A DNA stretch of 64,000 bases from the NCBI RefSeq assembly GCF_900079725.1, contig NZ_LT599032.1, positions 1,234,871-1,298,870 on the forward strand, read 5' to 3'. How positions within the stretch are numbered: the first letter of the stretch is position 1; each line of letters starts with the position of its first letter. The notes beneath the pieces were generated by a model, which saw nothing but the letters and a program-made list of their open reading frames with translations, did no database searches and was not told where the DNA came from. This DNA is from an uncultured Dysgonomonas sp. GTDB lineage: Bacteria > Bacteroidota > Bacteroidia > Bacteroidales > Dysgonomonadaceae. A program made the position numbers and the translations under genes. Positions 1 to 64,000 of this stretch are shown piece by piece.

Positions 1-115
1 ATATTTGAAAGGAAAATTTATCTATAGGTAAAGAGATGACGAAGGTTGACCTTAGAGTAAGGTTTTCGTACATTTTATATTTATTAATTAAATTATTTTT
101 TAAGAAAATCATTTT

Positions 116-1051
116 ATGTCACTTAAATACGCAGTAGTAGGCACAGGAGCCACAGGAGGTTATTACGGAGGTAGATTAGCTAATTCGGGACAGGAAGTTC
201 ACTTCTTGCTTCATTCCGACTATGAGTATGTGAAAAAAAATGGCTTAAAAGTAGATTCTGTTCATGGGGATTTTTATTTGAAGTCGGTACACGCATATAA
301 TTCAACATCGGATATGCCGAAATGCGATGTCGTACTTGTTGCCTTAAAAACAACAAATAATAAGTTACTAAAAGAACTTTTGCCACCTCTGCTACATAAA
401 GATACGGTAGTTATACTTATTCAGAATGGCCTGGGACTGGAAGCCGATTTACAAAAGGATTTTCCGGGACTGAATATTGCCGGAGGTCTTGCTTTTATTT
501 GTTCCAGCAAAATAGGTGAGGGACATATCGGGCACTTCGATGAGGGACACCTCAATATCGGTTCTTATTCGTGTGCTAATCCTGATATTTTAGAGCAGGT
601 ATGCAATGATCTCATACAATCCGGAGTAAAGACACAGGTGCTCGAACTGGAGAAAGCCCGCTGGATGAAGTTGATCTGGAATATCCCTTATAATGGAATG
701 ACAGTTGTGATGAATAGTACCACCGCTAATTTAATGAGTGATCCGGTTATGACAGAGTTACTTTACAGCATTATGCTCGAAGTTGTACATGGAGCTAATT
801 CTGTTGGCCGGGGCAGGTTTTCTATACCCGAAAGTTATGCAAGGGACATATTGGAGATGACGAGACATATGACACCATACTCTCCCAGTATGAAACTGGA
901 TTTTGATTATCGGAGACCTCTGGAGATTGAGTATATATATTCACGTCCTATCTCTGACGCAGAAAGTGTAGGGTATGAAATGTCTCGCGTGGCTATGCTA
1001 AAGAGTCAATTGCAGTTTATTGAAGCACAGTATTTATCTAGTAGCAGGTAG
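116..1051 (+). CDS. panE: 2-dehydropantoate 2-reductase family protein (ApbA/PanE-like)
   Basis: A 311-residue cytosolic oxidoreductase of the ketopantoate reductase family, which reduces 2-dehydropantoate to pantoate with NADPH in pantothenate synthesis. The N-terminal dinucleotide-binding turn reads GTGATGG at residues 9-15, the hydride-side Lys of the ALKTTNN block is residue 78, IQNGLG lies at 102-107, the catalytic Lys candidate is K185 in WMKLIWN, and the acidic active-site block RPLEIEY is at 268-274. Length is typical. It stands alone, with a terminator directly after it and a convergent regulator gene. Family membership is clear. That it makes pantoate rather than reducing another 2-keto acid is inferred, because paralogues are common and no pan genes are nearby. 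Confidence 0.8.
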   Translation: MSLKYAVVGTGATGGYYGGRLANSGQEVHFLLHSDYEYVKKNGLKVDSVHGDFYLKSVHAYNSTSDMPKCDVVLVALKTTNNKLLKELLPPLLHKDTVVILIQNGLGLEADLQKDFPGLNIAGGLAFICSSKIGEGHIGHFDEGHLNIGSYSCANPDILEQVCNDLIQSGVKTQVLELEKARWMKLIWNIPYNGMTVVMNSTTANLMSDPVMTELLYSIMLEVVHGANSVGRGRFSIPESYARDILEMTRHMTPYSPSMKLDFDYRRPLEIEYIYSRPISDAESVGYEMSRVAMLKSQLQFIEAQYLSSSR

Positions 1052-1061
1052 TGTGCAGAAT

Positions 1062-1092
1062 GGCTGACGGTTGGGAATCAGCCTTTCTTTTT
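1062..1092 (+). terminator. Rho-independent terminator after the PanE-like gene
   Basis: The arms GGCTGA (1062-1067) and TCAGCC (1078-1083) pair around a 10-base loop, followed by TTTCTTTTT. It sits 10 bases after the stop and just before the end of the convergent regulator gene. Confidence 0.7.
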
Positions 1093-1098
1093 CATAAT

Positions 1099-1749
1099 TT
1101 ATAGTACTTTCGTAGAAATTACACCTTTAACTAAAAATAAGCGGCGGATAAAAGATTTATCCAGAAGCATCTCATCATAATGTTCGGTATTACGAGGAAT
1201 GAGCCGCAATAAAGAATTGTTCTCATTTACAATTCTTATATATTTGATTGTTGTATATTTGTCAGTTACGATCAGATACATTTCTCCCGGGAGAATCAGA
1301 TGTAGATTTATTTCTTTTAATGCAACTATTGACCCCGATGGTATCTCCGGTTTCATCGATTCTCCTACAAAGAGTGCCGCCAGGTCGCAGTTAGCTAATG
1401 ATGGTACCTCAATATAGTATAGAGGCTCAGGAAGAGTAATTTCGGTTTGCTCATCCGAGTCCATTATTATAGAATCATAGAAAGGTATCTTCTTTTTGGA
1501 TGAAGATCCTTTTTTATCTCCCGATTCATTGATATACATTGTACCTTCTCCTGTAAGTAGCCAAGCTTTACTTATACTACAATATTTAGTTGTAATCTGC
1601 TCTGCCAAATCTTTACTTATTGAATTCTTGCCTTTTTTTATCCGATACAAGTTTTCAGACCTTTTTAGCCCTATTGATGTTGCAAATTTATTGATAGAGA
1701 GATTCGTTGATTCTATAACTTTTACAAGTCTATCCCAGTTGTCGTTCAT
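1099..1749 (-). CDS. HTH / S24 peptidase-like transcriptional regulator (CI/LexA type)
   Basis: A 216-residue DNA-binding regulator. Residues about 8-66 look like a CI/XRE helix-turn-helix (NLSINKFATSIGL, then a second helix and AWLLTGEGTMY, a common end of such domains). A linker rich in Ser, Gly and Lys (77-87) leads to an S24 domain with the serine of VGESMKPEIPSG at S131 and the general-base lysine at K169 in TTIKYIR. The Ser-Lys dyad is therefore intact, and RecA-stimulated self-cleavage is possible. No phage genes are nearby, so it is probably a chromosomal stress regulator. The intergenic region upstream holds two inverted repeats that may be its operators and lies in front of the divergent coiled-coil lipoprotein gene. 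The target is inferred, not shown. Confidence 0.85.
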   Translation of the reverse strand: MNDNWDRLVKVIESTNLSINKFATSIGLKRSENLYRIKKGKNSISKDLAEQITTKYCSISKAWLLTGEGTMYINESGDKKGSSSKKKIPFYDSIIMDSDEQTEITLPEPLYYIEVPSLANCDLAALFVGESMKPEIPSGSIVALKEINLHLILPGEMYLIVTDKYTTIKYIRIVNENNSLLRLIPRNTEHYDEMLLDKSFIRRLFLVKGVISTKVL

Positions 1750-1787
1750 TTTCCTTTTACAAATTTTAAAATAATATCAAAAAAACT

Positions 1788-1857
1788 TTGTTATACAATA
1801 TAAAATTGTATATTTGCAATCAAATATTGTATTGGTAGATATTGTTTATTTATCTAC
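1788..1857 (+). promoter_or_regulatory. Promoter with two operator-like inverted repeats
   Basis: A TATATTTG -7 element (1809-1816) with TTG at 1788-1790 fits the Bacteroidetes housekeeping promoter and points to the lipoprotein gene at 2001, giving a leader of about 180 bases. An inverted repeat TATACAAT/ATTGTATA (1792-1799 and 1805-1812) lies between and over these elements. A further ATTGTAT half site is at 1826-1832, and a second dyad GTAGATA/TATCTAC is at 1835-1841 and 1851-1857. The placement suits repression by the divergent S24/HTH regulator, and possibly its autoregulation. That link is inference. Confidence 0.55.
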
Positions 1858-2000
1858 AGAATATATAAACAAGTAAAGTTAGATAATTATCGTAGAAACA
1901 TGTCTTTTTGATATATTTTAATATTTAAAAACAACATATACAATCACATAAATAACTGAATTGATAAACAACTAATTTATTAACAACTAGCTTTTTTATT

Positions 2001-3779
2001 ATGAAAAAACTTAAGCTTTATATTCCTGTATTGGCTATAGCGTGCGCAGGAATTGTATTTTCTACAACATCGTGCGTTGATGATTCCGAATCTCAAAGTG
2101 TAACTAATCTGCGGGGAGCCCGTGCCGAGCAGATGAAAGCTGAAGCCGCACTGGCTACAGCACAGGCTGAAGCTGCAAAAATAGCTGCAACAGCTGAAGC
2201 TGCATTGAAAAATGCGCAGGCTGAAGCTGCAAAAGCACAAGCTAAATTAACAGAAGCTGAAGCAGCTTATCAGACTGCAAAAACAGAAGCCGACAAAGAA
2301 AAATGGGCTGCCGAAATTGAAGCTGCAAAAGAAGCTGCCAGACAAGCTAAAGCTGATGCTGATATAGCTGTAAAGGCTGCAGAATACAAGCTGGATCAGA
2401 TGAAAATCCAGGCAGAAATGGATCTCTTAAATTTACAAAATGAATTGGAGAAACTTAAGAATGATGATCCTGTATTGACCGATGCAATCAATAAATACAG
2501 TACTTTCATTGGAGAAGTAAATACGAAAAAAACTCTAATAGCTAAGAAGAATCTTGATTTAACTAAGATGAATGCCTTATTAGCAGATAAGACAGCTTCG
2601 AAAGAAGAACTTGCTGCAACTCAGATTAAATACAAGAACGAACAAATTGCCAATATTACAGAGGCTATTGAAGCTAATAAGATCGAAATCGCAAACTGGA
2701 ATGTGTTATTGGCTAAAGGTGGTACCGATATTGAAAGTGAGATAGCTGAATTGAAGAAACAAAAAGATGACCTTATCTATAACAAGTCTGTAGATGTTCG
2801 CAAAGCTCTGGATGTTGCTATCGATGCGTCGGATGCAGCTAAAGGGAAAGTTGAGGACTTCAGAGAGCTTGGTACAGTAAAAAGATATTTGAGCTATGAT
2901 TATGACAAGCAGATATCTATCGTAGAGTACTATACTGTAGGCGAATTGAAAAATAATCTGACAGATAGAAAGACTAGCCTTACCAGTATGGAGAAATCTC
3001 TGAAAGAATGGGAAACTAAGTATAATAAAGCAGAGCAGGAGATAGAAAGTCTTTATAATGCTTATCTGGCTGCACAGAAGGCTGCAGATGACGCGTATGT
3101 AGCATATAATAAGGCTGTAGATCAGAGAAATGCAGTTTATGATAATCCGGCTTCAACTCAAGCTCAGAAGGATGCAGCAGATGCTGCTGTCACAACAGCT
3201 TTGACTGCATGGAATACAGCTATTACAGCACAGAATGATGCTAATACTAAATATACAAATGCACAGAACGATCTGGATAATTATCAAGCTCAAATCCTGT
3301 ATTATAAAGGATACGTTGCAGATTACAAATCTGATATTGCAGACCTGGAAAAAGCCATAGCAGCTTACAATAATGATTCGAATGCTCCACGCACTTTGGA
3401 AACAGCTTTTGATACAGCATTCGCCGCAATGGAAACAGCTCAGGATACCTATAGTGACCTGCGCGCCGAGATTGATGCCTTACAAAGCGAAATGGATAAG
3501 CTGAGCAACATATATTACAGCGAAGGTTCAGTTAGCCTTGACTACATAAAAGATCAGATTAAGATACTTGAAGATGTCAACATTGATAACACCAACTCTA
3601 TAGCACAATTGAACAGGGATGTCAATGAAATCAAAGAAACTAAAACTGTTGATATTGCTCTCCTGAAACTTGATATCACAGAACTGGAAGCTGAAATCGC
3701 TAAACTTACAGTCGAACTGGGTGTAGCTCAGAAACAAGCCGATGCAGCAAAAGCTATAGTTGACGCAAGAACTAAGTAA
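2001..3779 (+). CDS. Large alanine-rich coiled-coil lipoprotein
   Basis: A 592-residue exported protein of unknown function. The signal peptide ends in a lipobox with lipidated Cys25 (STTSC), followed by VDDSES, an acidic stretch like the Bacteroidetes surface-export signal. Nearly all the rest is predicted coiled coil. Residues 40-160 are Ala/Glu/Lys/Gln repeats such as AQAEAAK and AEAAL, which are also near-identical direct repeats in the DNA. A break around 285-320 contains an aromatic SYDYDKQ stretch, further helices follow, and the end is another Ala/Lys-rich helix. It probably forms a long rod anchored in the outer membrane. A barrel protein follows 84 bases later, separated by a strong hairpin, suggesting a shared transcript. 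I do not recognise a named family. Confidence 0.85.
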   Translation: MKKLKLYIPVLAIACAGIVFSTTSCVDDSESQSVTNLRGARAEQMKAEAALATAQAEAAKIAATAEAALKNAQAEAAKAQAKLTEAEAAYQTAKTEADKEKWAAEIEAAKEAARQAKADADIAVKAAEYKLDQMKIQAEMDLLNLQNELEKLKNDDPVLTDAINKYSTFIGEVNTKKTLIAKKNLDLTKMNALLADKTASKEELAATQIKYKNEQIANITEAIEANKIEIANWNVLLAKGGTDIESEIAELKKQKDDLIYNKSVDVRKALDVAIDASDAAKGKVEDFRELGTVKRYLSYDYDKQISIVEYYTVGELKNNLTDRKTSLTSMEKSLKEWETKYNKAEQEIESLYNAYLAAQKAADDAYVAYNKAVDQRNAVYDNPASTQAQKDAADAAVTTALTAWNTAITAQNDANTKYTNAQNDLDNYQAQILYYKGYVADYKSDIADLEKAIAAYNNDSNAPRTLETAFDTAFAAMETAQDTYSDLRAEIDALQSEMDKLSNIYYSEGSVSLDYIKDQIKILEDVNIDNTNSIAQLNRDVNEIKETKTVDIALLKLDITELEAEIAKLTVELGVAQKQADAAKAIVDARTK

Positions 3780-3803
3780 CTACGAAAAGTAAACCCATTC
3801 GGT

Positions 3804-3841
3804 AATGAGTTGAGGAAACAATATTCCTTCCTCAGCTCATT
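3804..3841 (+). terminator. Intercistronic 14-bp hairpin (attenuator or processing stem)
   Basis: AATGAGTTGAGGAA (3804-3817) pairs with TTCCTCAGCTCATT (3828-3841), with one U-G wobble if transcribed from the plus strand and a 10-base loop. There is no U-run, so it is more likely an RNA stabiliser or partial terminator between the lipoprotein and barrel genes than a full stop. Confidence 0.6.
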
Positions 3842-3863
3842 CTGATAAAAAACAGAAGCTAAA

Positions 3864-4598
3864 ATGAAAAAAATATTATATTTAACAATGCTCCTGTCCT
3901 TTGCTTTTTCGGCTTTTGCTCAAAACTCAAGTGACGTGGCTCCGAAAAAAGGCGACTGGATGGTTTCGGTCAACTTTGGGGTCGGGTCATATATCGGGAC
4001 AGACTCTCCGGCTCCCAACAATCCGGCCTATTCATTATCGGCATCTACATCGGCTTGGTTCGATAAGAATCCGATATTGGATATAGAAGGCAGATGGTTT
4101 GTGTCGGATAAGTGGGCGCTAAAATTGACAGGAGGATTTAATTTCAGCCACAATCCGGCTTATAATGAGGTTACCGGCACTGGCTCAGAATCGGGCGATA
4201 TTCCTACCTATAATGCTGTACCTAGCAGAGACAATATTCAATTCTCGGTAACAGTAGGTGCGGATCATTATTTCAAAACGAAATGGGATCAATTGCACCT
4301 GCGGGTAGGAGGTGAATTCGGTTACGCTTATGGCCGTGTTTCTGCAAATGCCGAAGATAGTGAAGACTATCTGGGTGCAAGTGTAGGTGAAGCTTATGCC
4401 TTGAAGGTGGCTCCGGTTGTAGGGGCGGACTATTTTATGAATTCTGCTTTATTCTTAGGATTCGATATTCGTCCGGTGGCTTATCAGTATTCGACTTACA
4501 GCATCCGTCCTCAAGCGGGATTGGGTTTGCTATCATCAGATAGTCACTCTTTTTCAATCTTATCACAACCAATGATAAAATTAGGAATCAGATTTTAA
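3864..4598 (+). CDS. Outer-membrane beta-barrel protein (porin/OmpW-like family)
   Basis: A 244-residue protein with a signal peptide likely cut after Ala19 (AFA-Q). The mature part alternates hydrophobic and polar residues with aromatic girdles and ends in IKLGIRF, a terminal Phe as expected for BAM-inserted barrels. Glycine-rich turns and strands such as WALKLTGGFNF and HLRVGGEFGYAYGRV fit 8-10 strands. It follows the coiled-coil lipoprotein at 84 bases and may be co-expressed. One possibility is that the lipoprotein rod and the barrel act together at the envelope. No substrate can be read from sequence. Confidence 0.8.
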   Translation: MKKILYLTMLLSFAFSAFAQNSSDVAPKKGDWMVSVNFGVGSYIGTDSPAPNNPAYSLSASTSAWFDKNPILDIEGRWFVSDKWALKLTGGFNFSHNPAYNEVTGTGSESGDIPTYNAVPSRDNIQFSVTVGADHYFKTKWDQLHLRVGGEFGYAYGRVSANAEDSEDYLGASVGEAYALKVAPVVGADYFMNSALFLGFDIRPVAYQYSTYSIRPQAGLGLLSSDSHSFSILSQPMIKLGIRF

Positions 4599-4639
4599 AC
4601 AATCTGTTACTAATTAGTTAAGATAATTAATGTGAGAGA

Positions 4640-4676
4640 GGAGGTTTTCCGTGAGGAAAGCCTCCCTTATTTTTGT
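4640..4676 (+). terminator. Terminator with GTGA tetraloop
   Basis: GGAGGTTTTCC (4640-4650), tetraloop GTGA, GGAAAGCCTCC (4655-4665), then CTTATTTTTG. It has an 11-bp stem with one G-U pair and ends the lipoprotein-barrel unit. Confidence 0.8.
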
Positions 4677-4693
4677 ATGGTAGTAGGGAAAAA

Positions 4694-5069
4694 GTAACAA
4701 AAGTAACAGAAATTGACCCACTAATCCCCAGAGGGGGAATGCTCACGCGTCATCCAAACCTCCAAGGGCAGGGCTGTTAGGTTGTCTGCTTTGTTCTGTT
4801 ATTTTCTACTGTCATCCTGAGTGAAACGAAGGATCTCTTATCTTACAAGAGATGTTTCACTCCGTTCAACATGACAAAGAGGGCATAAATTTTAAAACTT
4901 AACAGCTCTGCCCCTAAGGGAGGTTGGAGGAGCTAGAAGGTAACAAAGGTAACACATGTATCAGTTAACAGTCAACAGTTAGCAGTCAACTGTATTTTAT
5001 GCAGAGACGCTAAAACACAAAAGGTAACAACCAACGGTCACAAGAGCGTAGCGTATGTAAAGGTAACAC
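4694..5069. repeat. Gap 4677-5195: dispersed GTAACA words and dyads, no gene
   Basis: No coding sequence was found between the barrel gene's terminator and the glycan operon's terminator. The gap holds GTAACAAAAGTAACA (4694-4708), GTAACAAAGGTAACA (4940-4954), single GGTAACA copies near 5024 and 5063, the 16-mer ACAGTTAGCAGTCAAC (4975-4990) and, on the minus strand, the boxA-like GTTCTTTGACAT (5131-5142). The same words recur in other gaps of the window (36148; 52134; 52206; 52228; 51981). Confidence 0.7.
4757..4930. mobile_element. Nested palindromic element (MITE- or REP-like)
   Basis: The outer arms 4757-4783 and 4896-4927 are imperfect inverted repeats sharing AACCTCC, GGGCAG and GCTGTTA. 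Inside them is a second palindrome at 4810-4876, with arms of about 30 bases that begin TGTCAT and end ATGACA and meet at ATCTCTT/AAGAGAT. There is no open reading frame inside. Inner repeats of this TGTCATCCTGAG type are, as I recall, widespread intergenic repeats in several bacterial phyla. Whether this copy moved as a unit is unknown. Confidence 0.5.
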
Positions 5070-5195
5070 TTCTTACAAATTTTTCTTTTGCTACTTTTTT
5101 ACTGTATCCCTATTTTCTGATTCAAAAAAAATGTCAAAGAACGGCAAGCCATTAAACTCACTATATAGATAAACCAGAAATGTAAACATAACAAA

Positions 5196-5220
5196 GCCGG
5201 GAGTATATTATACCCCCGGC
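5196..5220 (-). terminator. Terminator of the polysaccharide operon
   Basis: On the minus strand GCCGGGGGTATA pairs with TATACTCCCGGC around ATA, using one G-U wobble that would be an A-C mismatch on the plus strand, and is followed by TTTGTT. It lies 24 bases after the last glycosyltransferase gene. Confidence 0.8.
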
Positions 5221-5243
5221 CTTATCTTTTCTATCGAAGCTTT

Positions 5244-6305
5244 TTATATATATTTCTGCACAAGTTGATAAACTTGCCCGGCAGACTTATCCCATGAATA
5301 TTTCGTAATCTGTTCCAGTCCCTTAAGACGAAGTTGATCCCTTAAATACTGATCTCTCAGCAATCGGTTTATTTTTGATGTCATATCTTTCACATCATAA
5401 GGGTCTACATACAAAGCGGCATCCTCACTCACCTCACGCAAAGCGGGAATATCGGAGCAGATTGTAGGGCAGCCGTAGGTCATAGATTCCAAGGGAGGTA
5501 ACCCAAAGCCTTCGTACAGAGAAGGATAAACCGACAATTGTGCGTTCTGATACATCTTCTGTAACTCATCGTCAGGAATATAACCCGGAAGATGCACATT
5601 CTCTCCTATCAGCTTTTTCAGGTCAGGAGTATTGAACGCCTTAAATGACATACCGATAATATATAGCTTTATAGATTTATCGTCTATCTTATCGAATGCC
5701 TCTACCAAACGGCTGAAATTTTTACGGGGATCCATAGATGACACTGCAATTATATATTTTTCGCTGTCCGGATCGGGCTTATAATTCAAGATTTCTTCCC
5801 GTGCAGGTTTATTATGAAACGGTACATTGCTATGTATCACATGTATTTTACCGGCCTCTATACCTAATGTATCTACAATCTCATTTTTCGAAAATTCGCT
5901 CACTGTAAGTACCGCGTGCGCTTTTTTGCCTATGCGGGGCATCATAAAATGATAAAATCGGTAATAATTCTTCGAAAACCACTCAGGGTAACGCTCATGT
6001 GATACATCATGAATAGTCATTATCTGATTATCATAGGACAAAGGGCCACACCCTGTAAAACTGACAAGTAACGGATTGCCTATACTTTTCAGATAACGGG
6101 GCAACGAGATCTGTTCCCACAAATGAGTCTTCAGCGAACCGTACTTTACCGTTTTGAAGCTGAATTTATAATCGGGATGTATTTCCTGAGGGGTAGCTAC
6201 ATGAAAATCCACACCCATTTCATGCAACTTATTGCATATCTCAAATGCGTAACGATGAACGCCTGTTGCCTTTTGCGTAAGGTATCTCCCGTTGACTACA
6301 AACAT
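5244..6305 (-). CDS. GT4-family glycosyltransferase
   Basis: A 353-residue GT-B fold enzyme and the last gene of the minus-strand polysaccharide operon. The acceptor-side loop TGVHRY (14-19) is near the N-terminus. The C-terminal donor domain carries SSMDPRKNF (189-197, with the phosphate-contacting Arg-Lys pair) and the EX7E motif EGFGLPPLE (E265 to E273). It resembles mannosyl- and rhamnosyl-type WbaZ/WsaF-like transferases, but the sugar cannot be read from sequence. There is no signal peptide, so it acts on the cytosolic membrane face. A 94-base gap separates it from the SGNH gene upstream, and a good terminator follows. Confidence 0.85.
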   Translation of the reverse strand: MFVVNGRYLTQKATGVHRYAFEICNKLHEMGVDFHVATPQEIHPDYKFSFKTVKYGSLKTHLWEQISLPRYLKSIGNPLLVSFTGCGPLSYDNQIMTIHDVSHERYPEWFSKNYYRFYHFMMPRIGKKAHAVLTVSEFSKNEIVDTLGIEAGKIHVIHSNVPFHNKPAREEILNYKPDPDSEKYIIAVSSMDPRKNFSRLVEAFDKIDDKSIKLYIIGMSFKAFNTPDLKKLIGENVHLPGYIPDDELQKMYQNAQLSVYPSLYEGFGLPPLESMTYGCPTICSDIPALREVSEDAALYVDPYDVKDMTSKINRLLRDQYLRDQLRLKGLEQITKYSWDKSAGQVYQLVQKYI

Positions 6306-6399
6306 ATAAACTTTAAGTAAGAGAAATTATTATTAAACATTTTGATTGTAACTACCTCTTGCTATTATGCATACCAAAGAGATAAATAGATCTGCAACC

Positions 6400-7494
6400 T
6401 TATTTTGGCAACCAGTCTTTATTTTTTTTAATAAATGCATCCACAAGGCTATCTACCCGCTGTGCCATTACATCTACATTCGAAGAATTTATTTCATACT
6501 TAGGATTAAACATATTCACCATTATAGTATCGGCCAGAACAGGGCTAAAATGGGTAACATCTCCATAATAATTCAGGTCTGTGATTTCATCCCTGTCGAG
6601 AAAAGATACGACCCTTACATTATCGTACTTCTCTACCATATGGGTAAACTTAGCTGCAAAACCGAGAAACTGCTTATAATAATTATGCTTGCGCGTATGA
6701 TACCAATACAAGGCCGAATAGGACGGGAACATAAATGTGTAATTCACATCCTTGTGTTTATCTATTCCCAGATTGGCAATAAAGGAAGCCAGGCTCCTAT
6801 CCATCCGCCCCTCCATATCTTCCACATGCTGGTATAACACACTATTACCTGCCAGATAATAATTTTTGACAAATTCGGCACTATAAGTTTTTGCATAACT
6901 TTCCGTACCGATCTGATCAATATCTGTTTTCATTTTATATACATCAGGCAAGTTACCATCCTTTACCTTAAAATACAACTCGATCCCCAGATCGGCAGGA
7001 ATATATTGTATCAAAGCCTCATAGCTATACAAGTATTGTAACTTGTTCATAAATCCGTCTGCATAAAGATAATTTGGATAACGGGATACAACCCCGGCCT
7101 GATTGAAAAAAGGCATATCGACATTCATTATGATGGTCTTCACATCCCGTCCCTGTACTATTGAGTACAACAGTTCCATTTCAGCCAGATTCATCCCTCC
7201 GGAAGACAGCTTTACTGGTTTCATCCCTTCATTTGCATTACGCAAAGTAGATATATCGAAACTCTGTACCATCGACGAACCGATAAGTGCTGTATTATAT
7301 TCATAATTCTTCGCTAACCCTCCATTTACAAAACGGGGATTCAATATATAACGAGATTTAGCGTCTACCCTGAATTGCAGAAATGGGTCTACAATATAGC
7401 AAGTCAGCCCGATTATCAACAGCACCAAGGCTGCTGATATCGCAAATGCTGTCAGAAAGCCCTTAGATGTATATTTCTTACCTGATGTATCCAT
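6400..7494 (-). CDS. Membrane-anchored SGNH-like protein paired with MBOAT
   Basis: A 364-residue protein with one N-terminal membrane span (about 13-36) and a periplasmic domain. IGSSMVQSFD (71-80) looks like SGNH block I with the nucleophile at S73 or S74, SSGGMN (97-102) like block II, and GDVTHFSP (311-318, with D312 and H315) like the Asp-His of block V. It starts 6 bases after the MBOAT gene. The pair resembles AlgI with AlgJ/AlgX-type partners, in which the MBOAT carries the acetyl group across the membrane and the SGNH protein moves it to the glycan. O-acetylation of the surface polysaccharide is therefore the likely job. The family call rests on motifs, since overall similarity to known members looks weak. 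Confidence 0.7.
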   Translation of the reverse strand: MDTSGKKYTSKGFLTAFAISAALVLLIIGLTCYIVDPFLQFRVDAKSRYILNPRFVNGGLAKNYEYNTALIGSSMVQSFDISTLRNANEGMKPVKLSSGGMNLAEMELLYSIVQGRDVKTIIMNVDMPFFNQAGVVSRYPNYLYADGFMNKLQYLYSYEALIQYIPADLGIELYFKVKDGNLPDVYKMKTDIDQIGTESYAKTYSAEFVKNYYLAGNSVLYQHVEDMEGRMDRSLASFIANLGIDKHKDVNYTFMFPSYSALYWYHTRKHNYYKQFLGFAAKFTHMVEKYDNVRVVSFLDRDEITDLNYYGDVTHFSPVLADTIMVNMFNPKYEINSSNVDVMAQRVDSLVDAFIKKNKDWLPK

Positions 7495-7500
7495 AATCTG

Positions 7501-8934
7501 CTAAAAATTGAAATAGATAAAAGCTCCCACCTTCGAAAAATGAATCACAGCTATTGAAAACAGAACAGCTGACAATATAGCGATTTTCGGTTTCGGTTTG
7601 AACTCATTATACAAATCGATACTATTTTTCGGAAACAGGAATACAAAATAAGACACTATCAGAAGAATGCCAATTACAAATATCGATTGCATAATATCCG
7701 GATAAGCCAAGGTAGTATTGAATGCCAGATGTGAAATTCCGTCAAATGAAATTACATCGGGGATGTACATCGTTTTCAGCATTATCAGAGCATCACTCAC
7801 TGTCCACGAACGGAAAAGTACCAATGCAGAACTTACAAACAGGAAAGTAAAGAAAATCCTTATCAAGTCAGGTATCTTATCCAGTTGCTTGCCAAATATC
7901 TTCTCAAATACACGGACAAGCCCGTGTAACGAGCCCCATAGTACAAACGTCCATGCAGCCCCGTGCCAGAGCCCGCTGACGAAAAACACCGCAAAAAGGT
8001 TGAAACAGGTACGGGCATACCCTTTCCTGTTACCTCCCAGTGGAATATAAATAAGAACAAACAAGGATCGCCCAAGTGTTATATGCCATCGTTTCCAAAA
8101 TTCGGTAATACTTTTCGACTTATATGGTGAATAAAAGTTCACCGGCAGGTTTATATTGAACATTTTGCCCAAACCTATTGCCATATCGGAATAGCCGCTA
8201 AAGTCAAAGAACAACTGGAATGTATAGGCCAAAGAACCGAGCCATGCACTGGCAAAAGTCAGGTGATTGGGATCAAAAAAAGCATTCCCCGAAAAAATAC
8301 TCAACGTATCGGCTACAACAGCCTTTTTGAAAAGACCTATGATAAATATAAATAAGCCCTGAGTAAAATTATCTATATTGAAGAAACGATTTTTATCATC
8401 CTGATATTGAGTCATCACATCTTGAGAAAAGACGATAGGCCCCGCTACCAACTGAGGAAAAAAGGTTATAAAAAGAACATAGTCCAATACTCCCGGTACT
8501 TTTTCCTGTCTCTTATTCACGCTTATAAGGTATGCTATCTGCTGGAAGGTAAAGAAGCTGATCCCTAGTGGCAATATGATCTGTTTGAGGACAAAACCAG
8601 TATCAAACAAGGTATTGATATTATCCAGAAAGAAATTATAGTATTTGTAATATCCCAGTAAACAAACATTAAACAGAACTCCGGTAACAAAACAGGCTTT
8701 TCTAAAAAGAGGTTTTACGGAATTCTGTACCCCTGTTGCCATTATGTAGTTGACAGATATGGAAATAAGAATCAGCCATACATAAGAAATATGGTTATAC
8801 CCATAAAATACTAATGATGCGAATATAAGAAGTAAATGCTGTATCTTCCGGGATACATATCGCGACATGCCGAAATAAAGAATCAATACTACCGGCAAAA
8901 AGACAAGAGTGAATATATATGTGGAAAATATCAT
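7501..8934 (-). CDS. MBOAT O-acyltransferase (AlgI/DltB-like)
   Basis: A 477-residue polytopic membrane protein with about 11-12 hydrophobic segments. The signature FWKRWHITLGRS (279-290, with H284) and the invariant histidine H324 in SGLWHGAAWT place it in the membrane-bound O-acyltransferase family of the AlgI type. It would draw an acyl group, usually acetyl, from the cytosol for transfer to a polysaccharide. It lies within the glycan operon, 16 bases after a GT2-like gene and 6 bases before the SGNH partner. Length and motif order are normal. Confidence 0.9.
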   Translation of the reverse strand: MIFSTYIFTLVFLPVVLILYFGMSRYVSRKIQHLLLIFASLVFYGYNHISYVWLILISISVNYIMATGVQNSVKPLFRKACFVTGVLFNVCLLGYYKYYNFFLDNINTLFDTGFVLKQIILPLGISFFTFQQIAYLISVNKRQEKVPGVLDYVLFITFFPQLVAGPIVFSQDVMTQYQDDKNRFFNIDNFTQGLFIFIIGLFKKAVVADTLSIFSGNAFFDPNHLTFASAWLGSLAYTFQLFFDFSGYSDMAIGLGKMFNINLPVNFYSPYKSKSITEFWKRWHITLGRSLFVLIYIPLGGNRKGYARTCFNLFAVFFVSGLWHGAAWTFVLWGSLHGLVRVFEKIFGKQLDKIPDLIRIFFTFLFVSSALVLFRSWTVSDALIMLKTMYIPDVISFDGISHLAFNTTLAYPDIMQSIFVIGILLIVSYFVFLFPKNSIDLYNEFKPKPKIAILSAVLFSIAVIHFSKVGAFIYFNF

Positions 8935-8950
8935 AAATAAGAAAAATCGC

Positions 8951-9784
8951 TTACTCTATAATTTTGTATGTTTTTTTACTGTACCAGCTACGTTTTACAA
9001 AACACTTGCTCAGTCCTATCCAGAAGTTCATCTTAAAGCGGTTCCAGGCCTTATTTCCGGATTTTACCTGCGAAAAGTAATCTACATCGGCCAGAATATT
9101 AAAATAACGTTTCTTCTGCTCCATTCCACCTTTAAGAAACTCGATATGATGAGTCACTGTCCTTGATTTTGGGAATACATAAAAACGTCCTTCTTTTATA
9201 TTGGGTACATATGGATAGCTATATCGAATATAGCTGGGTACATGTACCGGCATATTCTCTCTTATCCATATAAATCCAGCATTCGTATCTCGTAAAAAGT
9301 TTGTGATATGACATTCCGGAAAAAGTTCAAAGTCAAATATTCCGGGGTTATCTTTTATATATTTCGTTTTTATAATTGCAAAGTCTGTAGCCAAAGCATA
9401 GTACTTATCATACCAGTCGGCACTGGCCCATACTGCATCGTTCTTCCCAGACAACAATTCCGTATATTTAGACTGGATGCTATCCCCATACACCCATGTA
9501 TCGGCCTCCAGTATCAGTGTATATTTACATTCCTCAGGGATATGCTTCGCCCCTTCCATCAGCAGTTGGGAATTGCCTTTCCTATGCCCTGCATTTTCTT
9601 CAAGAATTACCAGCTTATCTATATGAGGAATAGATTGGGGTAAAATATCGTACCCGTTTTTCTTCCCGTTACTTACAACTATAATATAATAATCATTCTC
9701 TTTCCATGTATCGGAAATAATCTGAAGATTATATTTCAAATCCTCGATTCTATCGTAAACACGTATAAGAACAGCTATCTTCAT
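8951..9784 (-). CDS. GT2-like (GT-A fold) glycosyltransferase
   Basis: A 277-residue protein whose first 100 residues show a GT-A nucleotide-sugar fold: MKIAVLIRVYDR at the start, IIVVSNG (34-40), and the acidic LEADTW block (92-97, E93 and D95) at the DXD position. The C-terminal half has many aromatics (IRYSYPYVPN) and a basic tail. It has no membrane span. It is in the operon, 5 bases after the heptose kinase gene. The fold call is reasonable, but the DXD is not canonical and the donor and acceptor are unknown. GDP-heptose made by the neighbouring genes is a plausible donor, by position only. Confidence 0.65.
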   Translation of the reverse strand: MKIAVLIRVYDRIEDLKYNLQIISDTWKENDYYIIVVSNGKKNGYDILPQSIPHIDKLVILEENAGHRKGNSQLLMEGAKHIPEECKYTLILEADTWVYGDSIQSKYTELLSGKNDAVWASADWYDKYYALATDFAIIKTKYIKDNPGIFDFELFPECHITNFLRDTNAGFIWIRENMPVHVPSYIRYSYPYVPNIKEGRFYVFPKSRTVTHHIEFLKGGMEQKKRYFNILADVDYFSQVKSGNKAWNRFKMNFWIGLSKCFVKRSWYSKKTYKIIE

Positions 9785-9789
9785 TCTGT

Positions 9790-10818
9790 TTATTTTGTGT
9801 GCCAGGTTTCCAATCCTTTTTTAGTAAAGGAATACTGCTGTACTCTCCCCCCAAGGCTTTCCAAAGCTTTGGAGACTGCAAACCGGGTATTGCCAGGACA
9901 ATAAAAAAAGACATAACCACCTCCGCCCGCACCGGATATCTTTCCACCCGATGAGCCTGCTTTTATAGCCGTGTTATATATCTCTTCAAACAATGGGGTC
10001 GATATACCGTCTGCCATTTCCTTCTTATATGTCCATCCACGATGCAGGATATGTCCTATTTCGTCAAGGTTATTTTTAAGAACGGCCTCTTTTATCTCAT
10101 ATGCCTGATTCTTTATCTGATGCATCGCCTCTATCGACTTTGCCTTTTGTTCTTTTACATTCTTTTGCTGTTTCTCTATTATATCGCCCGAATTACGGCC
10201 TGTGTTGGTATAATAAAGCAACATATTATTTGACAATTCATTTATTGTCTCGTTACGTATCCGCAACGGATTTACAATAACTTTATCATCAGAGTAAAAC
10301 TCCATAAAGTTGAATCCTCCGAATGCGGCCGCATACTGGTCCTGCTTTCCTCCGGCTTGTTTCAGGTCGGCACGTTCGATAAGATAAGCCAGATACGCCA
10401 GATCGTATTCACCCAAAGGCAATGTAAGCCATTCTGCATATGCCCCTAATATGGCAACGGCTAATGTTGAAGATGTTCCCAACCCCGATCCAAAAGGAAC
10501 CTCCAAAGCACAAGTAAGAGTAAAAGATAATGGTTTGTGTATAAAATCTTTCACTACCCTGTTGTAAATACCTTTCATGAGATCCGCTTTGTCATTCAAT
10601 ATGGGAAGTTCCAAAGATGCATCAAACACATATTCCTCATTATTCTGAGGTATACGAAATACAATCTTATTATCGGTACGAGGCTCTATATTAGCGTATG
10701 CATAGAGACTAATAGTAGCATTGAGTATGCAGCCCCCATACAGATCCGAATATGGAGAAACATCCGTTCCCCCGCCTGCTAATCCTAATCTGAAAGGCGC
10801 CTTACTTCTTACAATCAT
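9790..10818 (-). CDS. hddA: D-glycero-alpha-D-manno-heptose 7-phosphate kinase
   Basis: A 342-residue GHMP-superfamily kinase. The N-terminal APFRLGLAGGGTDVSPY (7-23), the glycine-rich ATP loop PFGSGLGTSSTLA (108-120) and the C-terminal GKISGAGGGGY block (about 293-303) are all present. The N-terminal block is typical of HddA and related fucokinase-like enzymes. HddA phosphorylates heptose 7-phosphate at C1 to give the alpha-1,7-bisphosphate in GDP-heptose synthesis. The assignment is supported by gmhB 14 bases upstream and hddC before that, the canonical trio in transcription order hddC-gmhB-hddA. The isomerase GmhA needed for the first step is not in this window. Confidence 0.88.
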   Translation of the reverse strand: MIVRSKAPFRLGLAGGGTDVSPYSDLYGGCILNATISLYAYANIEPRTDNKIVFRIPQNNEEYVFDASLELPILNDKADLMKGIYNRVVKDFIHKPLSFTLTCALEVPFGSGLGTSSTLAVAILGAYAEWLTLPLGEYDLAYLAYLIERADLKQAGGKQDQYAAAFGGFNFMEFYSDDKVIVNPLRIRNETINELSNNMLLYYTNTGRNSGDIIEKQQKNVKEQKAKSIEAMHQIKNQAYEIKEAVLKNNLDEIGHILHRGWTYKKEMADGISTPLFEEIYNTAIKAGSSGGKISGAGGGGYVFFYCPGNTRFAVSKALESLGGRVQQYSFTKKGLETWHTK

Positions 10819-10832
10819 GGCCGGATTTTTTA

Positions 10833-11378
10833 TTATTTTGTAAAATCAACTGCAAACTTATACAGATTTTCGTAATAAGCATTTACAGTCTCATATATTT
10901 TATGTTCTTTTTTATATTTATCACCTACCAATACAGTTAACATCCCCAGCTTATTACCAAACTCAATATCAGATTTGCTGTTACCCACCATTATCGATTG
11001 GGCAAAGTCAACTACAGGATAATCCCGCTGAATCTGGAAAGCCATACCTACATTCGGTTTTCGGTTTATAGCCGCAGAATCCAAATCGGTACAAAAGTAT
11101 ATACGGGTAATACTGCCTCCGCATTTTTCTATCTCATGTAACATATCACTGTGTACATGTTCCAGATCGGACAGGGACATTACATTTCGCCCTACTCCTC
11201 TTTGGTTTGTTACAACAAATATATAATCAAAAGCCTGAGATAACAGTGCTATTGCCTTTAATGAATCTTTTTCGAAGACAAACTCAGATGTATTTTTTAC
11301 ATAATCACCGGGACGTTCCACATTGATTACACCATCTCTGTCTAAGAAAAGGTATTTATATTCCTTCAAATTATCCAT
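10833..11378 (-). CDS. gmhB: D-glycero-D-manno-heptose-1,7-bisphosphate 7-phosphatase
   Basis: A 181-residue HAD phosphatase. Motif I is FLDRDGVIN with nucleophile D13 and acid/base D15, motif II is VVTNQRG, the motif III lysine is in NRKPNVGM, and motif IV is GNSKSDIEFG. It would remove the C7 phosphate from heptose bisphosphate. The Zn-binding Cys/His loop of classical GmhB (CxH followed by CxC before the RKP) is reduced here to a single Cys in FCTDLD, so the metal site seems lost. It sits between hddC (18 bases) and hddA (14 bases), so the alpha-bisphosphate of the GDP branch is the expected substrate, as reported for the Bacteroides enzyme. Confidence 0.85.
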   Translation of the reverse strand: MDNLKEYKYLFLDRDGVINVERPGDYVKNTSEFVFEKDSLKAIALLSQAFDYIFVVTNQRGVGRNVMSLSDLEHVHSDMLHEIEKCGGSITRIYFCTDLDSAAINRKPNVGMAFQIQRDYPVVDFAQSIMVGNSKSDIEFGNKLGMLTVLVGDKYKKEHKIYETVNAYYENLYKFAVDFTK

Positions 11379-11396
11379 TTTTCTTTTTCACCTCTC

Positions 11397-12092
11397 CTAT
11401 TTCTTCGAAAAATCCACATTCGCCTTTTCGAAATCGGAAGGTATTCCTATATCTATAAAGTAGTTATCTTGAGGACAACCATATATATTTAAATCGCCGA
11501 GGTGTGACTCCATTATATCTTTTTCAAAAGAAAATTTTTCAGGCAAAGATAATCTGGTAAACAGGTTCTTTGCTACTATATATACACCTCCGTTAATCAG
11601 TCCCTGTTTCTTATACTGCTTTTCACTAAAACAGATAATACGCTCACTATCATCCAGCTCTACCGAACCGTATCTATCAAAGTCCGCCATTGGCTTAAGA
11701 GCCACCGACAGATCGGCCCCATGGCTCTTATGAAAATCCAAAAACAGCCCGGAGTCGATATCAAAAAATGTATCACCGTTTATAACGAAGGCTTCTTCTC
11801 CTTTTACTTTTCCGAATGCCAACTTTATAGCCCCGCCTGTACCTAAAGGATATTCCTCTACTACATATGAAATTTCGAAAGGCCTGTTTTGTGTTTCAAG
11901 CCAATTGATAACAATATCAGATTTATAACCTAATGACAATATCAGATGATCGAATTTCTCATTAGCTGCATAATCAAATAAGTATTGTAAAAATGGTTTT
12001 CCGGCAACTTCGGCCATGCATTTAGGTACATCGCTCACAACGGACTGCAAACGTGTACCAAAGCCTCCTGCCAAAATAATACACTCTTTCAT
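11397..12092 (-). CDS. hddC: D-glycero-alpha-D-manno-heptose 1-phosphate guanylyltransferase
   Basis: A 231-residue sugar-1-phosphate nucleotidyltransferase. The signature ILAGGFGTRL (6-15), then VPKCMAEVAGKPF (22-34), the base and ribose region EYPLGTGGA (80-88) and the metal Asp of INGDTFF (105-111, D107) are present, as are the later GGVYI and NYFIDIGIPSDF blocks. Together with adjacent gmhB and hddA this matches HddC, which makes GDP-heptose from GTP. Without the context it could be called a generic NTP transferase. It follows a 91-base gap after the Wzy-like gene. That gap holds nothing I can name. Confidence 0.85.
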   Translation of the reverse strand: MKECIILAGGFGTRLQSVVSDVPKCMAEVAGKPFLQYLFDYAANEKFDHLILSLGYKSDIVINWLETQNRPFEISYVVEEYPLGTGGAIKLAFGKVKGEEAFVINGDTFFDIDSGLFLDFHKSHGADLSVALKPMADFDRYGSVELDDSERIICFSEKQYKKQGLINGGVYIVAKNLFTRLSLPEKFSFEKDIMESHLGDLNIYGCPQDNYFIDIGIPSDFEKANVDFSKK

Positions 12093-12183
12093 TATTTTTT
12101 ATTTAAAGTCTCCGACTTATTTATTATTTTTTCATGTATGGCGGCCACTGTAAGATGTGACCAATACTTTAATTACAAACTAC

Positions 12184-13473
12184 TCATAGCATATCCGTTC
12201 CCCTGCCTCTTCGTTTCTTTTCATTTCTGAAACTAGCCAGGGTCCTCGTTCCTATATTACGGCTTGGTATATAGATATAATATTTATAGAACATAAAATA
12301 GAAGAAGAACAGATATATAATAAGATTCAGATCGACCCATCCTTTCACATTTAAACCTAAGGAATAGACAATTATCGCCGCCGACATCAGGTTTACCGCC
12401 CAGTCTTTAGTCATATAAATCCTGGCCACCAACATAGCAAAACAATAGAAATAGATAGTACCGGGAACCCCTACCCAAAAAAGCATTCGCGAGTATCCGA
12501 CATCTGTGCCAAAGAAAGACATCCTTCCCGAACCAAAAATAAGAGTATCCAAATCTTTGGGAATCTGAAACATTTCCTCCAAGCCGTTAGATGAGCGTGT
12601 TTCCAGTTTACCAGTTCTTATAAAGTTGGTAAACAATTCAAATGCCCAATCGGAAAAATGGGGGAAATAAAACATCGCGAAAATATATCCTCCGGCCATC
12701 ATAAAAATGGAAGAAATCAGAAATATCTTCGCCTGCTTTCTCTCCGATTTATTATCCCACAGGTATAAAATTCCGATAACAGCCAAGCCGACAGCAGCCC
12801 CGATAACTGTTGTTCGAGCCATAAACAGACCTATATAGAAGGTAAAAACATATAGCAGGGCTAATGCAATAAATCCTTTATTGTTTAATTTCAGTCTCAT
12901 TAGCAAATAGGAAATTACAATAAGTCCTATACCGCTTATGACCCCTGCTCCAAAGAAGGCGATACCATACCCCATAAGTCGCTGACTTCCTCCTTCTTCC
13001 ATAACATCTTCTGTATATTCGGCCTGCATCTGTATAGAAAAGAAAAAATCATGTATAGCATCACTCTGATTCATACCGAATGTGATCAGTGCCTGCAATC
13101 CTATAGCTGCGGCAATATACAGTAGAACTGTATTGAACGAGGGTTTCTTATGTATCTTATATATAGAAAAAATAACCAGATATGCCGAAAAGAACCATGC
13201 TATCTGACTTCTGATATAGCCAAATGTATAAGGGTCACTCATATTATTCAGCCAGCCCGAAGTGTAAAATATAAAAAGCATGACAAGCAGGCCGGCTATA
13301 ACATACACCACCTCCCTGAATGGGAAATTATGATAAGCATATAGCCCCAGCCCCAATACTCCTGATAAGAGAATAAAGGAAGAACCCCGTACGTCAAGTG
13401 CCTGCGGATATATGAAGTAAAACGTCAATATCAACGGCAAAAACATCGGAATAATCTGCTTTAGCTTGGACAT
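12184..13473 (-). CDS. O-antigen polymerase/ligase-like membrane protein (Wzy/WaaL type)
   Basis: A 429-residue integral membrane protein with about 10-12 hydrophobic segments and one large loop near residues 270-330, the topology of Wzy polymerases and WaaL ligases. The loop carries TRSSNGLEEM and FGSGRMSFFG, similar to the short R-x-x-G and GxG features common in this group. It would polymerise repeat units or ligate glycan on the periplasmic face. It lies 3 bases after a GT2 gene in the glycan operon. A polymerase role is more likely than ligase because it is embedded with glycosyltransferases, but the two cannot be separated by sequence alone. Confidence 0.7.
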   Translation of the reverse strand: MSKLKQIIPMFLPLILTFYFIYPQALDVRGSSFILLSGVLGLGLYAYHNFPFREVVYVIAGLLVMLFIFYTSGWLNNMSDPYTFGYIRSQIAWFFSAYLVIFSIYKIHKKPSFNTVLLYIAAAIGLQALITFGMNQSDAIHDFFFSIQMQAEYTEDVMEEGGSQRLMGYGIAFFGAGVISGIGLIVISYLLMRLKLNNKGFIALALLYVFTFYIGLFMARTTVIGAAVGLAVIGILYLWDNKSERKQAKIFLISSIFMMAGGYIFAMFYFPHFSDWAFELFTNFIRTGKLETRSSNGLEEMFQIPKDLDTLIFGSGRMSFFGTDVGYSRMLFWVGVPGTIYFYCFAMLVARIYMTKDWAVNLMSAAIIVYSLGLNVKGWVDLNLIIYLFFFYFMFYKYYIYIPSRNIGTRTLASFRNEKKRRGRGTDML

Positions 13474-13476
13474 ATA

Positions 13477-14541
13477 TTACCTGAATACAAATTTGTAAAT
13501 AAGCGACTTTCTATATTTGAGTTTAAAAGTACACTTTGTGTAAAGAATAGCAAAATCTCTTGAGGTATAATTCTCTTCCTTATACAAAGGAGACTCTTTC
13601 AACCTGCGAAGCACCTTCAATCCCAGGCGCGAGTTTGCACATAACCGGAGCCAGTGAACTGATAGCATGCGCTCAAGATATGCCGCATCGCAAAATGGCT
13701 TCTCCCTGTTTATCCGAATCAAAGAAAGCATAAACTCTTCACATTGATCTAAATACCTGAAAGATGAATGCAGAGGTACACATTCGGCTACGGATGAATA
13801 TATTTCCAGAAAATCACCGTCTGTAGGTAAGCCTAAACGGAAACAATGAATTTTAAAAACTTTTTTCTTGTTATCAGTCTGTAATTCTTCATTTAATGAC
13901 GACACCTGATGTTGGTGAACACGATACAAAAGAAGAGGTTCACCGATATTAGCGAGTTTCGTTTTATACATAGCCTTAGACCATAGAGCATAATCTTCGA
14001 CATGAAGATACTCAGTCTCGAAACTCAGGCCTAATTCTGTAAACAGACGTTTGCGGATCATTACTGCCGGATGGCAAATGCCGGATTTAAACAGCAAATA
14101 TGCCCTTAATTCTTCATCCTTCAGAGGGCTGTGGTGCAAATCCCGTTTACCGGGATTTTCTGTTCTGAAAGCATAAAAAAGTGTACTTACAATATCATGT
14201 TCTTTGTTATTCTCCAAAAATGCGACTTCCTTCTCTATACGGGTAGGCAAAGCTATATCATCTGCATCCATACGCGCGATGTATTCACCTTTGCAGAGAC
14301 TGACTCCTTTATTCAGGGTTTTTATAAGCTTCAGATTTTCTTCATTTTCTACAACCGTTATCCGGGAATCCTTTTCGGCTAAGCCATGTAATATCCGGCC
14401 GGTATTGTCTGTAGAACAATCATTAATTGCTACAATCTGCAAATCGGCATATGTCTGATTCAGAATCGAATTCATCGATTCTTCCACATACTTTTCCACA
14501 TTGTAACAAGGCATCAATACCGAGACCAGAGGCTTGTTCAT
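13477..14541 (-). CDS. GT2-family glycosyltransferase
   Basis: A 354-residue enzyme with a standard GT-A domain: VSVLMPCYNVEKY (6-18), INDCSTDNT (39-47) and the DXD-type metal site ARMDADD (89-95). Later HVEDYALW is the conserved ED region holding the likely catalytic base. The C-terminal 120 residues are basic and aromatic with no membrane span. Its start overlaps the stop of the upstream GT4 gene in an ATGA arrangement, which implies translational coupling. It builds a surface glycan from nucleotide sugars at the inner membrane. The sugar is unknown. Confidence 0.9.
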   Translation of the reverse strand: MNKPLVSVLMPCYNVEKYVEESMNSILNQTYADLQIVAINDCSTDNTGRILHGLAEKDSRITVVENEENLKLIKTLNKGVSLCKGEYIARMDADDIALPTRIEKEVAFLENNKEHDIVSTLFYAFRTENPGKRDLHHSPLKDEELRAYLLFKSGICHPAVMIRKRLFTELGLSFETEYLHVEDYALWSKAMYKTKLANIGEPLLLYRVHQHQVSSLNEELQTDNKKKVFKIHCFRLGLPTDGDFLEIYSSVAECVPLHSSFRYLDQCEEFMLSLIRINREKPFCDAAYLERMLSVHWLRLCANSRLGLKVLRRLKESPLYKEENYTSRDFAILYTKCTFKLKYRKSLIYKFVFR

Positions 14542-15602
14542 TTTTTATTTGCAACGATTGCGTTAAAGACGGATTTATATCCATCTACCATTTTTTCGAT
14601 TGTAAAGTTAGCAAGATATGATTCTCTTGCATGTATTGACATGCTTTTTTTTATATTTTCGTCCGAAAAGATATATTCTATCTTCTCAGTAAAGAGGTTT
14701 ACATCATTATCTACAGCGAATCCGTTTTTACCGTCAAGAACTTCGGTTATACCTCCCACAGCCGACGCGACCACCGGGACTCCGAAAGCCAATGCTTCTA
14801 ACAGGGACATAGGTAACCCTTCGTAGTTGGACGGTAGTATAAACAAATCTGCATATTTCAGGTAGGAGCATGCCAGATGCGTCTCTCCTAAACAGAAAAC
14901 ATTGGAAGGTACGCCATGCATCTCTGTTTTATTTCCAATCCATACAAACGCGTATTGCGGCATCTGTTTTGCTATATCCAGAAAGAGTTCGAACTTTTTC
15001 TGTTTCGAAATACGGGATATACACATTACTATTTTGGAATAGGATGATTTCAATCTGTCCAGTTCAGTTGTAATCCGGTCCTTTATTTCAATTTGCTCCA
15101 GATACTGATCCGTAACGCCATTGTATATACATTCTACATTCTTATAAATACCTTCCTCACGCATGCTATCTACGTCGTATTGGCTGACTCCTATTATTCG
15201 ATATACACTGTTTCTGAGAAAACGTTCGACAACCAGAAACCGATTAAATGCTTTCCGTATCGAGTCAAATCCATGAACCGTATATACTGTCTTTTTACGA
15301 CTGAAGACAATACGTCCCAATACACCCATCTTCGAGGAATGAAGATGTATTACATCGGGATTATATTTGAATCTATAATAATAAAGTTTGAAGAGCAGAC
15401 TTATATCTCTTATCGATACCTCCTTGCGATGATTATTTAATTTTATTTTTGTAAAATTATTTCCTAAAGCGTTCCACGCTTCACCACCACCTCCATATAA
15501 AACAAATAGTTCGTGTTCTGAACTCAAGGTTTTAACCAGATTTGCCACAATCGTCTGCGCTCCCCCATATTCTGAAACTGTTATGATCTGGAAAATCTTC
15601 AT
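14538..15602 (-). CDS. GT4-family glycosyltransferase, first gene of the glycan operon
   Basis: A 354-residue GT-B enzyme. The N-terminal EYGGAQT (11-17) is the acceptor-side glycine loop, and HLHSSKMG, YNGVTD and ISRISKQKKFE mark the linker and donor domain. The EX7E motif is YEGLPMSLLEA, followed by PVVASAVGG. No signal peptide is seen. It is the promoter-proximal gene of the run ending at 5244. A weak -7-like TATCTTTA lies at 15631-15638 on the minus strand, about 30 bases upstream. The stop overlaps the next gene's start. The donor is unknown. Confidence 0.88.
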   Translation of the reverse strand: MKIFQIITVSEYGGAQTIVANLVKTLSSEHELFVLYGGGGEAWNALGNNFTKIKLNNHRKEVSIRDISLLFKLYYYRFKYNPDVIHLHSSKMGVLGRIVFSRKKTVYTVHGFDSIRKAFNRFLVVERFLRNSVYRIIGVSQYDVDSMREEGIYKNVECIYNGVTDQYLEQIEIKDRITTELDRLKSSYSKIVMCISRISKQKKFELFLDIAKQMPQYAFVWIGNKTEMHGVPSNVFCLGETHLACSYLKYADLFILPSNYEGLPMSLLEALAFGVPVVASAVGGITEVLDGKNGFAVDNDVNLFTEKIEYIFSDENIKKSMSIHARESYLANFTIEKMVDGYKSVFNAIVANKK

Positions 15603-15630
15603 TTAATGCTTTGCCTACAATTTTGAATTG

Positions 15631-15638
15631 TAAAGATA
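15631..15638 (-). promoter_or_regulatory. Possible -7 element of the glycan operon
   Basis: TATCTTTA on the minus strand differs at one base from TAnnTTTG and lies 29 bases upstream of the first glycosyltransferase start. No clear -33 TTG is seen. This is the only promoter-like site before the run of genes. Confidence 0.35.
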
Positions 15639-15712
15639 ATAGGAATAATCTATTATTGAGAAAAATATCACTTTTATATATTTTCTTTAATTTATTTTCA
15701 AATCCTTAATTA

Positions 15713-16306
15713 TCAGAGAATCATCTTGCGCCAATTTATATATCCAAAAATAGAAACAATGAAGAAGATGAAAAACAATATACCTGACATAACATCTTGT
15801 TGAATGAACAACAATATACTTGATACTGCGTTAGCCGGTATTACGAGCAACCACTGCTCGGCCCACTTACGGGAGATCATCCACAATGCAACAATATTAA
15901 GCGATGTGGTAATGGCGTCACCGATAGTAATAAAAGACGGATTGTGACTAAATTGTATGAGAATAAAATAAATCAACAGCGAGATAATAACGACACCTAA
16001 AATAATAGGAACAATAAATCGTCTCCCTACATGGGTAATAATCTCCGCTCCCGAATCTTTATCCCTGTTATGCATAATCCATACTATCCAGCCGTAGACA
16101 GAAGCCAAAAAGAAATAGATATAAATCCCCATACTGGCATACAAGCCCGTCTTATAGAATATATAGATATAGAATGCCGCCATAACGATACTTGCAGCCC
16201 ACATCCATACATTTGCCTTGTATTCCAAATACAGGAAAACCAGCCCTATAATTGCGCCGGTTATGCTTACCCAGTTATTTTCTATAAAAGAAAGAATTAT
16301 ATCCAT
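15713..16306 (-). CDS. pnuC: PnuC-family transporter, probable thiamine carrier (PnuT)
   Basis: A 197-residue membrane protein with about seven spans and the aromatic-rich N-terminus and INWRKMIL end common in PnuC proteins, which carry nicotinamide riboside or other vitamin precursors by facilitated diffusion. Here it is the second gene after a TPP riboswitch and a TonB receptor, the arrangement described in Bacteroidetes for the thiamine carrier PnuT. Thiamine is therefore the likely substrate. The usual third member, thiamine pyrophosphokinase, which would trap thiamine inside, does not follow. The next gene is the end of an unrelated glycan operon. Confidence 0.82.
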   Translation of the reverse strand: MDIILSFIENNWVSITGAIIGLVFLYLEYKANVWMWAASIVMAAFYIYIFYKTGLYASMGIYIYFFLASVYGWIVWIMHNRDKDSGAEIITHVGRRFIVPIILGVVIISLLIYFILIQFSHNPSFITIGDAITTSLNIVALWMISRKWAEQWLLVIPANAVSSILLFIQQDVMSGILFFIFFIVSIFGYINWRKMIL

Positions 16307-16324
16307 CGTTATTTTCTAAAATTA

Positions 16325-16359
16325 GCGGAGCATCTCGGTATGGCTATGAGATACTCCGC
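16325..16359 (-). other. Intercistronic hairpin between TonB receptor and PnuC genes
   Basis: GCGGAGTATCTC pairs with GAGATGCTCCGC on the minus strand, a 12-bp stem with one U-G wobble and an 11-base loop, without a clear U-run. It could set the ratio of receptor to carrier by partial termination or by blocking 3' exonucleases. Confidence 0.6.
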
Positions 16360-16378
16360 CGTTATTATTACATTTCTA

Positions 16379-18607
16379 TCAGAAACGATATCTTATTTTC
16401 CCCAGCAGGTTCGCTCCTGCCTGAGGATATAATCCACGGTCAACCGATTCGCTTCCATCTTTGAAACGGGCAGTATATACCCATGCATTCGCACTATATT
16501 TGATACTTGCCAGATTATTGATGAAAAACTGAAAGTCAAATTTACCAATTTTAGGGGCATCCAGTGTATATGAAGCCACCATATCGGTTACAAAATAATC
16601 TGACAAACGATTATCGACATTCGAAGTGTTATCATAATACATACGACCAACATACTTATTGATAAAAGACAGCGTAAAATCTTCTTTCTCGAATGGTTTG
16701 AATGTAACGCCGAGGCTACCTACCGTATTCGGAGAGAATGAAATATCGGTTGATTTATGGAATTCCGAAACTTGTCCTACCTGATTCCAGTCATTCTGAT
16801 TATCATACAGATCGTAATAAACCGTATAGTTCTTTATCTTATTACGACTCAATGTCAGGTTCCCATCCAGACGCAACCATTCGGTAGGGGTATAAGCCAA
16901 TGACAGTTCTATTCCTGTACGGTAGCTGTCAGGTACATTTTCCTGCAACTTATAACCGATATCATTCAATTTTCCGGTTTGTACCAACTGGTCTTTATAG
17001 TCCATGTAATAGAAATTGGCACTGAACGAAACTATTGAATTAGCATACTTATAACCTAACTCATAATCATATAACCTTTCGGGAGCAATACTTCGCGAAC
17101 CTCCGCCTTTCAGTGATTCTTTCAGGTCAGCCCGTAATGGTTCCCTATTCGAAATGCCGAATGATCCGTAAACCTCATTATAGTTACTGAACCGGAATGA
17201 AAGACCTCCTTTCGGATTTATAAAGTTATAATAATTCTTATTGGTCAAATCCATCAGATCATCATCCAGCCCATTCATGCGGTAATCAATATATCTTTCC
17301 TGCACCTCAGCAAATAGCGACAGGTTATCTACCGGGCGATATTCCATTTTAAGAAAGGCGTTCATATCCTGTTTTACGGCTGTATTGCGATTCCATTTAT
17401 ATCCTTCAGGGATATTCTCATTATGCTTCACCCACAGAAGTTTACCGTAATGTGATCCATCATAATAGCTGTACATGGCTCCGGCTGTAATGCCGAACTT
17501 CCCCGTTTTATAGTCCAGATTGAAACCACCTACATAGAAATCGTTTTGCATCAGCTTACGTAATATAAGATCCGAACTCTCATATGTTGTCCCGCCTACA
17601 ATTTGTTTTCCTAGCCCGTAATCTGCAAAAGCCTCATCCACTTTATAATTTTCGTAATAGCCGTAACCATTATTATAACTCAGGTTTACATTCAGAGTCA
17701 GCCTGTTTGTCAGATAACGGGTATAAATCAACTGCCCTATATTAGAGTAATAATTATCCGTTTCGTTATCATAATATTGGGTTCTTCCATTATCATCTTT
17801 ATATTTTCCCGCAGGATTGTAGCGCCTGTTAACTTTTAGTGTATCAGGGCTTATACCTTCCCATGTAATACCCGTATGCTGAATACCATTCATGTAAATA
17901 AGACGAATCAGTTGTTTATCGGAATAGTGTGACAATGCCGCATATATATTCTTATGGTCTACCTTTCCGTTGCGGATATATCCGTCACTCTTGATATACG
18001 AATAGCGGGCATCGAGCGACAGTCCGCTTTTCATGATACCTGTTCCCGCTGCGCCTGTCAGCAATAAAGTATTGTATTGCCCATAGGCAGATGACAGGTC
18101 GGCATAGGCTTTATTGCCCTTTCCTCCGGCTGTCTGCATAGAGATACTGGCTCCAAAAGAGGCCGTACCGTTTGTCGATGTGCCCACTCCCCGCTGCACC
18201 TGCATGCTTTGCAATGAGTTAGACAAGTCCGGTAGATTAACCCAATACACCTCCTGACTTTCCGGATTATTTAGCGGCATACCGTTCAATGTCACATTTA
18301 TACGGCTTGCATCCGTACCTCTGATACGAAGCGCCGTATTTCCTACGGCCGTTCCGCCTTCGGTATATGAAATTACCGATGGAAGGGATTGCAATATAAA
18401 AGGAATATTCTTTGCGGCATTGTCCTTTTTAATTTCCACTTCTCCCAAATCAGAATACGAGATAGGTGCTCCCCAGCTTACCCGGGTGGCAGATACGACA
18501 ACCTCCTCCAGTTTTATGAGTTTAAGGCTATCCGCCTGTTGTTGTGAATAAACAGCTCCTGCTCCAGTTGTTATAAAAGCAGCAAAAGCTAAAAATACCT
18601 TTTTCAT
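16379..18607 (-). CDS. TonB-dependent receptor, probable outer-membrane thiamine receptor
   Basis: A 742-residue protein with a signal peptide (cut near YSQQQ at about 21), a plug domain with LEEVVVSATRV as TonB-box-like start and LRIRGTDASRINVTLNGMP, then a 22-strand-type barrel ending in LLGKIRYRF with terminal Phe. It lacks the N-terminal CarboxypepD_reg domain of SusC proteins and has no SusD partner, so it belongs to the vitamin/siderophore class. A TPP riboswitch in its leader and a PnuC carrier behind it indicate thiamine or its phosphates as substrate. The start is backed by the signal peptide. Confidence 0.88.
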   Translation of the reverse strand: MKKVFLAFAAFITTGAGAVYSQQQADSLKLIKLEEVVVSATRVSWGAPISYSDLGEVEIKKDNAAKNIPFILQSLPSVISYTEGGTAVGNTALRIRGTDASRINVTLNGMPLNNPESQEVYWVNLPDLSNSLQSMQVQRGVGTSTNGTASFGASISMQTAGGKGNKAYADLSSAYGQYNTLLLTGAAGTGIMKSGLSLDARYSYIKSDGYIRNGKVDHKNIYAALSHYSDKQLIRLIYMNGIQHTGITWEGISPDTLKVNRRYNPAGKYKDDNGRTQYYDNETDNYYSNIGQLIYTRYLTNRLTLNVNLSYNNGYGYYENYKVDEAFADYGLGKQIVGGTTYESSDLILRKLMQNDFYVGGFNLDYKTGKFGITAGAMYSYYDGSHYGKLLWVKHNENIPEGYKWNRNTAVKQDMNAFLKMEYRPVDNLSLFAEVQERYIDYRMNGLDDDLMDLTNKNYYNFINPKGGLSFRFSNYNEVYGSFGISNREPLRADLKESLKGGGSRSIAPERLYDYELGYKYANSIVSFSANFYYMDYKDQLVQTGKLNDIGYKLQENVPDSYRTGIELSLAYTPTEWLRLDGNLTLSRNKIKNYTVYYDLYDNQNDWNQVGQVSEFHKSTDISFSPNTVGSLGVTFKPFEKEDFTLSFINKYVGRMYYDNTSNVDNRLSDYFVTDMVASYTLDAPKIGKFDFQFFINNLASIKYSANAWVYTARFKDGSESVDRGLYPQAGANLLGKIRYRF

Positions 18608-18736
18608 TTACATACAAAATTTCTATAAGCATAAGACAAATGATTATTGTTTTATACTTTGACGTTAAACAAAAAAGGGGTTTGATAAGATGATTTCCCG
18701 GAATTTAAGAATATGCACGTGCGCAATAGCATCTTC

Positions 18737-18809
18737 TTTCCCTACGCCGGCATTACCCGGATCAGGTTTAATGGGTGTGATCTCAGCCTGTAATTTTAAG
18801 GCACCCCTA
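18737..18809 (-). promoter_or_regulatory. TPP riboswitch (THI element)
   Basis: Read on the minus strand, the segment starts AGGGGTGCC, has GGCTGAGA, then ACCTGATCCGGGTAATGCC and ends GTAGGGAA, the conserved core of the thiamine pyrophosphate aptamer, with P2 closed by the variable stem after GGGGTGCC. It begins about 5 bases after the predicted transcription start and lies 130 bases before the TonB receptor gene. Between them a G/C cluster followed by CCCCTTTTTTG (near 18671-18681) may form the OFF-state terminator. TPP binding should lower expression of the receptor and carrier. Confidence 0.95.
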
Positions 18810-18820
18810 AGATTTCGAAG

Positions 18821-18828
18821 CAAAGATA
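18821..18828 (-). promoter_or_regulatory. -7 promoter element of the thiamine operon
   Basis: TATCTTTG on the minus strand matches the Bacteroidetes -7 consensus exactly. Transcription would start near 18814, at the first bases of the TPP aptamer, so the riboswitch leads the RNA. Confidence 0.75.
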
Positions 18829-18944
18829 ATTAAACCATTTTAATAAATAAGTGTTTACCTATTATAAAATTTTTCTATAACTAGGATTTCCAATGTTACA
18901 AAAGGGGATTTTCCTAGTCATATATAATATTAATAAATTTAATT

Positions 18945-18952
18945 TACCTTTG
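18945..18952 (+). promoter_or_regulatory. -7 promoter element of the lipoprotein/Dna2-like unit
   Basis: TACCTTTG matches TAnnTTTG and lies 20 bases before the ATG at 18973, giving a leader of about 13 bases. No other promoter-like site lies in the short gaps of the following two genes. Confidence 0.65.
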
Positions 18953-18972
18953 TAACATAAAACTTAAAAAAC

Positions 18973-19518
18973 ATGAAGAAGAATATTTTTATTGCGATTC
19001 TATTTTCTATTGTAACGTTAGTTTCTTTCTCGTCATGTGAAAGCGACGATGACTATATAGTTAGAAGCGGATTGTACTGCGATTTTTTAGCAACCTCAAA
19101 TAATAAAGGTTTTTTTAGCAGTAATGGTGGAGGAAGTTATTCTTTCCGTGATCTACCTGATTTAGGCTATGGCGATATTATAGGTATGGAATACAGAGGT
19201 ACCTCCCTTACAATTACAGGAGATATACGAGAAGGAGATGTTATCCGGGATTTATATATTAGTGTTCAGGGTGTTGGAGAATTTCTTTACGCCTCTGATA
19301 TAAAAGTATATGAAGACTTCGAAAAGATTATATTCAATACTTCTAACGATCCCGAATTCTATAATTTCATGAATGACGCCATGTACAAGTTTTACAGAGA
19401 CGGACGGATTAATATTGTTGTAGACGGATATGTCACAAACCGTCAGGGAACAAGTATCTCGAATGTAGAGATGGAAATATATCTGGATAGCTCACTTGAT
19501 GTTACTATTCGAAGATAA
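18973..19518 (+). CDS. Surface lipoprotein of unknown function
   Basis: A 181-residue lipoprotein with signal peptide and lipidated Cys22 (SFSSC). The next residues ESDDD match the acidic export signal that sends Bacteroidetes lipoproteins to the cell surface. The rest looks beta-rich: a GGGSYSFRDLP region, LTITGDIREGD, INIVVDGYV and VEMEIYLDS, compatible with a small sandwich fold. No family was recognised. It is the first gene of a three-gene unit, with the helicase-nuclease start only 6 bases after its stop. A surface protein in front of a cytosolic DNA enzyme is an odd pairing and may only reflect shared transcription. Confidence 0.8.
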   Translation: MKKNIFIAILFSIVTLVSFSSCESDDDYIVRSGLYCDFLATSNNKGFFSSNGGGSYSFRDLPDLGYGDIIGMEYRGTSLTITGDIREGDVIRDLYISVQGVGEFLYASDIKVYEDFEKIIFNTSNDPEFYNFMNDAMYKFYRDGRINIVVDGYVTNRQGTSISNVEMEIYLDSSLDVTIRR

Positions 19519-19524
19519 TCTAAC

Positions 19525-22500
19525 ATGTCCGGTTTCATTCAATCTGACTATCTCTCCGAAATACAACAAATAGATAGCTCCGACCTATCATTAAGAAATA
19601 AATATATCCGTCTGAAACGGATACTTGAGAGAGGCTGCAAAGATATCACCGCCGGTGAATCTTTGCAGTTTCCCTCTTTATTTTCACGCCTTGTCTTTAT
19701 CGGGCAAAAATATGAACTGCCAAAATCATTGGAATGGCAGTTGCAGAATATACGCATAAAAGCATCCTACCTACTGCGAAACGATAAGAATCTGGTATCT
19801 CCCGACCAGTATCAGCAAGCAAAGGAAGGTCTGGAAAATTTCCTTTTATATATAGAAGGCGAAAAACAGGATTTCAACTATGTAGAAGATACTGTGTTCG
19901 ATTATGAGCCTGTGTCTCACGATTTATCGAATAGAATACGTGTACAGGTATTGGAAATAGATGCCGAAAACGAACTTCTTATCTGTCAGTCCGAAAGCCT
20001 TATCGGAGAAAGCTTAAAAGTGAGATACAATGTCTCTCCCATCAATAATATATTCAATGAAACCATTGAACGCCTTTGGATTGGGGCACAACTCAACCTC
20101 ATTGACGTAAAAGCAGACGATGCGGGAGTCTACATTCCTAAAATGTTTGTACTCGAACCCGATTACCTGATAGATGCTTCGGCAATGGCTGAGTGTTTTC
20201 AATCATACGGTAGCTCGTACCTTCATTACTTTCGCCGTAAGTTCGAGCCCAATGCAAACACACATTACATACTATTGGGTAATCTTGCCAACTTCTTTCT
20301 CGATGAACTCATTTATGCCGAAGATGCCGATAATCTAGCATTCGAAGAAGTATTTATGAAATCATTCCGTTCCATGCCTTTCGAATACGCAGCGTGTAAA
20401 GAAATAAGTGATAACGGTGCTTTCAAAGAATTTATGGCGAAAGCCCGAAGCCAGTTCGAAAACATAAAGCGTGTAGTGTTGAATGATATGCCTGCAAACG
20501 GATTCGATGCGTCATCCTGTACGCTTGAGCCATCTTTCTTTTGTGAAAAATACGGTTTTCAGGGTCGGCTCGATTTACTCCAGCTATCAAATGACGAAAC
20601 GGGTATAGATCGTATAATTGAACTGAAATCGGGTAAACCACCCTATCCTCGTGAAGATGTGACCAAGATAGCACCTAATCATGAGACACAGACCGCTATC
20701 TATCGCCTGATGATACAAAGTGTATTCGGCAAGGATGCACGACATATATATCCGACCATCCTTTATTCCTCGGCCGAGAATTCAGGAGAAAATATACGCT
20801 TTTCCGCAATTTACCAACAACTGGAAAAAGATATTATAAACGTACGGAATCTCATTGTAGCTACCGAGCATGATTTATATATCGGCGGTGCAGAATATGT
20901 AGAGAAAATGTTCCGAAATCTCTTTAATCTGGATAATTACGGTCGCGTACCCCAGTTCTTTATAGACAAGTTGGCAGAGTTAGAAAAGGTAATAGATAAG
21001 GCAACTCCACTAGAGAGGGCATATTTTTATCGTTACATCAACTTTATTACCAGAGAGCTATATCTTCAAAAGACTGGAGACGAAGGTTATAATACATCCA
21101 TGAGTGTATCCGCCTTATGGAATACTTCTTTTGAAGAACGGCAAGACTCTTTAGAGCTCATTGCCAATCTTGAAATAGAAGATATTGACGACTCGGGCCG
21201 GGATATGATTATCCGCTTCAGGAGAGATAAAGATGATTGTGTCAATTTCCGTGAAGGAGAAATATGTATTCTTTACCCCCGCCAAAAAAGTGGGGAGTCG
21301 GTATTGACAAACCAGATATTAAAAGGTACTGTAGTCGAGATTTCTTCATATCATGTAGTCTTGAGATTCAGATATAAACAACGAAACCGCAACTTCTTCT
21401 CCCGATACAGATACTGGGCTGTGGAACATGACAAGCTAGACCATAGTTATAATGCCATGTACAAGAGCCTGTATGCCTTTCTGTCCGCTCCTAATGACAA
21501 AAAAGAGTTATTACTTGGCTTACGGGAACCGCTCTCATCCACCCTGTATAAATTAACGACGGATGCCACAAAAGAGGCAAAACAGAAGAACATCATAGAT
21601 AAAGCCTTAGCAGCCGAAGATTACTTCCTTATTGTAGGGCCTCCGGGAACAGGTAAAACATCCATCTTTGCCCGGCAACTTATAGAGCGTTTCTCTGCCG
21701 GAAAGGATACGAATATCCTCGTAATGGCATATACCAACCGTGCCGTGGATGAATTATGCGCCTCCATCTGTCAGGCATTCGGCAAAAGTGAAGACGAGTG
21801 TGACAGATATATCCGTATAGGTGCGGAACTCTCGTGCGGTGAAGGTTATCGTCATCGCCTGCTGCAAAATATCTCCCATCAGGCAGACAGTAGAAAAGAG
21901 CTGATCCAAACCATAGACCGTACCCGTATTTTTGTCGGCACTCTGGCTTCCATAACCGGAAAGCCCGAATTGTTCGACTTGAAGAAGTTTAATGTTGCTA
22001 TCATAGATGAGGCATCTCAAATACTGGAGTCGCAGATTATAGGGCTTCTACCTCTGTTCGACAAGTTCATTATGATAGGAGATCATAAACAATTGTCTAC
22101 AATCACTTTGCAGGATGAAAACAAGTCGAAAGTAGAAGAGTCCGTATTAAATGACATTGAATTATCCGATTGCCGCGAATCCTTATTCGAGCGGCTGTTT
22201 CATGTCTGTCAAAAACAAGGCTGGACACATGCATATGATACCTTGACCTATCACGGACGGATGCATGAAGATATTGCGTCCCTTGTCAACACCAGCTTTT
22301 ATGACAATATGCTACATGTAGCTACTGACAGGCAATACCAGCCTTTAATATATCAAACATACGACAGATCGGATAAATTGCAATCATTAATTGCGACAAA
22401 ACGGACTGCATTTATCCCTGTCAGGCAAACAGACAATACAAACAATTCGGATAAGCTGAACAAACAGGAAGCAGATGTTGTTATCTCTTTAATAAAAGCA

Positions 22501-22884
22501 ATACTTGAGATTTACAGACTTAACAACATGGCTTTTGACACCCGGAAGACCATAGGCATAATAACTCCCTACCGTAATCAAATCGCGCTGATAAAGCAGA
22601 AACTGGAAGAAACTGAAATTCCTGAGTTGAATGATATTATGGTAGATACCGTAGAGCGTTATCAGGGTAGTCAGCGGGATATCATCATTCTTTCGTTTTG
22701 TTTCAACAAGCCATACCAACTGAGATTCTTTAGTAATCTGAACCGCGAGCGTACTGTAGACCGCAAACTGAATGTAGCTCTTACCCGGGCTCGCGAGCAA
22801 CTATTTATGATTGGGAATGATTATATCCTGAATCAGAACCCAATCTACAGGGAGATAGTAAATAAGTCGGTTATCAATCCATGA
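19525..22884 (+). CDS. Dna2-like nuclease-helicase (PD-(D/E)XK plus SF1B helicase)
   Basis: A 1119-residue DNA enzyme. Residues about 210-400 form a Cas4/Dna2-type nuclease: PDYLIDASAMAECF (212-225), GRLD (D350), IELKSGK (E366 and K368) and QTAIY (Q389 and Y393). A beta-barrel region (about 545-640) resembles the 1B barrel of Upf1/Dna2 helicases. The SF1 motor follows: Walker A GPPGTGKTS (705-713), AYTNRAVDE (735-743), DEASQ (828-832), GDHKQL (852-857), TYHGRMHEDI (908-917), VERYQGSQ (1043-1050) and VALTRAREQ (1084-1092). It should unwind and cut DNA ends or flaps. The motif-I His common in the nuclease seems to be Asn in GNLANFFLDE. It is flanked by a lipoprotein and a UBA-like gene in one unit. 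A housekeeping or a defence role is possible. Confidence 0.9.
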   Translation: MSGFIQSDYLSEIQQIDSSDLSLRNKYIRLKRILERGCKDITAGESLQFPSLFSRLVFIGQKYELPKSLEWQLQNIRIKASYLLRNDKNLVSPDQYQQAKEGLENFLLYIEGEKQDFNYVEDTVFDYEPVSHDLSNRIRVQVLEIDAENELLICQSESLIGESLKVRYNVSPINNIFNETIERLWIGAQLNLIDVKADDAGVYIPKMFVLEPDYLIDASAMAECFQSYGSSYLHYFRRKFEPNANTHYILLGNLANFFLDELIYAEDADNLAFEEVFMKSFRSMPFEYAACKEISDNGAFKEFMAKARSQFENIKRVVLNDMPANGFDASSCTLEPSFFCEKYGFQGRLDLLQLSNDETGIDRIIELKSGKPPYPREDVTKIAPNHETQTAIYRLMIQSVFGKDARHIYPTILYSSAENSGENIRFSAIYQQLEKDIINVRNLIVATEHDLYIGGAEYVEKMFRNLFNLDNYGRVPQFFIDKLAELEKVIDKATPLERAYFYRYINFITRELYLQKTGDEGYNTSMSVSALWNTSFEERQDSLELIANLEIEDIDDSGRDMIIRFRRDKDDCVNFREGEICILYPRQKSGESVLTNQILKGTVVEISSYHVVLRFRYKQRNRNFFSRYRYWAVEHDKLDHSYNAMYKSLYAFLSAPNDKKELLLGLREPLSSTLYKLTTDATKEAKQKNIIDKALAAEDYFLIVGPPGTGKTSIFARQLIERFSAGKDTNILVMAYTNRAVDELCASICQAFGKSEDECDRYIRIGAELSCGEGYRHRLLQNISHQADSRKELIQTIDRTRIFVGTLASITGKPELFDLKKFNVAIIDEASQILESQIIGLLPLFDKFIMIGDHKQLSTITLQDENKSKVEESVLNDIELSDCRESLFERLFHVCQKQGWTHAYDTLTYHGRMHEDIASLVNTSFYDNMLHVATDRQYQPLIYQTYDRSDKLQSLIATKRTAFIPVRQTDNTNNSDKLNKQEADVVISLIKAILEIYRLNNMAFDTRKTIGIITPYRNQIALIKQKLEETEIPELNDIMVDTVERYQGSQRDIIILSFCFNKPYQLRFFSNLNRERTVDRKLNVALTRAREQLFMIGNDYILNQNPIYREIVNKSVINP

Positions 22885-22915
22885 TAACTACATTTTGTCT
22901 AAAAAAGAATAAGCA

Positions 22916-23518
22916 ATGACCAATAAAATAAAAGAATTACGGAGAATAGTCCCGGTACCGATGCATGAAGCCTTGCAGCTATTGAAAGCAAATGACGGGG
23001 ATGTCGAAAAATGCGTCTATCTGTTCAAAGCCAAATCCATCAAAGAGATATGCGAACAAACAGGCTGTGACGAACAAACTGCAGCTGAATACTACGAAGC
23101 TGAAAGATTCGATATCAACAGGGCTATATCTAATATTAAAGAAGCCATCTATGATAAAAACTATCAGCCAATCGATGGAGTCACTAAAGAGAGTATCGGC
23201 AATATCTTGCAATGGCTACGGGTAGTCGAAGCCGAAGATTTCGGTATATCCCTCGATTATCAACTGCTGGATAAGGCATTGCTGACACTGAGTCTTATTC
23301 CCTCATTAAATGATATTGCAGCCAAAGTAAAAGCAGCTAAAGCAGCCAAGGATTTGATATTTGAAGGCTATACGGATGCTGACAGCCTCGAAGACTTTGT
23401 CCGTCGTCACAAAAAGTTGGATGATGATCAGGATTTTATAGAAGCGAACCGGATTATCGGCCTTGGGATTATTGTAATCAAAGAGGAACTATTAAGGCAT
23501 GTACGAAACCTCAACTAA
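22916..23518 (+). CDS. Protein with two UBA/TS-N-like helical repeats
   Basis: A 200-residue cytosolic protein. Residues 5-43 (ELRRIVPVPMHEALQLL, then NDGDVEKCVYLFK) have the three-helix pattern of the EF-Ts N-terminal/UBA domain, with the GD-x-E-x-A turn. Residues 43-77 repeat it in diverged form (EICEQTGCDEQTAAEYYEA, then FDINRAISNIKEA). The C-terminal half is helical with LSLIPSLNDIAAKVKAAKAAKDLI and no known motif. It lies 31 bases after the Dna2-like gene, before a strong shared terminator, so it is probably a partner or accessory of that enzyme. The domain call rests on pattern, not on alignment. Confidence 0.65.
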   Translation: MTNKIKELRRIVPVPMHEALQLLKANDGDVEKCVYLFKAKSIKEICEQTGCDEQTAAEYYEAERFDINRAISNIKEAIYDKNYQPIDGVTKESIGNILQWLRVVEAEDFGISLDYQLLDKALLTLSLIPSLNDIAAKVKAAKAAKDLIFEGYTDADSLEDFVRRHKKLDDDQDFIEANRIIGLGIIVIKEELLRHVRNLN

Positions 23519-23538
23519 AAGTCCTTAAGTTAAAATAC

Positions 23539-23575
23539 AAAGAGGTGCTGACTTTTACAATCAGCACCTCTTTTA
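23539..23575. terminator. Bidirectional terminator between UBA-like gene and clpC
   Basis: AAAGAGGTGCTGA (23539-23551) and TCAGCACCTCTTT (23561-23573) form a perfect 13-bp stem with A-run before and T-run after, so it can serve both convergent units. Confidence 0.9.
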
Positions 23576-23592
23576 TTATAATAATCTTACTA

Positions 23593-26121
23593 TTAAGCTT
23601 GCGCAAGTTCATGAGCCACAGCTTTCAACTTATCCTTCTCTTTATCCACTTCGAAGGATATAGTACTGCCTTCCTTGGCTGCACCCGAGAGTATCAGTTC
23701 GGCGATTTCGTCCTCCACATAGTTTTGGATAGCACGTTTCAACGGACGGGCACCGAATTGAACATCATAACCCTTATCGGCTAGGAAGTCTTTGGCCTCC
23801 TGAGTCAGCTCGATCGTGTAACCTAGTTCAGCCATACGTTTATAGAATCCTTTCAGTTCTATATCGATGATCTTTTCTATCGAAGACTTATCCAGCTGGT
23901 CGAATGTGATGATATCATCCACACGGTTCAGGAACTCAGGCGAGAATGTCTTGTTCAATGCTTTCTGAAGTACACTTCTCGAATACTCGCGGTTAGCGGC
24001 CGATTGCTTATTAAATCCAATACCTCCACCAAAGTCTTTCAACTGGCGTGTACCAACGTTGGAAGTCATTATCAATATCGTATTCTTAAAGTCTATCTTA
24101 CGTCCCATACTATCGGTCAAATGACCTTCGTCCATCACTTGCAGCAATATGTTATATACATCCGGGTGAGCTTTCTCTATTTCGTCCAGTAACACCACAG
24201 AGTATGGTTTGCGGCGTACTTTTTCACTCAACAAACCACCTTCTTCGTATCCTACATATCCCGGAGGTGCTCCGACCAAGCGTGATACATTAAATTTTTC
24301 CATATATTCGCTCATGTCAATACGGATAAGGGCATCGGCCGAGTCGAAGAGTTGTTCGGCAATCTTCTTTGCCAGATGAGTTTTCCCTACCCCTGTAGGC
24401 CCAAGGAACATAAACGAACCTATCGGACGATTAGGATCTTTCAGTCCTATGCGGTTACGCTGTATTGCTTTCACAATCTTGTTTACAGCTTCATCCTGTC
24501 CTACTACTGCAGTTTTCAGACTGTCTTGCATTCCTACAAGTTTAACTCCTTCCGACTCCCCAATACGTTGCACAGGTACTCCCGACATCATGGAAACCAC
24601 TTCAGAGACCATCTCTGCATCTACAGTTTCCGGTTTTTCTTTCAATGAAGCTTTCCATTCAGCTTCTGCCGCATCCAGCTTAGCCATCAGCTGACGTTGT
24701 GTATCGCGAAAGCTGGCTGCCAGCTCATATTTCTGAGCCTTCACTGCTTCACCTTTTTGTTCCACAACATCTTTCAGTTCCTTTTCAATATTTTCTATCT
24801 CCTTAGGAACATGTATGTTTGCGATATGCATACGTGAACCAGCTTCGTCCAGGGCATCAATAGCCTTATCCGGGAAGTTACGGTCTGTAATATATCTGTC
24901 AGTCAATTTCACACAAGCTGCGAGCGCATCTTCCGTATATTTCACATTGTGATGCTCTTCGTACCGCTCTTTGATATTATGCAGTATCTGCAATGTTTCT
25001 TCAGCAGTAGTAGGATCTACCATTACTTTCTGGAAACGGCGCTCGAGCGCTCCGTCTTTCTCTATATTCTTGCGATACTCGTCAAGCGTAGTTGCACCGA
25101 TACATTGTATCTCGCCACGGGCCAAAGCCGGTTTCAGCATATTGGCAGCATCCAGTGATCCGGTTGCCCCTCCTGCTCCAACGATAGTGTGTATCTCATC
25201 GATAAATAATATAATGTTCGGATTCTTCGACAATTCGTTAAGTATTGCTTTGATACGTTCTTCGAACTGTCCACGGTATTTAGTACCGGCAACCACCGAA
25301 GCCATATCAAGAGCAATTACCCGTTTGTCGAACAATACACGAGACACTTTCTTCTGAGTAATACGCAAAGCCAACCCTTCCACAATCGCAGATTTACCCA
25401 CTCCGGGCTCACCTATCAGTATGGGATTGTTCTTCTTACGACGGCTCAGAATTTGCGCCAGACGTTCTATTTCTTTCTCACGGCCTACTATCGGATCCAG
25501 TCTGTTTTCCAATGCAGCCTTTGTCATGTCCATACCAAAATTATCCAGTACGGGCGTATCTGTTGCCTGACGAGGCTGTTGGGTGTTCACATTTGAGCTA
25601 CCACCTACAGCTTCATCCTCATCGTCATCGTCATCTGTAAAATCGGCTCCCATACGGGGCGATTCCTTGCTGTTTTTATGTAATATATCACCCATGCTTT
25701 TGATATAGGTGAAAGCTCCGTTGTAATCCATATGATTTTCTTCCAGTAACATCGCCGTAACATTGTCGTGATCTTTCAGAATAGCAAGAAGTAAGTGTTC
25801 GGAGTCAGTTTCCTGACTTTTAGTCAAACGCGCTTCCAGTATGCTCATCTTCAAAATCTTTTCAGTGCTTTTACTTAATACGATCTCACTGTTTGGGTAT
25901 GCATCCTCCTGTTGCTTTAATATGTTATTATCAATACTGTCTTTTAACTCAATTAGATCTATTCCGAAATCCTTCAATGCCTGTATGGCTAATCCTTCTC
26001 CGTTGCGGAGTATTCCAAGCATCAAATGTTCGGGCGCTAGATAATTCGTTTGCAGACGTCCGGCCTCCTCACGACTATAAGCCATGATTTTGCGAACTCT
26101 TGGTGAAAAATTATTTTCCAT
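23593..26121 (-). CDS. clpC: ATP-dependent Clp protease ATP-binding subunit ClpC
   Basis: An HSP100 AAA+ unfoldase of 842 residues from the preferred start. The N-domain repeats ([17 protein letters not shown] and SEHLLLAIL) lead to D1 with Walker [10 protein letters not shown] and Walker [14 protein letters not shown]-type coiled segment ([14 protein letters not shown]) marks ClpC rather than ClpB. D2 has [12 protein letters not shown] and [12 protein letters not shown], and the ClpP-docking loop IGF is in FGGGIGFNK. It feeds substrates to ClpP. An in-frame Met nine codons upstream (26148) is possible, but homologues start at ENNFSPRV. An acidic DDDDEDEA insert sits after the N-domain. It is monocistronic, with the promoter at 26163. 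Confidence 0.95.
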
Positions 26122-26162
26122 AACCGTCTTATTTGATGTTTTATGCAATTATGCGTATGTTA

Positions 26163-26170
26163 CAAATATA
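26163..26170 (-). promoter_or_regulatory. -7 promoter element of clpC
   Basis: TATATTTG on the minus strand, 42 bases before the clpC start, gives a leader of about 35 bases. No CIRCE or CtsR-type repeat is seen around it. Confidence 0.65.
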
Positions 26171-26385
26171 AGATTTATTTCTAAAATGTATTTCAGATAA
26201 AATCTTAATAATCTAATTTATTATATTCAAACAAAAATGATGCCATAATGTTTACACCTGTTATACAAATCTAAACACAATATTTCAAATTGTAAAATGT
26301 TACAGTAAATATTTGACAATATGAACATTTAACTATTACAAAAATATTACAATAATGTTAAATAAATATTTTTAATTACTTTTTG

Positions 26386-26417
26386 TTTGATAATGTAAAA
26401 ATAGTTCTATACTTTTG
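26386..26417 (+). promoter_or_regulatory. Orphan housekeeping promoter
   Basis: TTTG at 26386-26389 and TACTTTTG at 26410-26417, spacing 20 from TTG to TA, form the best full match to the Bacteroidetes promoter in the window. Start would be near 26424. No annotated gene follows for 480 bases. Confidence 0.65.
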
Positions 26418-26423
26418 TAAAGT

Positions 26424-26515
26424 ATTTTTCATGGTATTAGATTTATGGTTAGGAGTGAAGATTGGTTGTCGTGAGACAACCATTCCTATTTTATAGGGGT
26501 TTATACAGCCTGTAC
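26424..26515 (+). ncRNA. Candidate small structured RNA (or 21-codon ORF)
   Basis: Just after the orphan promoter come three consecutive dyads: TGGTTGTC-GTGA-GACAACCA (26463-26482, an 8-bp stem closed by a GNRA tetraloop), CCTAT-TTT-ATAGG (26485-26497) and TACAG-C-CTGTA (26504-26514). A 21-codon frame, ATG at 26431 to TAG at 26496 (starts MVLDLWLG), spans the first stem. No known RNA family was recognised, and no strong U-run follows, so the 3' end is uncertain. Confidence 0.4.
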
Positions 26516-26889
26516 ATCCATTTCTTTTTAGAAAAACTTTACAAAGTTGACACCTTTTACACCATTTTCCATCTTGTCATTTTTATTCTTCTTATAGAAC
26601 AGGCCTCATTTCGGTCAGACCATTAAAGCTCATTCAATATCAACAAATTACCCCTGCAACAATATCCAAAAGGTAACAAAAGTTACAACTTTTATATACT
26701 TTTTCACTTGTTACCTTTTCCAAAAACTTGACAAACTTTACACTTTTCATAATATTCCTTTATCTGTCAATTTTTAAATATTGAATCTTTAAATCAAAAG
26801 CTTTCAAAGAGCTAAAAGCTATCAGCTGATAACCAATAGCCCAATATTATAGATAAAGTTTTCCATAAAAGATTCTGACATAAAAAGAT

Positions 26890-26897
26890 TATCTTTG
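26890..26897 (+). promoter_or_regulatory. -7 element directly before yigZ-like ATG
   Basis: TATCTTTG ends 6 bases before the ATG at 26904. With the usual start about 7 bases downstream of -7, the RNA would begin at or within 1-2 bases of the start codon, that is, leaderless. Confidence 0.6.
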
Positions 26898-26903
26898 CTG
26901 ACT

Positions 26904-27500
26904 ATGGAAGATACTTTCAGAACAATCGTCAAAACATCCAAAGCAATATATACAGAGAAGCGAAGCAAGTTTATAGCCTACGCTATCCCTGTATTATCAG
27001 TCGATGATGCTAAAGCTGAAATAGAAAAACTACGAAAAGAATACTATGACGCGCGCCATGTATGCTGGGCATATATGTTGGGTGCCGACAGAAAAGACTT
27101 CCGGGCAAATGACGATGGAGAACCCTCAGGCACAGCAGGAAAGCCGATCCTCGGGCAAATAAACTCTAATGAGCTGACAAATATCCTTATTGCCGTAGTG
27201 CGCTATTTTGGTGGGATAAAACTAGGCACAAGCGGACTGATTGTAGCATACAGAGAAGCGGCAGCCGAAGCAATCATGGAAGCTGATATAATAGAAAAAA
27301 CTGTAGATTGCCAAATCTCGTTCAGTTTTGAATACCCTTTTATGAACGATGTAATGAAAATAGTGAAAGATCTGGAACCAACCATTTTAAATCAGAGTTA
27401 CGAAATGAATTGCCTGATGACCCTCGAAATACGTAAAGCTAAATTCGAAGAACTAAAAAACAGGCTTGAAAAAGTAGAGAGCCTGAAAATTACCGAATAA
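26904..27500 (+). CDS. YigZ/IMPACT family protein
   Basis: A protein of 198 residues from ATG 26904. A TTG start at 26895 is possible, but it falls inside the promoter -7 element. The N-terminal IMPACT domain contains TEKRSKFIAYAIP, ARHVCWAYMLG and the signature DDGEPSGTAGKPIL, then RYFGGIKLGTSGL. The C-terminal domain is the small ferredoxin-like DUF1949 part (FEYPFMNDVMK). Bacterial YigZ proteins have no firm role. Their eukaryotic relative IMPACT regulates the eIF2 kinase GCN2, and ribosome or nucleotide-related functions have been suggested. It is monocistronic. Gene identity is solid; function is not. Confidence 0.9.
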   Translation: MEDTFRTIVKTSKAIYTEKRSKFIAYAIPVLSVDDAKAEIEKLRKEYYDARHVCWAYMLGADRKDFRANDDGEPSGTAGKPILGQINSNELTNILIAVVRYFGGIKLGTSGLIVAYREAAAEAIMEADIIEKTVDCQISFSFEYPFMNDVMKIVKDLEPTILNQSYEMNCLMTLEIRKAKFEELKNRLEKVESLKITE

Positions 27501-27646
27501 AATAACGGCCATCTCCTAAAAGACAGCCGCCAAACTTAAATATTTATTTAAAAATTCAAACAACTGAAAGGATTTTAAGATATATTTCAATCATACAGCT
27601 TTCAATCGTTATTATACTTACCTAGTTAATAAAAAGATCTGAGACC

Positions 27647-28981
27647 TTAGATTATTCCCTGAGCCATTACAGCTTTAGCAACTTTCATAAATCCGGCTAC
27701 ATTAGCACCTTTCACGTAGTTTACATAACCATCAGGCTCTGTACCGTATTTCACACAGTTCTCGTGAATATTAGCCATGATCCATTTCAGTTTGCTATCC
27801 ACTTCTTCTTCCGACCAGCTAAGACGCTCAGAATTCTGAGTCATTTCCAGACCTGACACAGATACACCTCCGGCATTAGCAGCCTTACCCGGTGCATAAA
27901 GAATTTTCGCCTTTTGGAATACAGCAATAGCTTCCGGCGTCGATGGCATATTTGCACCCTCAGAAACAGCAACAATACCATTTGCTACAAGTTTTTGTGC
28001 ATCTTCGCCACTAATCTCGTTCTGCGTTGCCGAAGGCAGTGCGATATCGCCTTCTTCGCCCCAAGGACGGGCACCTGCTACATATTTACACCCGTAAGTC
28101 TCGGCATATTCGCTGATACGTCCCCTGTAAAGCTCTTTCAACTCCTTCACATATTCCAGTTTCTCTGCCGTAATGCCATCCGGATCGTAAATATAACCAC
28201 TCGAATCTGACAATGTTACAGGTATTGCACCCAGTTCTATCAGTTTTTCACAGGTATACTGCGCCACATTACCCGAACCGGACACAAGGCATCTCTTCCC
28301 ACTTATATTTATATTTTTGGTTTTCAGCATTTCCAGAAGGAAATACACATTTCCATATCCTGTAGCTTCCGGACGAATCAAAGAACCTCCGAATGTAAGC
28401 CCTTTCCCCGTGAAAGTTCCTGTAAACTCACGAGCCAGCTTCTTATACATCCCGAACATATAACCTACTTCGCGACCGCCCACACCTATATCTCCGGCAG
28501 GAACATCCGTATCAGGACCTATATGACGCCACAATTCAGTCACAAAAGCCTGACAAAAGCGCATAACTTCGGCGCTCGACTTGCCTTTAGGGTTAAAATC
28601 GGAACCTCCTTTACCTCCACCCATAGGCAGTGTGGTAAGAGAATTTTTAAATGTTTGCTCAAATGCAAGGAATTTAAGTATCGAAGGATTCACTGATGCA
28701 TGCAAACGGATACCACCCTTATACGGGCCAATAGCATTACTATGCTGCACGCGGTATCCCATGTTGGTATGCGTATTTCCTTTATCATCGACCCATGTTA
28801 CACGAAACGAAAAAATACGGTCCGGAATACAGAGCCTCTCTATCAGGTTAGCTTTTTCAAATTCAGGATGCTTGTTGTACTCTTCTTCAATGGATTCTAA
28901 TACCTCATGCACTGCCTGATGGTACTCAGGCTCGTTTGGGAATCGACGTTTTAAGTCCTCTAGTACTTGTTCTACTTTCAT
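27647..28981 (-). CDS. gdhA: NADP-type glutamate dehydrogenase
   Basis: A 444-residue hexameric-type enzyme that interconverts 2-oxoglutarate plus ammonium with glutamate. The glutamate-binding loop PMGGGKGGSDFNPKGKS contains the catalytic Lys, the ADIGVGGREVGYMFG-type block (AGDIGVGGREVGYM) follows, and the Rossmann turn GSGNVAQYTCEKL marks the coenzyme site. The length and sequence are those of the assimilatory, NADPH-preferring class found in Bacteroidales. It stands alone with its own promoter at 29014. It complements the gltB-gltD and glnN genes at the far end of the window, giving both low- and high-affinity ammonium routes. Confidence 0.95.
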   Translation of the reverse strand: MKVEQVLEDLKRRFPNEPEYHQAVHEVLESIEEEYNKHPEFEKANLIERLCIPDRIFSFRVTWVDDKGNTHTNMGYRVQHSNAIGPYKGGIRLHASVNPSILKFLAFEQTFKNSLTTLPMGGGKGGSDFNPKGKSSAEVMRFCQAFVTELWRHIGPDTDVPAGDIGVGGREVGYMFGMYKKLAREFTGTFTGKGLTFGGSLIRPEATGYGNVYFLLEMLKTKNINISGKRCLVSGSGNVAQYTCEKLIELGAIPVTLSDSSGYIYDPDGITAEKLEYVKELKELYRGRISEYAETYGCKYVAGARPWGEEGDIALPSATQNEISGEDAQKLVANGIVAVSEGANMPSTPEAIAVFQKAKILYAPGKAANAGGVSVSGLEMTQNSERLSWSEEEVDSKLKWIMANIHENCVKYGTEPDGYVNYVKGANVAGFMKVAKAVMAQGII

Positions 28982-29013
28982 TTTAATTTACGGATTTTGA
29001 TTTATGGATGCTA

Positions 29014-29021
29014 CAAATATA
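29014..29021 (-). promoter_or_regulatory. -7 promoter element of gdhA
   Basis: TATATTTG on the minus strand, 33 bases before the start codon; leader about 26 bases. Confidence 0.6.
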
Positions 29022-29148
29022 GCAAAAAAATATCCATTTGTTAACTTTTGTTTCAAAAAAGCGATAATTTATTCATTCCAAATTAAGAATAAGTATATAT
29101 TAACCATATATATTGTGACACAGATGCTTTTTAATATCGTTTTTTTCT

Positions 29149-29156
29149 TATTTTTG
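29149..29156 (+). promoter_or_regulatory. -7 promoter element of rfbB-murA cluster
   Basis: TATTTTTG, 24 bases before the rfbB ATG, matches TAnnTTTG. No clear -33 TTG. Confidence 0.5.
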
Positions 29157-29179
29157 CGAATAATATAATTTAAAAAGAA

Positions 29180-30316
29180 ATGACATATTTAATCACAGGC
29201 GGGGCCGGTTTTATCGGCTCAAATTTTGTGAAACACATGCTGGCCGTACATCCGGATGCAAAACTTATCATATTTGACGCCCTCACATACGCAGGCAACC
29301 TCGGAACATTATCAGAAGAACTGAAAGATCCCAGAGTTACTTTTGTAAAAGGGGACATTTGTGACAGAAATGCAACTGAGAAAGTTTTCTCGGAACACAC
29401 TATCGACTATGTCATCAATTTTGCTGCCGAAAGTCATGTTGACAGAAGCATCGAAAATCCCCAACTATTTTTACAGGTAAATATTCTGGGTACCCAGAAT
29501 TTGCTGGATACAGCTAAGAAATACTGGACTACAGGCAAGGATGAAAATAATTACCCTATTTGGCGCGAAGGCGTAAAGTACTTGCAGGTATCTACCGACG
29601 AAGTATATGGATCGTTGGGCGACGAAGGCTATTTTACTGAAACCACTCCCCTAGACCCGCGTTCACCCTACAGTGCAGGCAAAGCCGGAGGTGACCTCAT
29701 TGTTCGTGCCTACGGTGAAACTTACAAAATGCCCGTGAATATAACCCGTTGTTCGAACAATTACGGACCATATCATTTCCCCGAAAAGTTGATTCCGCTT
29801 ATTATACGCAATATCCTATCCGGCAAGCAACTGCCTGTCTATGGCGACGGCAGCAATGTGCGCGACTGGCTATACGTTGAAGACCATTGTAAGGCTATAG
29901 ACGCAGTTCTTCACAAAGGGCGCATCGACGAAGTTTACAATGTAGGCGGACACAATGAGAAAAAGAATCTCGATATAGTAAAACTAGTAATCAAGACCAT
30001 ACACGACATCTTGGAAAAAGAACCCCGGTATCGTGAAGTCTTGAAGAAAAAGGATATAATTGCTGACGGAAGTATAGATATAAGCTGGATAAATGACAGC
30101 TTGATTTCATTCGTTAAAGACCGTCAGGGACATGACCACCGTTATGCGATAGACCCTACAAAAATATCGACAGAACTGGATTGGTTACCCGAAACAAACT
30201 TCGATACAGGCATTGTAAAAACAATCTACTGGTACCTAGACAACCAGACATGGGTAGAAGAGGTTACCTCAGGTGACTATATGAAGTATTACGAGCAAAT
30301 GTATGGAAACCGATAA
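29180..30316 (+). CDS. rfbB: dTDP-glucose 4,6-dehydratase
   Basis: A 378-residue SDR-family enzyme that converts dTDP-glucose to dTDP-4-keto-6-deoxyglucose, the entry to dTDP-rhamnose and other deoxy sugars. GGAGFIGSNF (7-16) binds NAD, STDEVYGSLG carries the Thr-Asp-Glu active site, and SPYSAGKAGGD has the Tyr-x3-Lys pair. It is somewhat longer than usual (about 350) because of an insert around 105-120 (GKDENNYPIWREGVK) and another near 290 with basic residues, common in Bacteroidales versions. rfbA, rfbC and rfbD are not adjacent. It starts a plus-strand run with a membrane protein and murB/murA, and is probably used for the same surface glycans. Confidence 0.93.
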   Translation: MTYLITGGAGFIGSNFVKHMLAVHPDAKLIIFDALTYAGNLGTLSEELKDPRVTFVKGDICDRNATEKVFSEHTIDYVINFAAESHVDRSIENPQLFLQVNILGTQNLLDTAKKYWTTGKDENNYPIWREGVKYLQVSTDEVYGSLGDEGYFTETTPLDPRSPYSAGKAGGDLIVRAYGETYKMPVNITRCSNNYGPYHFPEKLIPLIIRNILSGKQLPVYGDGSNVRDWLYVEDHCKAIDAVLHKGRIDEVYNVGGHNEKKNLDIVKLVIKTIHDILEKEPRYREVLKKKDIIADGSIDISWINDSLISFVKDRQGHDHRYAIDPTKISTELDWLPETNFDTGIVKTIYWYLDNQTWVEEVTSGDYMKYYEQMYGNR

Positions 30317-30335
30317 TATGTAATCGTAATAAAAG

Positions 30336-31229
30336 ATGGAACGCTTAAAAGCAATTCTGGCCGATAAAATACTGGATATATCATCCGCAAGTGGTGATGA
30401 AGTGAAGGCAAAAATAGACAAAATGCAACGTTTCCGTGACTTTGCTAATGCTTGCCAGACTCTTATGAAGAGATATCCTGCTATTGAGGACGAACTGATA
30501 AAAATGGTTGAAAACGGCGATTTTGATACCAAAGTTGCCTCATCACGTGTAGATACAATCATTCGTCTGACAGACACCGAAGCAGCACAGGCCGGCAGGA
30601 TTATCATACCTCAAATACCAGAGCCTGAAAATACGGAAAACAATCCCGGTGAAATTCTGATTACAGAAGAAGATAAAACCGCAGATATACCGGAAGGAAA
30701 TAAAACAGAATCTCAATATACTTCTGTAGATGACATACCTATGGAGATTGTACTGCCCGAAGAAGAACAAGTTCTTCCATCGGAAGGTATCGACGACGAA
30801 GAGTTACAATCATCTCCCGAAGAAGATACGGAAAATTATGTGCCTTTCGAGGATATAAACTCCGGAGAGGAATCTGGAGAAGCAGGCATATCATTAGAGT
30901 CCGAAGAAAATTATGTTTCGGAATTACACCCTGATTCCGAAACAGAACCGGATACCATTACCGAAGCTATCATAGAATCCGAACAGAAAGAAGTCAAAAC
31001 TGAAACATATGAGGAGGAAATCGAAGACGGACTAAGTGAAGAAGAACTTGCAGCCAGACGTAAAATCATTATCAAAAGAGTTATTCAGGTGGCTGGGCTT
31101 GTTGCTATAGTGGTAGCTTTGATTTTTATTGTTAAATTTGTGATGCACCATTGGCAAACTATACTGATTATTATCGGTGTACTGGCTGTTTTAGCCATAT
31201 TATTCTTCTGGTTTAAGCGAAAGCGGTAA
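30336..31229 (+). CDS. Acidic membrane-anchored protein of unknown function
   Basis: A 297-residue protein in three parts. Residues 1-90 are helical and basic/acidic mixed (starts MERLKAILADKILDISS). Residues 95-240 are a low-complexity linker very rich in Glu, Asp and Ser (PEEEQVLPSEGIDDEELQSS). Two hydrophobic segments (about 250-270 and 273-291), separated by KFVMHHWQT, end in FKRKR. By the positive-inside rule the acidic part would be cytosolic. It lies 19 bases after rfbB and 30 before murB, so it is co-transcribed with cell-wall genes. No family was recognised. Confidence 0.8.
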   Translation: MERLKAILADKILDISSASGDEVKAKIDKMQRFRDFANACQTLMKRYPAIEDELIKMVENGDFDTKVASSRVDTIIRLTDTEAAQAGRIIIPQIPEPENTENNPGEILITEEDKTADIPEGNKTESQYTSVDDIPMEIVLPEEEQVLPSEGIDDEELQSSPEEDTENYVPFEDINSGEESGEAGISLESEENYVSELHPDSETEPDTITEAIIESEQKEVKTETYEEEIEDGLSEEELAARRKIIIKRVIQVAGLVAIVVALIFIVKFVMHHWQTILIIIGVLAVLAILFFWFKRKR

Positions 31230-31259
31230 CCGGATTATGTCGAACCAATTATTCCCGAA

Positions 31260-32267
31260 ATGGACTATTATAGGCAATTCTCGTTAAAAAATTACAACTC
31301 ATTCAAGACAGAAGCATCGGCAAAGATATTTTGCCAGCCCAAAAGTGTAGAAGAACTCCGAAGATGCCTAACTGAGCATCCATACGAACAAAAACTGATT
31401 ATAGGGGGCGGTTGCAACCTCTTTTTCACAAAAGACTTTGACGGGCTTGTCATCCATCCCGAGTTGAAAGGCCTTCGTGAAATATCGGACGAAGAGGAAG
31501 AAGACGAAGATATATTCATCGAAGTAAATGCCTCTGAAGACTGGGACGAATTCGTTGCCTATTGTGTAGAACGCGGTTTTGCCGGACTCGAAAACCTTTC
31601 ACTGATCCCTGGTACTGTAGGTGCCGCGCCCATCCAGAATATCGGAGCATACGGAGCAGAGGTGAAGGACGTTATCCACGAAGTTGTAGCCATAAACATG
31701 GTCACAGGCGAGGCTGTATCATTCTCTAATACGGAATGCGAATTTGGATACAGAGACAGCATCTTTAAACGTACAAACAAATACCTTATTATTTCAGTTG
31801 TATTCCATCTGAAACGGACTTTTGTTTATACACCGAAATACTTTGACCTGAACAAAGAACTGGAAGATATAGAAGAACCAACTATACAAGATGTACGCAA
31901 CGCTGTAATACGCGTCCGTCAACGGAAATTGCCGGACGAGAAAGTATTGCCTAATGCCGGCAGCTTTTTTAAGAATCCATATATAAGCCAGGAACAAGTA
32001 GAAAAGATAAAGACTGATTATCCCGAACTCCCGGCCTTTTTACAAAAAGATGGCTCGGTGAAGACATCTGCCGCTTTCCTTATCGATAAAGCCGGGTATA
32101 AAGGAATAAGAATCGGCAATATAGGAACTTATCCCAACCAGCCGCTTATTATCGTAAATTACGGTTCTTCGGACGGAAATGACATTTTACGTTTCATGCG
32201 TGAAATACAAAGTGCCGTAAAAGACACATTCAATATAGAACTGGAACCCGAAGTAAGAATATTTTGA
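31260..32267 (+). CDS. murB: UDP-N-acetylenolpyruvoylglucosamine reductase, type I
   Basis: A 335-residue cytosolic flavoenzyme that makes UDP-MurNAc with NADPH, step two of peptidoglycan precursor synthesis. The FAD domain has GGGCNLFFTKDFDG and PGTVGAAPIQNIGAYG. The catalytic Ser is in NAGSFFKNP and the C-terminal Glu in EPEVRIF, and the YRDS block with FGYRDSIFK is present. The length and YRDS-type insert fit the type I enzyme of E. coli. murA follows 87 bases later, so steps one and two are together. The gap to murA is filled by a dyad-word repeat tract. Confidence 0.95.
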   Translation: MDYYRQFSLKNYNSFKTEASAKIFCQPKSVEELRRCLTEHPYEQKLIIGGGCNLFFTKDFDGLVIHPELKGLREISDEEEEDEDIFIEVNASEDWDEFVAYCVERGFAGLENLSLIPGTVGAAPIQNIGAYGAEVKDVIHEVVAINMVTGEAVSFSNTECEFGYRDSIFKRTNKYLIISVVFHLKRTFVYTPKYFDLNKELEDIEEPTIQDVRNAVIRVRQRKLPDEKVLPNAGSFFKNPYISQEQVEKIKTDYPELPAFLQKDGSVKTSAAFLIDKAGYKGIRIGNIGTYPNQPLIIVNYGSSDGNDILRFMREIQSAVKDTFNIELEPEVRIF

Positions 32268-32271
32268 CGAC

Positions 32272-32340
32272 TATCAGCTCATAGCCGTTAGCCTGTAGCC
32301 ATTTGAGCAAAAGCTAATAACTGATAGCTAACAACTAAAC
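32272..32340. repeat. Dyad-word tract (AGCTNATAGCT type) between murB and murA
   Basis: Degenerate copies of TATCAGCTCATAGCC, GTTAGCCTGTAGCC, AGCTAATAACTGATAGCTAACAACTAA fill almost the whole gap. Similar tracts occur near 26809, 40275 and 56141. Confidence 0.6.
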
Positions 32341-32354
32341 ATATAACTAATAAC

Positions 32355-33659
32355 ATGGCATCATTTATCATACAAGGCGGTTGTCGCCTCAGCGGTGAAA
32401 TAACTCCACAGGGAGCAAAGAACGAAGCATTACAGGTAATCTGTGCAGTATTACTCACACCCGAAGAAGTAATAATAGAAAATATTCCGGATATACTGGA
32501 TGTGAACAACCTTATTGCCCTGCTGGGAGAAATGGGTGTAGAAACAAAGCGATTGGGTGAAGACACATGGTCATTCAAAGCCGAAAATGTAAATATCGAT
32601 TATTTACAAACACCTGAATTCTTAAAGAAAAGTGCTTCTCTCAGGGGGTCGGTCATGATTATCGGGCCACTCGTAGCCCGCTTCGGAAAGGCCATGCTGC
32701 CAAAACCGGGAGGAGATAAGATAGGACGCCGTCGTTTAGATACTCACTTTATAGGTATACAGAAGCTGGGCGCCGACTTCATATATGATGATGCTCAACA
32801 GATATATAACATCACTGCCGAGAAGCTGCATGGTACATACATGCTGCTTGATGAAGCATCGGTAACAGGTACAGCGAATATACTGATGGCTGCCGTATTG
32901 GCAGAAGGAGAAACAACTATCTACAATGCTGCCTGTGAACCATATCTGCAGCAGTTGAGCAAAATGCTGAATAAGATGGGAGCCAAAATTTCGGGTGTAG
33001 GTTCTAATCTGTTAAGAATAGAAGGTGTAGAATCTCTTGGAGGTGTAAAACACCGTATCCTACCCGATATGATCGAAATAGGCAGCTTTATAGGAATGGC
33101 TGCAATGACAGGCTCGGAAATTACTATAAAGAATGTAGCATATGACGATTTAGGAATTATCCCCGACACTTTCCGTAGATTGGGTATCCAACTGGAAAGG
33201 AAAGGTGATGATATACATATCCCTGTTCAGAAAGAATATGAAATAGATACATTTATCGACGGGTCTATACTCACTATTGCCGATGCACCGTGGCCGGGTC
33301 TGACACCCGACCTTATCAGTGTGCTGCTGGTAGTGGCTACACAGGCAAAAGGCAGTGTACTGATTCATCAGAAAATGTTTGAGAGCCGCTTGTTCTTTGT
33401 AGATAAACTGATAGATATGGGTGCGCAGATCATATTATGCGACCCTCACCGGGCAACGGTTATCGGTACAGGTAAACGTCCGATGCGCTCCACCACGATG
33501 ACATCACCCGATATCCGTGCAGGTATCGCGCTACTTATCGCAGCAATGTGTGCCGACGGAAAAAGTACAATACACAATATAGAACAGATTGACCGTGGAT
33601 ATCAGAATATAGACGTCCGGCTTAATCAACTGGGCGCTAACATTATGCGATTAGACTAA
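32355..33659 (+). CDS. murA: UDP-N-acetylglucosamine 1-carboxyvinyltransferase, Cys-to-Asp form
   Basis: A 434-residue EPSP-synthase-like enzyme that adds enolpyruvate from PEP to UDP-GlcNAc, the first committed step of peptidoglycan synthesis. GAKNEALQ (20-27) has the substrate Lys22 and Asn23, and the active-site loop KPGGDKIGRRRLDTH has Asp121 where E. coli MurA has Cys115. The C-terminal catalytic Asp lies in PWPGLTPDL. The Cys is the target that fosfomycin alkylates. Asp versions remain active but are not inhibited, as shown for the mycobacterial and chlamydial enzymes. Intrinsic fosfomycin resistance at target level is therefore expected. Confidence 0.95.
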   Translation: MASFIIQGGCRLSGEITPQGAKNEALQVICAVLLTPEEVIIENIPDILDVNNLIALLGEMGVETKRLGEDTWSFKAENVNIDYLQTPEFLKKSASLRGSVMIIGPLVARFGKAMLPKPGGDKIGRRRLDTHFIGIQKLGADFIYDDAQQIYNITAEKLHGTYMLLDEASVTGTANILMAAVLAEGETTIYNAACEPYLQQLSKMLNKMGAKISGVGSNLLRIEGVESLGGVKHRILPDMIEIGSFIGMAAMTGSEITIKNVAYDDLGIIPDTFRRLGIQLERKGDDIHIPVQKEYEIDTFIDGSILTIADAPWPGLTPDLISVLLVVATQAKGSVLIHQKMFESRLFFVDKLIDMGAQIILCDPHRATVIGTGKRPMRSTTMTSPDIRAGIALLIAAMCADGKSTIHNIEQIDRGYQNIDVRLNQLGANIMRLD

Positions 33660-33695
33660 GAAATATGATATAATACTATTTTCAATTTTTACACT

Positions 33696-34337
33696 ATGAC
33701 AGAAAATGAGAAATATCTCTACGATCATTTCCTTATTAGTATAAAATCAGGATTTGAAGCATTAGAAGATATTATTAACGATGCGCTGGAGGCTGTGGAA
33801 GATGAAGGCTGGGAAAGCGAAATTTCCGAAGAATGGATTCGTGAAACATTCGAGCGGGAATACAAAAAGAATGAGGACGAGAGCAAAACATGGCAGCATC
33901 CGACCGATACGGAAAAACTACGCGTAGTATTCGATACCCTCTGCAAGGAAAAGATAGTTGCTTTGCATAACGCCGGATACACCCAATCTGATGCCATCTA
34001 TGACGTACAGGATGTATGGAAAGACCTGGAAGACGAAGGTATTAAACCTATCGGCTACTGTTACTATCATGGGCAGGATTTAGAACGTGTGATAGAAACT
34101 GGAACGCTCTGTATCGGATTCTATGGCGAAAAAGAAAAGAATGATAAAGAAGCCATCATTATTGGCAATAAAGTAGCCACTGCCCTTAAAGATGCAGGAT
34201 TTACGATTGACTGGAATGGCTCTGCTTCGAAAAGAATAGAGATACAGGATTTCAAATGGCAAAACGTCTTTACATCCGATGACGATGTGGAAGAGAAATG
34301 GGGCTATGACCGCGTTTTGCAATTGATGGAAGAATAA
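33696..34337 (+). CDS. Hypothetical protein, DUF6891-like
   Basis: A 213-residue acidic cytosolic protein. The first 90 residues are helical and rich in Glu and Trp (DEGWESEISEEWIRETF). The middle has a YDVQDVWKDLEDEGI segment, then GYCYYHGQDLERVIETGTLCIGFYG, which I recall from DUF6891-type proteins, a family with no known function. The end is IEIQDFKWQNVF and a short helix. It is 36 bases after murA and before a terminator, the last gene of the rfbB-murA run. The family call is from memory and unverified. Confidence 0.7.
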   Translation: MTENEKYLYDHFLISIKSGFEALEDIINDALEAVEDEGWESEISEEWIRETFEREYKKNEDESKTWQHPTDTEKLRVVFDTLCKEKIVALHNAGYTQSDAIYDVQDVWKDLEDEGIKPIGYCYYHGQDLERVIETGTLCIGFYGEKEKNDKEAIIIGNKVATALKDAGFTIDWNGSASKRIEIQDFKWQNVFTSDDDVEEKWGYDRVLQLMEE

Positions 34338-34360
34338 AATCGATTCCAACAAGAAACAGG

Positions 34361-34393
34361 AGAGAGGCTGATGCAAAATCAGTCTCTCTTTTT
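34361..34393 (+). terminator. Terminator after the rfbB-murA run
   Basis: AGAGAGGCTGAT (34361-34372) pairs with ATCAGTCTCTCT (34378-34389) with one G-U pair, then TTTT. Confidence 0.85.
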
Positions 34394-34425
34394 ATATATC
34401 TCACCTATTCAATAACCCAGATAGG

Positions 34426-35991
34426 TCAATAAAACAAGTAGTTATGTTCATTCCGTTTGAAACGATAGCGTTGACGAGGTATAGGCAAAGGATCCTGAGT
34501 AGAAATATCCCATCTGAGTAGAGCCTCAATCATTTCATCTTTTACATTACTGTATTCTTTGTTTCTAAAGAGGTTATTCAGTTCAGAAGGATCATTCTTT
34601 AGGTTATAAAGTTGTCCGTTACCATCCATATCATACACCAGCTTCCAGTCTCCTTTGCGAAGCATGCGCATGGTCCCGCTCTGTGTCCATGTATTCAGTT
34701 CATCAAAGAACAAGCCTTTTTTACCAACAGCTCCCTCTTCTTTATAATCGGTAGCATCAGCCTTAGTGTAATACATACCGCCAAATCCATCCTGAGCCAT
34801 TACACTTGCGAATTCCTTCTCAGGGTAATCCTTTCCCTGCAACATCGGCCACAGGCTGCGTCCTTGCACTCCTATCGGAATATCTGCACCGATAACTTCA
34901 CATACGGTAGGGAATATATCTATCAGGCTGATATGCGATTTCTGTGGCATTGCGGAGGCTTTTATCCCCGGCCCTGTCCATTGCATAGGGATTCGGGTGA
35001 TAGCATCGTCCAGACCTACACCTTTCTTCATCAATCCATACTCTCCTACATAATCTCCATGATCTGCGACAAAGATAATAATCGTGTTATCATAAACTCC
35101 TTTCGCTTTCAGGTTATTCACAAAACGAGCCAGCTGATCATCTATCATACGCAACATTCCATGATAAATAGAACGTAAACGTTGCAGATCCTGCTGATAT
35201 CCGATGTGCCCCTGCCCCATCATTTCGGCAAGAAGCTGATATTCGGTCCCTTTCGTTTCCTGACCTTTAGCTGAACTTCCCATTTGAGGAAGTGATTCCG
35301 GTGGAAACATTGAATAATAAGGTTCACAGACCTGATAAGGATTGTGCGGCTCTGCTATCGAGAACCACATCAGAAAAGGCTTCTCTCCCTGAGAATCTAT
35401 CCACTGGGAAGCATCATCTACCATACGGTAAGGCAACTGCCCTTCGGGTCCATAGGGCGAAGGAGTCATACTGGCATACATATCCAGTGTTCCCAGAAAT
35501 TTATCGAATGCTTCACCTATCTTACTTTTATTATTCGACGGCTGCCCTCCATGGTCGTACGGGCTCCAATAATCTACACGTTCAGGGGTCAGATGCGAAT
35601 GGTTTTTACCAATCATAGCTGTCACATATCCTTTCTCTCTCGCCACATCGAAAAGGTCTTTCGTATAATAAGCATCTTTAATATTATGATTGGATCTGAC
35701 ACGGGTAGAACTAGGGAAACGTCCCGTCAGCATAGATACACGAGCCGGGCCGCTGGCCGGTGCCGATGTATAAGCTCGGTCGAACCAGGCTCCCTCTTTT
35801 GCCAGCTTATCGGCAAAAGGCATTGTATTCAGCGGGTATCCTTCCCTCTGCAACAAATCTGCACGCAACTGGTCTGCCATTATAATAATGACATTGGGGT
35901 TCTTAGATGTATTTTGTGAAAAAGCAGGAAGTATTATACAGGTAGAAAATGATACACCTGCCAATATTTTTTCACCAATATTATTTATCAT
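34426..35991 (-). CDS. Exported sulfatase, serine-type
   Basis: A 521-residue secreted sulfatase (alkaline phosphatase superfamily). The signal peptide ends near LPAFSQ (25-26). A Cys at 18 is not followed by a good lipobox context, so a soluble periplasmic form is likely. Metal-binding IIMADQ (D40) is near the N-terminus. The formylglycine motif is S80-G-P-A-R in ASGPARVSMLTGR, the Ser type matured by the radical-SAM enzyme anSME rather than by oxygen-dependent FGE. FVADHGDYVGEYGLM is the second metal block. The substrate is unknown; host or plant sulfated glycans are likely given the phylum. No SusC/D or glycosidase genes are adjacent, and no anSME gene is in the window. Confidence 0.92.
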   Translation of the reverse strand: MINNIGEKILAGVSFSTCIILPAFSQNTSKNPNVIIIMADQLRADLLQREGYPLNTMPFADKLAKEGAWFDRAYTSAPASGPARVSMLTGRFPSSTRVRSNHNIKDAYYTKDLFDVAREKGYVTAMIGKNHSHLTPERVDYWSPYDHGGQPSNNKSKIGEAFDKFLGTLDMYASMTPSPYGPEGQLPYRMVDDASQWIDSQGEKPFLMWFSIAEPHNPYQVCEPYYSMFPPESLPQMGSSAKGQETKGTEYQLLAEMMGQGHIGYQQDLQRLRSIYHGMLRMIDDQLARFVNNLKAKGVYDNTIIIFVADHGDYVGEYGLMKKGVGLDDAITRIPMQWTGPGIKASAMPQKSHISLIDIFPTVCEVIGADIPIGVQGRSLWPMLQGKDYPEKEFASVMAQDGFGGMYYTKADATDYKEEGAVGKKGLFFDELNTWTQSGTMRMLRKGDWKLVYDMDGNGQLYNLKNDPSELNNLFRNKEYSNVKDEMIEALLRWDISTQDPLPIPRQRYRFKRNEHNYLFY

Positions 35992-36147
35992 ATTTTAGAT
36001 TTCAAGATTCAACACTTATTTACGAATTACGCAAGATTAAAGCCATATAGTACGATCAACACTAACGATATCGGATAAAAAGTAACACTTTTATCATTTA
36101 CTCGAAATACCTATAATACTTACAATCAATACAATAACACTAAAAAG

Positions 36148-36162
36148 GTAACAAAAGTAACA
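36148..36162. repeat. GTAACAAAAGTAACA word
   Basis: An exact copy of the 15-mer seen at 4694-4708 and, inverted, at 52134-52148. It lies in the 265-base gap between pncB and the sulfatase gene, which otherwise shows nothing I can name. The following sequence (CACC, T-run, CTGTCACTATTTT) also resembles the flank near 5100. Confidence 0.65.
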
Positions 36163-36256
36163 CCTTTTTTCGTTTTTTTACGCTGTCACTATTTTATCAT
36201 ATAACACACTTGTTTTCTGCATTGTATAGATAAAATAAATTTAGAAATGTAACACT

Positions 36257-37420
36257 TTATATCAATCCCATAGTACGAAGACTCAGATCAATTTCTCTCT
36301 CATCTCCTGTATGCTTCCCGGCAACATCCGATAATTTAACAGCTTTCAGATACTTAGAATCTTTCTTATGCACCTTCACATCGGTAAGCTTTATTACTAT
36401 ATTCAGAGGTTTTACTCCTACATCATTTGAGAAGAATGTACCGATACCGTATGTATCATGCATACGCCCTGCCACATGATTCTTTATAGCCTTCACCGAT
36501 TCCAGATTCAGGGAATCACTGAATACGAGAGTTTTTGATGTTGGGTCGATACGGTTTTTCTCATAAAACCGGATTGCTTTATCTGCGAACACCAGCGGAT
36601 CGCTACTATCGTGGCGTACACCGTCAAACAATTTTGCGTGTTTGAGACTGAACGAGTCAAAGAATGCATCAGTCGTATATGTGTCCGTAAGGGCGATACC
36701 CAGACTGCCGTCATATACATCCACCCATGCTTCCAGTCCTTTGATATTTGCCGAGCGGTATCCATAGATAGCCCCGTGATACATAAACCATTCATGCGGC
36801 ATAGTACCAATAGGAGTAGTATTGTATTTCATAGCCAGATATACATTGCTTGTACCTTTGAAATATTCTCCCGAATTAGCTTTCAGTGCTCCTACCACCT
36901 TATCCTGTACCTCAAAAGAGAAACGGCGGCGCGTACCGAATTCCGAATAATCAGCTTCTATCCCGCTCAATGCTTTAGCTTTTACCACAGCTTTCTCTTC
37001 CACATCTGCGGGCATAGCTCCGGTCATCTGGAAATACAGTTCGGATATGATAGCTAACAATGGGACTTCCCACAGTACAGTACGATACCAATACCCTTCT
37101 ATAACGACGCTGAGGTCTCCTCCCTCCTGTACGATAGTGACCTCTTCGGGTTTATACGTGAATCCCTCGAGAAAGTCGACAAATACAGGATCGAAAAAGT
37201 AACACTTTGTTTTCACAAATTTCTTTTCTTCCTGTGTCAGTTTCAGATCGGCCATTGCTGCCACTTCTTCGCGCATTCTTTCGGCAAAGCCTTCCGGAAA
37301 TTGTGTCCCTCCCCGGTTGGTAAACGCATACTTAACATACGCCCACGGGTATAGTTTCTGTATGGCAAGCATTACGGAGAATTTATAAAGGTCGTTGTCG
37401 GTGAAATGTTTAATTATCAT
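36257..37420 (-). CDS. pncB: Nicotinate phosphoribosyltransferase
   Basis: A 387-residue enzyme that makes nicotinate mononucleotide from nicotinate and PRPP with ATP, the first step of the Preiss-Handler NAD salvage route. The N-terminus FTDNDLYKFSVMLAI and FTNRG are family hallmarks. The active-site histidine lies in GVRHDSSDP, the phosphohistidine of type I enzymes, and LVFSDSLNLE and FFSNDVG form the PRPP site. The length matches E. coli PncB (400). It is monocistronic with a promoter at 37446-37453. Confidence 0.93.
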   Translation of the reverse strand: MIIKHFTDNDLYKFSVMLAIQKLYPWAYVKYAFTNRGGTQFPEGFAERMREEVAAMADLKLTQEEKKFVKTKCYFFDPVFVDFLEGFTYKPEEVTIVQEGGDLSVVIEGYWYRTVLWEVPLLAIISELYFQMTGAMPADVEEKAVVKAKALSGIEADYSEFGTRRRFSFEVQDKVVGALKANSGEYFKGTSNVYLAMKYNTTPIGTMPHEWFMYHGAIYGYRSANIKGLEAWVDVYDGSLGIALTDTYTTDAFFDSFSLKHAKLFDGVRHDSSDPLVFADKAIRFYEKNRIDPTSKTLVFSDSLNLESVKAIKNHVAGRMHDTYGIGTFFSNDVGVKPLNIVIKLTDVKVHKKDSKYLKAVKLSDVAGKHTGDEREIDLSLRTMGLI

Positions 37421-37445
37421 ATATCCCGGATTTTTAATGAAATAA

Positions 37446-37453
37446 CAAATATA
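37446..37453 (-). promoter_or_regulatory. -7 promoter element of pncB
   Basis: TATATTTG on the minus strand, 26 bases before the start, leader about 19 bases. Confidence 0.6.
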
Positions 37454-37469
37454 AGTTTTTTATATAACA

Positions 37470-37514
37470 AAAAAACAAAAGCCGAAGTTGAATCGAAATC
37501 CAAAATCGGCTTTT
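37470..37514 (-). terminator. Terminator after the DUF1015 gene
   Basis: AAAAGCCGA pairs with TCGGCTTTT across a 20-base loop, followed on the minus strand by GTTTTTTTG. Confidence 0.7.
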
Positions 37515-37535
37515 ATTTATATAATTGAACGTTTT

Positions 37536-38780
37536 CTAATCGAGCTTATGTATCACTAGTCCCGAACGGAGTTTTGGCTCAAACCAGGTTGTTTTCGGCG
37601 GCATAATATTTCCGGAATCGGCAATATCCATCAACTGCTTCATAGTCACTGGATATAAAGCAAGCGCCAGTTTCATTTCACCACTGTCGACACGTTTTTT
37701 CAATTCGCCTAATCCCCTGATACCTCCGACGAAATCGATACGCTTATCCGAACGCAGGTCTTTGATGCCCAGTATTTCGTCCAGGATATATTTTGACGAA
37801 ATAGTCACATCCAGTACGCCGATAGGGTCGTTGTCGTCATAAGTACCTTCTTTAGCAGTCAGGCTGTAACATTTACCTTCGAGGTAAATAGAAAAATTAT
37901 GCAATCCGGTAGGAGCTGTTATATCCGCTCCTTTTTCTTCCACAGTGAAATGATCTTCCAGTTTTTTTAAAAATTCAACTGCCGATAACCCGTTAAGGTC
38001 TTTCACCAGACGGTTATAATCTATTATATTTAATTGGGTATCAGGGAAACAAACTGCCATAAAGAAGTTATATTCTTCATCCCCTTTATGATTCGGGTTC
38101 TGTTTTGCTTTTTCCGCACCTACCAACGCTGCGGCTGCCGAGCGGTGATGCCCGTCTGCTATGTACAGGTCAGGTATTGCAGCAAATAATTCAGTAATCC
38201 GTTGTATATCGTTTTTATCTTTTATTACCCAGAAATGATGGCCCACACCATCGCTTGCTGTGAAATCATATTCTGCTGTACCGGAAATAACCCTCTTTAC
38301 TATTTCATCCAAGCCGTCATTGTCAGGATATGCAAAGAAAACAGGCTCTATATTGGCATTATTTATCCGTACGTGCTTCATACGATCCTCTTCCTTATCC
38401 CTGCGTGTCAATTCATGTTTTTTTATCCTGTCGTTCATGTAATCTTCCACATGCGAACAAACAACAAGTCCATACTGCGTTTTTCCGTTCATTGTCTGGG
38501 CATACACATAGTAGTATTCTTCGGGATCTTGTACCAGCCAGCCTTTTTCCTGAAATTTATTAAAGTTCTCTACGGCACGGTTGTAAACGTCCTGATGATG
38601 CTCATCAATTATTGTTTCAAAGTCAATCTCTGGCTTAATTATACGATACAGTGATTTCTCATTGCCTTCGGCTTCGAGACGGGCTTCTAGTGAACTCAGT
38701 ACATCATAAGGACGGGAAACTACTTCCTTTACAATACTCTTGGGAGGTCTTATCCCCCTGAACGGTTTAATTACAGCCAT
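37536..38780 (-). CDS. DUF1015 family protein
   Basis: A 414-residue cytosolic protein of the DUF1015 family. It has the N-terminal IKPFRGIRPPK and VVSRPYDVLS, the central IADGHHRSAAA motif with its histidine pair, and the C-terminal end MPPKTTWFEPKLRSGLVIHKLD. The family is widespread, is usually found next to serA/serC in Bacteroidetes and clostridia, and has no proven activity. The HH motif suggests a metal or nucleophile site. Here it is divergent from serC-serA with 380 bases between. A link to serine metabolism is inference from neighbourhood. Confidence 0.9.
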   Translation of the reverse strand: MAVIKPFRGIRPPKSIVKEVVSRPYDVLSSLEARLEAEGNEKSLYRIIKPEIDFETIIDEHHQDVYNRAVENFNKFQEKGWLVQDPEEYYYVYAQTMNGKTQYGLVVCSHVEDYMNDRIKKHELTRRDKEEDRMKHVRINNANIEPVFFAYPDNDGLDEIVKRVISGTAEYDFTASDGVGHHFWVIKDKNDIQRITELFAAIPDLYIADGHHRSAAAALVGAEKAKQNPNHKGDEEYNFFMAVCFPDTQLNIIDYNRLVKDLNGLSAVEFLKKLEDHFTVEEKGADITAPTGLHNFSIYLEGKCYSLTAKEGTYDDNDPIGVLDVTISSKYILDEILGIKDLRSDKRIDFVGGIRGLGELKKRVDSGEMKLALALYPVTMKQLMDIADSGNIMPPKTTWFEPKLRSGLVIHKLD

Positions 38781-39160
38781 GACACTTTGGTTTTTATAAT
38801 AAGGTTAAATAATATTTCGAATAAGGCATTGAGTTTTCAACAATGAATACTTTCTTTTTGTCAGTTACAAATATATAAAAACAATGAAAAACAAGAGCAG
38901 TTTTATCGAATAATTGATTCCAAATATGCTGTAAAAAACATTTTGACACCACCTTCAAAATAAAGGTAAGAATAATCCTTTTAAAATATGTTGTTTTAAG
39001 ATATAATTACTAATTTTGAGAGCCTTAAGGCTTCAGGCCTTTTATTGCTCCCGGCTGACAAAATAGCAATAAATCACTTATAATCAGAAAAATATACAAT
39101 TAAATATTCACTTTTATTTAAATAACGCAGAAGAATACTAATTCCTAATTTTTTATAACA
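38781..39160. other. Regulatory gap between DUF1015 gene and serC
   Basis: It holds the minus-strand -7 element TATATTTG (38868-38875) for the DUF1015 gene and a plus-strand TAATTTTG (39011-39018, with TTG at 38991-38993, a short spacer of 17) that could start serC RNA near 39025. A hairpin-prone AGCCTTAAGGCTTCAGGCCTTTT (39021-39043) overlaps that start and might act as an attenuator. No small gene was found. Confidence 0.45.
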
Positions 39161-40234
39161 ATGAAGAAATATAATTTTAGTGCAGGTCCTTCAATTCTTC
39201 CTCAGCAAACTATAGAGGAAACAGCGAAAGCCATACTGGATTTCAACGGGTCATCATTCTCTTTAATGGAAGTGAGCCACCGTGGGAAAGATTTCCAGGG
39301 CGTAATGGACGAAACTGTTGAGTTGTTCAAAGAACTATTGGAAGTACCCGCAGGTTATTCAGTAATCTTCCTCGGCGGAGGTGCCAGCCTTCAGTTCTGT
39401 ATGATACCATACAACCTGCTGGAGAAAAAAGCTGCCTATCTGAATACAGGTACATGGGCCAGCAAAGCATTGAAAGAAGCTAAGTTATTCGGAGAAGTAG
39501 TAGAAGTGGCAACATCAAAACCTGCCAACTTTACATATATTCCTAAAGATTATGTTATTCCTACCGACGCGGATTATTTCCATATCACTACCAACAATAC
39601 AATCTTTGGTACCGAATTGCATAAAGATCTGGATTCTCCTGTACCATTGGTAGCAGATATGTCTTCCGATATATTTTCACGTCCTGTAGATGTTTCTAAA
39701 TATGCTTTAATATACGGTGGCGCGCAGAAAAACCTGGCTCCTGCCGGACTAACATTTGTAATCGTAAAAGACGAATTGCTGGGGAAAGTAACCCGTCCGA
39801 TACCAACAATGCTTGACTACCGCACTCATATCGAGAACGGTTCTATGTTCAATACTCCTCCGGTAGTACCTATATATGGAGCTATGCAAACATTGAGATG
39901 GCTGAAAGCTAATGGTGGTGTACCGGCTATGTACAAACGTAACCAGGAAAAAGCTGCATTGCTTTACAATGAAATTGACCGCAACCCGGTATTCAAAGGA
40001 ACTTGCGCTATCGAAGACCGTTCACTGATGAACGTATGTTTCGTTCTTTCTTCGGAATATGAAGGAAATGAAGCTGCATTCCTTGAATTTGCCAAATCGA
40101 AAGGTTTGTACGAACTGAAAGGACACCGTTCTGTAGGCGGTTTCCGTGCTTCTATCTACAATGCAATGCCGATTGAAGGCGTACAGGCATTAGTGGATGC
40201 AATGAAAGAATTTGAAAAACAAATTGCAAAATAA
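39161..40234 (+). CDS. serC: Phosphoserine aminotransferase
   Basis: A 357-residue PLP enzyme converting 3-phosphohydroxypyruvate and glutamate to phosphoserine and 2-oxoglutarate. The start [13 protein letters not shown], the GGGASLQF phosphate loop, MSSDIFSRP, the PLP Lys in [12 protein letters not shown] and the C-terminal [14 protein letters not shown] are all present. serA follows after 81 bases that contain a repeat tract. Together they make serine from glycolytic 3-phosphoglycerate. The third enzyme, SerB, is elsewhere. Confidence 0.95.
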
Positions 40235-40245
40235 TTATTTAATGC

Positions 40246-40312
40246 GCCGATATGCCAATGTGCCGATGCTTAAACAGCTAACGGCTGATGGCGGAAGGCT
40301 AAAAGCTTTTTT
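40246..40312. repeat. Dyad-word tract between serC and serA
   Basis: GCCGATATGCCAATGTGCCGATGC, followed by CAGCTAACGGCTGATGGCGGAAGGCTAAAAGC. The first word family recurs inverted near 41321-41352, the second near 26809, 32272 and 56141. Confidence 0.6.
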
Positions 40313-40315
40313 TGA

Positions 40316-41239
40316 ATGAAAGTATTAATAGCAACAGATAAACCTTTTGCAGCGGAAGCAGTAAACGGTATCCGCGATGTAATCGTAAAAGCAGGCTTCG
40401 AACTTGTTTTACTTGAAAAATATACAGAGAAGAAACAATTACTGGATGCTGTAGCTAATGCTGATGCGGCAATTATCCGCAGCGACATATTCGATAAAGA
40501 AGTACTGGATGCAGCAAAAAATCTGAAAATTGTTGTGCGTGCAGGTGCAGGTTTCGACAATATAGAACTGGATGCTGCAACAGCAAACAATATTTGTGTA
40601 ATGAACACTCCGGGACAGAATGCGAATGCTGTAGCAGAGTTGGCTCTTGGACTGGCTGTATATGCAGTGCGTAACTTCTATAACGGAACATCAGGCACCG
40701 AACTTATGGGTAAAAAACTTGGTATTCACGCGTATGGAAATGTAGGGCGTAATGTGGCACGCGTAGCTAAAGGCTTCGGCATGGAGGTGTATGCATACGA
40801 CCCCTTCCTGACTGCGGAAGCTATCGAAAAAGAGGGAGTGAAAGCGGTGGCGTCAGCCGAAGACCTATACACTACCTGCCAGTTTGTTTCATTGCATATT
40901 CCGGCAACTGCCGAGACTAAGAATTCTATCAATTATGCGCTGTTGAGTAAAATGCCGAAAAATGCATTACTTATCAATACTGCACGTAAGGAAGTTATCA
41001 ATGAAGCCGAGATCATTAAGCTGATGGAAGACCGTAAAGATTTCAAATATGTCACCGACATTATGCCGGGCAACCATGCTGAAATGGCGGAAAAATTTGC
41101 AGGACGGTATTTCTCTACTCCTAAAAAAATGGGAGCGCAGACTGCCGAAGCGAATACCAATGCAGGTATAGCAGCAGCCAACCAGATCGTCGATTTCATT
41201 AAGAACGGAAATGAACGTTTCAGAGTGAATAAAAAGTAA
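40316..41239 (+). CDS. serA: D-3-phosphoglycerate dehydrogenase, short Lys-type (IIIK)
   Basis: A 307-residue 2-hydroxyacid dehydrogenase with only the substrate and NAD domains; the regulatory ACT and ASB domains are absent, so serine feedback is not expected. The NAD turn is HAYGNVGRN (138-146), the substrate Arg is in NTARKEV (R224), and RAGAGFDNI (75-83) is typical. Where most family members have the catalytic His of TPHIG, this one reads TPKKMGAQT, with Lys270. This is the type IIIK enzyme known from Bacteroidetes and from Entamoeba. A terminator follows at 41263-41300. Confidence 0.93.
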   Translation: MKVLIATDKPFAAEAVNGIRDVIVKAGFELVLLEKYTEKKQLLDAVANADAAIIRSDIFDKEVLDAAKNLKIVVRAGAGFDNIELDAATANNICVMNTPGQNANAVAELALGLAVYAVRNFYNGTSGTELMGKKLGIHAYGNVGRNVARVAKGFGMEVYAYDPFLTAEAIEKEGVKAVASAEDLYTTCQFVSLHIPATAETKNSINYALLSKMPKNALLINTARKEVINEAEIIKLMEDRKDFKYVTDIMPGNHAEMAEKFAGRYFSTPKKMGAQTAEANTNAGIAAANQIVDFIKNGNERFRVNKK

Positions 41240-41262
41240 TTAGCCAATAGACTAATAATATA

Positions 41263-41300
41263 AAAGACTTCGATAAATCATTATCGGAGTCTTTTTGTTT
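41263..41300 (+). terminator. Terminator after serA
   Basis: AAAGACTTCGATAA (41263-41276), loop ATCA, TTATCGGAGTCTTT (41281-41294) with one U-G pair, then TTGTTTTT. Confidence 0.85.
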
Positions 41301-41320
41301 TTATTTATTAAATTCATCTT

Positions 41321-41354
41321 TGTATTGGCATATTAACTCATTAGCACATTAATA
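41321..41354. repeat. Word TTGGCATATTAACTCATTAG next to MFS gene end
   Basis: The complement of the word near 40249 (ATATGCCAATGTGC). It lies between the serA terminator and the convergent efflux operon end. Confidence 0.5.
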
Positions 41355-42962
41355 TCACCCTGACATATCGTTACCCATCTTCATCAATCTCACAGGTTTA
41401 AACTGAAGAAAATAAAGTACAATGCAAACTAAAAGGAAAATACCCAGAATCAACATCCAGCCTGCGATGGTTTTTATACTTACCGTTACTGCTTGTATCT
41501 GTATCTTCTGATACAATGCGTTAGTCGCTATCCGTTGCGCGTCCTCGAGGCTCCAGCCCTGCGACAATGCAGTATTTACTGATGTGGTAAACTGGCTACC
41601 GGCCAAAGCATTCTGCATATCCACACCTTCAGAAAGGACACTTACATTTTTTTGTTGCAGACGATACAGCCAGTTTGTGAGGACTGATGCACCTATTGCA
41701 GGAGCAAGAGCCGAACGGGCCGATATCATAAAAAATGCATTATATATAAGCTGTTTGGGTGAGAGTCCGTATATGCCATAAATGGCAAATGCCACAAACA
41801 GCACCAACATACCCACACCCCTGAGAAACATCAGTAGATAAAGATCTTCGTACAAGCCTGCAGGCGTTATCATAAAATACAGGAGCGCCAGTGAAATTGT
41901 AAAACAGGCAAAACCCATAAAGATAAGCCAAGCCATGCGTATTTCTTTTACAAACCAGTAATAACATATAACCCCTCCTACCAGAAAGCCCGGAATCATA
42001 TACAAATACAGTTCATTCATATGCGTACTATCCAGCCTCAGCACATTGGTAGTATAAGAAGATATCAGTATACTGAATGATGCATAGAACATCAGTACAA
42101 AAGAAAGGAGATATACCGTTACCGAATTACGGTTTTTCAGCACACTCATATCCAGAAAAGGCGTATCGGAAAACTGACGGCGAAGAAAAAGCCAACCTGT
42201 AAGCGGAATCAGTATTGTTGCTATTATGATACTGGTTGAAGAAAACCAGTCTTCCGTTTTTCCATATGTTGCCACATATACAATAGCCATAAAGCAAACC
42301 GACACAAGGAAAAAGCTCAGCCAGTCTATATCCCTGAAAGGAATACGCACCAGCCTGCGGGCAAACGACATGCATACAACCACTGCAATAATGGCGACCA
42401 ACAACATCAATATCATAAAATAATACATATACTGCCAGTTATACAGATAAGCCAGCTCTGCTGTGAGGACTAAAGACAATTGTCCGCATATCAATGTAAT
42501 AGGATAAAACTTTGCGTAAAATTCGTTACGTGTTCCGCTCGGGCTTAATGCCGGCATCAATATGTTGATAGTCTCAATCATCGAAAAAGCCTTGAAATAA
42601 CCGATAAAGAAGCTGCAAACGATGATTACTTCTATGTAGTCTGTTTCGGCACATATCAGGCTGAGTAATACCTGGAATAAGAGGACCACAAGAATGATCG
42701 TTTTGGCTGTAGCCAAAGGTTTTATTTTCGGTATAACCAGATATGCAACGGCCATACCGACCGATGATGCATAATAAGCCATGTTGATATCCTCGGATAT
42801 AACGCCAAGATAACTGGATATGTCTATATTACTGCCTGTGTATGCACCGTTGACCAGTAATACAGGAATAAGTATAGTAAGAGCAACAACCACCTTGAGC
42901 CAGTTCGGGACCCAGCTTCTGAAAGGACTGATTGTCGTTGTGCGTATTACCGGAATTATCAT
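41355..42962 (-). CDS. MFS multidrug efflux transporter, DHA2/EmrB-like
   Basis: A 535-residue inner-membrane protein with about 14 spans, the DHA2 topology. Motif-like segments include YYASSVGMAVAYLVIP and RNSVTVYLLSFVLMFYASF. A periplasmic loop near 440-490 is rich in Gln/Asn/Ser (QKNVSVLSEGVDMQNALAG), as in Bacteroidetes EmrB-like proteins. It is the last gene of the operon MarR-TolC-HlyD-MFS and starts about 100 bases after the HlyD gene. With those it should form a proton-driven pump across both membranes for drugs, bile salts or fatty acids. The canonical motif C is not clear. Substrates are unknown. Confidence 0.85.
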   Translation of the reverse strand: MIIPVIRTTTISPFRSWVPNWLKVVVALTILIPVLLVNGAYTGSNIDISSYLGVISEDINMAYYASSVGMAVAYLVIPKIKPLATAKTIILVVLLFQVLLSLICAETDYIEVIIVCSFFIGYFKAFSMIETINILMPALSPSGTRNEFYAKFYPITLICGQLSLVLTAELAYLYNWQYMYYFMILMLLVAIIAVVVCMSFARRLVRIPFRDIDWLSFFLVSVCFMAIVYVATYGKTEDWFSSTSIIIATILIPLTGWLFLRRQFSDTPFLDMSVLKNRNSVTVYLLSFVLMFYASFSILISSYTTNVLRLDSTHMNELYLYMIPGFLVGGVICYYWFVKEIRMAWLIFMGFACFTISLALLYFMITPAGLYEDLYLLMFLRGVGMLVLFVAFAIYGIYGLSPKQLIYNAFFMISARSALAPAIGASVLTNWLYRLQQKNVSVLSEGVDMQNALAGSQFTTSVNTALSQGWSLEDAQRIATNALYQKIQIQAVTVSIKTIAGWMLILGIFLLVCIVLYFLQFKPVRLMKMGNDMSG

Positions 42963-42967
42963 TTTTA

Positions 42968-43062
42968 TATTAGTTACGAGTTACTTTTCCCTTCGGGCAA
43001 TTACTAGTTACAAGTCGCTTGCGCCATTATTAATTATTAATTTTTCATTCTTAATTAATTCC
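42968..43062. repeat. Word tracts between HlyD and MFS genes
   Basis: GTTACGAGTTAC and ATTACTAGTTACAAGTCGC flank CCCTTCGGGCAA (42968-43018), and then TTATTAATTATTAATTTTTCATTCTTAATTAATTCC (43026-43061). The AT-rich word recurs near 46841-46916. Confidence 0.5.
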
Positions 43063-44160
43063 TCATTCTTTTATCGCCTCGGTAACCACCATCATTCCCG
43101 CACGCAATTTCTGCATATCTTCGGCCGATATACCTTCAAAATCGATACGGACAGGGATACGTTGCTGTATTTTCACAAAGTTTCCTGCGGAGTTATCGGT
43201 CGGCAGCATTGAGTATTTGGCTCCCGTAGCTTCTGATATCGCTGTTATCGTTCCTGTAAATGTCTTACCGCTTATAGCGTCGACCTTTATATTTACTTTC
43301 TGCCCGATGTAAATATTTTCAATCTGTTTTTCGCGGTAGTTGGCTATAATCCATTTATTGTCGTTTTTAATCAGGTTGGTTATTGTCTGTCCGGCTTGCA
43401 CCAACTGTCCGGATTCAAGGGTGCGGCGACCTACATAACCGCTATACGGAGCAATAATAGAGGTATAAGATAAATTTAGTTTAGCCATTGCCAGATCAGC
43501 TTCGCGGCGGAGTATTGTAGCCTCCGCATTTCCCTGTTTTCTTGTAGTTTCGGTAGATGTCGATTTTAATGATTCTTTTTGTCGCAGTAAAGCATTATAG
43601 TGAGCACTTTGTGCATCATATTCACTTTTTATCTGGTCGTATTGTTGCCGGGAAACCGACTCTGCATCCAACAGATTTTTATAGCGCTTCAGATCTTGCT
43701 CGGCTTTCCACAGGCGCGCTTTGGCCTCCTCTATATTTGCTTCCGAAACAGTAACATTTGCAGATGTCGTCACTATACTTGAAGATAGCACGGAAGAAGA
43801 ACTCTTGGCATCCATCAGTGCGGCTTCGGCATCCATCTCTTTTATTTTAAACTCCCTGTCGTCTACTATCAATAGGGTATCTCCTGCATTTACCCACTGG
43901 TGTTCGGTAAAACGCACCTCTTTTATATAACCGGATACACGTGAGTTGATAGGTGTTATATATTGCTCTATTGTTGCATCGTTTGTTATTTCGTAGCGGT
44001 AGTAACGGATGAAAAAAGTCACTCCCCATGCTATACCGCCCAATGCCAGCAATATACTGATGATGTTGAGTATAATATTACGTGTACGCTTTTTTTTCAG
44101 TTTACGATAAGCTTCTTTTTCCTCTTTTCTGTCAGCCAGGTTTGATTTATCTGTATCCAT
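43063..44160 (-). CDS. HlyD/EmrA-family periplasmic adaptor
   Basis: A 365-residue membrane-fusion protein. A basic N-terminus (KLKKKRTRN) precedes a single span at about 28-52. The biotinyl-lipoyl half domains flank a coiled-coil hairpin: INSRVSGYIKEVR and VDDREF before, TSIIAPYSGYVGRRTLESGQLV after. The alpha-hairpin (about 110-215) is rich in Glu, Lys and Ala. It bridges the MFS pump and the TolC-like channel. It starts 2 bases after the TolC gene's stop, so translation is coupled. Confidence 0.92.
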   Translation of the reverse strand: MDTDKSNLADRKEEKEAYRKLKKKRTRNIILNIISILLALGGIAWGVTFFIRYYRYEITNDATIEQYITPINSRVSGYIKEVRFTEHQWVNAGDTLLIVDDREFKIKEMDAEAALMDAKSSSSVLSSSIVTTSANVTVSEANIEEAKARLWKAEQDLKRYKNLLDAESVSRQQYDQIKSEYDAQSAHYNALLRQKESLKSTSTETTRKQGNAEATILRREADLAMAKLNLSYTSIIAPYSGYVGRRTLESGQLVQAGQTITNLIKNDNKWIIANYREKQIENIYIGQKVNIKVDAISGKTFTGTITAISEATGAKYSMLPTDNSAGNFVKIQQRIPVRIDFEGISAEDMQKLRAGMMVVTEAIKE

Positions 44161-44162
44161 AA

Positions 44163-45470
44163 TTATAAGTTTCCGCTAACTTTTTGTAATTGATAGTATG
44201 TATATATAGCGTTTGTTTTTGCAGCAGTAAGCTGTAACTCCGAATTCAACTGTACTGTATTTGCATCCAGCAAGTCGGTCAGTATAGCCAGCTGGTTGAA
44301 GTACCTGTTTTTTACTATCCGGTAGTTTTCATTCGATTGCTCTACAGATTTTTCCAACGCTTTTATTCTGTCCAGTGCTTCCTGATGTTTTACGAATGCC
44401 GATTTCACACCCGTACGGATATTTTGTCGTTGCTGTTCCTGTGCAAGTTCCTGCAGATGTATCTGACTTTTTGCCGCATTGGTAGCATGCTTCCTGTCAA
44501 ATAATGAAGAAATATGATACGACAGATTCAGTGTCACTCCCCATGCATTCAGATACAAATCTTGTGCAGGTGAGACATTTGGAATGGGGCGGGCCAGAGT
44601 ATTGCTTGCCTGCAACGACAATGTAGGCAGGTAATCGGCCTTTGTCAATTTCAGGTTGTTTTGGGCTAAAACAATATTCTTTTCCATAATTCTCATATCC
44701 GGATATTGTGCGTAGGCCTGATATATATAGTCGTTTTCCGGCTCTATATCGAATTGGGATAACAGCAGATCCTGATCGGGTTCAAGAATTGTATTTTCGT
44801 CCATTCCCAATACAATATCCAATTGTTGCGAAGTAAGAGAAATATTATTCTCTGTCTCTTTATATGACAATTCATAATTTGTAAGAACCAATTGGCTGCG
44901 TAAGACATCATTTGTGGTAATCATCCCCTCCTCTTTCATTTTACCTATATCCCGCAAGCGGGTTTTAGCCTCCTCGATATTCTTGGCATATACATCACGT
45001 TCTTTATACAGATTGAACAAATCGAGATATTTACCTATCAACCAGAGTTTCAGTTCCGACTTATCCTTTTGTAATGACAATTGAGCAATATCCTTTTCCA
45101 ATTCCGCTTTCTCTATGCTGTTCTTTATCCGCCCGCCCTGATATATGGGCTGAGTTGCCGCCACCTGATAATTCTGCTTCCAGTCGGGAGAGTCGGAGTG
45201 TTTCAGGAATGATAAGTCTTTATCGAGGATGGTCGGCGTACCCACATAGCCGAACAGGCCGCTGACCGAAATATCGGGTAATCGTTTATTCTTTGCCAAG
45301 CCTACCTTATCTTCCGATATCTGTGTCTTTATCACAGATGATTGTATTGCTATGCTGTTTTGCAATCCATGTTCAAACAGTTCGTTTACCGTAAGCTTGT
45401 ATGTATTCTGTGCCGTAAGCGATGATGTGTATATTGATGTAGCCAATAATATGTATAGTGTTGTTTTCAC
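44163..45470 (-). CDS. TolC-family outer-membrane efflux channel
   Basis: A 435-residue protein with a signal peptide cut after about residue 20 (SLTAQ). Two structural repeats of long helices and short strands are visible, each with the NxxL-type pattern (YKLTVNELFEHGLQNS near the start; YPDMRIMEKNIVLAQNNLKLTKADYLP in the middle). The end ATNAIYTYYQLQKVSGNL resembles other OEP proteins. It forms the outer-membrane exit duct for the downstream adaptor and MFS pump. It begins directly after the MarR gene's stop. Confidence 0.92.
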   Translation of the reverse strand: MKTTLYILLATSIYTSSLTAQNTYKLTVNELFEHGLQNSIAIQSSVIKTQISEDKVGLAKNKRLPDISVSGLFGYVGTPTILDKDLSFLKHSDSPDWKQNYQVAATQPIYQGGRIKNSIEKAELEKDIAQLSLQKDKSELKLWLIGKYLDLFNLYKERDVYAKNIEEAKTRLRDIGKMKEEGMITTNDVLRSQLVLTNYELSYKETENNISLTSQQLDIVLGMDENTILEPDQDLLLSQFDIEPENDYIYQAYAQYPDMRIMEKNIVLAQNNLKLTKADYLPTLSLQASNTLARPIPNVSPAQDLYLNAWGVTLNLSYHISSLFDRKHATNAAKSQIHLQELAQEQQRQNIRTGVKSAFVKHQEALDRIKALEKSVEQSNENYRIVKNRYFNQLAILTDLLDANTVQLNSELQLTAAKTNAIYTYYQLQKVSGNL

Positions 45471-45899
45471 TTATCTTTCCTTATTAATATCCGTAAATTC
45501 CTTCATATATTCTATGCATAGTTGTATATGTTCCGGATTAACATTTTCTTCCAGTTTTACATATACATCGTCTATTATCTTCCTTATTTCGGCATGTAGC
45601 TTTTCTCCTTTAGCCGTTAATAGGACAAGTTTGTTGCGCTTATCGGACGAATCTTCTTCTCGCGTAACCAGTCCCCTTTTTTCCATATTCTTTATCAGAT
45701 AGGAAAGACTTGATTTGTCCTTATACGTCAGATTTGCCAGTTCCTGTTGATTGACTTTACTATCGACTTTGTCCAAACACCTCAATATATGCAACATTTC
45801 GAATGTTACATATATATTATGTTCGCGCATTTCTCTATGGATTATCTGACGGTAGAAAGACTGAGTCTGCAATATTGTTTGTACAAAAGTTTGCATCAT
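45471..45899 (-). CDS. MarR-family repressor of the efflux operon
   Basis: A 142-residue winged-helix dimer. Recognition helix region VNQQELANLTYKDKSSLSYLIKNMEKRGLV, wing REEDSSDKRNKLVLLT, and flanking dimer helices are all in place. It is the first gene of the efflux operon, with no gap before the TolC gene. A perfect 7-bp dyad at 45940-45961 sits between the -7 element and the upstream promoter region, so autorepression with relief by a pump substrate is the expected control. Confidence 0.92.
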   Translation of the reverse strand: MMQTFVQTILQTQSFYRQIIHREMREHNIYVTFEMLHILRCLDKVDSKVNQQELANLTYKDKSSLSYLIKNMEKRGLVTREEDSSDKRNKLVLLTAKGEKLHAEIRKIIDDVYVKLEENVNPEHIQLCIEYMKEFTDINKER

Positions 45900-45921
45900 A
45901 TCTCTTCAGTTTTTTCGTATG

Positions 45922-45961
45922 CAAAGATATAACAAAATAATTAGTTGAATGTTTAACTAAT
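45922..45961 (-). promoter_or_regulatory. Efflux operon promoter with MarR operator
   Basis: On the minus strand TATCTTTG (45922-45929) is the -7 element, giving a start near 45915 and a leader of about 16 bases. The dyad ATTAGTT-N8-AACTAAT (45940-45961) covers the spacer and -33 area, so a bound MarR dimer would block polymerase. Confidence 0.7.
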
Positions 45962-46352
45962 ATACATTTTTATGCTTATTATAAAATAATATTGCGGCAG
46001 ATGTTGGTGATATTTACCGATACAATATTGAGTTTTAATGTTGGATTGTTTTCTACTACGCGCAATCAAAGATTGCTTGTGCTCCTTTTGGGCAATGCAA
46101 AAAGTGAGGACAAGCCCGGCAAGGCCCGACAGTAATGAACTAAAATTTTTGAAAATAGATTAAGTGAAGAGTTATGCATAGAAAAAAGAACATAAAAAAC
46201 AACGGATAATAAATATAAAGTAATTCATCAGATTCTTCTTTACATGAAGATTAACCGTTACGTCATCGAAAAGACACAGAAATGTCTTATCTTTGGAATA
46301 ATTAATAATAAAACTTTGTGACAGAATAATCACTTCGCAATCTAAAGAAATA
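45962..46352. other. Gap between efflux operon and mgsA
   Basis: Largely featureless. It contains a small dyad GCAATC-AAA-GATTGC (46062-46076), a GC-richer patch GGACAAGCCCGGCAAGGCCCGAC (46111-46133) unlike its surroundings, and the mgsA promoter TATCTTTG (46288-46295) abutted by the dyad AAGACA-N6-TGTCTT (46271-46288), a possible operator. No gene was found. Confidence 0.5.
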
Positions 46353-46838
46353 ATGAATATGAAGAAAAGACTTACAATAGCTTTGGTGGCACATGATCAC
46401 CGCAAAGCGGATATGGTAGAATGGTGTTATTACAACTCTGATTTTCTGGCAAAACATCACTTGGTATGTACAGGAACCACCGGAACCCTGATAAAAGAGG
46501 CGTTCGAGGAAAAGGGGATACATGCGGAGATCACCCGTATGAATTCAGGGCCTATGGGGGGAGATGCGGAGATAGCCGCTATGGTCGTGCGACACGAAGT
46601 AGACATGGCTATTTTCCTTATCGACGACCTGAACCCGCAACCGCACGAGGCAGACATCATGATGTTGCTGCGCCAGTGCCGTGTACACAATGTGCCTATC
46701 GCATGTAACCGTTACAGTGCCGACCTGATGCTAACAAGTACTTTGTGGGACAATGACGATTACAAGCCTACAAGTCCGAGATACGAAAATTTCGACAGGG
46801 CTAATTTTGATGCCAGTTTCAGAAGATTAAAAGAGTAA
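46353..46838 (+). CDS. mgsA: Methylglyoxal synthase
   Basis: A 161-residue homohexameric-type enzyme converting dihydroxyacetone phosphate to methylglyoxal and phosphate, a bypass used when sugar phosphates pile up. The N-terminal LVAHDHRKADMVEW holds the substrate His/Asp/Lys, TGTTGTL binds phosphate, and SGPMGGDAEIAAM contains the catalytic Asp. DDLNPQPHEADIMMLLR and NVPIACN follow. ATG 46353 is used, but the Met two codons later is equally possible. The promoter is 58 bases upstream. It is expected to be under carbon or stress control. Confidence 0.93.
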   Translation: MNMKKRLTIALVAHDHRKADMVEWCYYNSDFLAKHHLVCTGTTGTLIKEAFEEKGIHAEITRMNSGPMGGDAEIAAMVVRHEVDMAIFLIDDLNPQPHEADIMMLLRQCRVHNVPIACNRYSADLMLTSTLWDNDDYKPTSPRYENFDRANFDASFRRLKE

Positions 46839-46918
46839 AAATAATTAATAATGAAGAATTAATAATTAAGAATGCTTATCAATTCATAGTTCTTCATTTT
46901 TAATTCTTAATTATTTAG
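46839..46918. repeat. AT-rich inverted word tract between mgsA and SUI1 gene
   Basis: AAATAATTAATAATGAAGAA (46839-46858) and TTCTTCATTTTTAATTCTTAATTATTT (46890-46916) are imperfect inverted repeats, a potential hairpin of about 20 AU pairs. A related tract is at 43026-43061. Confidence 0.55.
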
Positions 46919-46921
46919 ATT

Positions 46922-47260
46922 ATGAGCGACTGGAAAGACCGTCTGAATGTGGTATATTCTACCAATCCGGACTTTAAATATGAAAAAGAAGGCGAAGAAG
47001 AGCAGGATACTTTGCCAAAAGAGAAACAGGCTTTGCGTATCTCTCTGGATAAACGAAACCGGAAGGGAAAAGCCGTTACCCTGATCACGGGATTTATCGG
47101 CACCACCGAAGATATGGAAGTGCTTGGTAAGCTATTGAAAGTAAAATGTGGCGTAGGAGGTTCTGCCAAAGACGGTGAAATCATCATACAAGGCGATTTC
47201 AGAAACAAAATACTGGAACTCCTGCAAAAGGAAGGATATGCCAAAGCACGCATTATTTGA
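46922..47260 (+). CDS. SUI1/YciH-family translation initiation factor homologue
   Basis: A 112-residue protein. The C-terminal two thirds (about 40-110) match the eIF1/SUI1 fold: KAVTLITGFIGTTEDMEVL, LLKVKCGVGGSAKDGEIIIQGD, and a closing helix. The N-terminal 35 residues are charged and probably disordered. Bacterial YciH proteins bind the 30S subunit and can influence start-codon selection, which could matter in a phylum with SD-independent initiation; its role here is not established. The stop overlaps the start of the helicase gene by 23 bases. Confidence 0.9.
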   Translation: MSDWKDRLNVVYSTNPDFKYEKEGEEEQDTLPKEKQALRISLDKRNRKGKAVTLITGFIGTTEDMEVLGKLLKVKCGVGGSAKDGEIIIQGDFRNKILELLQKEGYAKARII

Positions 47261-50200
47261 CGATGAAATAAATCTGCATGTATATAAAGCGTCGGCAGGC
47301 TCGGGTAAAACACACCGCCTGACCGCCGAGTATCTGTGCCTGTTATTTTCATCACCTTTTGCCTACCGGCACATATTGGCTGTGACCTTCACCAATAAGG
47401 CTACGGACGAAATGAAAAGGCGTATCATCGCCGAACTGGCAAATCTGGCACTAGGCCGCAACTCTGACTACATCGTACTATTGACCGATGAATACAGCTT
47501 CAGCGAAGAGCAACTGAGAAAAGAAGCATATGATGTACTTGTACGCATCCTGCACGATTATTCAGCCTTTTCGGTAAGCACCATCGACAAATTTTTCCAG
47601 CAAACCATGCGAGCCTTTACACGCGAAATAGGGTTAGGCGGAGGATACAACGTGGAGTTGGATACCGACAAAATATTGGGTGAAGCCATCGACTCCATGC
47701 TTTACGATCTGGAAAGCAAAGATAATAAACTGCTACTGGACTGGCTCATTCGTTTTTCGGAAGAAAAAGTAGAGAATGGCGAAACGTGGAATATCCGCAA
47801 TGACATACAATCACTGTCGAAAGAGATATTTAAAGAAAGTTTTAAAACATACAGCAATCAGGTACAGGAAAATATTTCCGACAAGCAGCTAATGGCTGAT
47901 TACAAGGAGATGCTTTTCGCCATCATCCAAACCTTTGAAAAGACTTCACAAGAGACAGGCGAAAAAGCACTGAATATAATGACCCGTTACGGACTGAAAC
48001 CGGAAGATTTTAAAGGAGGGTCGCGTTCTCCCTTCTTCTCATTCCTGAAATGGGCAAACGGCGCGATAGACGAGCCTACCGCTACATTCCGCGCAATGGC
48101 CGATGAAGTATCCGGCTGGTACACGGCAAAAACCGGAGCGGAGATCAGAAACAAAATAGAAGACGCATACCCGGAACTGAACGTTTGCGTCTACGATATA
48201 ATAAACCATTACGACAATTCACGTACCTATCAGACGGCATATGAAATAAACCGCTATTTTTTCACACTTGGGATACTGGGCGATGTGGATAAAAAAATAC
48301 GGGAGTACGCTGCGGAAAACAATGTCATGCTGATTTCGGATACTACCGAATTACTTAACCGTATCATAGAGGGAAATGAATCACCGTTTATCTACGAAAA
48401 GGTGGGATTGCGCGTCAATAACTATATGATAGACGAGTTTCAGGATACATCAGGCATGCAATGGCAAAACTTCCTGCCACTTGTACGTGACAGCCTGAGC
48501 GGAGGTAATAAGAATTTCATTGTAGGGGATGTAAAACAGAGCATTTACCGCTGGCGGAACTCGGACTGGAAACTGCTGGATGAACAACTCGACAAGGATT
48601 TCATCAATGAAGGCATTAATCACGAAACACTCGGTACCAACTGGCGTAGTTCGTACAATGTAATCGCATTCAATAATGCCATTTTTACTATCGGTGCAAG
48701 TTTGTTGCAGGATACATACAACAAGCCTCTACAAGACACGGATGATGAGCGATTACAACCTTTTTTCTCCCGTATAACCAAGGCATATAACGAATTATAC
48801 CAGGAAATCCCGGAGAGCCACAAAAGCAATAAAGGGCGTGTCAAAGTAGAGTTTATAGATACCGATGAACATGTGTGGCAAGATTATGCCCTACAACAGT
48901 TACCGGAACAAATAGAAGAGCTGCAGGACAGGGGCTATAAGCTGAAAGACATCGCGATCCTCGTTCGCACGAAAAAGGAGGGTGCAGATGTAGCCAACCG
49001 CCTGCTGGAATATAAAAGCGAACACAGAGATACAAAATACCGGTACGATATCATTTCCGATGAAGCATTGTTTGTTGGCAACTCGAAAAGCATAAAGCTG
49101 ATTATCGCCTTGCTGAAATACCTACATAACCCTCTGGATTCTTCACTAAAGGCTCTGGCTGTCTATGAATATTTCAAGTACAGCAACCAGCTAAGTGCAG
49201 AAGAAGCCCTGTTGAAATATTTTTCGACAAAAGATGATTTGCCCGAAGAGGTTAAGAACAAACTGAACCGTATCAGGGAACTTCCTCTATATGAGATGAC
49301 GGAAGAGATGTTTGAATTGTTCCGCAGCGCAATGGAAGACAACGAACAGATTTACATACAATCATTCCTCGATATGGTGCTCGATTTCACCATCCGCAAC
49401 TCGTCAGACCTCGATGCATTCCTTAAATGGTGGGACGAAACAGGTGTAAGCAAGACTATATTTACTCCCGACGGGCAGGACGCTATCCGTATCATGACCA
49501 TACACAAATCGAAAGGGCTGGAATTTAAAGTAGTACTCATCCCTTTTTGCAATTGGGAGATAGACCATAAGCTGACAACTATACTGTGGTGCCATCCGCA
49601 AGCCGAACCATTCGACAGATTGCACCTCGTACCCGTAAAGTATTCGCAGAAACTGAAAAATACAATCTTCGACTATGAATATTTCGATGAACGCCTGCAT
49701 GCGTTTATAGATAATATAAATGTGTTGTATGTGGCTTTCACCCGTGCTGAAAATGAACTGATCGTTTTTGCACCACGCCCGAAAAAAGATGAGGTAAGTA
49801 ACATTTCCTCCTTACTATGGGCTTGCGTAAACACCACTCCTACCCTGTTATCTGATAAGCCGACATACATTGACTTGTCTCAATATCTGGATGAAGAAAA
49901 AGGTATATTTGAAATAAATAAAATGTATTCTCCCGTAAAAAAGGAGAAAAAGTCGCCTGTCGAGGAAATAAATATAGATAGCTTGTCGGGTACACCATAT
50001 GATGAACGGGTAAAGCTACTCTTAAAAAATAAATACTATTTCTCAGATTCAGGACAGCGCGACTATGGTACCCTGATGCATGAAATAGTAAGTAAGGTAC
50101 AAACTGTAGAGGATATCGAAAATGCAGTGGAAGAATATCATATTTCGGGCGATATAACTCTGGAACAAAAAAAATCAGTAATTGAATTACTTCACAATTA

Positions 50201-50477
50201 CTTGTCTGATCCAATAGTTTCTGTCTGGTATTCCGGTGAATATAAAGTGCTGAACGAAGTCCAGATATTACAACCAAAAGGTACATTCAGCCGCCCCGAC
50301 CGTGTAATGATAAAAGAGGATGAAGTCATTGTCATAGATTATAAGTTTGGTGAAAAAGAGGATAGAAAATATATCCGTCAGGTAAAATATTATGTAGAAC
50401 AGATAAAAAAAATGGGATATACGGATGTAAAAGGCTATATTTGTTATCTTACACTGAAGAAGACAGTAGAAATCTAA
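47238..50477 (+). CDS. AddA/RecB-like UvrD helicase with C-terminal nuclease
   Basis: A protein of 1079 residues from ATG 47238. An in-frame ATG at 47175 would add 21 residues without similarity to the family. SF1A helicase motifs: Walker A KASAGSGKT (17-25), TFTNKATDEMK, IDEFQDTS, VGDVKQSIYRWR, GTNWRSS, TIHKSKGLEF and VAFTRAENEL. The C-terminal RecB-type nuclease has GTLMHEI, RPDR (D1021), IDYK (D1034 and K1036) and Q1048-x3-Y1052. It should process double-strand breaks for RecA loading as the AddA half of AddAB. The AddB partner, often adjacent in relatives, is not here. It is coupled to the SUI1-like gene by a 23-base overlap. Confidence 0.9.
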   Translation: MPKHALFDDEINLHVYKASAGSGKTHRLTAEYLCLLFSSPFAYRHILAVTFTNKATDEMKRRIIAELANLALGRNSDYIVLLTDEYSFSEEQLRKEAYDVLVRILHDYSAFSVSTIDKFFQQTMRAFTREIGLGGGYNVELDTDKILGEAIDSMLYDLESKDNKLLLDWLIRFSEEKVENGETWNIRNDIQSLSKEIFKESFKTYSNQVQENISDKQLMADYKEMLFAIIQTFEKTSQETGEKALNIMTRYGLKPEDFKGGSRSPFFSFLKWANGAIDEPTATFRAMADEVSGWYTAKTGAEIRNKIEDAYPELNVCVYDIINHYDNSRTYQTAYEINRYFFTLGILGDVDKKIREYAAENNVMLISDTTELLNRIIEGNESPFIYEKVGLRVNNYMIDEFQDTSGMQWQNFLPLVRDSLSGGNKNFIVGDVKQSIYRWRNSDWKLLDEQLDKDFINEGINHETLGTNWRSSYNVIAFNNAIFTIGASLLQDTYNKPLQDTDDERLQPFFSRITKAYNELYQEIPESHKSNKGRVKVEFIDTDEHVWQDYALQQLPEQIEELQDRGYKLKDIAILVRTKKEGADVANRLLEYKSEHRDTKYRYDIISDEALFVGNSKSIKLIIALLKYLHNPLDSSLKALAVYEYFKYSNQLSAEEALLKYFSTKDDLPEEVKNKLNRIRELPLYEMTEEMFELFRSAMEDNEQIYIQSFLDMVLDFTIRNSSDLDAFLKWWDETGVSKTIFTPDGQDAIRIMTIHKSKGLEFKVVLIPFCNWEIDHKLTTILWCHPQAEPFDRLHLVPVKYSQKLKNTIFDYEYFDERLHAFIDNINVLYVAFTRAENELIVFAPRPKKDEVSNISSLLWACVNTTPTLLSDKPTYIDLSQYLDEEKGIFEINKMYSPVKKEKKSPVEEINIDSLSGTPYDERVKLLLKNKYYFSDSGQRDYGTLMHEIVSKVQTVEDIENAVEEYHISGDITLEQKKSVIELLHNYLSDPIVSVWYSGEYKVLNEVQILQPKGTFSRPDRVMIKEDEVIVIDYKFGEKEDRKYIRQVKYYVEQIKKMGYTDVKGYICYLTLKKTVEI

Positions 50478-50504
50478 CGCTAATAAAAATCGAATACAAT
50501 ATAT

Positions 50505-51119
50505 ATGAAGTTATTTAAATTTACTTTTATTATATCTATATCTCTGGCCATCGGCTTAATATCGTGTAACAATAAGAATAAACAAACTAGTGAGCCTACA
50601 CCCTCAGATAAGGGCTTCAATGATGAAGAAATCGCCAACAATTTCGATCTGAATAAAGGCTTGCTAATAGACCTGATGATGGACATTCCCTCGGCAGTCT
50701 ACACAGTAGAAGGTAAAGGCCAATACTCTATACTGTATGTTCCAAAAACAGATGAAGGTATACTAAAATATAAAGACTTCGAGAAAAAGAATAATATACA
50801 ACTGATCAAAGATTCGCTCGGAAATCTCTTCTATGATGATGAAACAGCGAAAAATATAGATGAGATACTACGAAAAGATTTAGACATTAAAGACTTCTGT
50901 CTGTTTGGCCGTTATATACCTGCTCAATATCTGATCGCCGACACGTTATCAGCCAAAGGCGACTATAGTGTAACCATACCGTACGAAATGCTTATATACA
51001 AACGTGAAGGCCAAAAATGGAGCCAGTTGAAGCAGGTAGTTGTATCGGACATTATGAATTACGATTATTACGAGACACTAAGTACTTATCAGAAATTGAT
51101 GGAGAACAAAGAGGACTAG
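50505..51119 (+). CDS. Lipoprotein of unknown function
   Basis: A 204-residue lipoprotein. The signal peptide runs to Cys21 (GLISC), followed by a polar NNKNKQTSEPTPSDKG linker that lacks the acidic surface-export motif, so the periplasmic side is more likely. The body alternates helix and strand, with LLIDLMMDIPSAVYTVEGKGQYS and YIPAQYLIADTLSAKGDYS. No family was recognised. It begins 28 bases after the helicase-nuclease gene and may share its transcript. The next gene is convergent, 8 bases away. Confidence 0.75.
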   Translation: MKLFKFTFIISISLAIGLISCNNKNKQTSEPTPSDKGFNDEEIANNFDLNKGLLIDLMMDIPSAVYTVEGKGQYSILYVPKTDEGILKYKDFEKKNNIQLIKDSLGNLFYDDETAKNIDEILRKDLDIKDFCLFGRYIPAQYLIADTLSAKGDYSVTIPYEMLIYKREGQKWSQLKQVVVSDIMNYDYYETLSTYQKLMENKED

Positions 51120-51127
51120 TACTACAC

Positions 51128-51883
51128 TCAATATATTTCTCCTTTTACTAAATCGACAAAAAGTTCTGACAATTTCTGACTGACAGCTCCGGCATACACC
51201 TTGCCTTTTTCTGCGGTAGACTTCTTCGGATTCCCTATACCCGTATCATATGACACCTGCGCCCAATTTCGCGGAGTCCATCCCGTACCATCACGTAATG
51301 TTTCGGGTTTGAACGGAGTATAAGCCCCGTCTCCCGCCAGAGATAAGTTCACAAGTTCGGGATAGTAATGCATCATTACCGAAGTTTCCATCTCTCCGGC
51401 ATGGTCGTCTCTTTCTTCAAAATATCCGGCCTGAGGCAAGATTGCAAACCAATCACTTACTACAATCAGAAAATGAGGATAATCGACAGCAAGATCACGG
51501 ATCATATTTTTAAAACTATTGCCACCGTGGCCATTCACTATAACCAACGTATATATCCCCTGACAATCGAGAGAAGCGACAATATCGGTCAGTATACCCT
51601 TTTGCGTTTCGTACCGGCCATGCAGGCAAAAAGGAAGCTCGCGCTGCCCCGGATTCTGTGAGCCCAGCGTAATCGGAGGCAACACCATACCTTTTATCTT
51701 TTGCGAATCATATGCCTTTATTACAGCGTCTACTGATATACCATGTGCCAGATAACAATCGGTGATATATGGTAAATGATAGTTGTGTGGTTCGGTTGCT
51801 CCCCATGGAAGAACAGCAAAATCATATGTCTGCCCTTTGGTATCATTATATATAGCAGTAAGGATATCGAACGAAGGATTCAT
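51128..51883 (-). CDS. Creatininase-family amidohydrolase
   Basis: A 251-residue metal-dependent amidohydrolase. Metal ligands sit in LPWGATEPHNYHLPYITD (E31, H36 and D42), VNGHGGNS, and HAGEMETSVM. The family includes creatininase, ArfB of riboflavin/F420 synthesis and the mycofactocin protease MftE. None of those pathways is visible here, and the Bacteroidales members are uncharacterised. It is monocistronic with -7 element TAGCTTTG at 51915-51922. Confidence 0.88.
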   Translation of the reverse strand: MNPSFDILTAIYNDTKGQTYDFAVLPWGATEPHNYHLPYITDCYLAHGISVDAVIKAYDSQKIKGMVLPPITLGSQNPGQRELPFCLHGRYETQKGILTDIVASLDCQGIYTLVIVNGHGGNSFKNMIRDLAVDYPHFLIVVSDWFAILPQAGYFEERDDHAGEMETSVMMHYYPELVNLSLAGDGAYTPFKPETLRDGTGWTPRNWAQVSYDTGIGNPKKSTAEKGKVYAGAVSQKLSELFVDLVKGEIY

Positions 51884-51914
51884 GTATTTCAGTTTTTAGG
51901 ATAAATAAGAATAG

Positions 51915-51922
51915 CAAAGCTA
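51915..51922 (-). promoter_or_regulatory. -7 promoter element of creatininase-family gene
   Basis: TAGCTTTG on the minus strand, 32 bases before the start codon. Confidence 0.5.
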
Positions 51923-52289
51923 ATAAATGATAATGAATTTCAAATGATTTTATCTATAGAAAGGAGTGTCGTAACCCAGAGTTCTTTGACATATTAATTT
52001 GGCATACCATTTTCGAGATGGTAAAGAGGAACAATCTATAAATTATGTAACATGTGTTACCTTTTTGTTGAAAGCTGATAATGGAAAGTGACAGGGAATA
52101 GGGATAAGGTGTTTTCTTGTTTACTGCAAAAGTTGTTACTTTTGTTACCTTTTAACAAGTAATGAGTTTTAAATAATAAGTAATAAGTTGAAGAACTGTA
52201 TTTTTGTTGACTGCTAACTGTAAATAGTGTTACCTTTGTTACCTTTTTTCAAAAAATAAAACGAGGAAAGCATATCTGGATTTTTGATA
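51923..52289. repeat. Repeat-filled gap before the NlpC/P60 gene
   Basis: No gene. Contents: boxA-like GTTCTTTGACAT (51981-51992, plus strand), dyad TACCAT-N7-ATGGTA (52005-52023), GTAACATGTGTTAC (52047-52060), TGTTACTTTTGTTAC (52134-52148), GTTGACTGCTAACTGT (52206-52221) and TGTTACCTTTGTTAC (52228-52242). Each word recurs in the gap at 4677-5195, mostly in the opposite orientation. Confidence 0.65.
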
Positions 52290-52319
52290 AAAAGAAAAAG
52301 AGATACCTTTCGATATCTC
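52290..52319 (-). terminator. Terminator after the larger NlpC/P60 gene
   Basis: On the minus strand GAGATATCGAAAGGTATCTC folds as a 6-bp stem with an 8-base loop and is followed by CTTTTTCTTTTT. Confidence 0.7.
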
Positions 52320-52344
52320 CCCGTATTTCAATATTAACTAAATA

Positions 52345-53097
52345 TTAATTCCTTCCGCCTTTACGCCAGGTCCTGCTGTAATAACCTTCGGCCAAAGAGC
52401 TTACTATAACACCATATTTTATAGATGCGTGGATAAATTTACCTTCTCCCAGATACACTCCTACATGATTGATATATTTCTTGTTGAAAGTGGAAAAGAA
52501 TACCATATCACCGGGGATAAGATCTTCTTTATCAAGGATAGACTCCTTCACATTTTTAGCAATAGTGGTACTCACCCTGTCCAGCTGTTGCCCAAATACG
52601 TTCTTATACATAATATTGGTGAACCCCGAACAATCAACCGCCTTACGGCTCATTCCACCTCTTCGGTATCGTGTACCCAGCCAGTCGGCTGCTTCACGGT
52701 ACAAAGGCAGAAAAGATGCATCCTTTACAGAAACCCCTAACTGAGATGACAATTCCTGCATCTCTTTAATTTCTATCATATGTTTCTGGAGTGCATCCAT
52801 CGTCCTTGATAAACTGGCATCAGCCATCAAATTATCTGACGAAGGGAATAGGGATGAATGGTCTTCTAAAGTCTGCTTCACCTGAGGCAACGCAATTATA
52901 TTACCATCGGTAGTTTCAACTTCTATATTATGGGCTGATTGTTCTACTTTTACCTTTTTTGTAGTAACTGCACTTGTTTTTGATTTTTTCTTACCTGTTT
53001 TTGAATGCTTTGGTGTTATCGCTGCTATTGGCATAAATCCCATTGAAAACACTAATAGCATAGTGGATATTCTCAAAAATTTCTTCTGTGCAAGCAT
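52345..53097 (-). CDS. Exported NlpC/P60 cell-wall hydrolase
   Basis: A 250-residue protein with an N-terminal signal (about 1-27, ending PIAAITP), a Lys/Thr/Ser-rich linker (30-55), a helical region (70-125) and a C40 peptidase domain from 130. The catalytic Cys is C156 in VDCSGF, with H211 (INHVGVYLG) and H223 (FIHAS). It should cut the D-Glu-diaminopimelate (or related) bond of the peptidoglycan stem peptide. It ends GYYSRTWRKGGRN, almost the same as the next gene upstream, so the two are paralogues. 95 bases separate them. Confidence 0.92.
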   Translation of the reverse strand: MLAQKKFLRISTMLLVFSMGFMPIAAITPKHSKTGKKKSKTSAVTTKKVKVEQSAHNIEVETTDGNIIALPQVKQTLEDHSSLFPSSDNLMADASLSRTMDALQKHMIEIKEMQELSSQLGVSVKDASFLPLYREAADWLGTRYRRGGMSRKAVDCSGFTNIMYKNVFGQQLDRVSTTIAKNVKESILDKEDLIPGDMVFFSTFNKKYINHVGVYLGEGKFIHASIKYGVIVSSLAEGYYSRTWRKGGRN

Positions 53098-53192
53098 AGG
53101 TGTTAAATTTTAAATCGGATAAAAGTAGAAAAATCAACTTAATATATAGCTAAGTATCTGTGTTTTTTATAATTATTTAAGGAGTATTTTAA

Positions 53193-53738
53193 CTATTTTA
53201 TCCGACCTCCCTTTTTCCATGTACGGCTATAATAACCTTCGTCAAGGTGGCTTACGATGACACCTTTTGAGGTTGATGCATGAATAAAACTTCCATTCTT
53301 CAGGTAAATCCCTACATGGTTGATCCGGTTTGAATTCTTAGATGTGGCAAAGAAAACAAGATCACCTGTTTTCAGATTATTTTTAGATACTTTGTGCATC
53401 TTCATATCCGACAGGTCTGATGTCGACCTTGGAATTCTCATTCTATATACTTTCTGATACATCAGAAACGCAAATCCTGAGCAATCGAGGCCTCTCCGTG
53501 ACAATCCCGCATGGCGATAGGGCACTCCAAGCCACTGGGAAACTTCTGCATACAACGGCATATTCTTATCATCATCCTTATCTGTATTACTAAGAGGTAT
53601 ACTTAGTTTTTTGGAAAGCTCCGCTACTTCTTTAGGATCATATAATTGTCCTCCCGGAGTTTTTTGTGTCCCACAGGAAGTAATAAAGAATATCAATATG
53701 ATAAATAAGAAGGAATATGAAATTGTATATCTACGCAT
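53193..53738 (-). CDS. NlpC/P60 lipoprotein
   Basis: A 181-residue lipoprotein with Cys22 in the lipobox (FFITSC), then a C40 peptidase domain with catalytic C86 (LDCSGF), H141 (INHVGIYLK) and H153 (FIHAS). No acidic export signal follows the Cys, so it probably faces the periplasm from the outer membrane, like Spr/MepS. It lacks the linker and helical part of its paralogue at 52345. The pair suggests gene duplication with different anchoring. A -7-like TATCTTTA is 19 bases upstream of the start. Confidence 0.92.
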   Translation of the reverse strand: MRRYTISYSFLFIILIFFITSCGTQKTPGGQLYDPKEVAELSKKLSIPLSNTDKDDDKNMPLYAEVSQWLGVPYRHAGLSRRGLDCSGFAFLMYQKVYRMRIPRSTSDLSDMKMHKVSKNNLKTGDLVFFATSKNSNRINHVGIYLKNGSFIHASTSKGVIVSHLDEGYYSRTWKKGGRIK

Positions 53739-53777
53739 AATGCTTAGTTTAAGTGTTAAAGATAAGGATTATATAAA

Positions 53778-53813
53778 AGAAAAGCGATTCTTGTTTCCAA
53801 AAACCGCTTTTCT
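53778..53813 (-). terminator. Terminator after the BIG2-type lipoprotein gene
   Basis: AGAAAAGCG (53778-53786) and CGCTTTTCT (53805-53813) form a 9-bp stem with an 18-base loop, followed on the minus strand by TTTTATAT. Confidence 0.6.
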
Positions 53814-53844
53814 ATATATTAAATAAAGAGATTAATTTGCTTTT

Positions 53845-54564
53845 TTATTTTTTGATTCCTTCAAATGAAACTGCAAGATCACCAATAAATGGCACTTCAG
53901 CAACTTTAATATCTAAAACTAATTTACCATTTTCAAGGGTACCTTTTACAGTAACAGGTACTGGTATTGAATCGTCAGTACCAACGATCTTTACTTCGAT
54001 ATTTTCTGTTGTTTCAGTCAATGTATATTTATCTCCGGATTTAGTAACAGGCACAGATTTCACTGCAATTCCGGTAACACCTATTGACGCGTCAGGTCCC
54101 ATCGGTATAGTCAGGGTTTCGATAGATAACTTTAGATTATTATTGTCTCCTCTCGACAAAACAATCTCATTCGGCAAATCGCTTACTCCCATCCCAGGTA
54201 TATCTAAAGTTCCTTCGTAAGTAGCAGCGATCTGTTCAGCATAACCTACAACCGTAGCTTTAAGGGTAGCTGTTTTCTTATCCTTATCGGTAACTGTTAT
54301 AGTAGTCTCGCCCGCAGCTACACCTGTTATAGTAATTACATCGCCACTTACCGAAGCGGTTGCAGTCGTTTCACTTGCAGAGCTTACTTTGTAGTCTCCA
54401 TTACCCTGAGTTATTTTTACTGTCACAGTAGCTCCCTGATCAACGCTGGTTTCGCTTTTTTCCAATGTCAGGTTCACCGGATCATCATCGTCACTACTAC
54501 ATGCTGTAAAAGTCAGTCCTAATGAAAAGACAAACATTAATAAACATAAAAGTTTCTTGTTCAT
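53845..54564 (-). CDS. Surface lipoprotein with BIG2-like domain and calycin-like C-terminus
   Basis: A 239-residue lipoprotein with lipidated Cys22 (TFTAC), followed by SSDDDDP, a strong Bacteroidetes surface-export signal. Residues about 30-100 are an Ig-like BIG2 domain (LEKSETSVDQGATVTVKI, ITGVAAGETTITVTD). The C-terminal 130 residues form beta strands in the lipocalin/calycin-like pattern of Bacteroidales hypothetical proteins (ATYEGTLDIPGMG, VTVKGTLENGKLVLDIKV). It probably binds a ligand at the cell surface. No SusC/D genes are near, and it appears monocistronic. Confidence 0.8.
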   Translation of the reverse strand: MNKKLLCLLMFVFSLGLTFTACSSDDDDPVNLTLEKSETSVDQGATVTVKITQGNGDYKVSSASETTATASVSGDVITITGVAAGETTITVTDKDKKTATLKATVVGYAEQIAATYEGTLDIPGMGVSDLPNEIVLSRGDNNNLKLSIETLTIPMGPDASIGVTGIAVKSVPVTKSGDKYTLTETTENIEVKIVGTDDSIPVPVTVKGTLENGKLVLDIKVAEVPFIGDLAVSFEGIKK

Positions 54565-54626
54565 AATGAATTTATTTGGTTAATAAAATTAGTGTCCTAG
54601 ATATATTGATGCATTTTACAAAGCCA

Positions 54627-54650
54627 AAGTTGCATAAAGATATGCAACTT
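54627..54650 (-). other. Perfect 10-bp hairpin upstream of the lipoprotein gene
   Basis: AAGTTGCATA-AAGA-TATGCAACTT lies 63 bases before the lipoprotein start and 61 after the gltD stop. It lacks a U-run on the minus strand and could be an operator or a leader stem. Confidence 0.45.
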
Positions 54651-54688
54651 CGCAAAAGTTATAACACCATAACTATATCTGGCAGCAC

Positions 54689-54712
54689 AAAAGTTAACTA
54701 AAATTAACTTTT
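54689..54712 (-). terminator. AU-rich terminator overlapping the gltD stop
   Basis: AAAAGTTAA and TTAACTTTT make a perfect 9-bp stem with a 6-base loop. On the minus strand it overlaps the TAA stop and ends in TTTTG. Confidence 0.55.
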
Positions 54713-56135
54713 ATTTACTCAAATAATCATCGATATGCTGTGCGGTCTTTCTTCCCGATGCAATACTCGTTACAACTAATGATTGCCCACTTACACAGTC
54801 GCCGGCACCGAATACTTTGGCTACGTTTGTTGCTCTTTTAGAGTCGGTTGCAACATTGTAACGAATATCATCAGTCTTTATATCAAGCTCTTTCAATAAG
54901 CCTTCCTGTATAGGATGGATGAAACCAAGAGCAAGGAAAACAAGGTCTACTTTATGGATTTCAGGCTTTCCTACCTCTTTCATTATATGCTTGCCTGTTT
55001 CGTCTTGTTCCCATGCTACTTCAACAAGCTCTACTGCGGTGAGCTTACCATCTTCACCTATGAATCGCTTGGTATTCAGCGACCAGCGACGTTCACAGCC
55101 TTCAAGGTGTGACGAAGATGTTTTCAGTACAACAGGAAACGGTATCGGCCACGGATTGTCTATATCTTCCAATTTTGGTGGCTTAGGCAAAATTTCAATC
55201 TGCATAACATTAGTCGCTCCCTGGCGATTTGCAGTGCCAATACAGTCTGAGCCCGTATCTCCTCCTCCAATAACAAGAACATTCTTACCTTTAGCATCAA
55301 TAATCTGGTCGGCAGGAATTTCTTCTTTTGCAATCATCTTATTCTGGGCAGTGAGGTATTCCATAGCATAGTGGACACCTTTCAGTTCACGCCCTTCGAC
55401 AGGAAGGTTGCGTGGTACCTGTGAACCGATAGCAACACAGACTGCATCATATTCCTTCAGAATATCTTTGCCCTTTACATCTTTCCCTATTTCAGTATTT
55501 ACTACAAACTTCACACCTTCGGCTTCCATCAACTTCAAGCGACGGTCGATAATATTCTTATTCAGTTTGAAGTCGGGAATACCGAAACGGAGCAAGCCTC
55601 CTATATTGGAATTTTTCTCATAAACAGTCACATCATGCCCTTTCTGATTCAGCTGATTAGCTACTGCCAGTCCCGATGGTCCCGAACCTATCACGGCCAC
55701 TTTCTTTCCGGTACGGTGTGCAGGTATTTTAGGCTGAATGAAACCTTCGTTGAAAGCGTGTTCCAGTGCAGATGCCTCATTCTCGCGAATTGTTACAGGA
55801 GCACGGTGTATCGACAATACACATGATTTTTCACAAGGTGCGGGACAAATACGTCCTGTAAACTCAGGAAAGTCGTTTGTCTGCATCAGTACTTCTGCCG
55901 CCAGTTTCCAGTTACCTCTGTATATATACTCCTGAAATTCGGGCATCTTATTGCCTAGCGGGCATCCCCAATGACAAAACGGGATACCACAATCCATACA
56001 ACGTGATGCCTGTTCGCGGCGGTCTTCTGTATTTAGGGTTTGTTCTACTTCACCAAAATCGAGGATACGCTCCTGTGCCGGACGGTATCCTGCGTCTTTT
56101 CTCTTTACTGTTAAAAATGCTTTTGGATTTCCCAT
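54711..56135 (-). CDS. gltD: Glutamate synthase small subunit
   Basis: A 474-residue flavoprotein that takes electrons from NADPH and passes them to the large subunit. N-terminal Fe-S cysteines lie in CMDCGIPFCHWGCPLGNKMP and ICPAPCEKSCVL, the FAD site in GSGPSGLAVANQL, the NADPH site in VIGGGDTGSDCIGTA, and a final FAD block in GAGDCVSGQSLVV. The length matches other GltD proteins. It follows gltB on the minus strand after a 70-base gap filled by a dyad-word repeat, and is probably co-transcribed with it. Confidence 0.95.
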   Translation of the reverse strand: MGNPKAFLTVKRKDAGYRPAQERILDFGEVEQTLNTEDRREQASRCMDCGIPFCHWGCPLGNKMPEFQEYIYRGNWKLAAEVLMQTNDFPEFTGRICPAPCEKSCVLSIHRAPVTIRENEASALEHAFNEGFIQPKIPAHRTGKKVAVIGSGPSGLAVANQLNQKGHDVTVYEKNSNIGGLLRFGIPDFKLNKNIIDRRLKLMEAEGVKFVVNTEIGKDVKGKDILKEYDAVCVAIGSQVPRNLPVEGRELKGVHYAMEYLTAQNKMIAKEEIPADQIIDAKGKNVLVIGGGDTGSDCIGTANRQGATNVMQIEILPKPPKLEDIDNPWPIPFPVVLKTSSSHLEGCERRWSLNTKRFIGEDGKLTAVELVEVAWEQDETGKHIMKEVGKPEIHKVDLVFLALGFIHPIQEGLLKELDIKTDDIRYNVATDSKRATNVAKVFGAGDCVSGQSLVVTSIASGRKTAQHIDDYLSK

Positions 56136-56140
56136 TTTTT

Positions 56141-56204
56141 ATAGCTGTTAGCTTCTAGCTTTTAGCCACTAGCTTTCGACTAATGGCTGATGGCTAATAG
56201 CTGA
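56141..56204. repeat. Dyad-word tract between gltB and gltD
   Basis: Tandem-like degenerate TAGCTGTTAGCTTCTAGC, TTTTAGCCACTAGC and GGCTGATGGCTAATAGCTGA fill the 70-base intergenic gap inside the operon. It is the same family as at 32272. Confidence 0.65.
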
Positions 56205-56205
56205 T

Positions 56206-59200
56206 TTAGTAATCGAATTCTACTTGTGCTATTTTTTTCTTTATAGCTTCCAGTTTTTCATCCTGTAACACTTTCTTGTATTCAATAGGGGTTACTTTCA
56301 TGAATTTCTCTACCTCTGTATTCCAGTTATCAAGAATGTGTTTTGCCAGAGGACTGTTTGTATATTCATAATGATTGGTGATCAGCTGACGCAGTTCCTT
56401 ACTATCGTAAGTATCTTCTATCAATGTAAGCTCCACCATCTGCATATTGCAATAGTAGTCAAAGTCACCATCTACATTATATACATAAGCAACTCCGCCG
56501 CTCATACCTGCCGCGAAATTTCGTCCTGTCTTTCCAAGCACTACCGTACGGCCACCGGTCATATATTCGCAACAATGGTCTCCGGCTCCTTCCACAACGG
56601 CAGTTGCACCGCTATTGCGCACACAAAAACGCTCTCCTACCCGTCCGTTGATATATATTTCGCCAGAAGTAGCACCATACAGTAAGGTATTACCGGCAAT
56701 GATATTTTCTTCGGGTTTGAAAGTCGATACAGCCGGCGGAACAATGATAATCTTACCACCCGACAAGCCTTTACCTACATAGTCATTGGCATCTCCTTCG
56801 AGTTTGAAGGTAACACCATGAGCAAGGAATGCTCCAAAGCTCTGCCCGGCCGCCCCCTGGAATGTACATTGAATAGTATCTGCAGGAAGTCCCGCATTAC
56901 CGTACTTCTTCGCTATTTCGCCTGAAAGCATAGCGCCTACCGTACGATTCGTATTTCGTATTGTATGGGTAATAACAACAGGCATAGCCTTATCGATAGC
57001 CAGACGTGATGTTGTAATCAATTTCAAATCCAATACATCATCCAGCTTATGCTCCTGATTCTTTATACGGTGTATTGCATTTTCCTTCGCCTCGGCAGGA
57101 AAATAGATAAGACGGGACAAATCCAATTTCTCTACTTTCGCATTTGCTTCGCTTTTCACATATTTCAGCAAATCAGCACGGCCTACTATCTCATCCAACG
57201 ACTTCACACCTAATGATGCCAGATGCTCACGCACTTCTTCGGCCAGAAAGTTGAAGTAGTTAATCAGATATTCGCTACGCCCGATAAATTTCTTCCTCAA
57301 CTCTTCATTCTGGGTAGCCACACCGACAGGACAAGTATTTAGGTGACACTTACGCATCATAATACATCCTAATACTATCAGTGCGCTGGTTGCGAAACCA
57401 AATTCCTCAGCACCTAACATAGCAGCTACTATAATATCGTGTCCGGTCTTCAACTGACCGTCTGTCTGCAAATATACCTGTCCGCGCAGATTGTTCAGTA
57501 CCAAAGTCTGTTGCACCTCAGCCAAACCGATTTCCAGCGGAAGTCCGGCATGCTTGATCGAACTTGCGGGACTTGCACCTGTACCTCCTTCGCAACCACT
57601 GATGACAATGCGGTCAGCTTTGGCTTTGGCCACCCCGGCAGCCACAGTTCCCACTCCGCTTTCAGATACCAATTTCACACTTATCTGTGCTGCCGGATTT
57701 ACGCTCTTCAGATCGAAAATAAGCTGCGCCAAATCTTCGATAGAATATATATCGTGGTGCGGTGGTGGTGATATCAGCGAGATACCCGGAATCGAGTGAC
57801 GAGTCTTCGCTATAATCTGATCTACCTTAAAGCCCGGAAGTTGTCCTCCCTCACCCGGTTTTGCTCCCTGTGCTATCTTGATCTGAAGTTCATCGGCATT
57901 CACCAGATATTCGGTAGTTACTCCGAAGCGGCCGGATGCCACTTGTTTGATAGATGAACGGGCATTTGTTGCAAAACGCTCGGGCAGTTCACCTCCCTCT
58001 CCGGTATTGCTTTTACCTCCGATAGCATTCATTGCCACAGCCATAGCTTCATGTGCTTCGCGGCTGATGGAACCGAACGACATGGCACCTGTTACAAAAC
58101 GCTTGGTAATAGCCGATACCGGTTCTACCTCCGAAATATCGATTGGTTTCTTTGCCAAATCAAAATCAAGGAAGTCGCGCAGGAAAATCTTCTCCGGCTT
58201 TTTGTCGATCGAATTTGTATATTCCCTGAATTTCTTATAACTGCCCAAACGTGTAGACATCTGGAGATTCATTATCGTTTCGGGATTCCAGGCATGATAT
58301 TCGCCATTGCGACGCCATGCATAAATACCCTGACTTACTAATGAAGGATCTACAAAATCTTCCTCGAATGCTTCGTAATATGCTTCGATAGTATCGCTTG
58401 CAATATCGTTCAGGTCAACACCTTCTATTTTGGATGTTGTTCCTTTGAAGTATTTATCTATCACTGCCGAACTGATACCGACAGCTTCAAATATCTGTGC
58501 GCCAATATAGCTTTTCAATGTAGAAATACCCATCTTCGACATAGTTTTCAGCAAACCTTTGTTGATGGCCTTCACGTAATTCTTCATGGCGGTATGGAAA
58601 TCGAGGTGTATATCTCCTTTCTTCACCAATTCTTCGATTACAGCCAATGCCAAATAAGGATTCACCGCATTTGCCCCGTAACCGAACAGCAATGCGAAAT
58701 GCATTACCTCACGCGGTTCGGCAGATTCTACCACAATATCTATCTGCATGCGTTTGCGGCGCTCGACCAAATAATGATGAACAGCAGACACAGCCAGCAG
58801 ACACGGGATAGCGGCACTATCAGGGTTGACCCCCCTGTCGCTGAGAATGATATAGTTGTTACCGTTATCAACGGCCTTTTCAGCTTTCTTACACAGTTCA
58901 TCTATAGCTTTTTCCAGACCTGCACCACCCTGCTTAGGATCGAAAAGCATTGGAAGTACCTCACATTTAAAGCCTTTGTATTGCAGGTGGATCAACAAGT
59001 CGAGTTCCCTGTTGGAAAGGAATGGATTTGACAGGCCAACCATCTTTGTATGCTCCGGCATCGGCTCCAATATATTCTTGTGAAGCGAACCTATATATCC
59101 GGCCAATGACATCACTAACTCTTCACGAATAGGGTCGATAGGCGGATTCGTTACCTGAGCAAACAACTGACGGAAATATGTAAACAGGCGTTGCGGCTTA

Positions 59201-60723
59201 TTCGACAAAACAGCCACCGGCGCATCGTTACCCATCGAGGCGGTAGGTTCTTTTCCTTCCGCTGCCATAGGTGTCAGTATCTTTTCAATATCTTCTTTAT
59301 AATAGCCGAATACTTTCAGCATCTTGGTGTAGTCTTCCACATTATATTTAGGAGTCCTACCCGAAGAAATATCATCGAGTGAAATACGGTTCTTTGCCAA
59401 CCAATCGCGATAAGGATATGCTTTTGCAAGTTTCTCTTTCAGCTCGGCATCATATTGTATAGTACCCTCTTCGGTATCTACCATCAACATCTTACCCGGA
59501 CGAAGACGTCCTTTTTCCTTTATCTCGGACGGTTCGAACGGAAGCACTCCCATCTCTGAAGCCACTACCATAATACCACTGTGAGTCATCAGGTAACGTG
59601 CAGGACGCAGGCCGTTGCGGTCAAGCAATCCTCCTGCATATCGTCCGTCAGAAAACAGCAATGTAGCAGGACCATCCCACGGCTCCATAAATATACTATG
59701 ATATTCATAGAAGGCTTTCAGGTCATTCGAAATCGGATTTTTATCGTTCCATGATTCCGGTACCATCATTGCCATAGCATGCGGAAGCGATTTTCCGGAC
59801 ATCACAAGAAATTCAAGTACATTATCGAATGAAGCGCTATCACTCATATGTGGTTGTACAATCGGCCACAAATCGCTGATATTACCCAACAATTCCGATT
59901 TCAGCACACTTTCGCGGGCTTCCATCCACAGACGGTTACCTTTTATTGTATTGATCTCCCCATTGTGCGCCACCATACGGAAAGGGTGCGCCAGATCCCA
60001 TGTAGGAAATGTATTGGTACTAAAACGTGAGTGTACAAGCGCAATAGCACTTGTAAGGTGCGGGTTCAGCAAATCGGGGAAATAATGGCGGAGCTGCTCC
60101 GACGACAACATCCCTTTATATATGATGCGCTTTGTGGACAGACTAACTATATAGAAAGCTTTCTTTGTCTCTAAAGAGAATACCTTCGAATTGAAGATCT
60201 CCTTCTCTATCTTCTTACGAAGGATATAAAGCCGATGTTCCAGCTCATCCTGGGACATCCCCTCTTCTCCAACTACAAATATCTGTTTTATATTCGGTTC
60301 ATTCGAAAGAGCCATTTCACCCAATATATCACTATTGACAGGTACATCACGTACTGCCAGAAGCCTTAATCCTTCCTTGTCGATATATTGTGTAAGGGTA
60401 ATCATACAAGACTCCATTTCCTTTTCACCCTTAGGCAAAAAGACGAGCCCTGTTCCATAATGTCCTTTTTCAGGGACGGGAATCCCTTGTAGTAGTATAA
60501 ACTCGTGTGGTATCTGCAACATAATACCGGCACCGTCTCCGGTTTTGTTGTCTGCATTTTCTGCCCCACGATGAGTCATGTTCTCCAATACACGGAGACC
60601 ATTCTCAACGATGGCGTGGGATTTAGCACCCTTCATATGAAGCACCATCCCTACCCCGCATGCGTCATGCTCATAGGCCGGGTCATATAATCCGTGCTGT
60701 ACTGCTGATTTTAAATCCTGCAT
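56206..60723 (-). CDS. gltB: Glutamate synthase large subunit
   Basis: A protein of 1505 residues from ATG 60723. A longer frame to 60807 starts upstream of the predicted transcription start and is unlikely. The class II amidotransferase domain has its nucleophile at Cys22 in EHDACGVGM, so a 21-residue propeptide would be removed. The central domain and FMN barrel carry EGGTGASP and GGKSNTGEGGE, and the 3Fe-4S loop is CIMMRKCHLNTCPVGV. The C-terminal beta-helix (GNTLLYGATSG, GGVAYVYN) is complete. It makes two glutamates from glutamine and 2-oxoglutarate, with GltD as partner and GlnN supplying glutamine. Confidence 0.95.
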   Translation of the reverse strand: MQDLKSAVQHGLYDPAYEHDACGVGMVLHMKGAKSHAIVENGLRVLENMTHRGAENADNKTGDGAGIMLQIPHEFILLQGIPVPEKGHYGTGLVFLPKGEKEMESCMITLTQYIDKEGLRLLAVRDVPVNSDILGEMALSNEPNIKQIFVVGEEGMSQDELEHRLYILRKKIEKEIFNSKVFSLETKKAFYIVSLSTKRIIYKGMLSSEQLRHYFPDLLNPHLTSAIALVHSRFSTNTFPTWDLAHPFRMVAHNGEINTIKGNRLWMEARESVLKSELLGNISDLWPIVQPHMSDSASFDNVLEFLVMSGKSLPHAMAMMVPESWNDKNPISNDLKAFYEYHSIFMEPWDGPATLLFSDGRYAGGLLDRNGLRPARYLMTHSGIMVVASEMGVLPFEPSEIKEKGRLRPGKMLMVDTEEGTIQYDAELKEKLAKAYPYRDWLAKNRISLDDISSGRTPKYNVEDYTKMLKVFGYYKEDIEKILTPMAAEGKEPTASMGNDAPVAVLSNKPQRLFTYFRQLFAQVTNPPIDPIREELVMSLAGYIGSLHKNILEPMPEHTKMVGLSNPFLSNRELDLLIHLQYKGFKCEVLPMLFDPKQGGAGLEKAIDELCKKAEKAVDNGNNYIILSDRGVNPDSAAIPCLLAVSAVHHYLVERRKRMQIDIVVESAEPREVMHFALLFGYGANAVNPYLALAVIEELVKKGDIHLDFHTAMKNYVKAINKGLLKTMSKMGISTLKSYIGAQIFEAVGISSAVIDKYFKGTTSKIEGVDLNDIASDTIEAYYEAFEEDFVDPSLVSQGIYAWRRNGEYHAWNPETIMNLQMSTRLGSYKKFREYTNSIDKKPEKIFLRDFLDFDLAKKPIDISEVEPVSAITKRFVTGAMSFGSISREAHEAMAVAMNAIGGKSNTGEGGELPERFATNARSSIKQVASGRFGVTTEYLVNADELQIKIAQGAKPGEGGQLPGFKVDQIIAKTRHSIPGISLISPPPHHDIYSIEDLAQLIFDLKSVNPAAQISVKLVSESGVGTVAAGVAKAKADRIVISGCEGGTGASPASSIKHAGLPLEIGLAEVQQTLVLNNLRGQVYLQTDGQLKTGHDIIVAAMLGAEEFGFATSALIVLGCIMMRKCHLNTCPVGVATQNEELRKKFIGRSEYLINYFNFLAEEVREHLASLGVKSLDEIVGRADLLKYVKSEANAKVEKLDLSRLIYFPAEAKENAIHRIKNQEHKLDDVLDLKLITTSRLAIDKAMPVVITHTIRNTNRTVGAMLSGEIAKKYGNAGLPADTIQCTFQGAAGQSFGAFLAHGVTFKLEGDANDYVGKGLSGGKIIIVPPAVSTFKPEENIIAGNTLLYGATSGEIYINGRVGERFCVRNSGATAVVEGAGDHCCEYMTGGRTVVLGKTGRNFAAGMSGGVAYVYNVDGDFDYYCNMQMVELTLIEDTYDSKELRQLITNHYEYTNSPLAKHILDNWNTEVEKFMKVTPIEYKKVLQDEKLEAIKKKIAQVEFDY

Positions 60724-60785
60724 AGTTATTAGTTGATATATAATTGATAGAAAATTCGATTCCTGCCCCAAACTAAGACAGATGA

Positions 60786-60793
60786 CAAATATA
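60786..60793 (-). promoter_or_regulatory. -7 promoter element of gltB-gltD
   Basis: TATATTTG on the minus strand; start near 60779 and a 56-base leader. It decides for the ATG at 60723 over the upstream one at 60807. Confidence 0.65.
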
Positions 60794-60936
60794 CAAATTT
60801 TCAACACATAAAATCTCCTTTTGTTCGAAAAAATGATTTTTTACATAAAAAGAGCAGATTAAACCTCTTTTATTTAACAAAAATCTATTTAAAATTATTT
60901 TTATATTGAATATCTGATAATATAATTGTTAATTAC

Positions 60937-60944
60937 TACTTTTG
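60937..60944 (+). promoter_or_regulatory. -7 promoter element of flavin-reductase-like gene
   Basis: TACTTTTG matches TAnnTTTG and lies 42 bases before the ATG. No good -33 TTG at the usual spacing. Confidence 0.5.
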
Positions 60945-60985
60945 ATGTTTCACTCATTAAATTAAAAAATTAAAACATAAGAATT

Positions 60986-61660
60986 ATGAAGAAATTCCTA
61001 TCAGCGATCCTCATTACAACATTCTTGTTTTCGTGCGGAGGGGCGCAAAAAGACACCACACCAACTGAAACGTCAACTACAGATTCAACTGATGTTATAA
61101 CCTACTCAAATGTAAAAGACAAATCTTTCGACGATTTATTCATAAAAATAGAACCTACCGAATTGACTGAAAATGTATTCAAACTAGTAGGAAAAGATTA
61201 TTCGGTGATTACTGCCGGCACTGATTCTCTCTACAACTCAATGACTGCGAGCTGGGGCGGCTGGGGACAACTTTTTGAAGTACCCGTTACATGGTGCTTC
61301 CTGAATGCGAGCCGTTATACACTCGAGTTCATAAAGAAAGAGCAAAGTTATACTATGACCTACTTCCCCGATCAGTTCAAAGATCAGGTAATAGCATTCG
61401 GCAGCAAAAGCGGAAGAAAATCCGACAAGATGAAAGAAACAACATTGACCTATGTGAAAACGCCGTCAGGCAACATCACATACAAAGAAGCCAAGCTAAT
61501 AATAGAATGTAAATTGGTGGAAATTACAGAAACCAATCCTAAAGATTTCTACTCTGAAGAAGGAAAAGCATTTGTAGAAAAAGGAAAGAAAGACGGGAAC
61601 GGTAAAGAATACCACAAACTCGTATTCGGTAACATAACTGCAGTATGGAAAAGAAAATAA
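60986..61660 (+). CDS. Exported lipoprotein with flavin-reductase-like (FMN-binding split-barrel) domain
   Basis: A 224-residue protein with lipoprotein signal and Cys17 (LFSCGG), a Thr/Ser-rich linker (18-40), then a domain resembling flavin reductases/flavoredoxins: KDYSVITAGTDSLYNSMTASWGGWGQLFE, the CFLNASRYTLEF strand, TYFPDQ, and GSKSGRKSDKMKE, which match the FMN-phosphate and flavin-contact blocks I know from that family. Such domains are normally cytosolic, and here the protein would be periplasmic or at the surface, where FMN must be delivered. It stands alone between gltB and glnN. Fold is fairly sure; cofactor and substrate are inferred. Confidence 0.8.
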   Translation: MKKFLSAILITTFLFSCGGAQKDTTPTETSTTDSTDVITYSNVKDKSFDDLFIKIEPTELTENVFKLVGKDYSVITAGTDSLYNSMTASWGGWGQLFEVPVTWCFLNASRYTLEFIKKEQSYTMTYFPDQFKDQVIAFGSKSGRKSDKMKETTLTYVKTPSGNITYKEAKLIIECKLVEITETNPKDFYSEEGKAFVEKGKKDGNGKEYHKLVFGNITAVWKRK

Positions 61661-61685
61661 AAACCGAATAGACATAACACAAAAA

Positions 61686-61715
61686 AAATGCCGACTCCTT
61701 TGGTAGTCGGCATTT
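61686..61715. terminator. Bidirectional terminator between flavin-reductase-like gene and glnN
   Basis: AAATGCCGACT (61686-61696) and AGTCGGCATTT (61705-61715) form a perfect 11-bp stem flanked by an A-run and a T-run, serving both convergent genes. Confidence 0.9.
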
Positions 61716-61735
61716 TTCATTATAAATAAAAGTGA

Positions 61736-63913
61736 TTAGCGAATAAAAAGTAACTCTCTATATTTAGCCAATGGCCACATTTCGTTATCTACGATCAGCT
61801 CCAGCTTATCGACATGATAACGGATCTCGTCCAGATAAGGTGCCACATTATCGTGGTATGCGATAGCTTTTTCGCGTTCACTCTCGATATTGTTTGCAAT
61901 CTTACGAGCATCTATCATTTCGTGTACCTTAGCATTTATTGCATTCACATGAGTAGAGACTTTTTCGATCAATCTCAATTGTTCTGCTCCCAGTGTTTTA
62001 TAATCGTCAGAAACTTCTTTCAGCTTCGATACATTTGTCAGTAAAATAGACTGATAAGAAATAGCCACAGGAATAATGTGATTCAAAGCCAAATCTCCGA
62101 GCACACGTGACTCTATCTGAATTTTCTTAGTATAAGTTTCCCATTTCACTTCGTTACGGGCATGCAGTTCTACCTCCGAAAGGATACCTGTAAATGTTTT
62201 GATACTTTGTTTCGATGTATACGCATCATAGATCACGGGAACACTGGTTTCGCAATCCAACTTACGTTTCTTAGCTTCAGCCTTCCACTCATCACTATAA
62301 CCATTTCCATTGAAACGGATAGGGCGTGATTCTTTGATGTATTTCTTCAACACTTCATACAAAGCTTCTTCTTTCGACTTACCTTTAGCTATAAGACCGT
62401 CCACTTCTTCTTTAAACAGTCGGAGTTGTTCAGCAACAGATGCATTCAAAGCTGTCATAGCAGAAGCACAGTTTGCAGATGAACCTACCGCACGGAATTC
62501 GAAACGGTTACCTGTAAAGGCAAACGGAGATGTACGGTTACGGTCGGTATTATCAAGAAGGATTTCAGGTATCTGACCTACACCAAGACTGATCTGCTTC
62601 TTACTATCAACTACAATCGCGTCTTTTACTGCGCTCTTCTCAAATTTATCAAGTATATCGCTTACCTGTGAGCCAAGGAAAACAGATATGATAGCCGGAG
62701 GTGCTTCGTTAGCTCCCAAACGGTGAGCATTTGTAGCAGAAGATATAGATGCTTTGAGCAATCCGTTATTCTTATGCACTGCCGCAAGAATATTCGCTAC
62801 AAAAGTGATGAAGCGCAGGTTTTCCACCTGATCTTTACCTGGAGAAAGCAGATTGATACCTGTATCGGTACTTAGCGACCAGTTATTATGCTTACCCGAA
62901 CCATTGATTCCCTTGAACGGTTTTTCGTGGAACAATATACGGAAGGCATGTTTGCGAGCCACTTTGTCCATTACGGACATCACCAGCAAGTTATGATCTA
63001 CAGCCAAATTACATTCTTCATATATAGGAGCCAACTCAAACTGGTTAGGTGCAACCTCGTTGTGGCGAGTCTTTACAGGAATACCCAAAGCATAAGCCTC
63101 ATACTCCAACTCCTCCATAAAGCGTTGTACACGCTCAGGTATAGAACCGAAATAGTGGTCTTCCAGCTGTTGGTTCTTAGCACTCTCGTGACTCATCAAT
63201 GTTCTTCCTGTCAGAGCCAGGTCAGGGCGAGCCATGAAAAGGTCTTCATCTACAAGGAAGTATTCTTGTTCCCAACCCAGATTGGATTGTATTTTCTTTA
63301 CGTCTTTATTAAAATAGTGAACTACTTCGGTCGCAGCCTTATCTACTGCCGCCAGCGCTTTCAACAACGGAGTTTTATAGTCGAGAGCCTCACCTGTATA
63401 AGAGATAAATATAGTAGGGATACACAATGTATTGCCAACAATAAATGCAGGAGAAGACGGATCCCATGCAGAGTATCCTCGAGCTTCGAATGTATTGCGA
63501 AGACCTCCCGACGGGAAGCTGGATGCATCCGGTTCCTGCTGCGCAAGAAGTTTACCTTCAAATTCTTCGATCAAACCACCCTGTCCGTCATGCTCTACGA
63601 AAGCATCATGCTTTTCGGCAGTTCCGTCTGTCAACGGATGAAACCAGTGAGTATAGTGAGTCACACCGTTTTCCAAAGCCCACATACGCATACCTGCAGC
63701 TACGTGCTCAGCAAGGTTACGATTTACAGATCCTCCTTTATCGATAGCATTATTCAGCGCTTTGAAAGTTTCTTTCGAAAGGTATTTGGTCATAGCTTTA
63801 CGATTGAAAACTTTCTCTCCATAATATTCCGATGTCTTCTTTCCGGGCTTTTCCACTTCTACCGGTTTTCTTTCCGAGGCCATCGCTACTGCTCTAAAAC
63901 GTAACTTTGTCAT
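61736..63913 (-). CDS. glnN: Glutamine synthetase type III
   Basis: A 725-residue GSIII enzyme that makes glutamine from glutamate, ammonium and ATP. The long N-terminal region ends in the HYTHWFHPLTDGTAEKHD hallmark. Then come EQEYFLVDED (metal Glu residues), TRHNEVAPNQFE, the NGSGKHNNWSLST loop, and the DRNRTSPFAFTGNRFEFR block. The length is that of the Bacteroides enzyme (about 730) and much greater than GSI. The first Met is taken; the Met at residue 11 is possible. It is convergent with the lipoprotein gene. Together with gltB-gltD it completes the GS-GOGAT cycle. Confidence 0.96.
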   Translation of the reverse strand: MTKLRFRAVAMASERKPVEVEKPGKKTSEYYGEKVFNRKAMTKYLSKETFKALNNAIDKGGSVNRNLAEHVAAGMRMWALENGVTHYTHWFHPLTDGTAEKHDAFVEHDGQGGLIEEFEGKLLAQQEPDASSFPSGGLRNTFEARGYSAWDPSSPAFIVGNTLCIPTIFISYTGEALDYKTPLLKALAAVDKAATEVVHYFNKDVKKIQSNLGWEQEYFLVDEDLFMARPDLALTGRTLMSHESAKNQQLEDHYFGSIPERVQRFMEELEYEAYALGIPVKTRHNEVAPNQFELAPIYEECNLAVDHNLLVMSVMDKVARKHAFRILFHEKPFKGINGSGKHNNWSLSTDTGINLLSPGKDQVENLRFITFVANILAAVHKNNGLLKASISSATNAHRLGANEAPPAIISVFLGSQVSDILDKFEKSAVKDAIVVDSKKQISLGVGQIPEILLDNTDRNRTSPFAFTGNRFEFRAVGSSANCASAMTALNASVAEQLRLFKEEVDGLIAKGKSKEEALYEVLKKYIKESRPIRFNGNGYSDEWKAEAKKRKLDCETSVPVIYDAYTSKQSIKTFTGILSEVELHARNEVKWETYTKKIQIESRVLGDLALNHIIPVAISYQSILLTNVSKLKEVSDDYKTLGAEQLRLIEKVSTHVNAINAKVHEMIDARKIANNIESEREKAIAYHDNVAPYLDEIRYHVDKLELIVDNEMWPLAKYRELLFIR

Positions 63914-64000
63914 AAACTTATTTTTATTGAGTTATATATGATTTGATTTTAAATAGAAATCTTTTTGAGACGGCTCACCGCCTCTTTCGTATTCTCTAAT

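What the first reader, a model, noticed from the sequence alone, without database searches (positions are those of the whole stretch)
18945..23575. Compact unit: surface lipoprotein, Dna2-like nuclease-helicase, UBA/TS-N-like protein
A promoter (18945), gaps of 6 and 31 bases, and a single strong terminator (23539) define a three-gene unit. The central enzyme joins a Cas4/Dna2-type nuclease to an SF1B helicase. A lipoprotein with an ESDDD surface signal precedes it and a double UBA-like protein follows. I know no described system with this composition. It could be a DNA-processing or defence module, or housekeeping repair with an unrelated lipoprotein sharing the promoter.
Basis: partly seen in the sequence, partly recalled or inferred. 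Interest (0 to 1): 0.7.

Follow-up and report, generated by a model that had tools for sequence, protein, structure and literature searches.

The report
Swapped surface lipoprotein beside DNA nuclease-helicase
A Dysgonomonas bacterium carries a conserved DNA-repair-type enzyme resembling eukaryotic Dna2 and, just upstream of it, a predicted surface protein whose outer part differs completely between sister species while its surroundings stayed nearly identical; the third gene of the proposed unit got there by a chromosome rearrangement.

Summary
Genes, gaps, promoter motif and hairpin are as described, but this is not a three-gene system. (1) The central protein is a Dna2-like nuclease-helicase without the conserved iron-sulphur cysteines. 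It is a family core gene (57 of 62 good genomes) whose upstream partner changes with lineage: lipoprotein in 17, diacylglycerol kinase in 32, other in 11 of 60 chosen loci. (2) The UBA-like gene touches the helicase in 2 of 22 UBA-positive genomes, at a rearrangement breakpoint. (3) The lipoprotein is the real find: an unnamed family with 31 of 32 strong profile hits at the helicase gene. In Dysgonomonas its mature part falls into classes that do not follow the species. In two sister pairs, signal peptide and helicase are 92-95% alike, the mature lipoprotein 18-22%. It is the least conserved of 206 positionally matched genes in the one pair tested. Best reading: a surface lipoprotein locus under balancing selection, its alleles exchanged through conserved flanks, beside a housekeeping enzyme that shares its promoter. 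Surface display, the mechanism of exchange and the selecting agent are inferred, not shown.

The parts
18945..18952 (+). TAccTTTG, promoter -7 type motif of the lipoprotein gene
   Evidence: motif within 60 nt upstream in 23 of 30 related ORFs
18973..19518 (+). Lipoprotein gene; signal peptide and Cys22 at about 18973-19047 conserved with the sister, mature part from about 19050 replaced
19525..22884 (+). Dna2-like nuclease-helicase gene (nuclease about residues 205-430, helicase from about 640)
22885..22915 (+). 31-base junction of helicase and UBA-like gene, rearrangement breakpoint shared with G252/L031
22916..23518 (+). Double UBA_4-like protein gene, not a stable member of the unit
23539..23573 (.). 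Hairpin between convergent UBA-like gene and clpC, probably a terminator
51131..51883 (-). Creatininase-family gene that lies next to the UBA-like gene in 8 of 13 other Dysgonomonas loci
41358..45899 (-). Genes that directly follow the helicase in several other Dysgonomonas species, here distant and reversed

Best explanation
Two unlike things share a promoter. The downstream one is a vertically inherited Dna2-like nuclease-helicase, most likely a 5'-3' motor that unwinds and cuts tailed or flapped DNA in repair or replication (inferred from fold and intact motifs). The upstream one is a small beta-rich lipoprotein predicted to be displayed on the cell surface. In Dysgonomonas its locus stays between a TonB receptor gene and the helicase, while its mature domain occurs in old allele classes that cross species borders. 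Most likely alleles are exchanged by homologous recombination through the conserved promoter and signal peptide on the left and the helicase start on the right. Shown: classes, mismatch with species relations, sharp borders, near-exclusive position. Inferred: surface display, exchange as the mechanism, and balancing selection by something that recognises the exposed domain (phage, antibacterial toxin or host). The helicase is probably a passenger of the lipoprotein's promoter and a recombination flank, not its partner. The UBA-like gene is there by a rearrangement.
For: Window vs sister L031: DNA about 80-100% identical in 100-base windows from 15.8 to 26.1 kb, except a gap-rich one at 16.3 kb and the stretch from about lipoprotein codon 26 to helicase codon 4, about 40%. 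Pair L052/L053: same borders, flanks mostly 0.9-1.0 (lowest 60-base window 0.75), mature part 0.30-0.55. Protein: mature 0.18 and 0.22 against helicase 0.93 and 0.95, signal peptide 0.92 and 0.93. AU test rejects both sister pairs as clades for the mature domain, p 2.6e-5 and 1.6e-28. Nearest relative by helicase and by mature lipoprotein differs in 19 of 21 Dysgonomonas loci. Mature identity unrelated to helicase identity (Spearman 0.09, 406 pairs of 29 loci) while the TonB N-terminus follows the helicase (0.57, 120 pairs of the 16 of 29 loci that hold it). Lowest of 206 positionally matched genes, 0.32, median 0.96. 31 of 32 strong hits at the helicase gene. Full-length fold match DNA2, E 5e-42. 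Core: 57 of 62 good family genomes.
Against: Outside Dysgonomonas the lipoprotein follows the helicase: nearest relative agrees in 8 of 8 loci, so swapping is shown for Dysgonomonas only. Class placement on the helicase tree is slightly better than random (13 changes, fewest possible 9, shuffled mean 14.7, 48 of 500 shuffles as low). Within class A the lipoprotein (0.69-0.77) is no less conserved than the helicase (0.70-0.75), so no sign of fast point change; substitution-rate tests were not done. The pair's persistence in five genera with touching or overlapping frames could mean a functional link. No donor of the swapped part was identified, and there are no within-species data.
Confidence: 0.68

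Rival explanations
1. Sorting of tandem copies: ancestors carried several diverged lipoprotein copies in a row, and sister species kept different ones, with no transfer between species.
For: Tandem diverged copies exist upstream of the helicase in 2 genomes, G254 and G258. Deletion between the similar signal-peptide regions of tandem copies would also leave a constant signal peptide.
Against: Ancestors of both sister pairs would need to have held two classes each until shortly before the split; only 2 of the 21 Dysgonomonas genomes with a full copy show any tandem, and in the class table no genome holds two of the multi-member classes.
Confidence: 0.18
2. Functional two-part system: the surface lipoprotein and the cytosolic nuclease-helicase act together, for example against phage or in DNA uptake.
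For: 31 of 32 strong lipoprotein hits lie at the helicase gene, in five genera; frames often touch or overlap.
Against: Different compartments; the enzyme is kept without the lipoprotein in 54 genomes of nine other genera and in G274 and G338; no covariation of the two sequences; neighbours read as housekeeping.
Confidence: 0.08
3. The three genes form one defence or DNA-processing operon, as the finding proposes.
For: Tight spacing and one hairpin in the window; UBA_4 domains.
Against: Helicase-UBA adjacency in 2 of 22 UBA-positive family genomes; breakpoint synteny; the UBA-like gene has its own TAnnTTTG motif in 9 of 10 other Dysgonomonas loci viewed.
Confidence: 0.02

Closest known systems
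Bad, bacterial DNA2-like helicase-nuclease of Geobacillus stearothermophilus (PMC7430649: passages and two sections read), and eukaryotic DNA2 (5eaw, 5ean, 5eax)
   Same: RecB-family nuclease followed by SF1B-type helicase in one chain; the model matches DNA2 over its full length
   Different: No conserved four-cysteine set. Core gene of a family here, whereas Bad is described as rare, sporadic and beside a methyltransferase gene in Geobacilli. Direct comparison with Bad's sequence not done
UvrD-Cas4-like fusions (PMC5704561, passages read)
   Same: Cas4-like nuclease joined to a superfamily 1 helicase
   Different: There a UvrD-type 3'-5' helicase, partly in defence contexts; here the best matches are DNA2, IGHMBP2 and UPF1
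Recombining host-interacting surface lipoproteins of Borrelia (PMC11389397, search listing with start of abstract only; OspC is recalled)
   Same: Diverged lipoprotein alleles spread by recombination
   Different: Unrelated family; here one chromosomal locus between core genes, and the selecting agent is unknown
Surface-exposed Bacteroidetes lipoproteins with an acidic export signal (PMC5080379, passages read)
   Same: Lipobox Cys followed by acidic residues (ESDDD here; SDDDD proposed for B. fragilis)
   Different: Export of this protein not tested; residue +2 is E, not S

Membership tests
DNA2/Bad (iron-staple Dna2-like helicase-nucleases) | RecB-family nuclease motifs before an SF1B-type helicase in one chain | tested here: met
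   G252, D350, E366, K368, Q389, Y393, Walker A GPPGTGKT and DEA invariant in 60 sequences; DNA2 first in profile and fold searches
DNA2/Bad (iron-staple Dna2-like helicase-nucleases) | Four conserved cysteines binding an Fe-S cluster across the nuclease domain | tested here: not met
   In residues 205-545 only C224 is invariant and C291 at least 90% conserved in 60 sequences. It works like DNA2 by anatomy but is not filed as an iron-staple member
DNA2/Bad (iron-staple Dna2-like helicase-nucleases) | 5'-3' motor and ssDNA endonuclease activity | not testable with these tools
   Needs purified protein
PLuB_AAA (NF040671) | Score at or above curated cut-off, 999 bits | tested here: not met
   254.2 bits
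Mokosh (MkoA, MkoC of PADLOC) | Match beyond the shared helicase domain | tested here: not met
   Best stretches of the three Mko models lie in residues 778-1106; second stretches not displayed
NigD1/NigD2 lipoproteins (NF051862) | Score at or above cut-off, 60 bits | tested here: not met
   14.4 bits over residues 3-41; no Pfam family at E 0.1 is shared by more than 1 of 24 members
Surface-exposed Bacteroidetes lipoprotein | Lipobox cysteine followed by acidic residues | tested here: met
   Cys22 invariant in 24 aligned rows, acidic residues follow it in most rows
Surface-exposed Bacteroidetes lipoprotein | Display outside the cell | not testable with these tools
   Needs protease accessibility
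Conserved three-gene operon | The same three genes together in relatives | tested here: not met
   Helicase-UBA adjacency in 2 of 22 UBA-positive genomes among 101 of the family

The most novel reading that the evidence does not exclude
A polymorphic recognition locus: the lipoprotein is a kind-recognition or attack-target surface protein whose allele classes are traded between species like serotypes, and its lasting link to a Dna2-like nuclease-helicase is functional, either because the enzyme promotes the recombination that swaps the alleles or because the two form the outer and inner line of one anti-phage response.
Probability: 0.06. Interest if true: 0.85.

Novelty: new variant of a known kind. 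Interest (0 to 1): 0.5.

Why it matters
It points to an unnamed lipoprotein family, fixed at one locus, whose mature part differs between sister species with sharp borders. That suggests strong recognition of this small protein by something in the environment of Dysgonomonas, and makes the agent searchable. It also shows a Dna2-type nuclease-helicase without the Fe-S cysteines as a core gene of a bacterial family, where the described bacterial Dna2-like enzyme is called rare and sporadic (PMC7430649). And it warns against reading operon partners off one genome: one neighbour here is a rearrangement scar.

Tried and rejected
Three-gene unit: rejected by synteny. Defence filing by PLuB, ProA, Hhe (NCBIfam, far below cut-offs) or by Mokosh and Gabija B (PADLOC, helicase domain, no cut-offs given): rejected. 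The word PLuB gave 26 papers, of which the 20 listed show none on such a system. Lipoprotein fold: of the 50 Foldseek hits listed most are virus capsid proteins, all with TM-score under 0.5 and rmsd of 6 or more; read as noise from beta sheets. Profile search of PDB sequences: nothing convincing, best E 0.01. DNA inversion switch: no inverted repeat pair flanks the variable part, no second strong copy in G000. Assembly artefact: unlikely, two independent sister pairs show it. Rows to discount: the 0.45 row runs into a stretch filled with N, the 0.40 row pairs proteins with unlike starts; both were kept in the 206. Its lipoprotein pattern is loose, so the 27 rows include other proteins.

In print: searches listed nothing on this locus (10 of 41, 10 of 2,675 and 7 of 7 papers listed; titles and starts of abstracts seen). 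Most subscription papers are outside the library. (PMC12853789, passages on BSAP toxins) and one search gave background that I did not use.
Full report
What is there. The window lies in a Dysgonomonas-type genome: of 9 named loci found with the 1119-residue protein, 7 are titled Dysgonomonas and 2 Prevotella. Upstream lie a TPP riboswitch (18722-18818, minus strand), a TonB receptor gene and a PnuC-like gene; downstream and convergent lies clpC (these three names are mine, from the sequences).

The central enzyme. Pfam gives AAA_11 and AAA_12 above cut-off and Dna2 below it. A profile of 45 relatives ranks DNA2 first among solved structures, through the helicase part; the nuclease stretch scores only 1.5 bits. 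The AlphaFold2 model from 60 aligned rows (mean pLDDT 87.9) matches DNA2 crystal structures over about 1100 alignment columns (TM-score 0.62-0.67, rmsd 7.4-7.8, E about 5e-42), ahead of IGHMBP2 and UPF1. In 60 sequences G252, D350, E366, K368, Q389, Y393 and the helicase motifs are invariant, but in residues 205-545 the only strongly conserved cysteines are C224 and C291. The four-cysteine iron-staple set described for DNA2, AddB and Bad (PMC7430649) is thus absent. By anatomy the enzyme works like Dna2; it fails that defining feature and I call it a Dna2-like variant.

Its distribution. At E 1e-30 or better: 24 of 25 genomes of the genus (18 of 18 good ones), 89 of 101 of the family (57 of 62 good ones), 29 of 247 of the order and 32 of 247 of the phylum, the window's genome included each time. 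Many members of genus g180 match only from about residue 131, so the N-terminal helical part is optional. In 60 loci chosen from the 89 positive family genomes, the three genes upstream on the same strand hold a diacylglycerol kinase in 32 (PF01219 for the two examples scanned), the lipoprotein in 17 and neither in 11. Downstream neighbours vary. This is the pattern of a vertically kept housekeeping gene with changing transcription partners.

The UBA-like gene. It occurs in 22 of 101 family genomes (22 of 62 good ones). It touches the helicase in G000 and G252. In the other 20 it lies 9-35 kb away on the same contig in 5 (G249, G250, G251, G255, G258), about 295 kb away in G133 and on another contig in 14 (positions). 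In the order sample it was found only in 3 family members of 149 genomes. In 13 other Dysgonomonas loci, read with 1.5-kb flanks, clpC lies convergent downstream in 7 (directly in 5, one gene between in 2) and is not seen in 6; a creatininase-family gene is next to it in 8 (PF02633). Of 10 such loci viewed, 9 have a TAnnTTTG motif before it. The genes that follow the helicase in several other species lie in the window at 45.9 to 41.4 kb in reverse order, and the creatininase gene at 51131-51883. The helicase-UBA junction is therefore a rearrangement breakpoint, most simply from an inversion; one locus (L034) suggests more than one event.

The lipoprotein. Searched singly it matches 21 of 101 family genomes. 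A profile of 24 rows gives 32 hits at E 1e-18 or better (up to 35 candidates scored per genome). Of these, 29 lie directly upstream of the helicase, 2 are outer copies of tandem pairs there (G254, G258), and one is a piece at a contig end (G260) whose other piece is beside the helicase. The next hit is at 1.3e-9; weaker ones are mostly signal peptides. The genera g1, g2, g181, g182 and g183 have 35 helicase-positive genomes: 29 have a full copy upstream; 2 a piece at a contig end (G260, G269); in G259 the contig ends there; in G278 only part of the helicase is held; 2 (G274, G338) have none adjacent. None of the 54 helicase-positive genomes of the nine other positive genera has a strong hit. 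No Pfam or NCBIfam family fits. The model (mean pLDDT 86) is mainly strands with one helix in the mature part; its fold matches are not meaningful.

The swap. Against the sister L031 (Dysgonomonas sp. UBA7710; its contig has the length of G252's), DNA identity per 100 bases is about 0.8-1.0 from 15.8 to 26.1 kb, apart from a gap-rich window at 16.3 kb. It drops to about 0.4 from lipoprotein codon 26 or so and recovers within a few codons of the helicase start. A second sister pair, L052/L053, shows the same borders, with flanks mostly 0.9-1.0 and a mature part of 0.30-0.55. As proteins: helicase 0.93 and 0.95, signal peptide 0.92 and 0.93, mature part 0.18 and 0.22. The window protein is nearest to that of L052 (0.58; helicases 0.72), the sister's to L032 (0.77; helicases 0.74). 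The nearest relative by helicase and by mature lipoprotein differs in 19 of 21 Dysgonomonas loci and agrees in 8 of 8 outside. At 45% identity, 30 mature domains form seven classes with several members and seven singletons. On the Dysgonomonas helicase tree (21 rows) the classes need 13 changes, the fewest possible being 9 and the shuffled mean 14.7; 48 of 500 shuffles do as well. The AU test rejects both sister pairs as clades for the mature domain (p 2.6e-5 and 1.6e-28; long branches are in play). Over 29 loci mature-domain and helicase identity are uncorrelated (Spearman 0.09, 406 pairs); the TonB N-terminus, found in 16 of them, follows the helicase (0.57) and not the lipoprotein (-0.04; 120 pairs).

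Control. Of 206 genes flanked by matching anchors in 464 kb of G000 and 400 kb of G252, the lipoprotein is lowest, 0.32 against a median of 0.96; 27 rows with a loose lipoprotein pattern have a median of 0.94. One other gene shows the same picture, a 592-residue lipoprotein-like protein at 2001-3779. So the behaviour is rare but not unique.

Results against. Outside Dysgonomonas the lipoprotein follows the helicase. Within class A it is as conserved as the helicase, so this is a matter of old classes rather than fast point change. Substitution rates were not tested and no donor was found. Sorting of tandem copies remains a rival. The long persistence of the pair leaves room for a functional link.

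How it most likely works. The acidic stretch after Cys22 resembles the export signal described for Bacteroidetes surface lipoproteins (PMC5080379), so surface display is likely but inferred. A small exposed domain with old alleles that cross species borders behind a constant signal peptide is what recognition by phage, antibacterial toxin or host would favour. The conserved promoter and signal peptide on one side and the helicase start on the other give homologous recombination two arms, which would explain both the sharp borders and the fixed place. The nuclease-helicase is probably just co-transcribed. The analogy to recombining surface lipoproteins of Borrelia rests on a search listing with the start of an abstract (PMC11389397) and recall.

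Noticed in passing
window 2001-3779: 592-residue lipoprotein-like protein with near-identical signal peptide but mostly 0.36-0.68 DNA identity in its mature part between G000 and G252, flanks mostly 0.8-0.97: a second candidate swapped or hypervariable surface protein in the same window.
   Followed up: partly
window 26422-26495, + strand: Match to the Bacteroidetes sRNA family FopS (RF04319, 60.9 bits), between clpC and a UPF0029 gene.
   Followed up: no
L062 (G252:C27:83001-86423): A second, 40% identical relative of the nuclease-helicase in the sister genome, in a longer open frame (1478 residues from the first ATG) at another site.
   Followed up: no
L034 and L039: MAGs titled Prevotella sp. 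whose helicase (74% and 81%) and upstream lipoprotein look like Dysgonomonas; the record titles may be wrong.
   Followed up: partly
L058/L154 (G254) and L044 (G258): Two tandem, mutually diverged lipoprotein copies upstream of the helicase.
   Followed up: partly
window 22900-52000: Gene order after the helicase differs among Dysgonomonas species, pointing to one or more local inversions.
   Followed up: partly
loci of genera g3, g176, g178-g180, g184, g185: Diacylglycerol kinase gene just upstream of the nuclease-helicase gene in 32 of 60 loci, often touching or overlapping it: another envelope-related partner for the same enzyme.
   Followed up: partly
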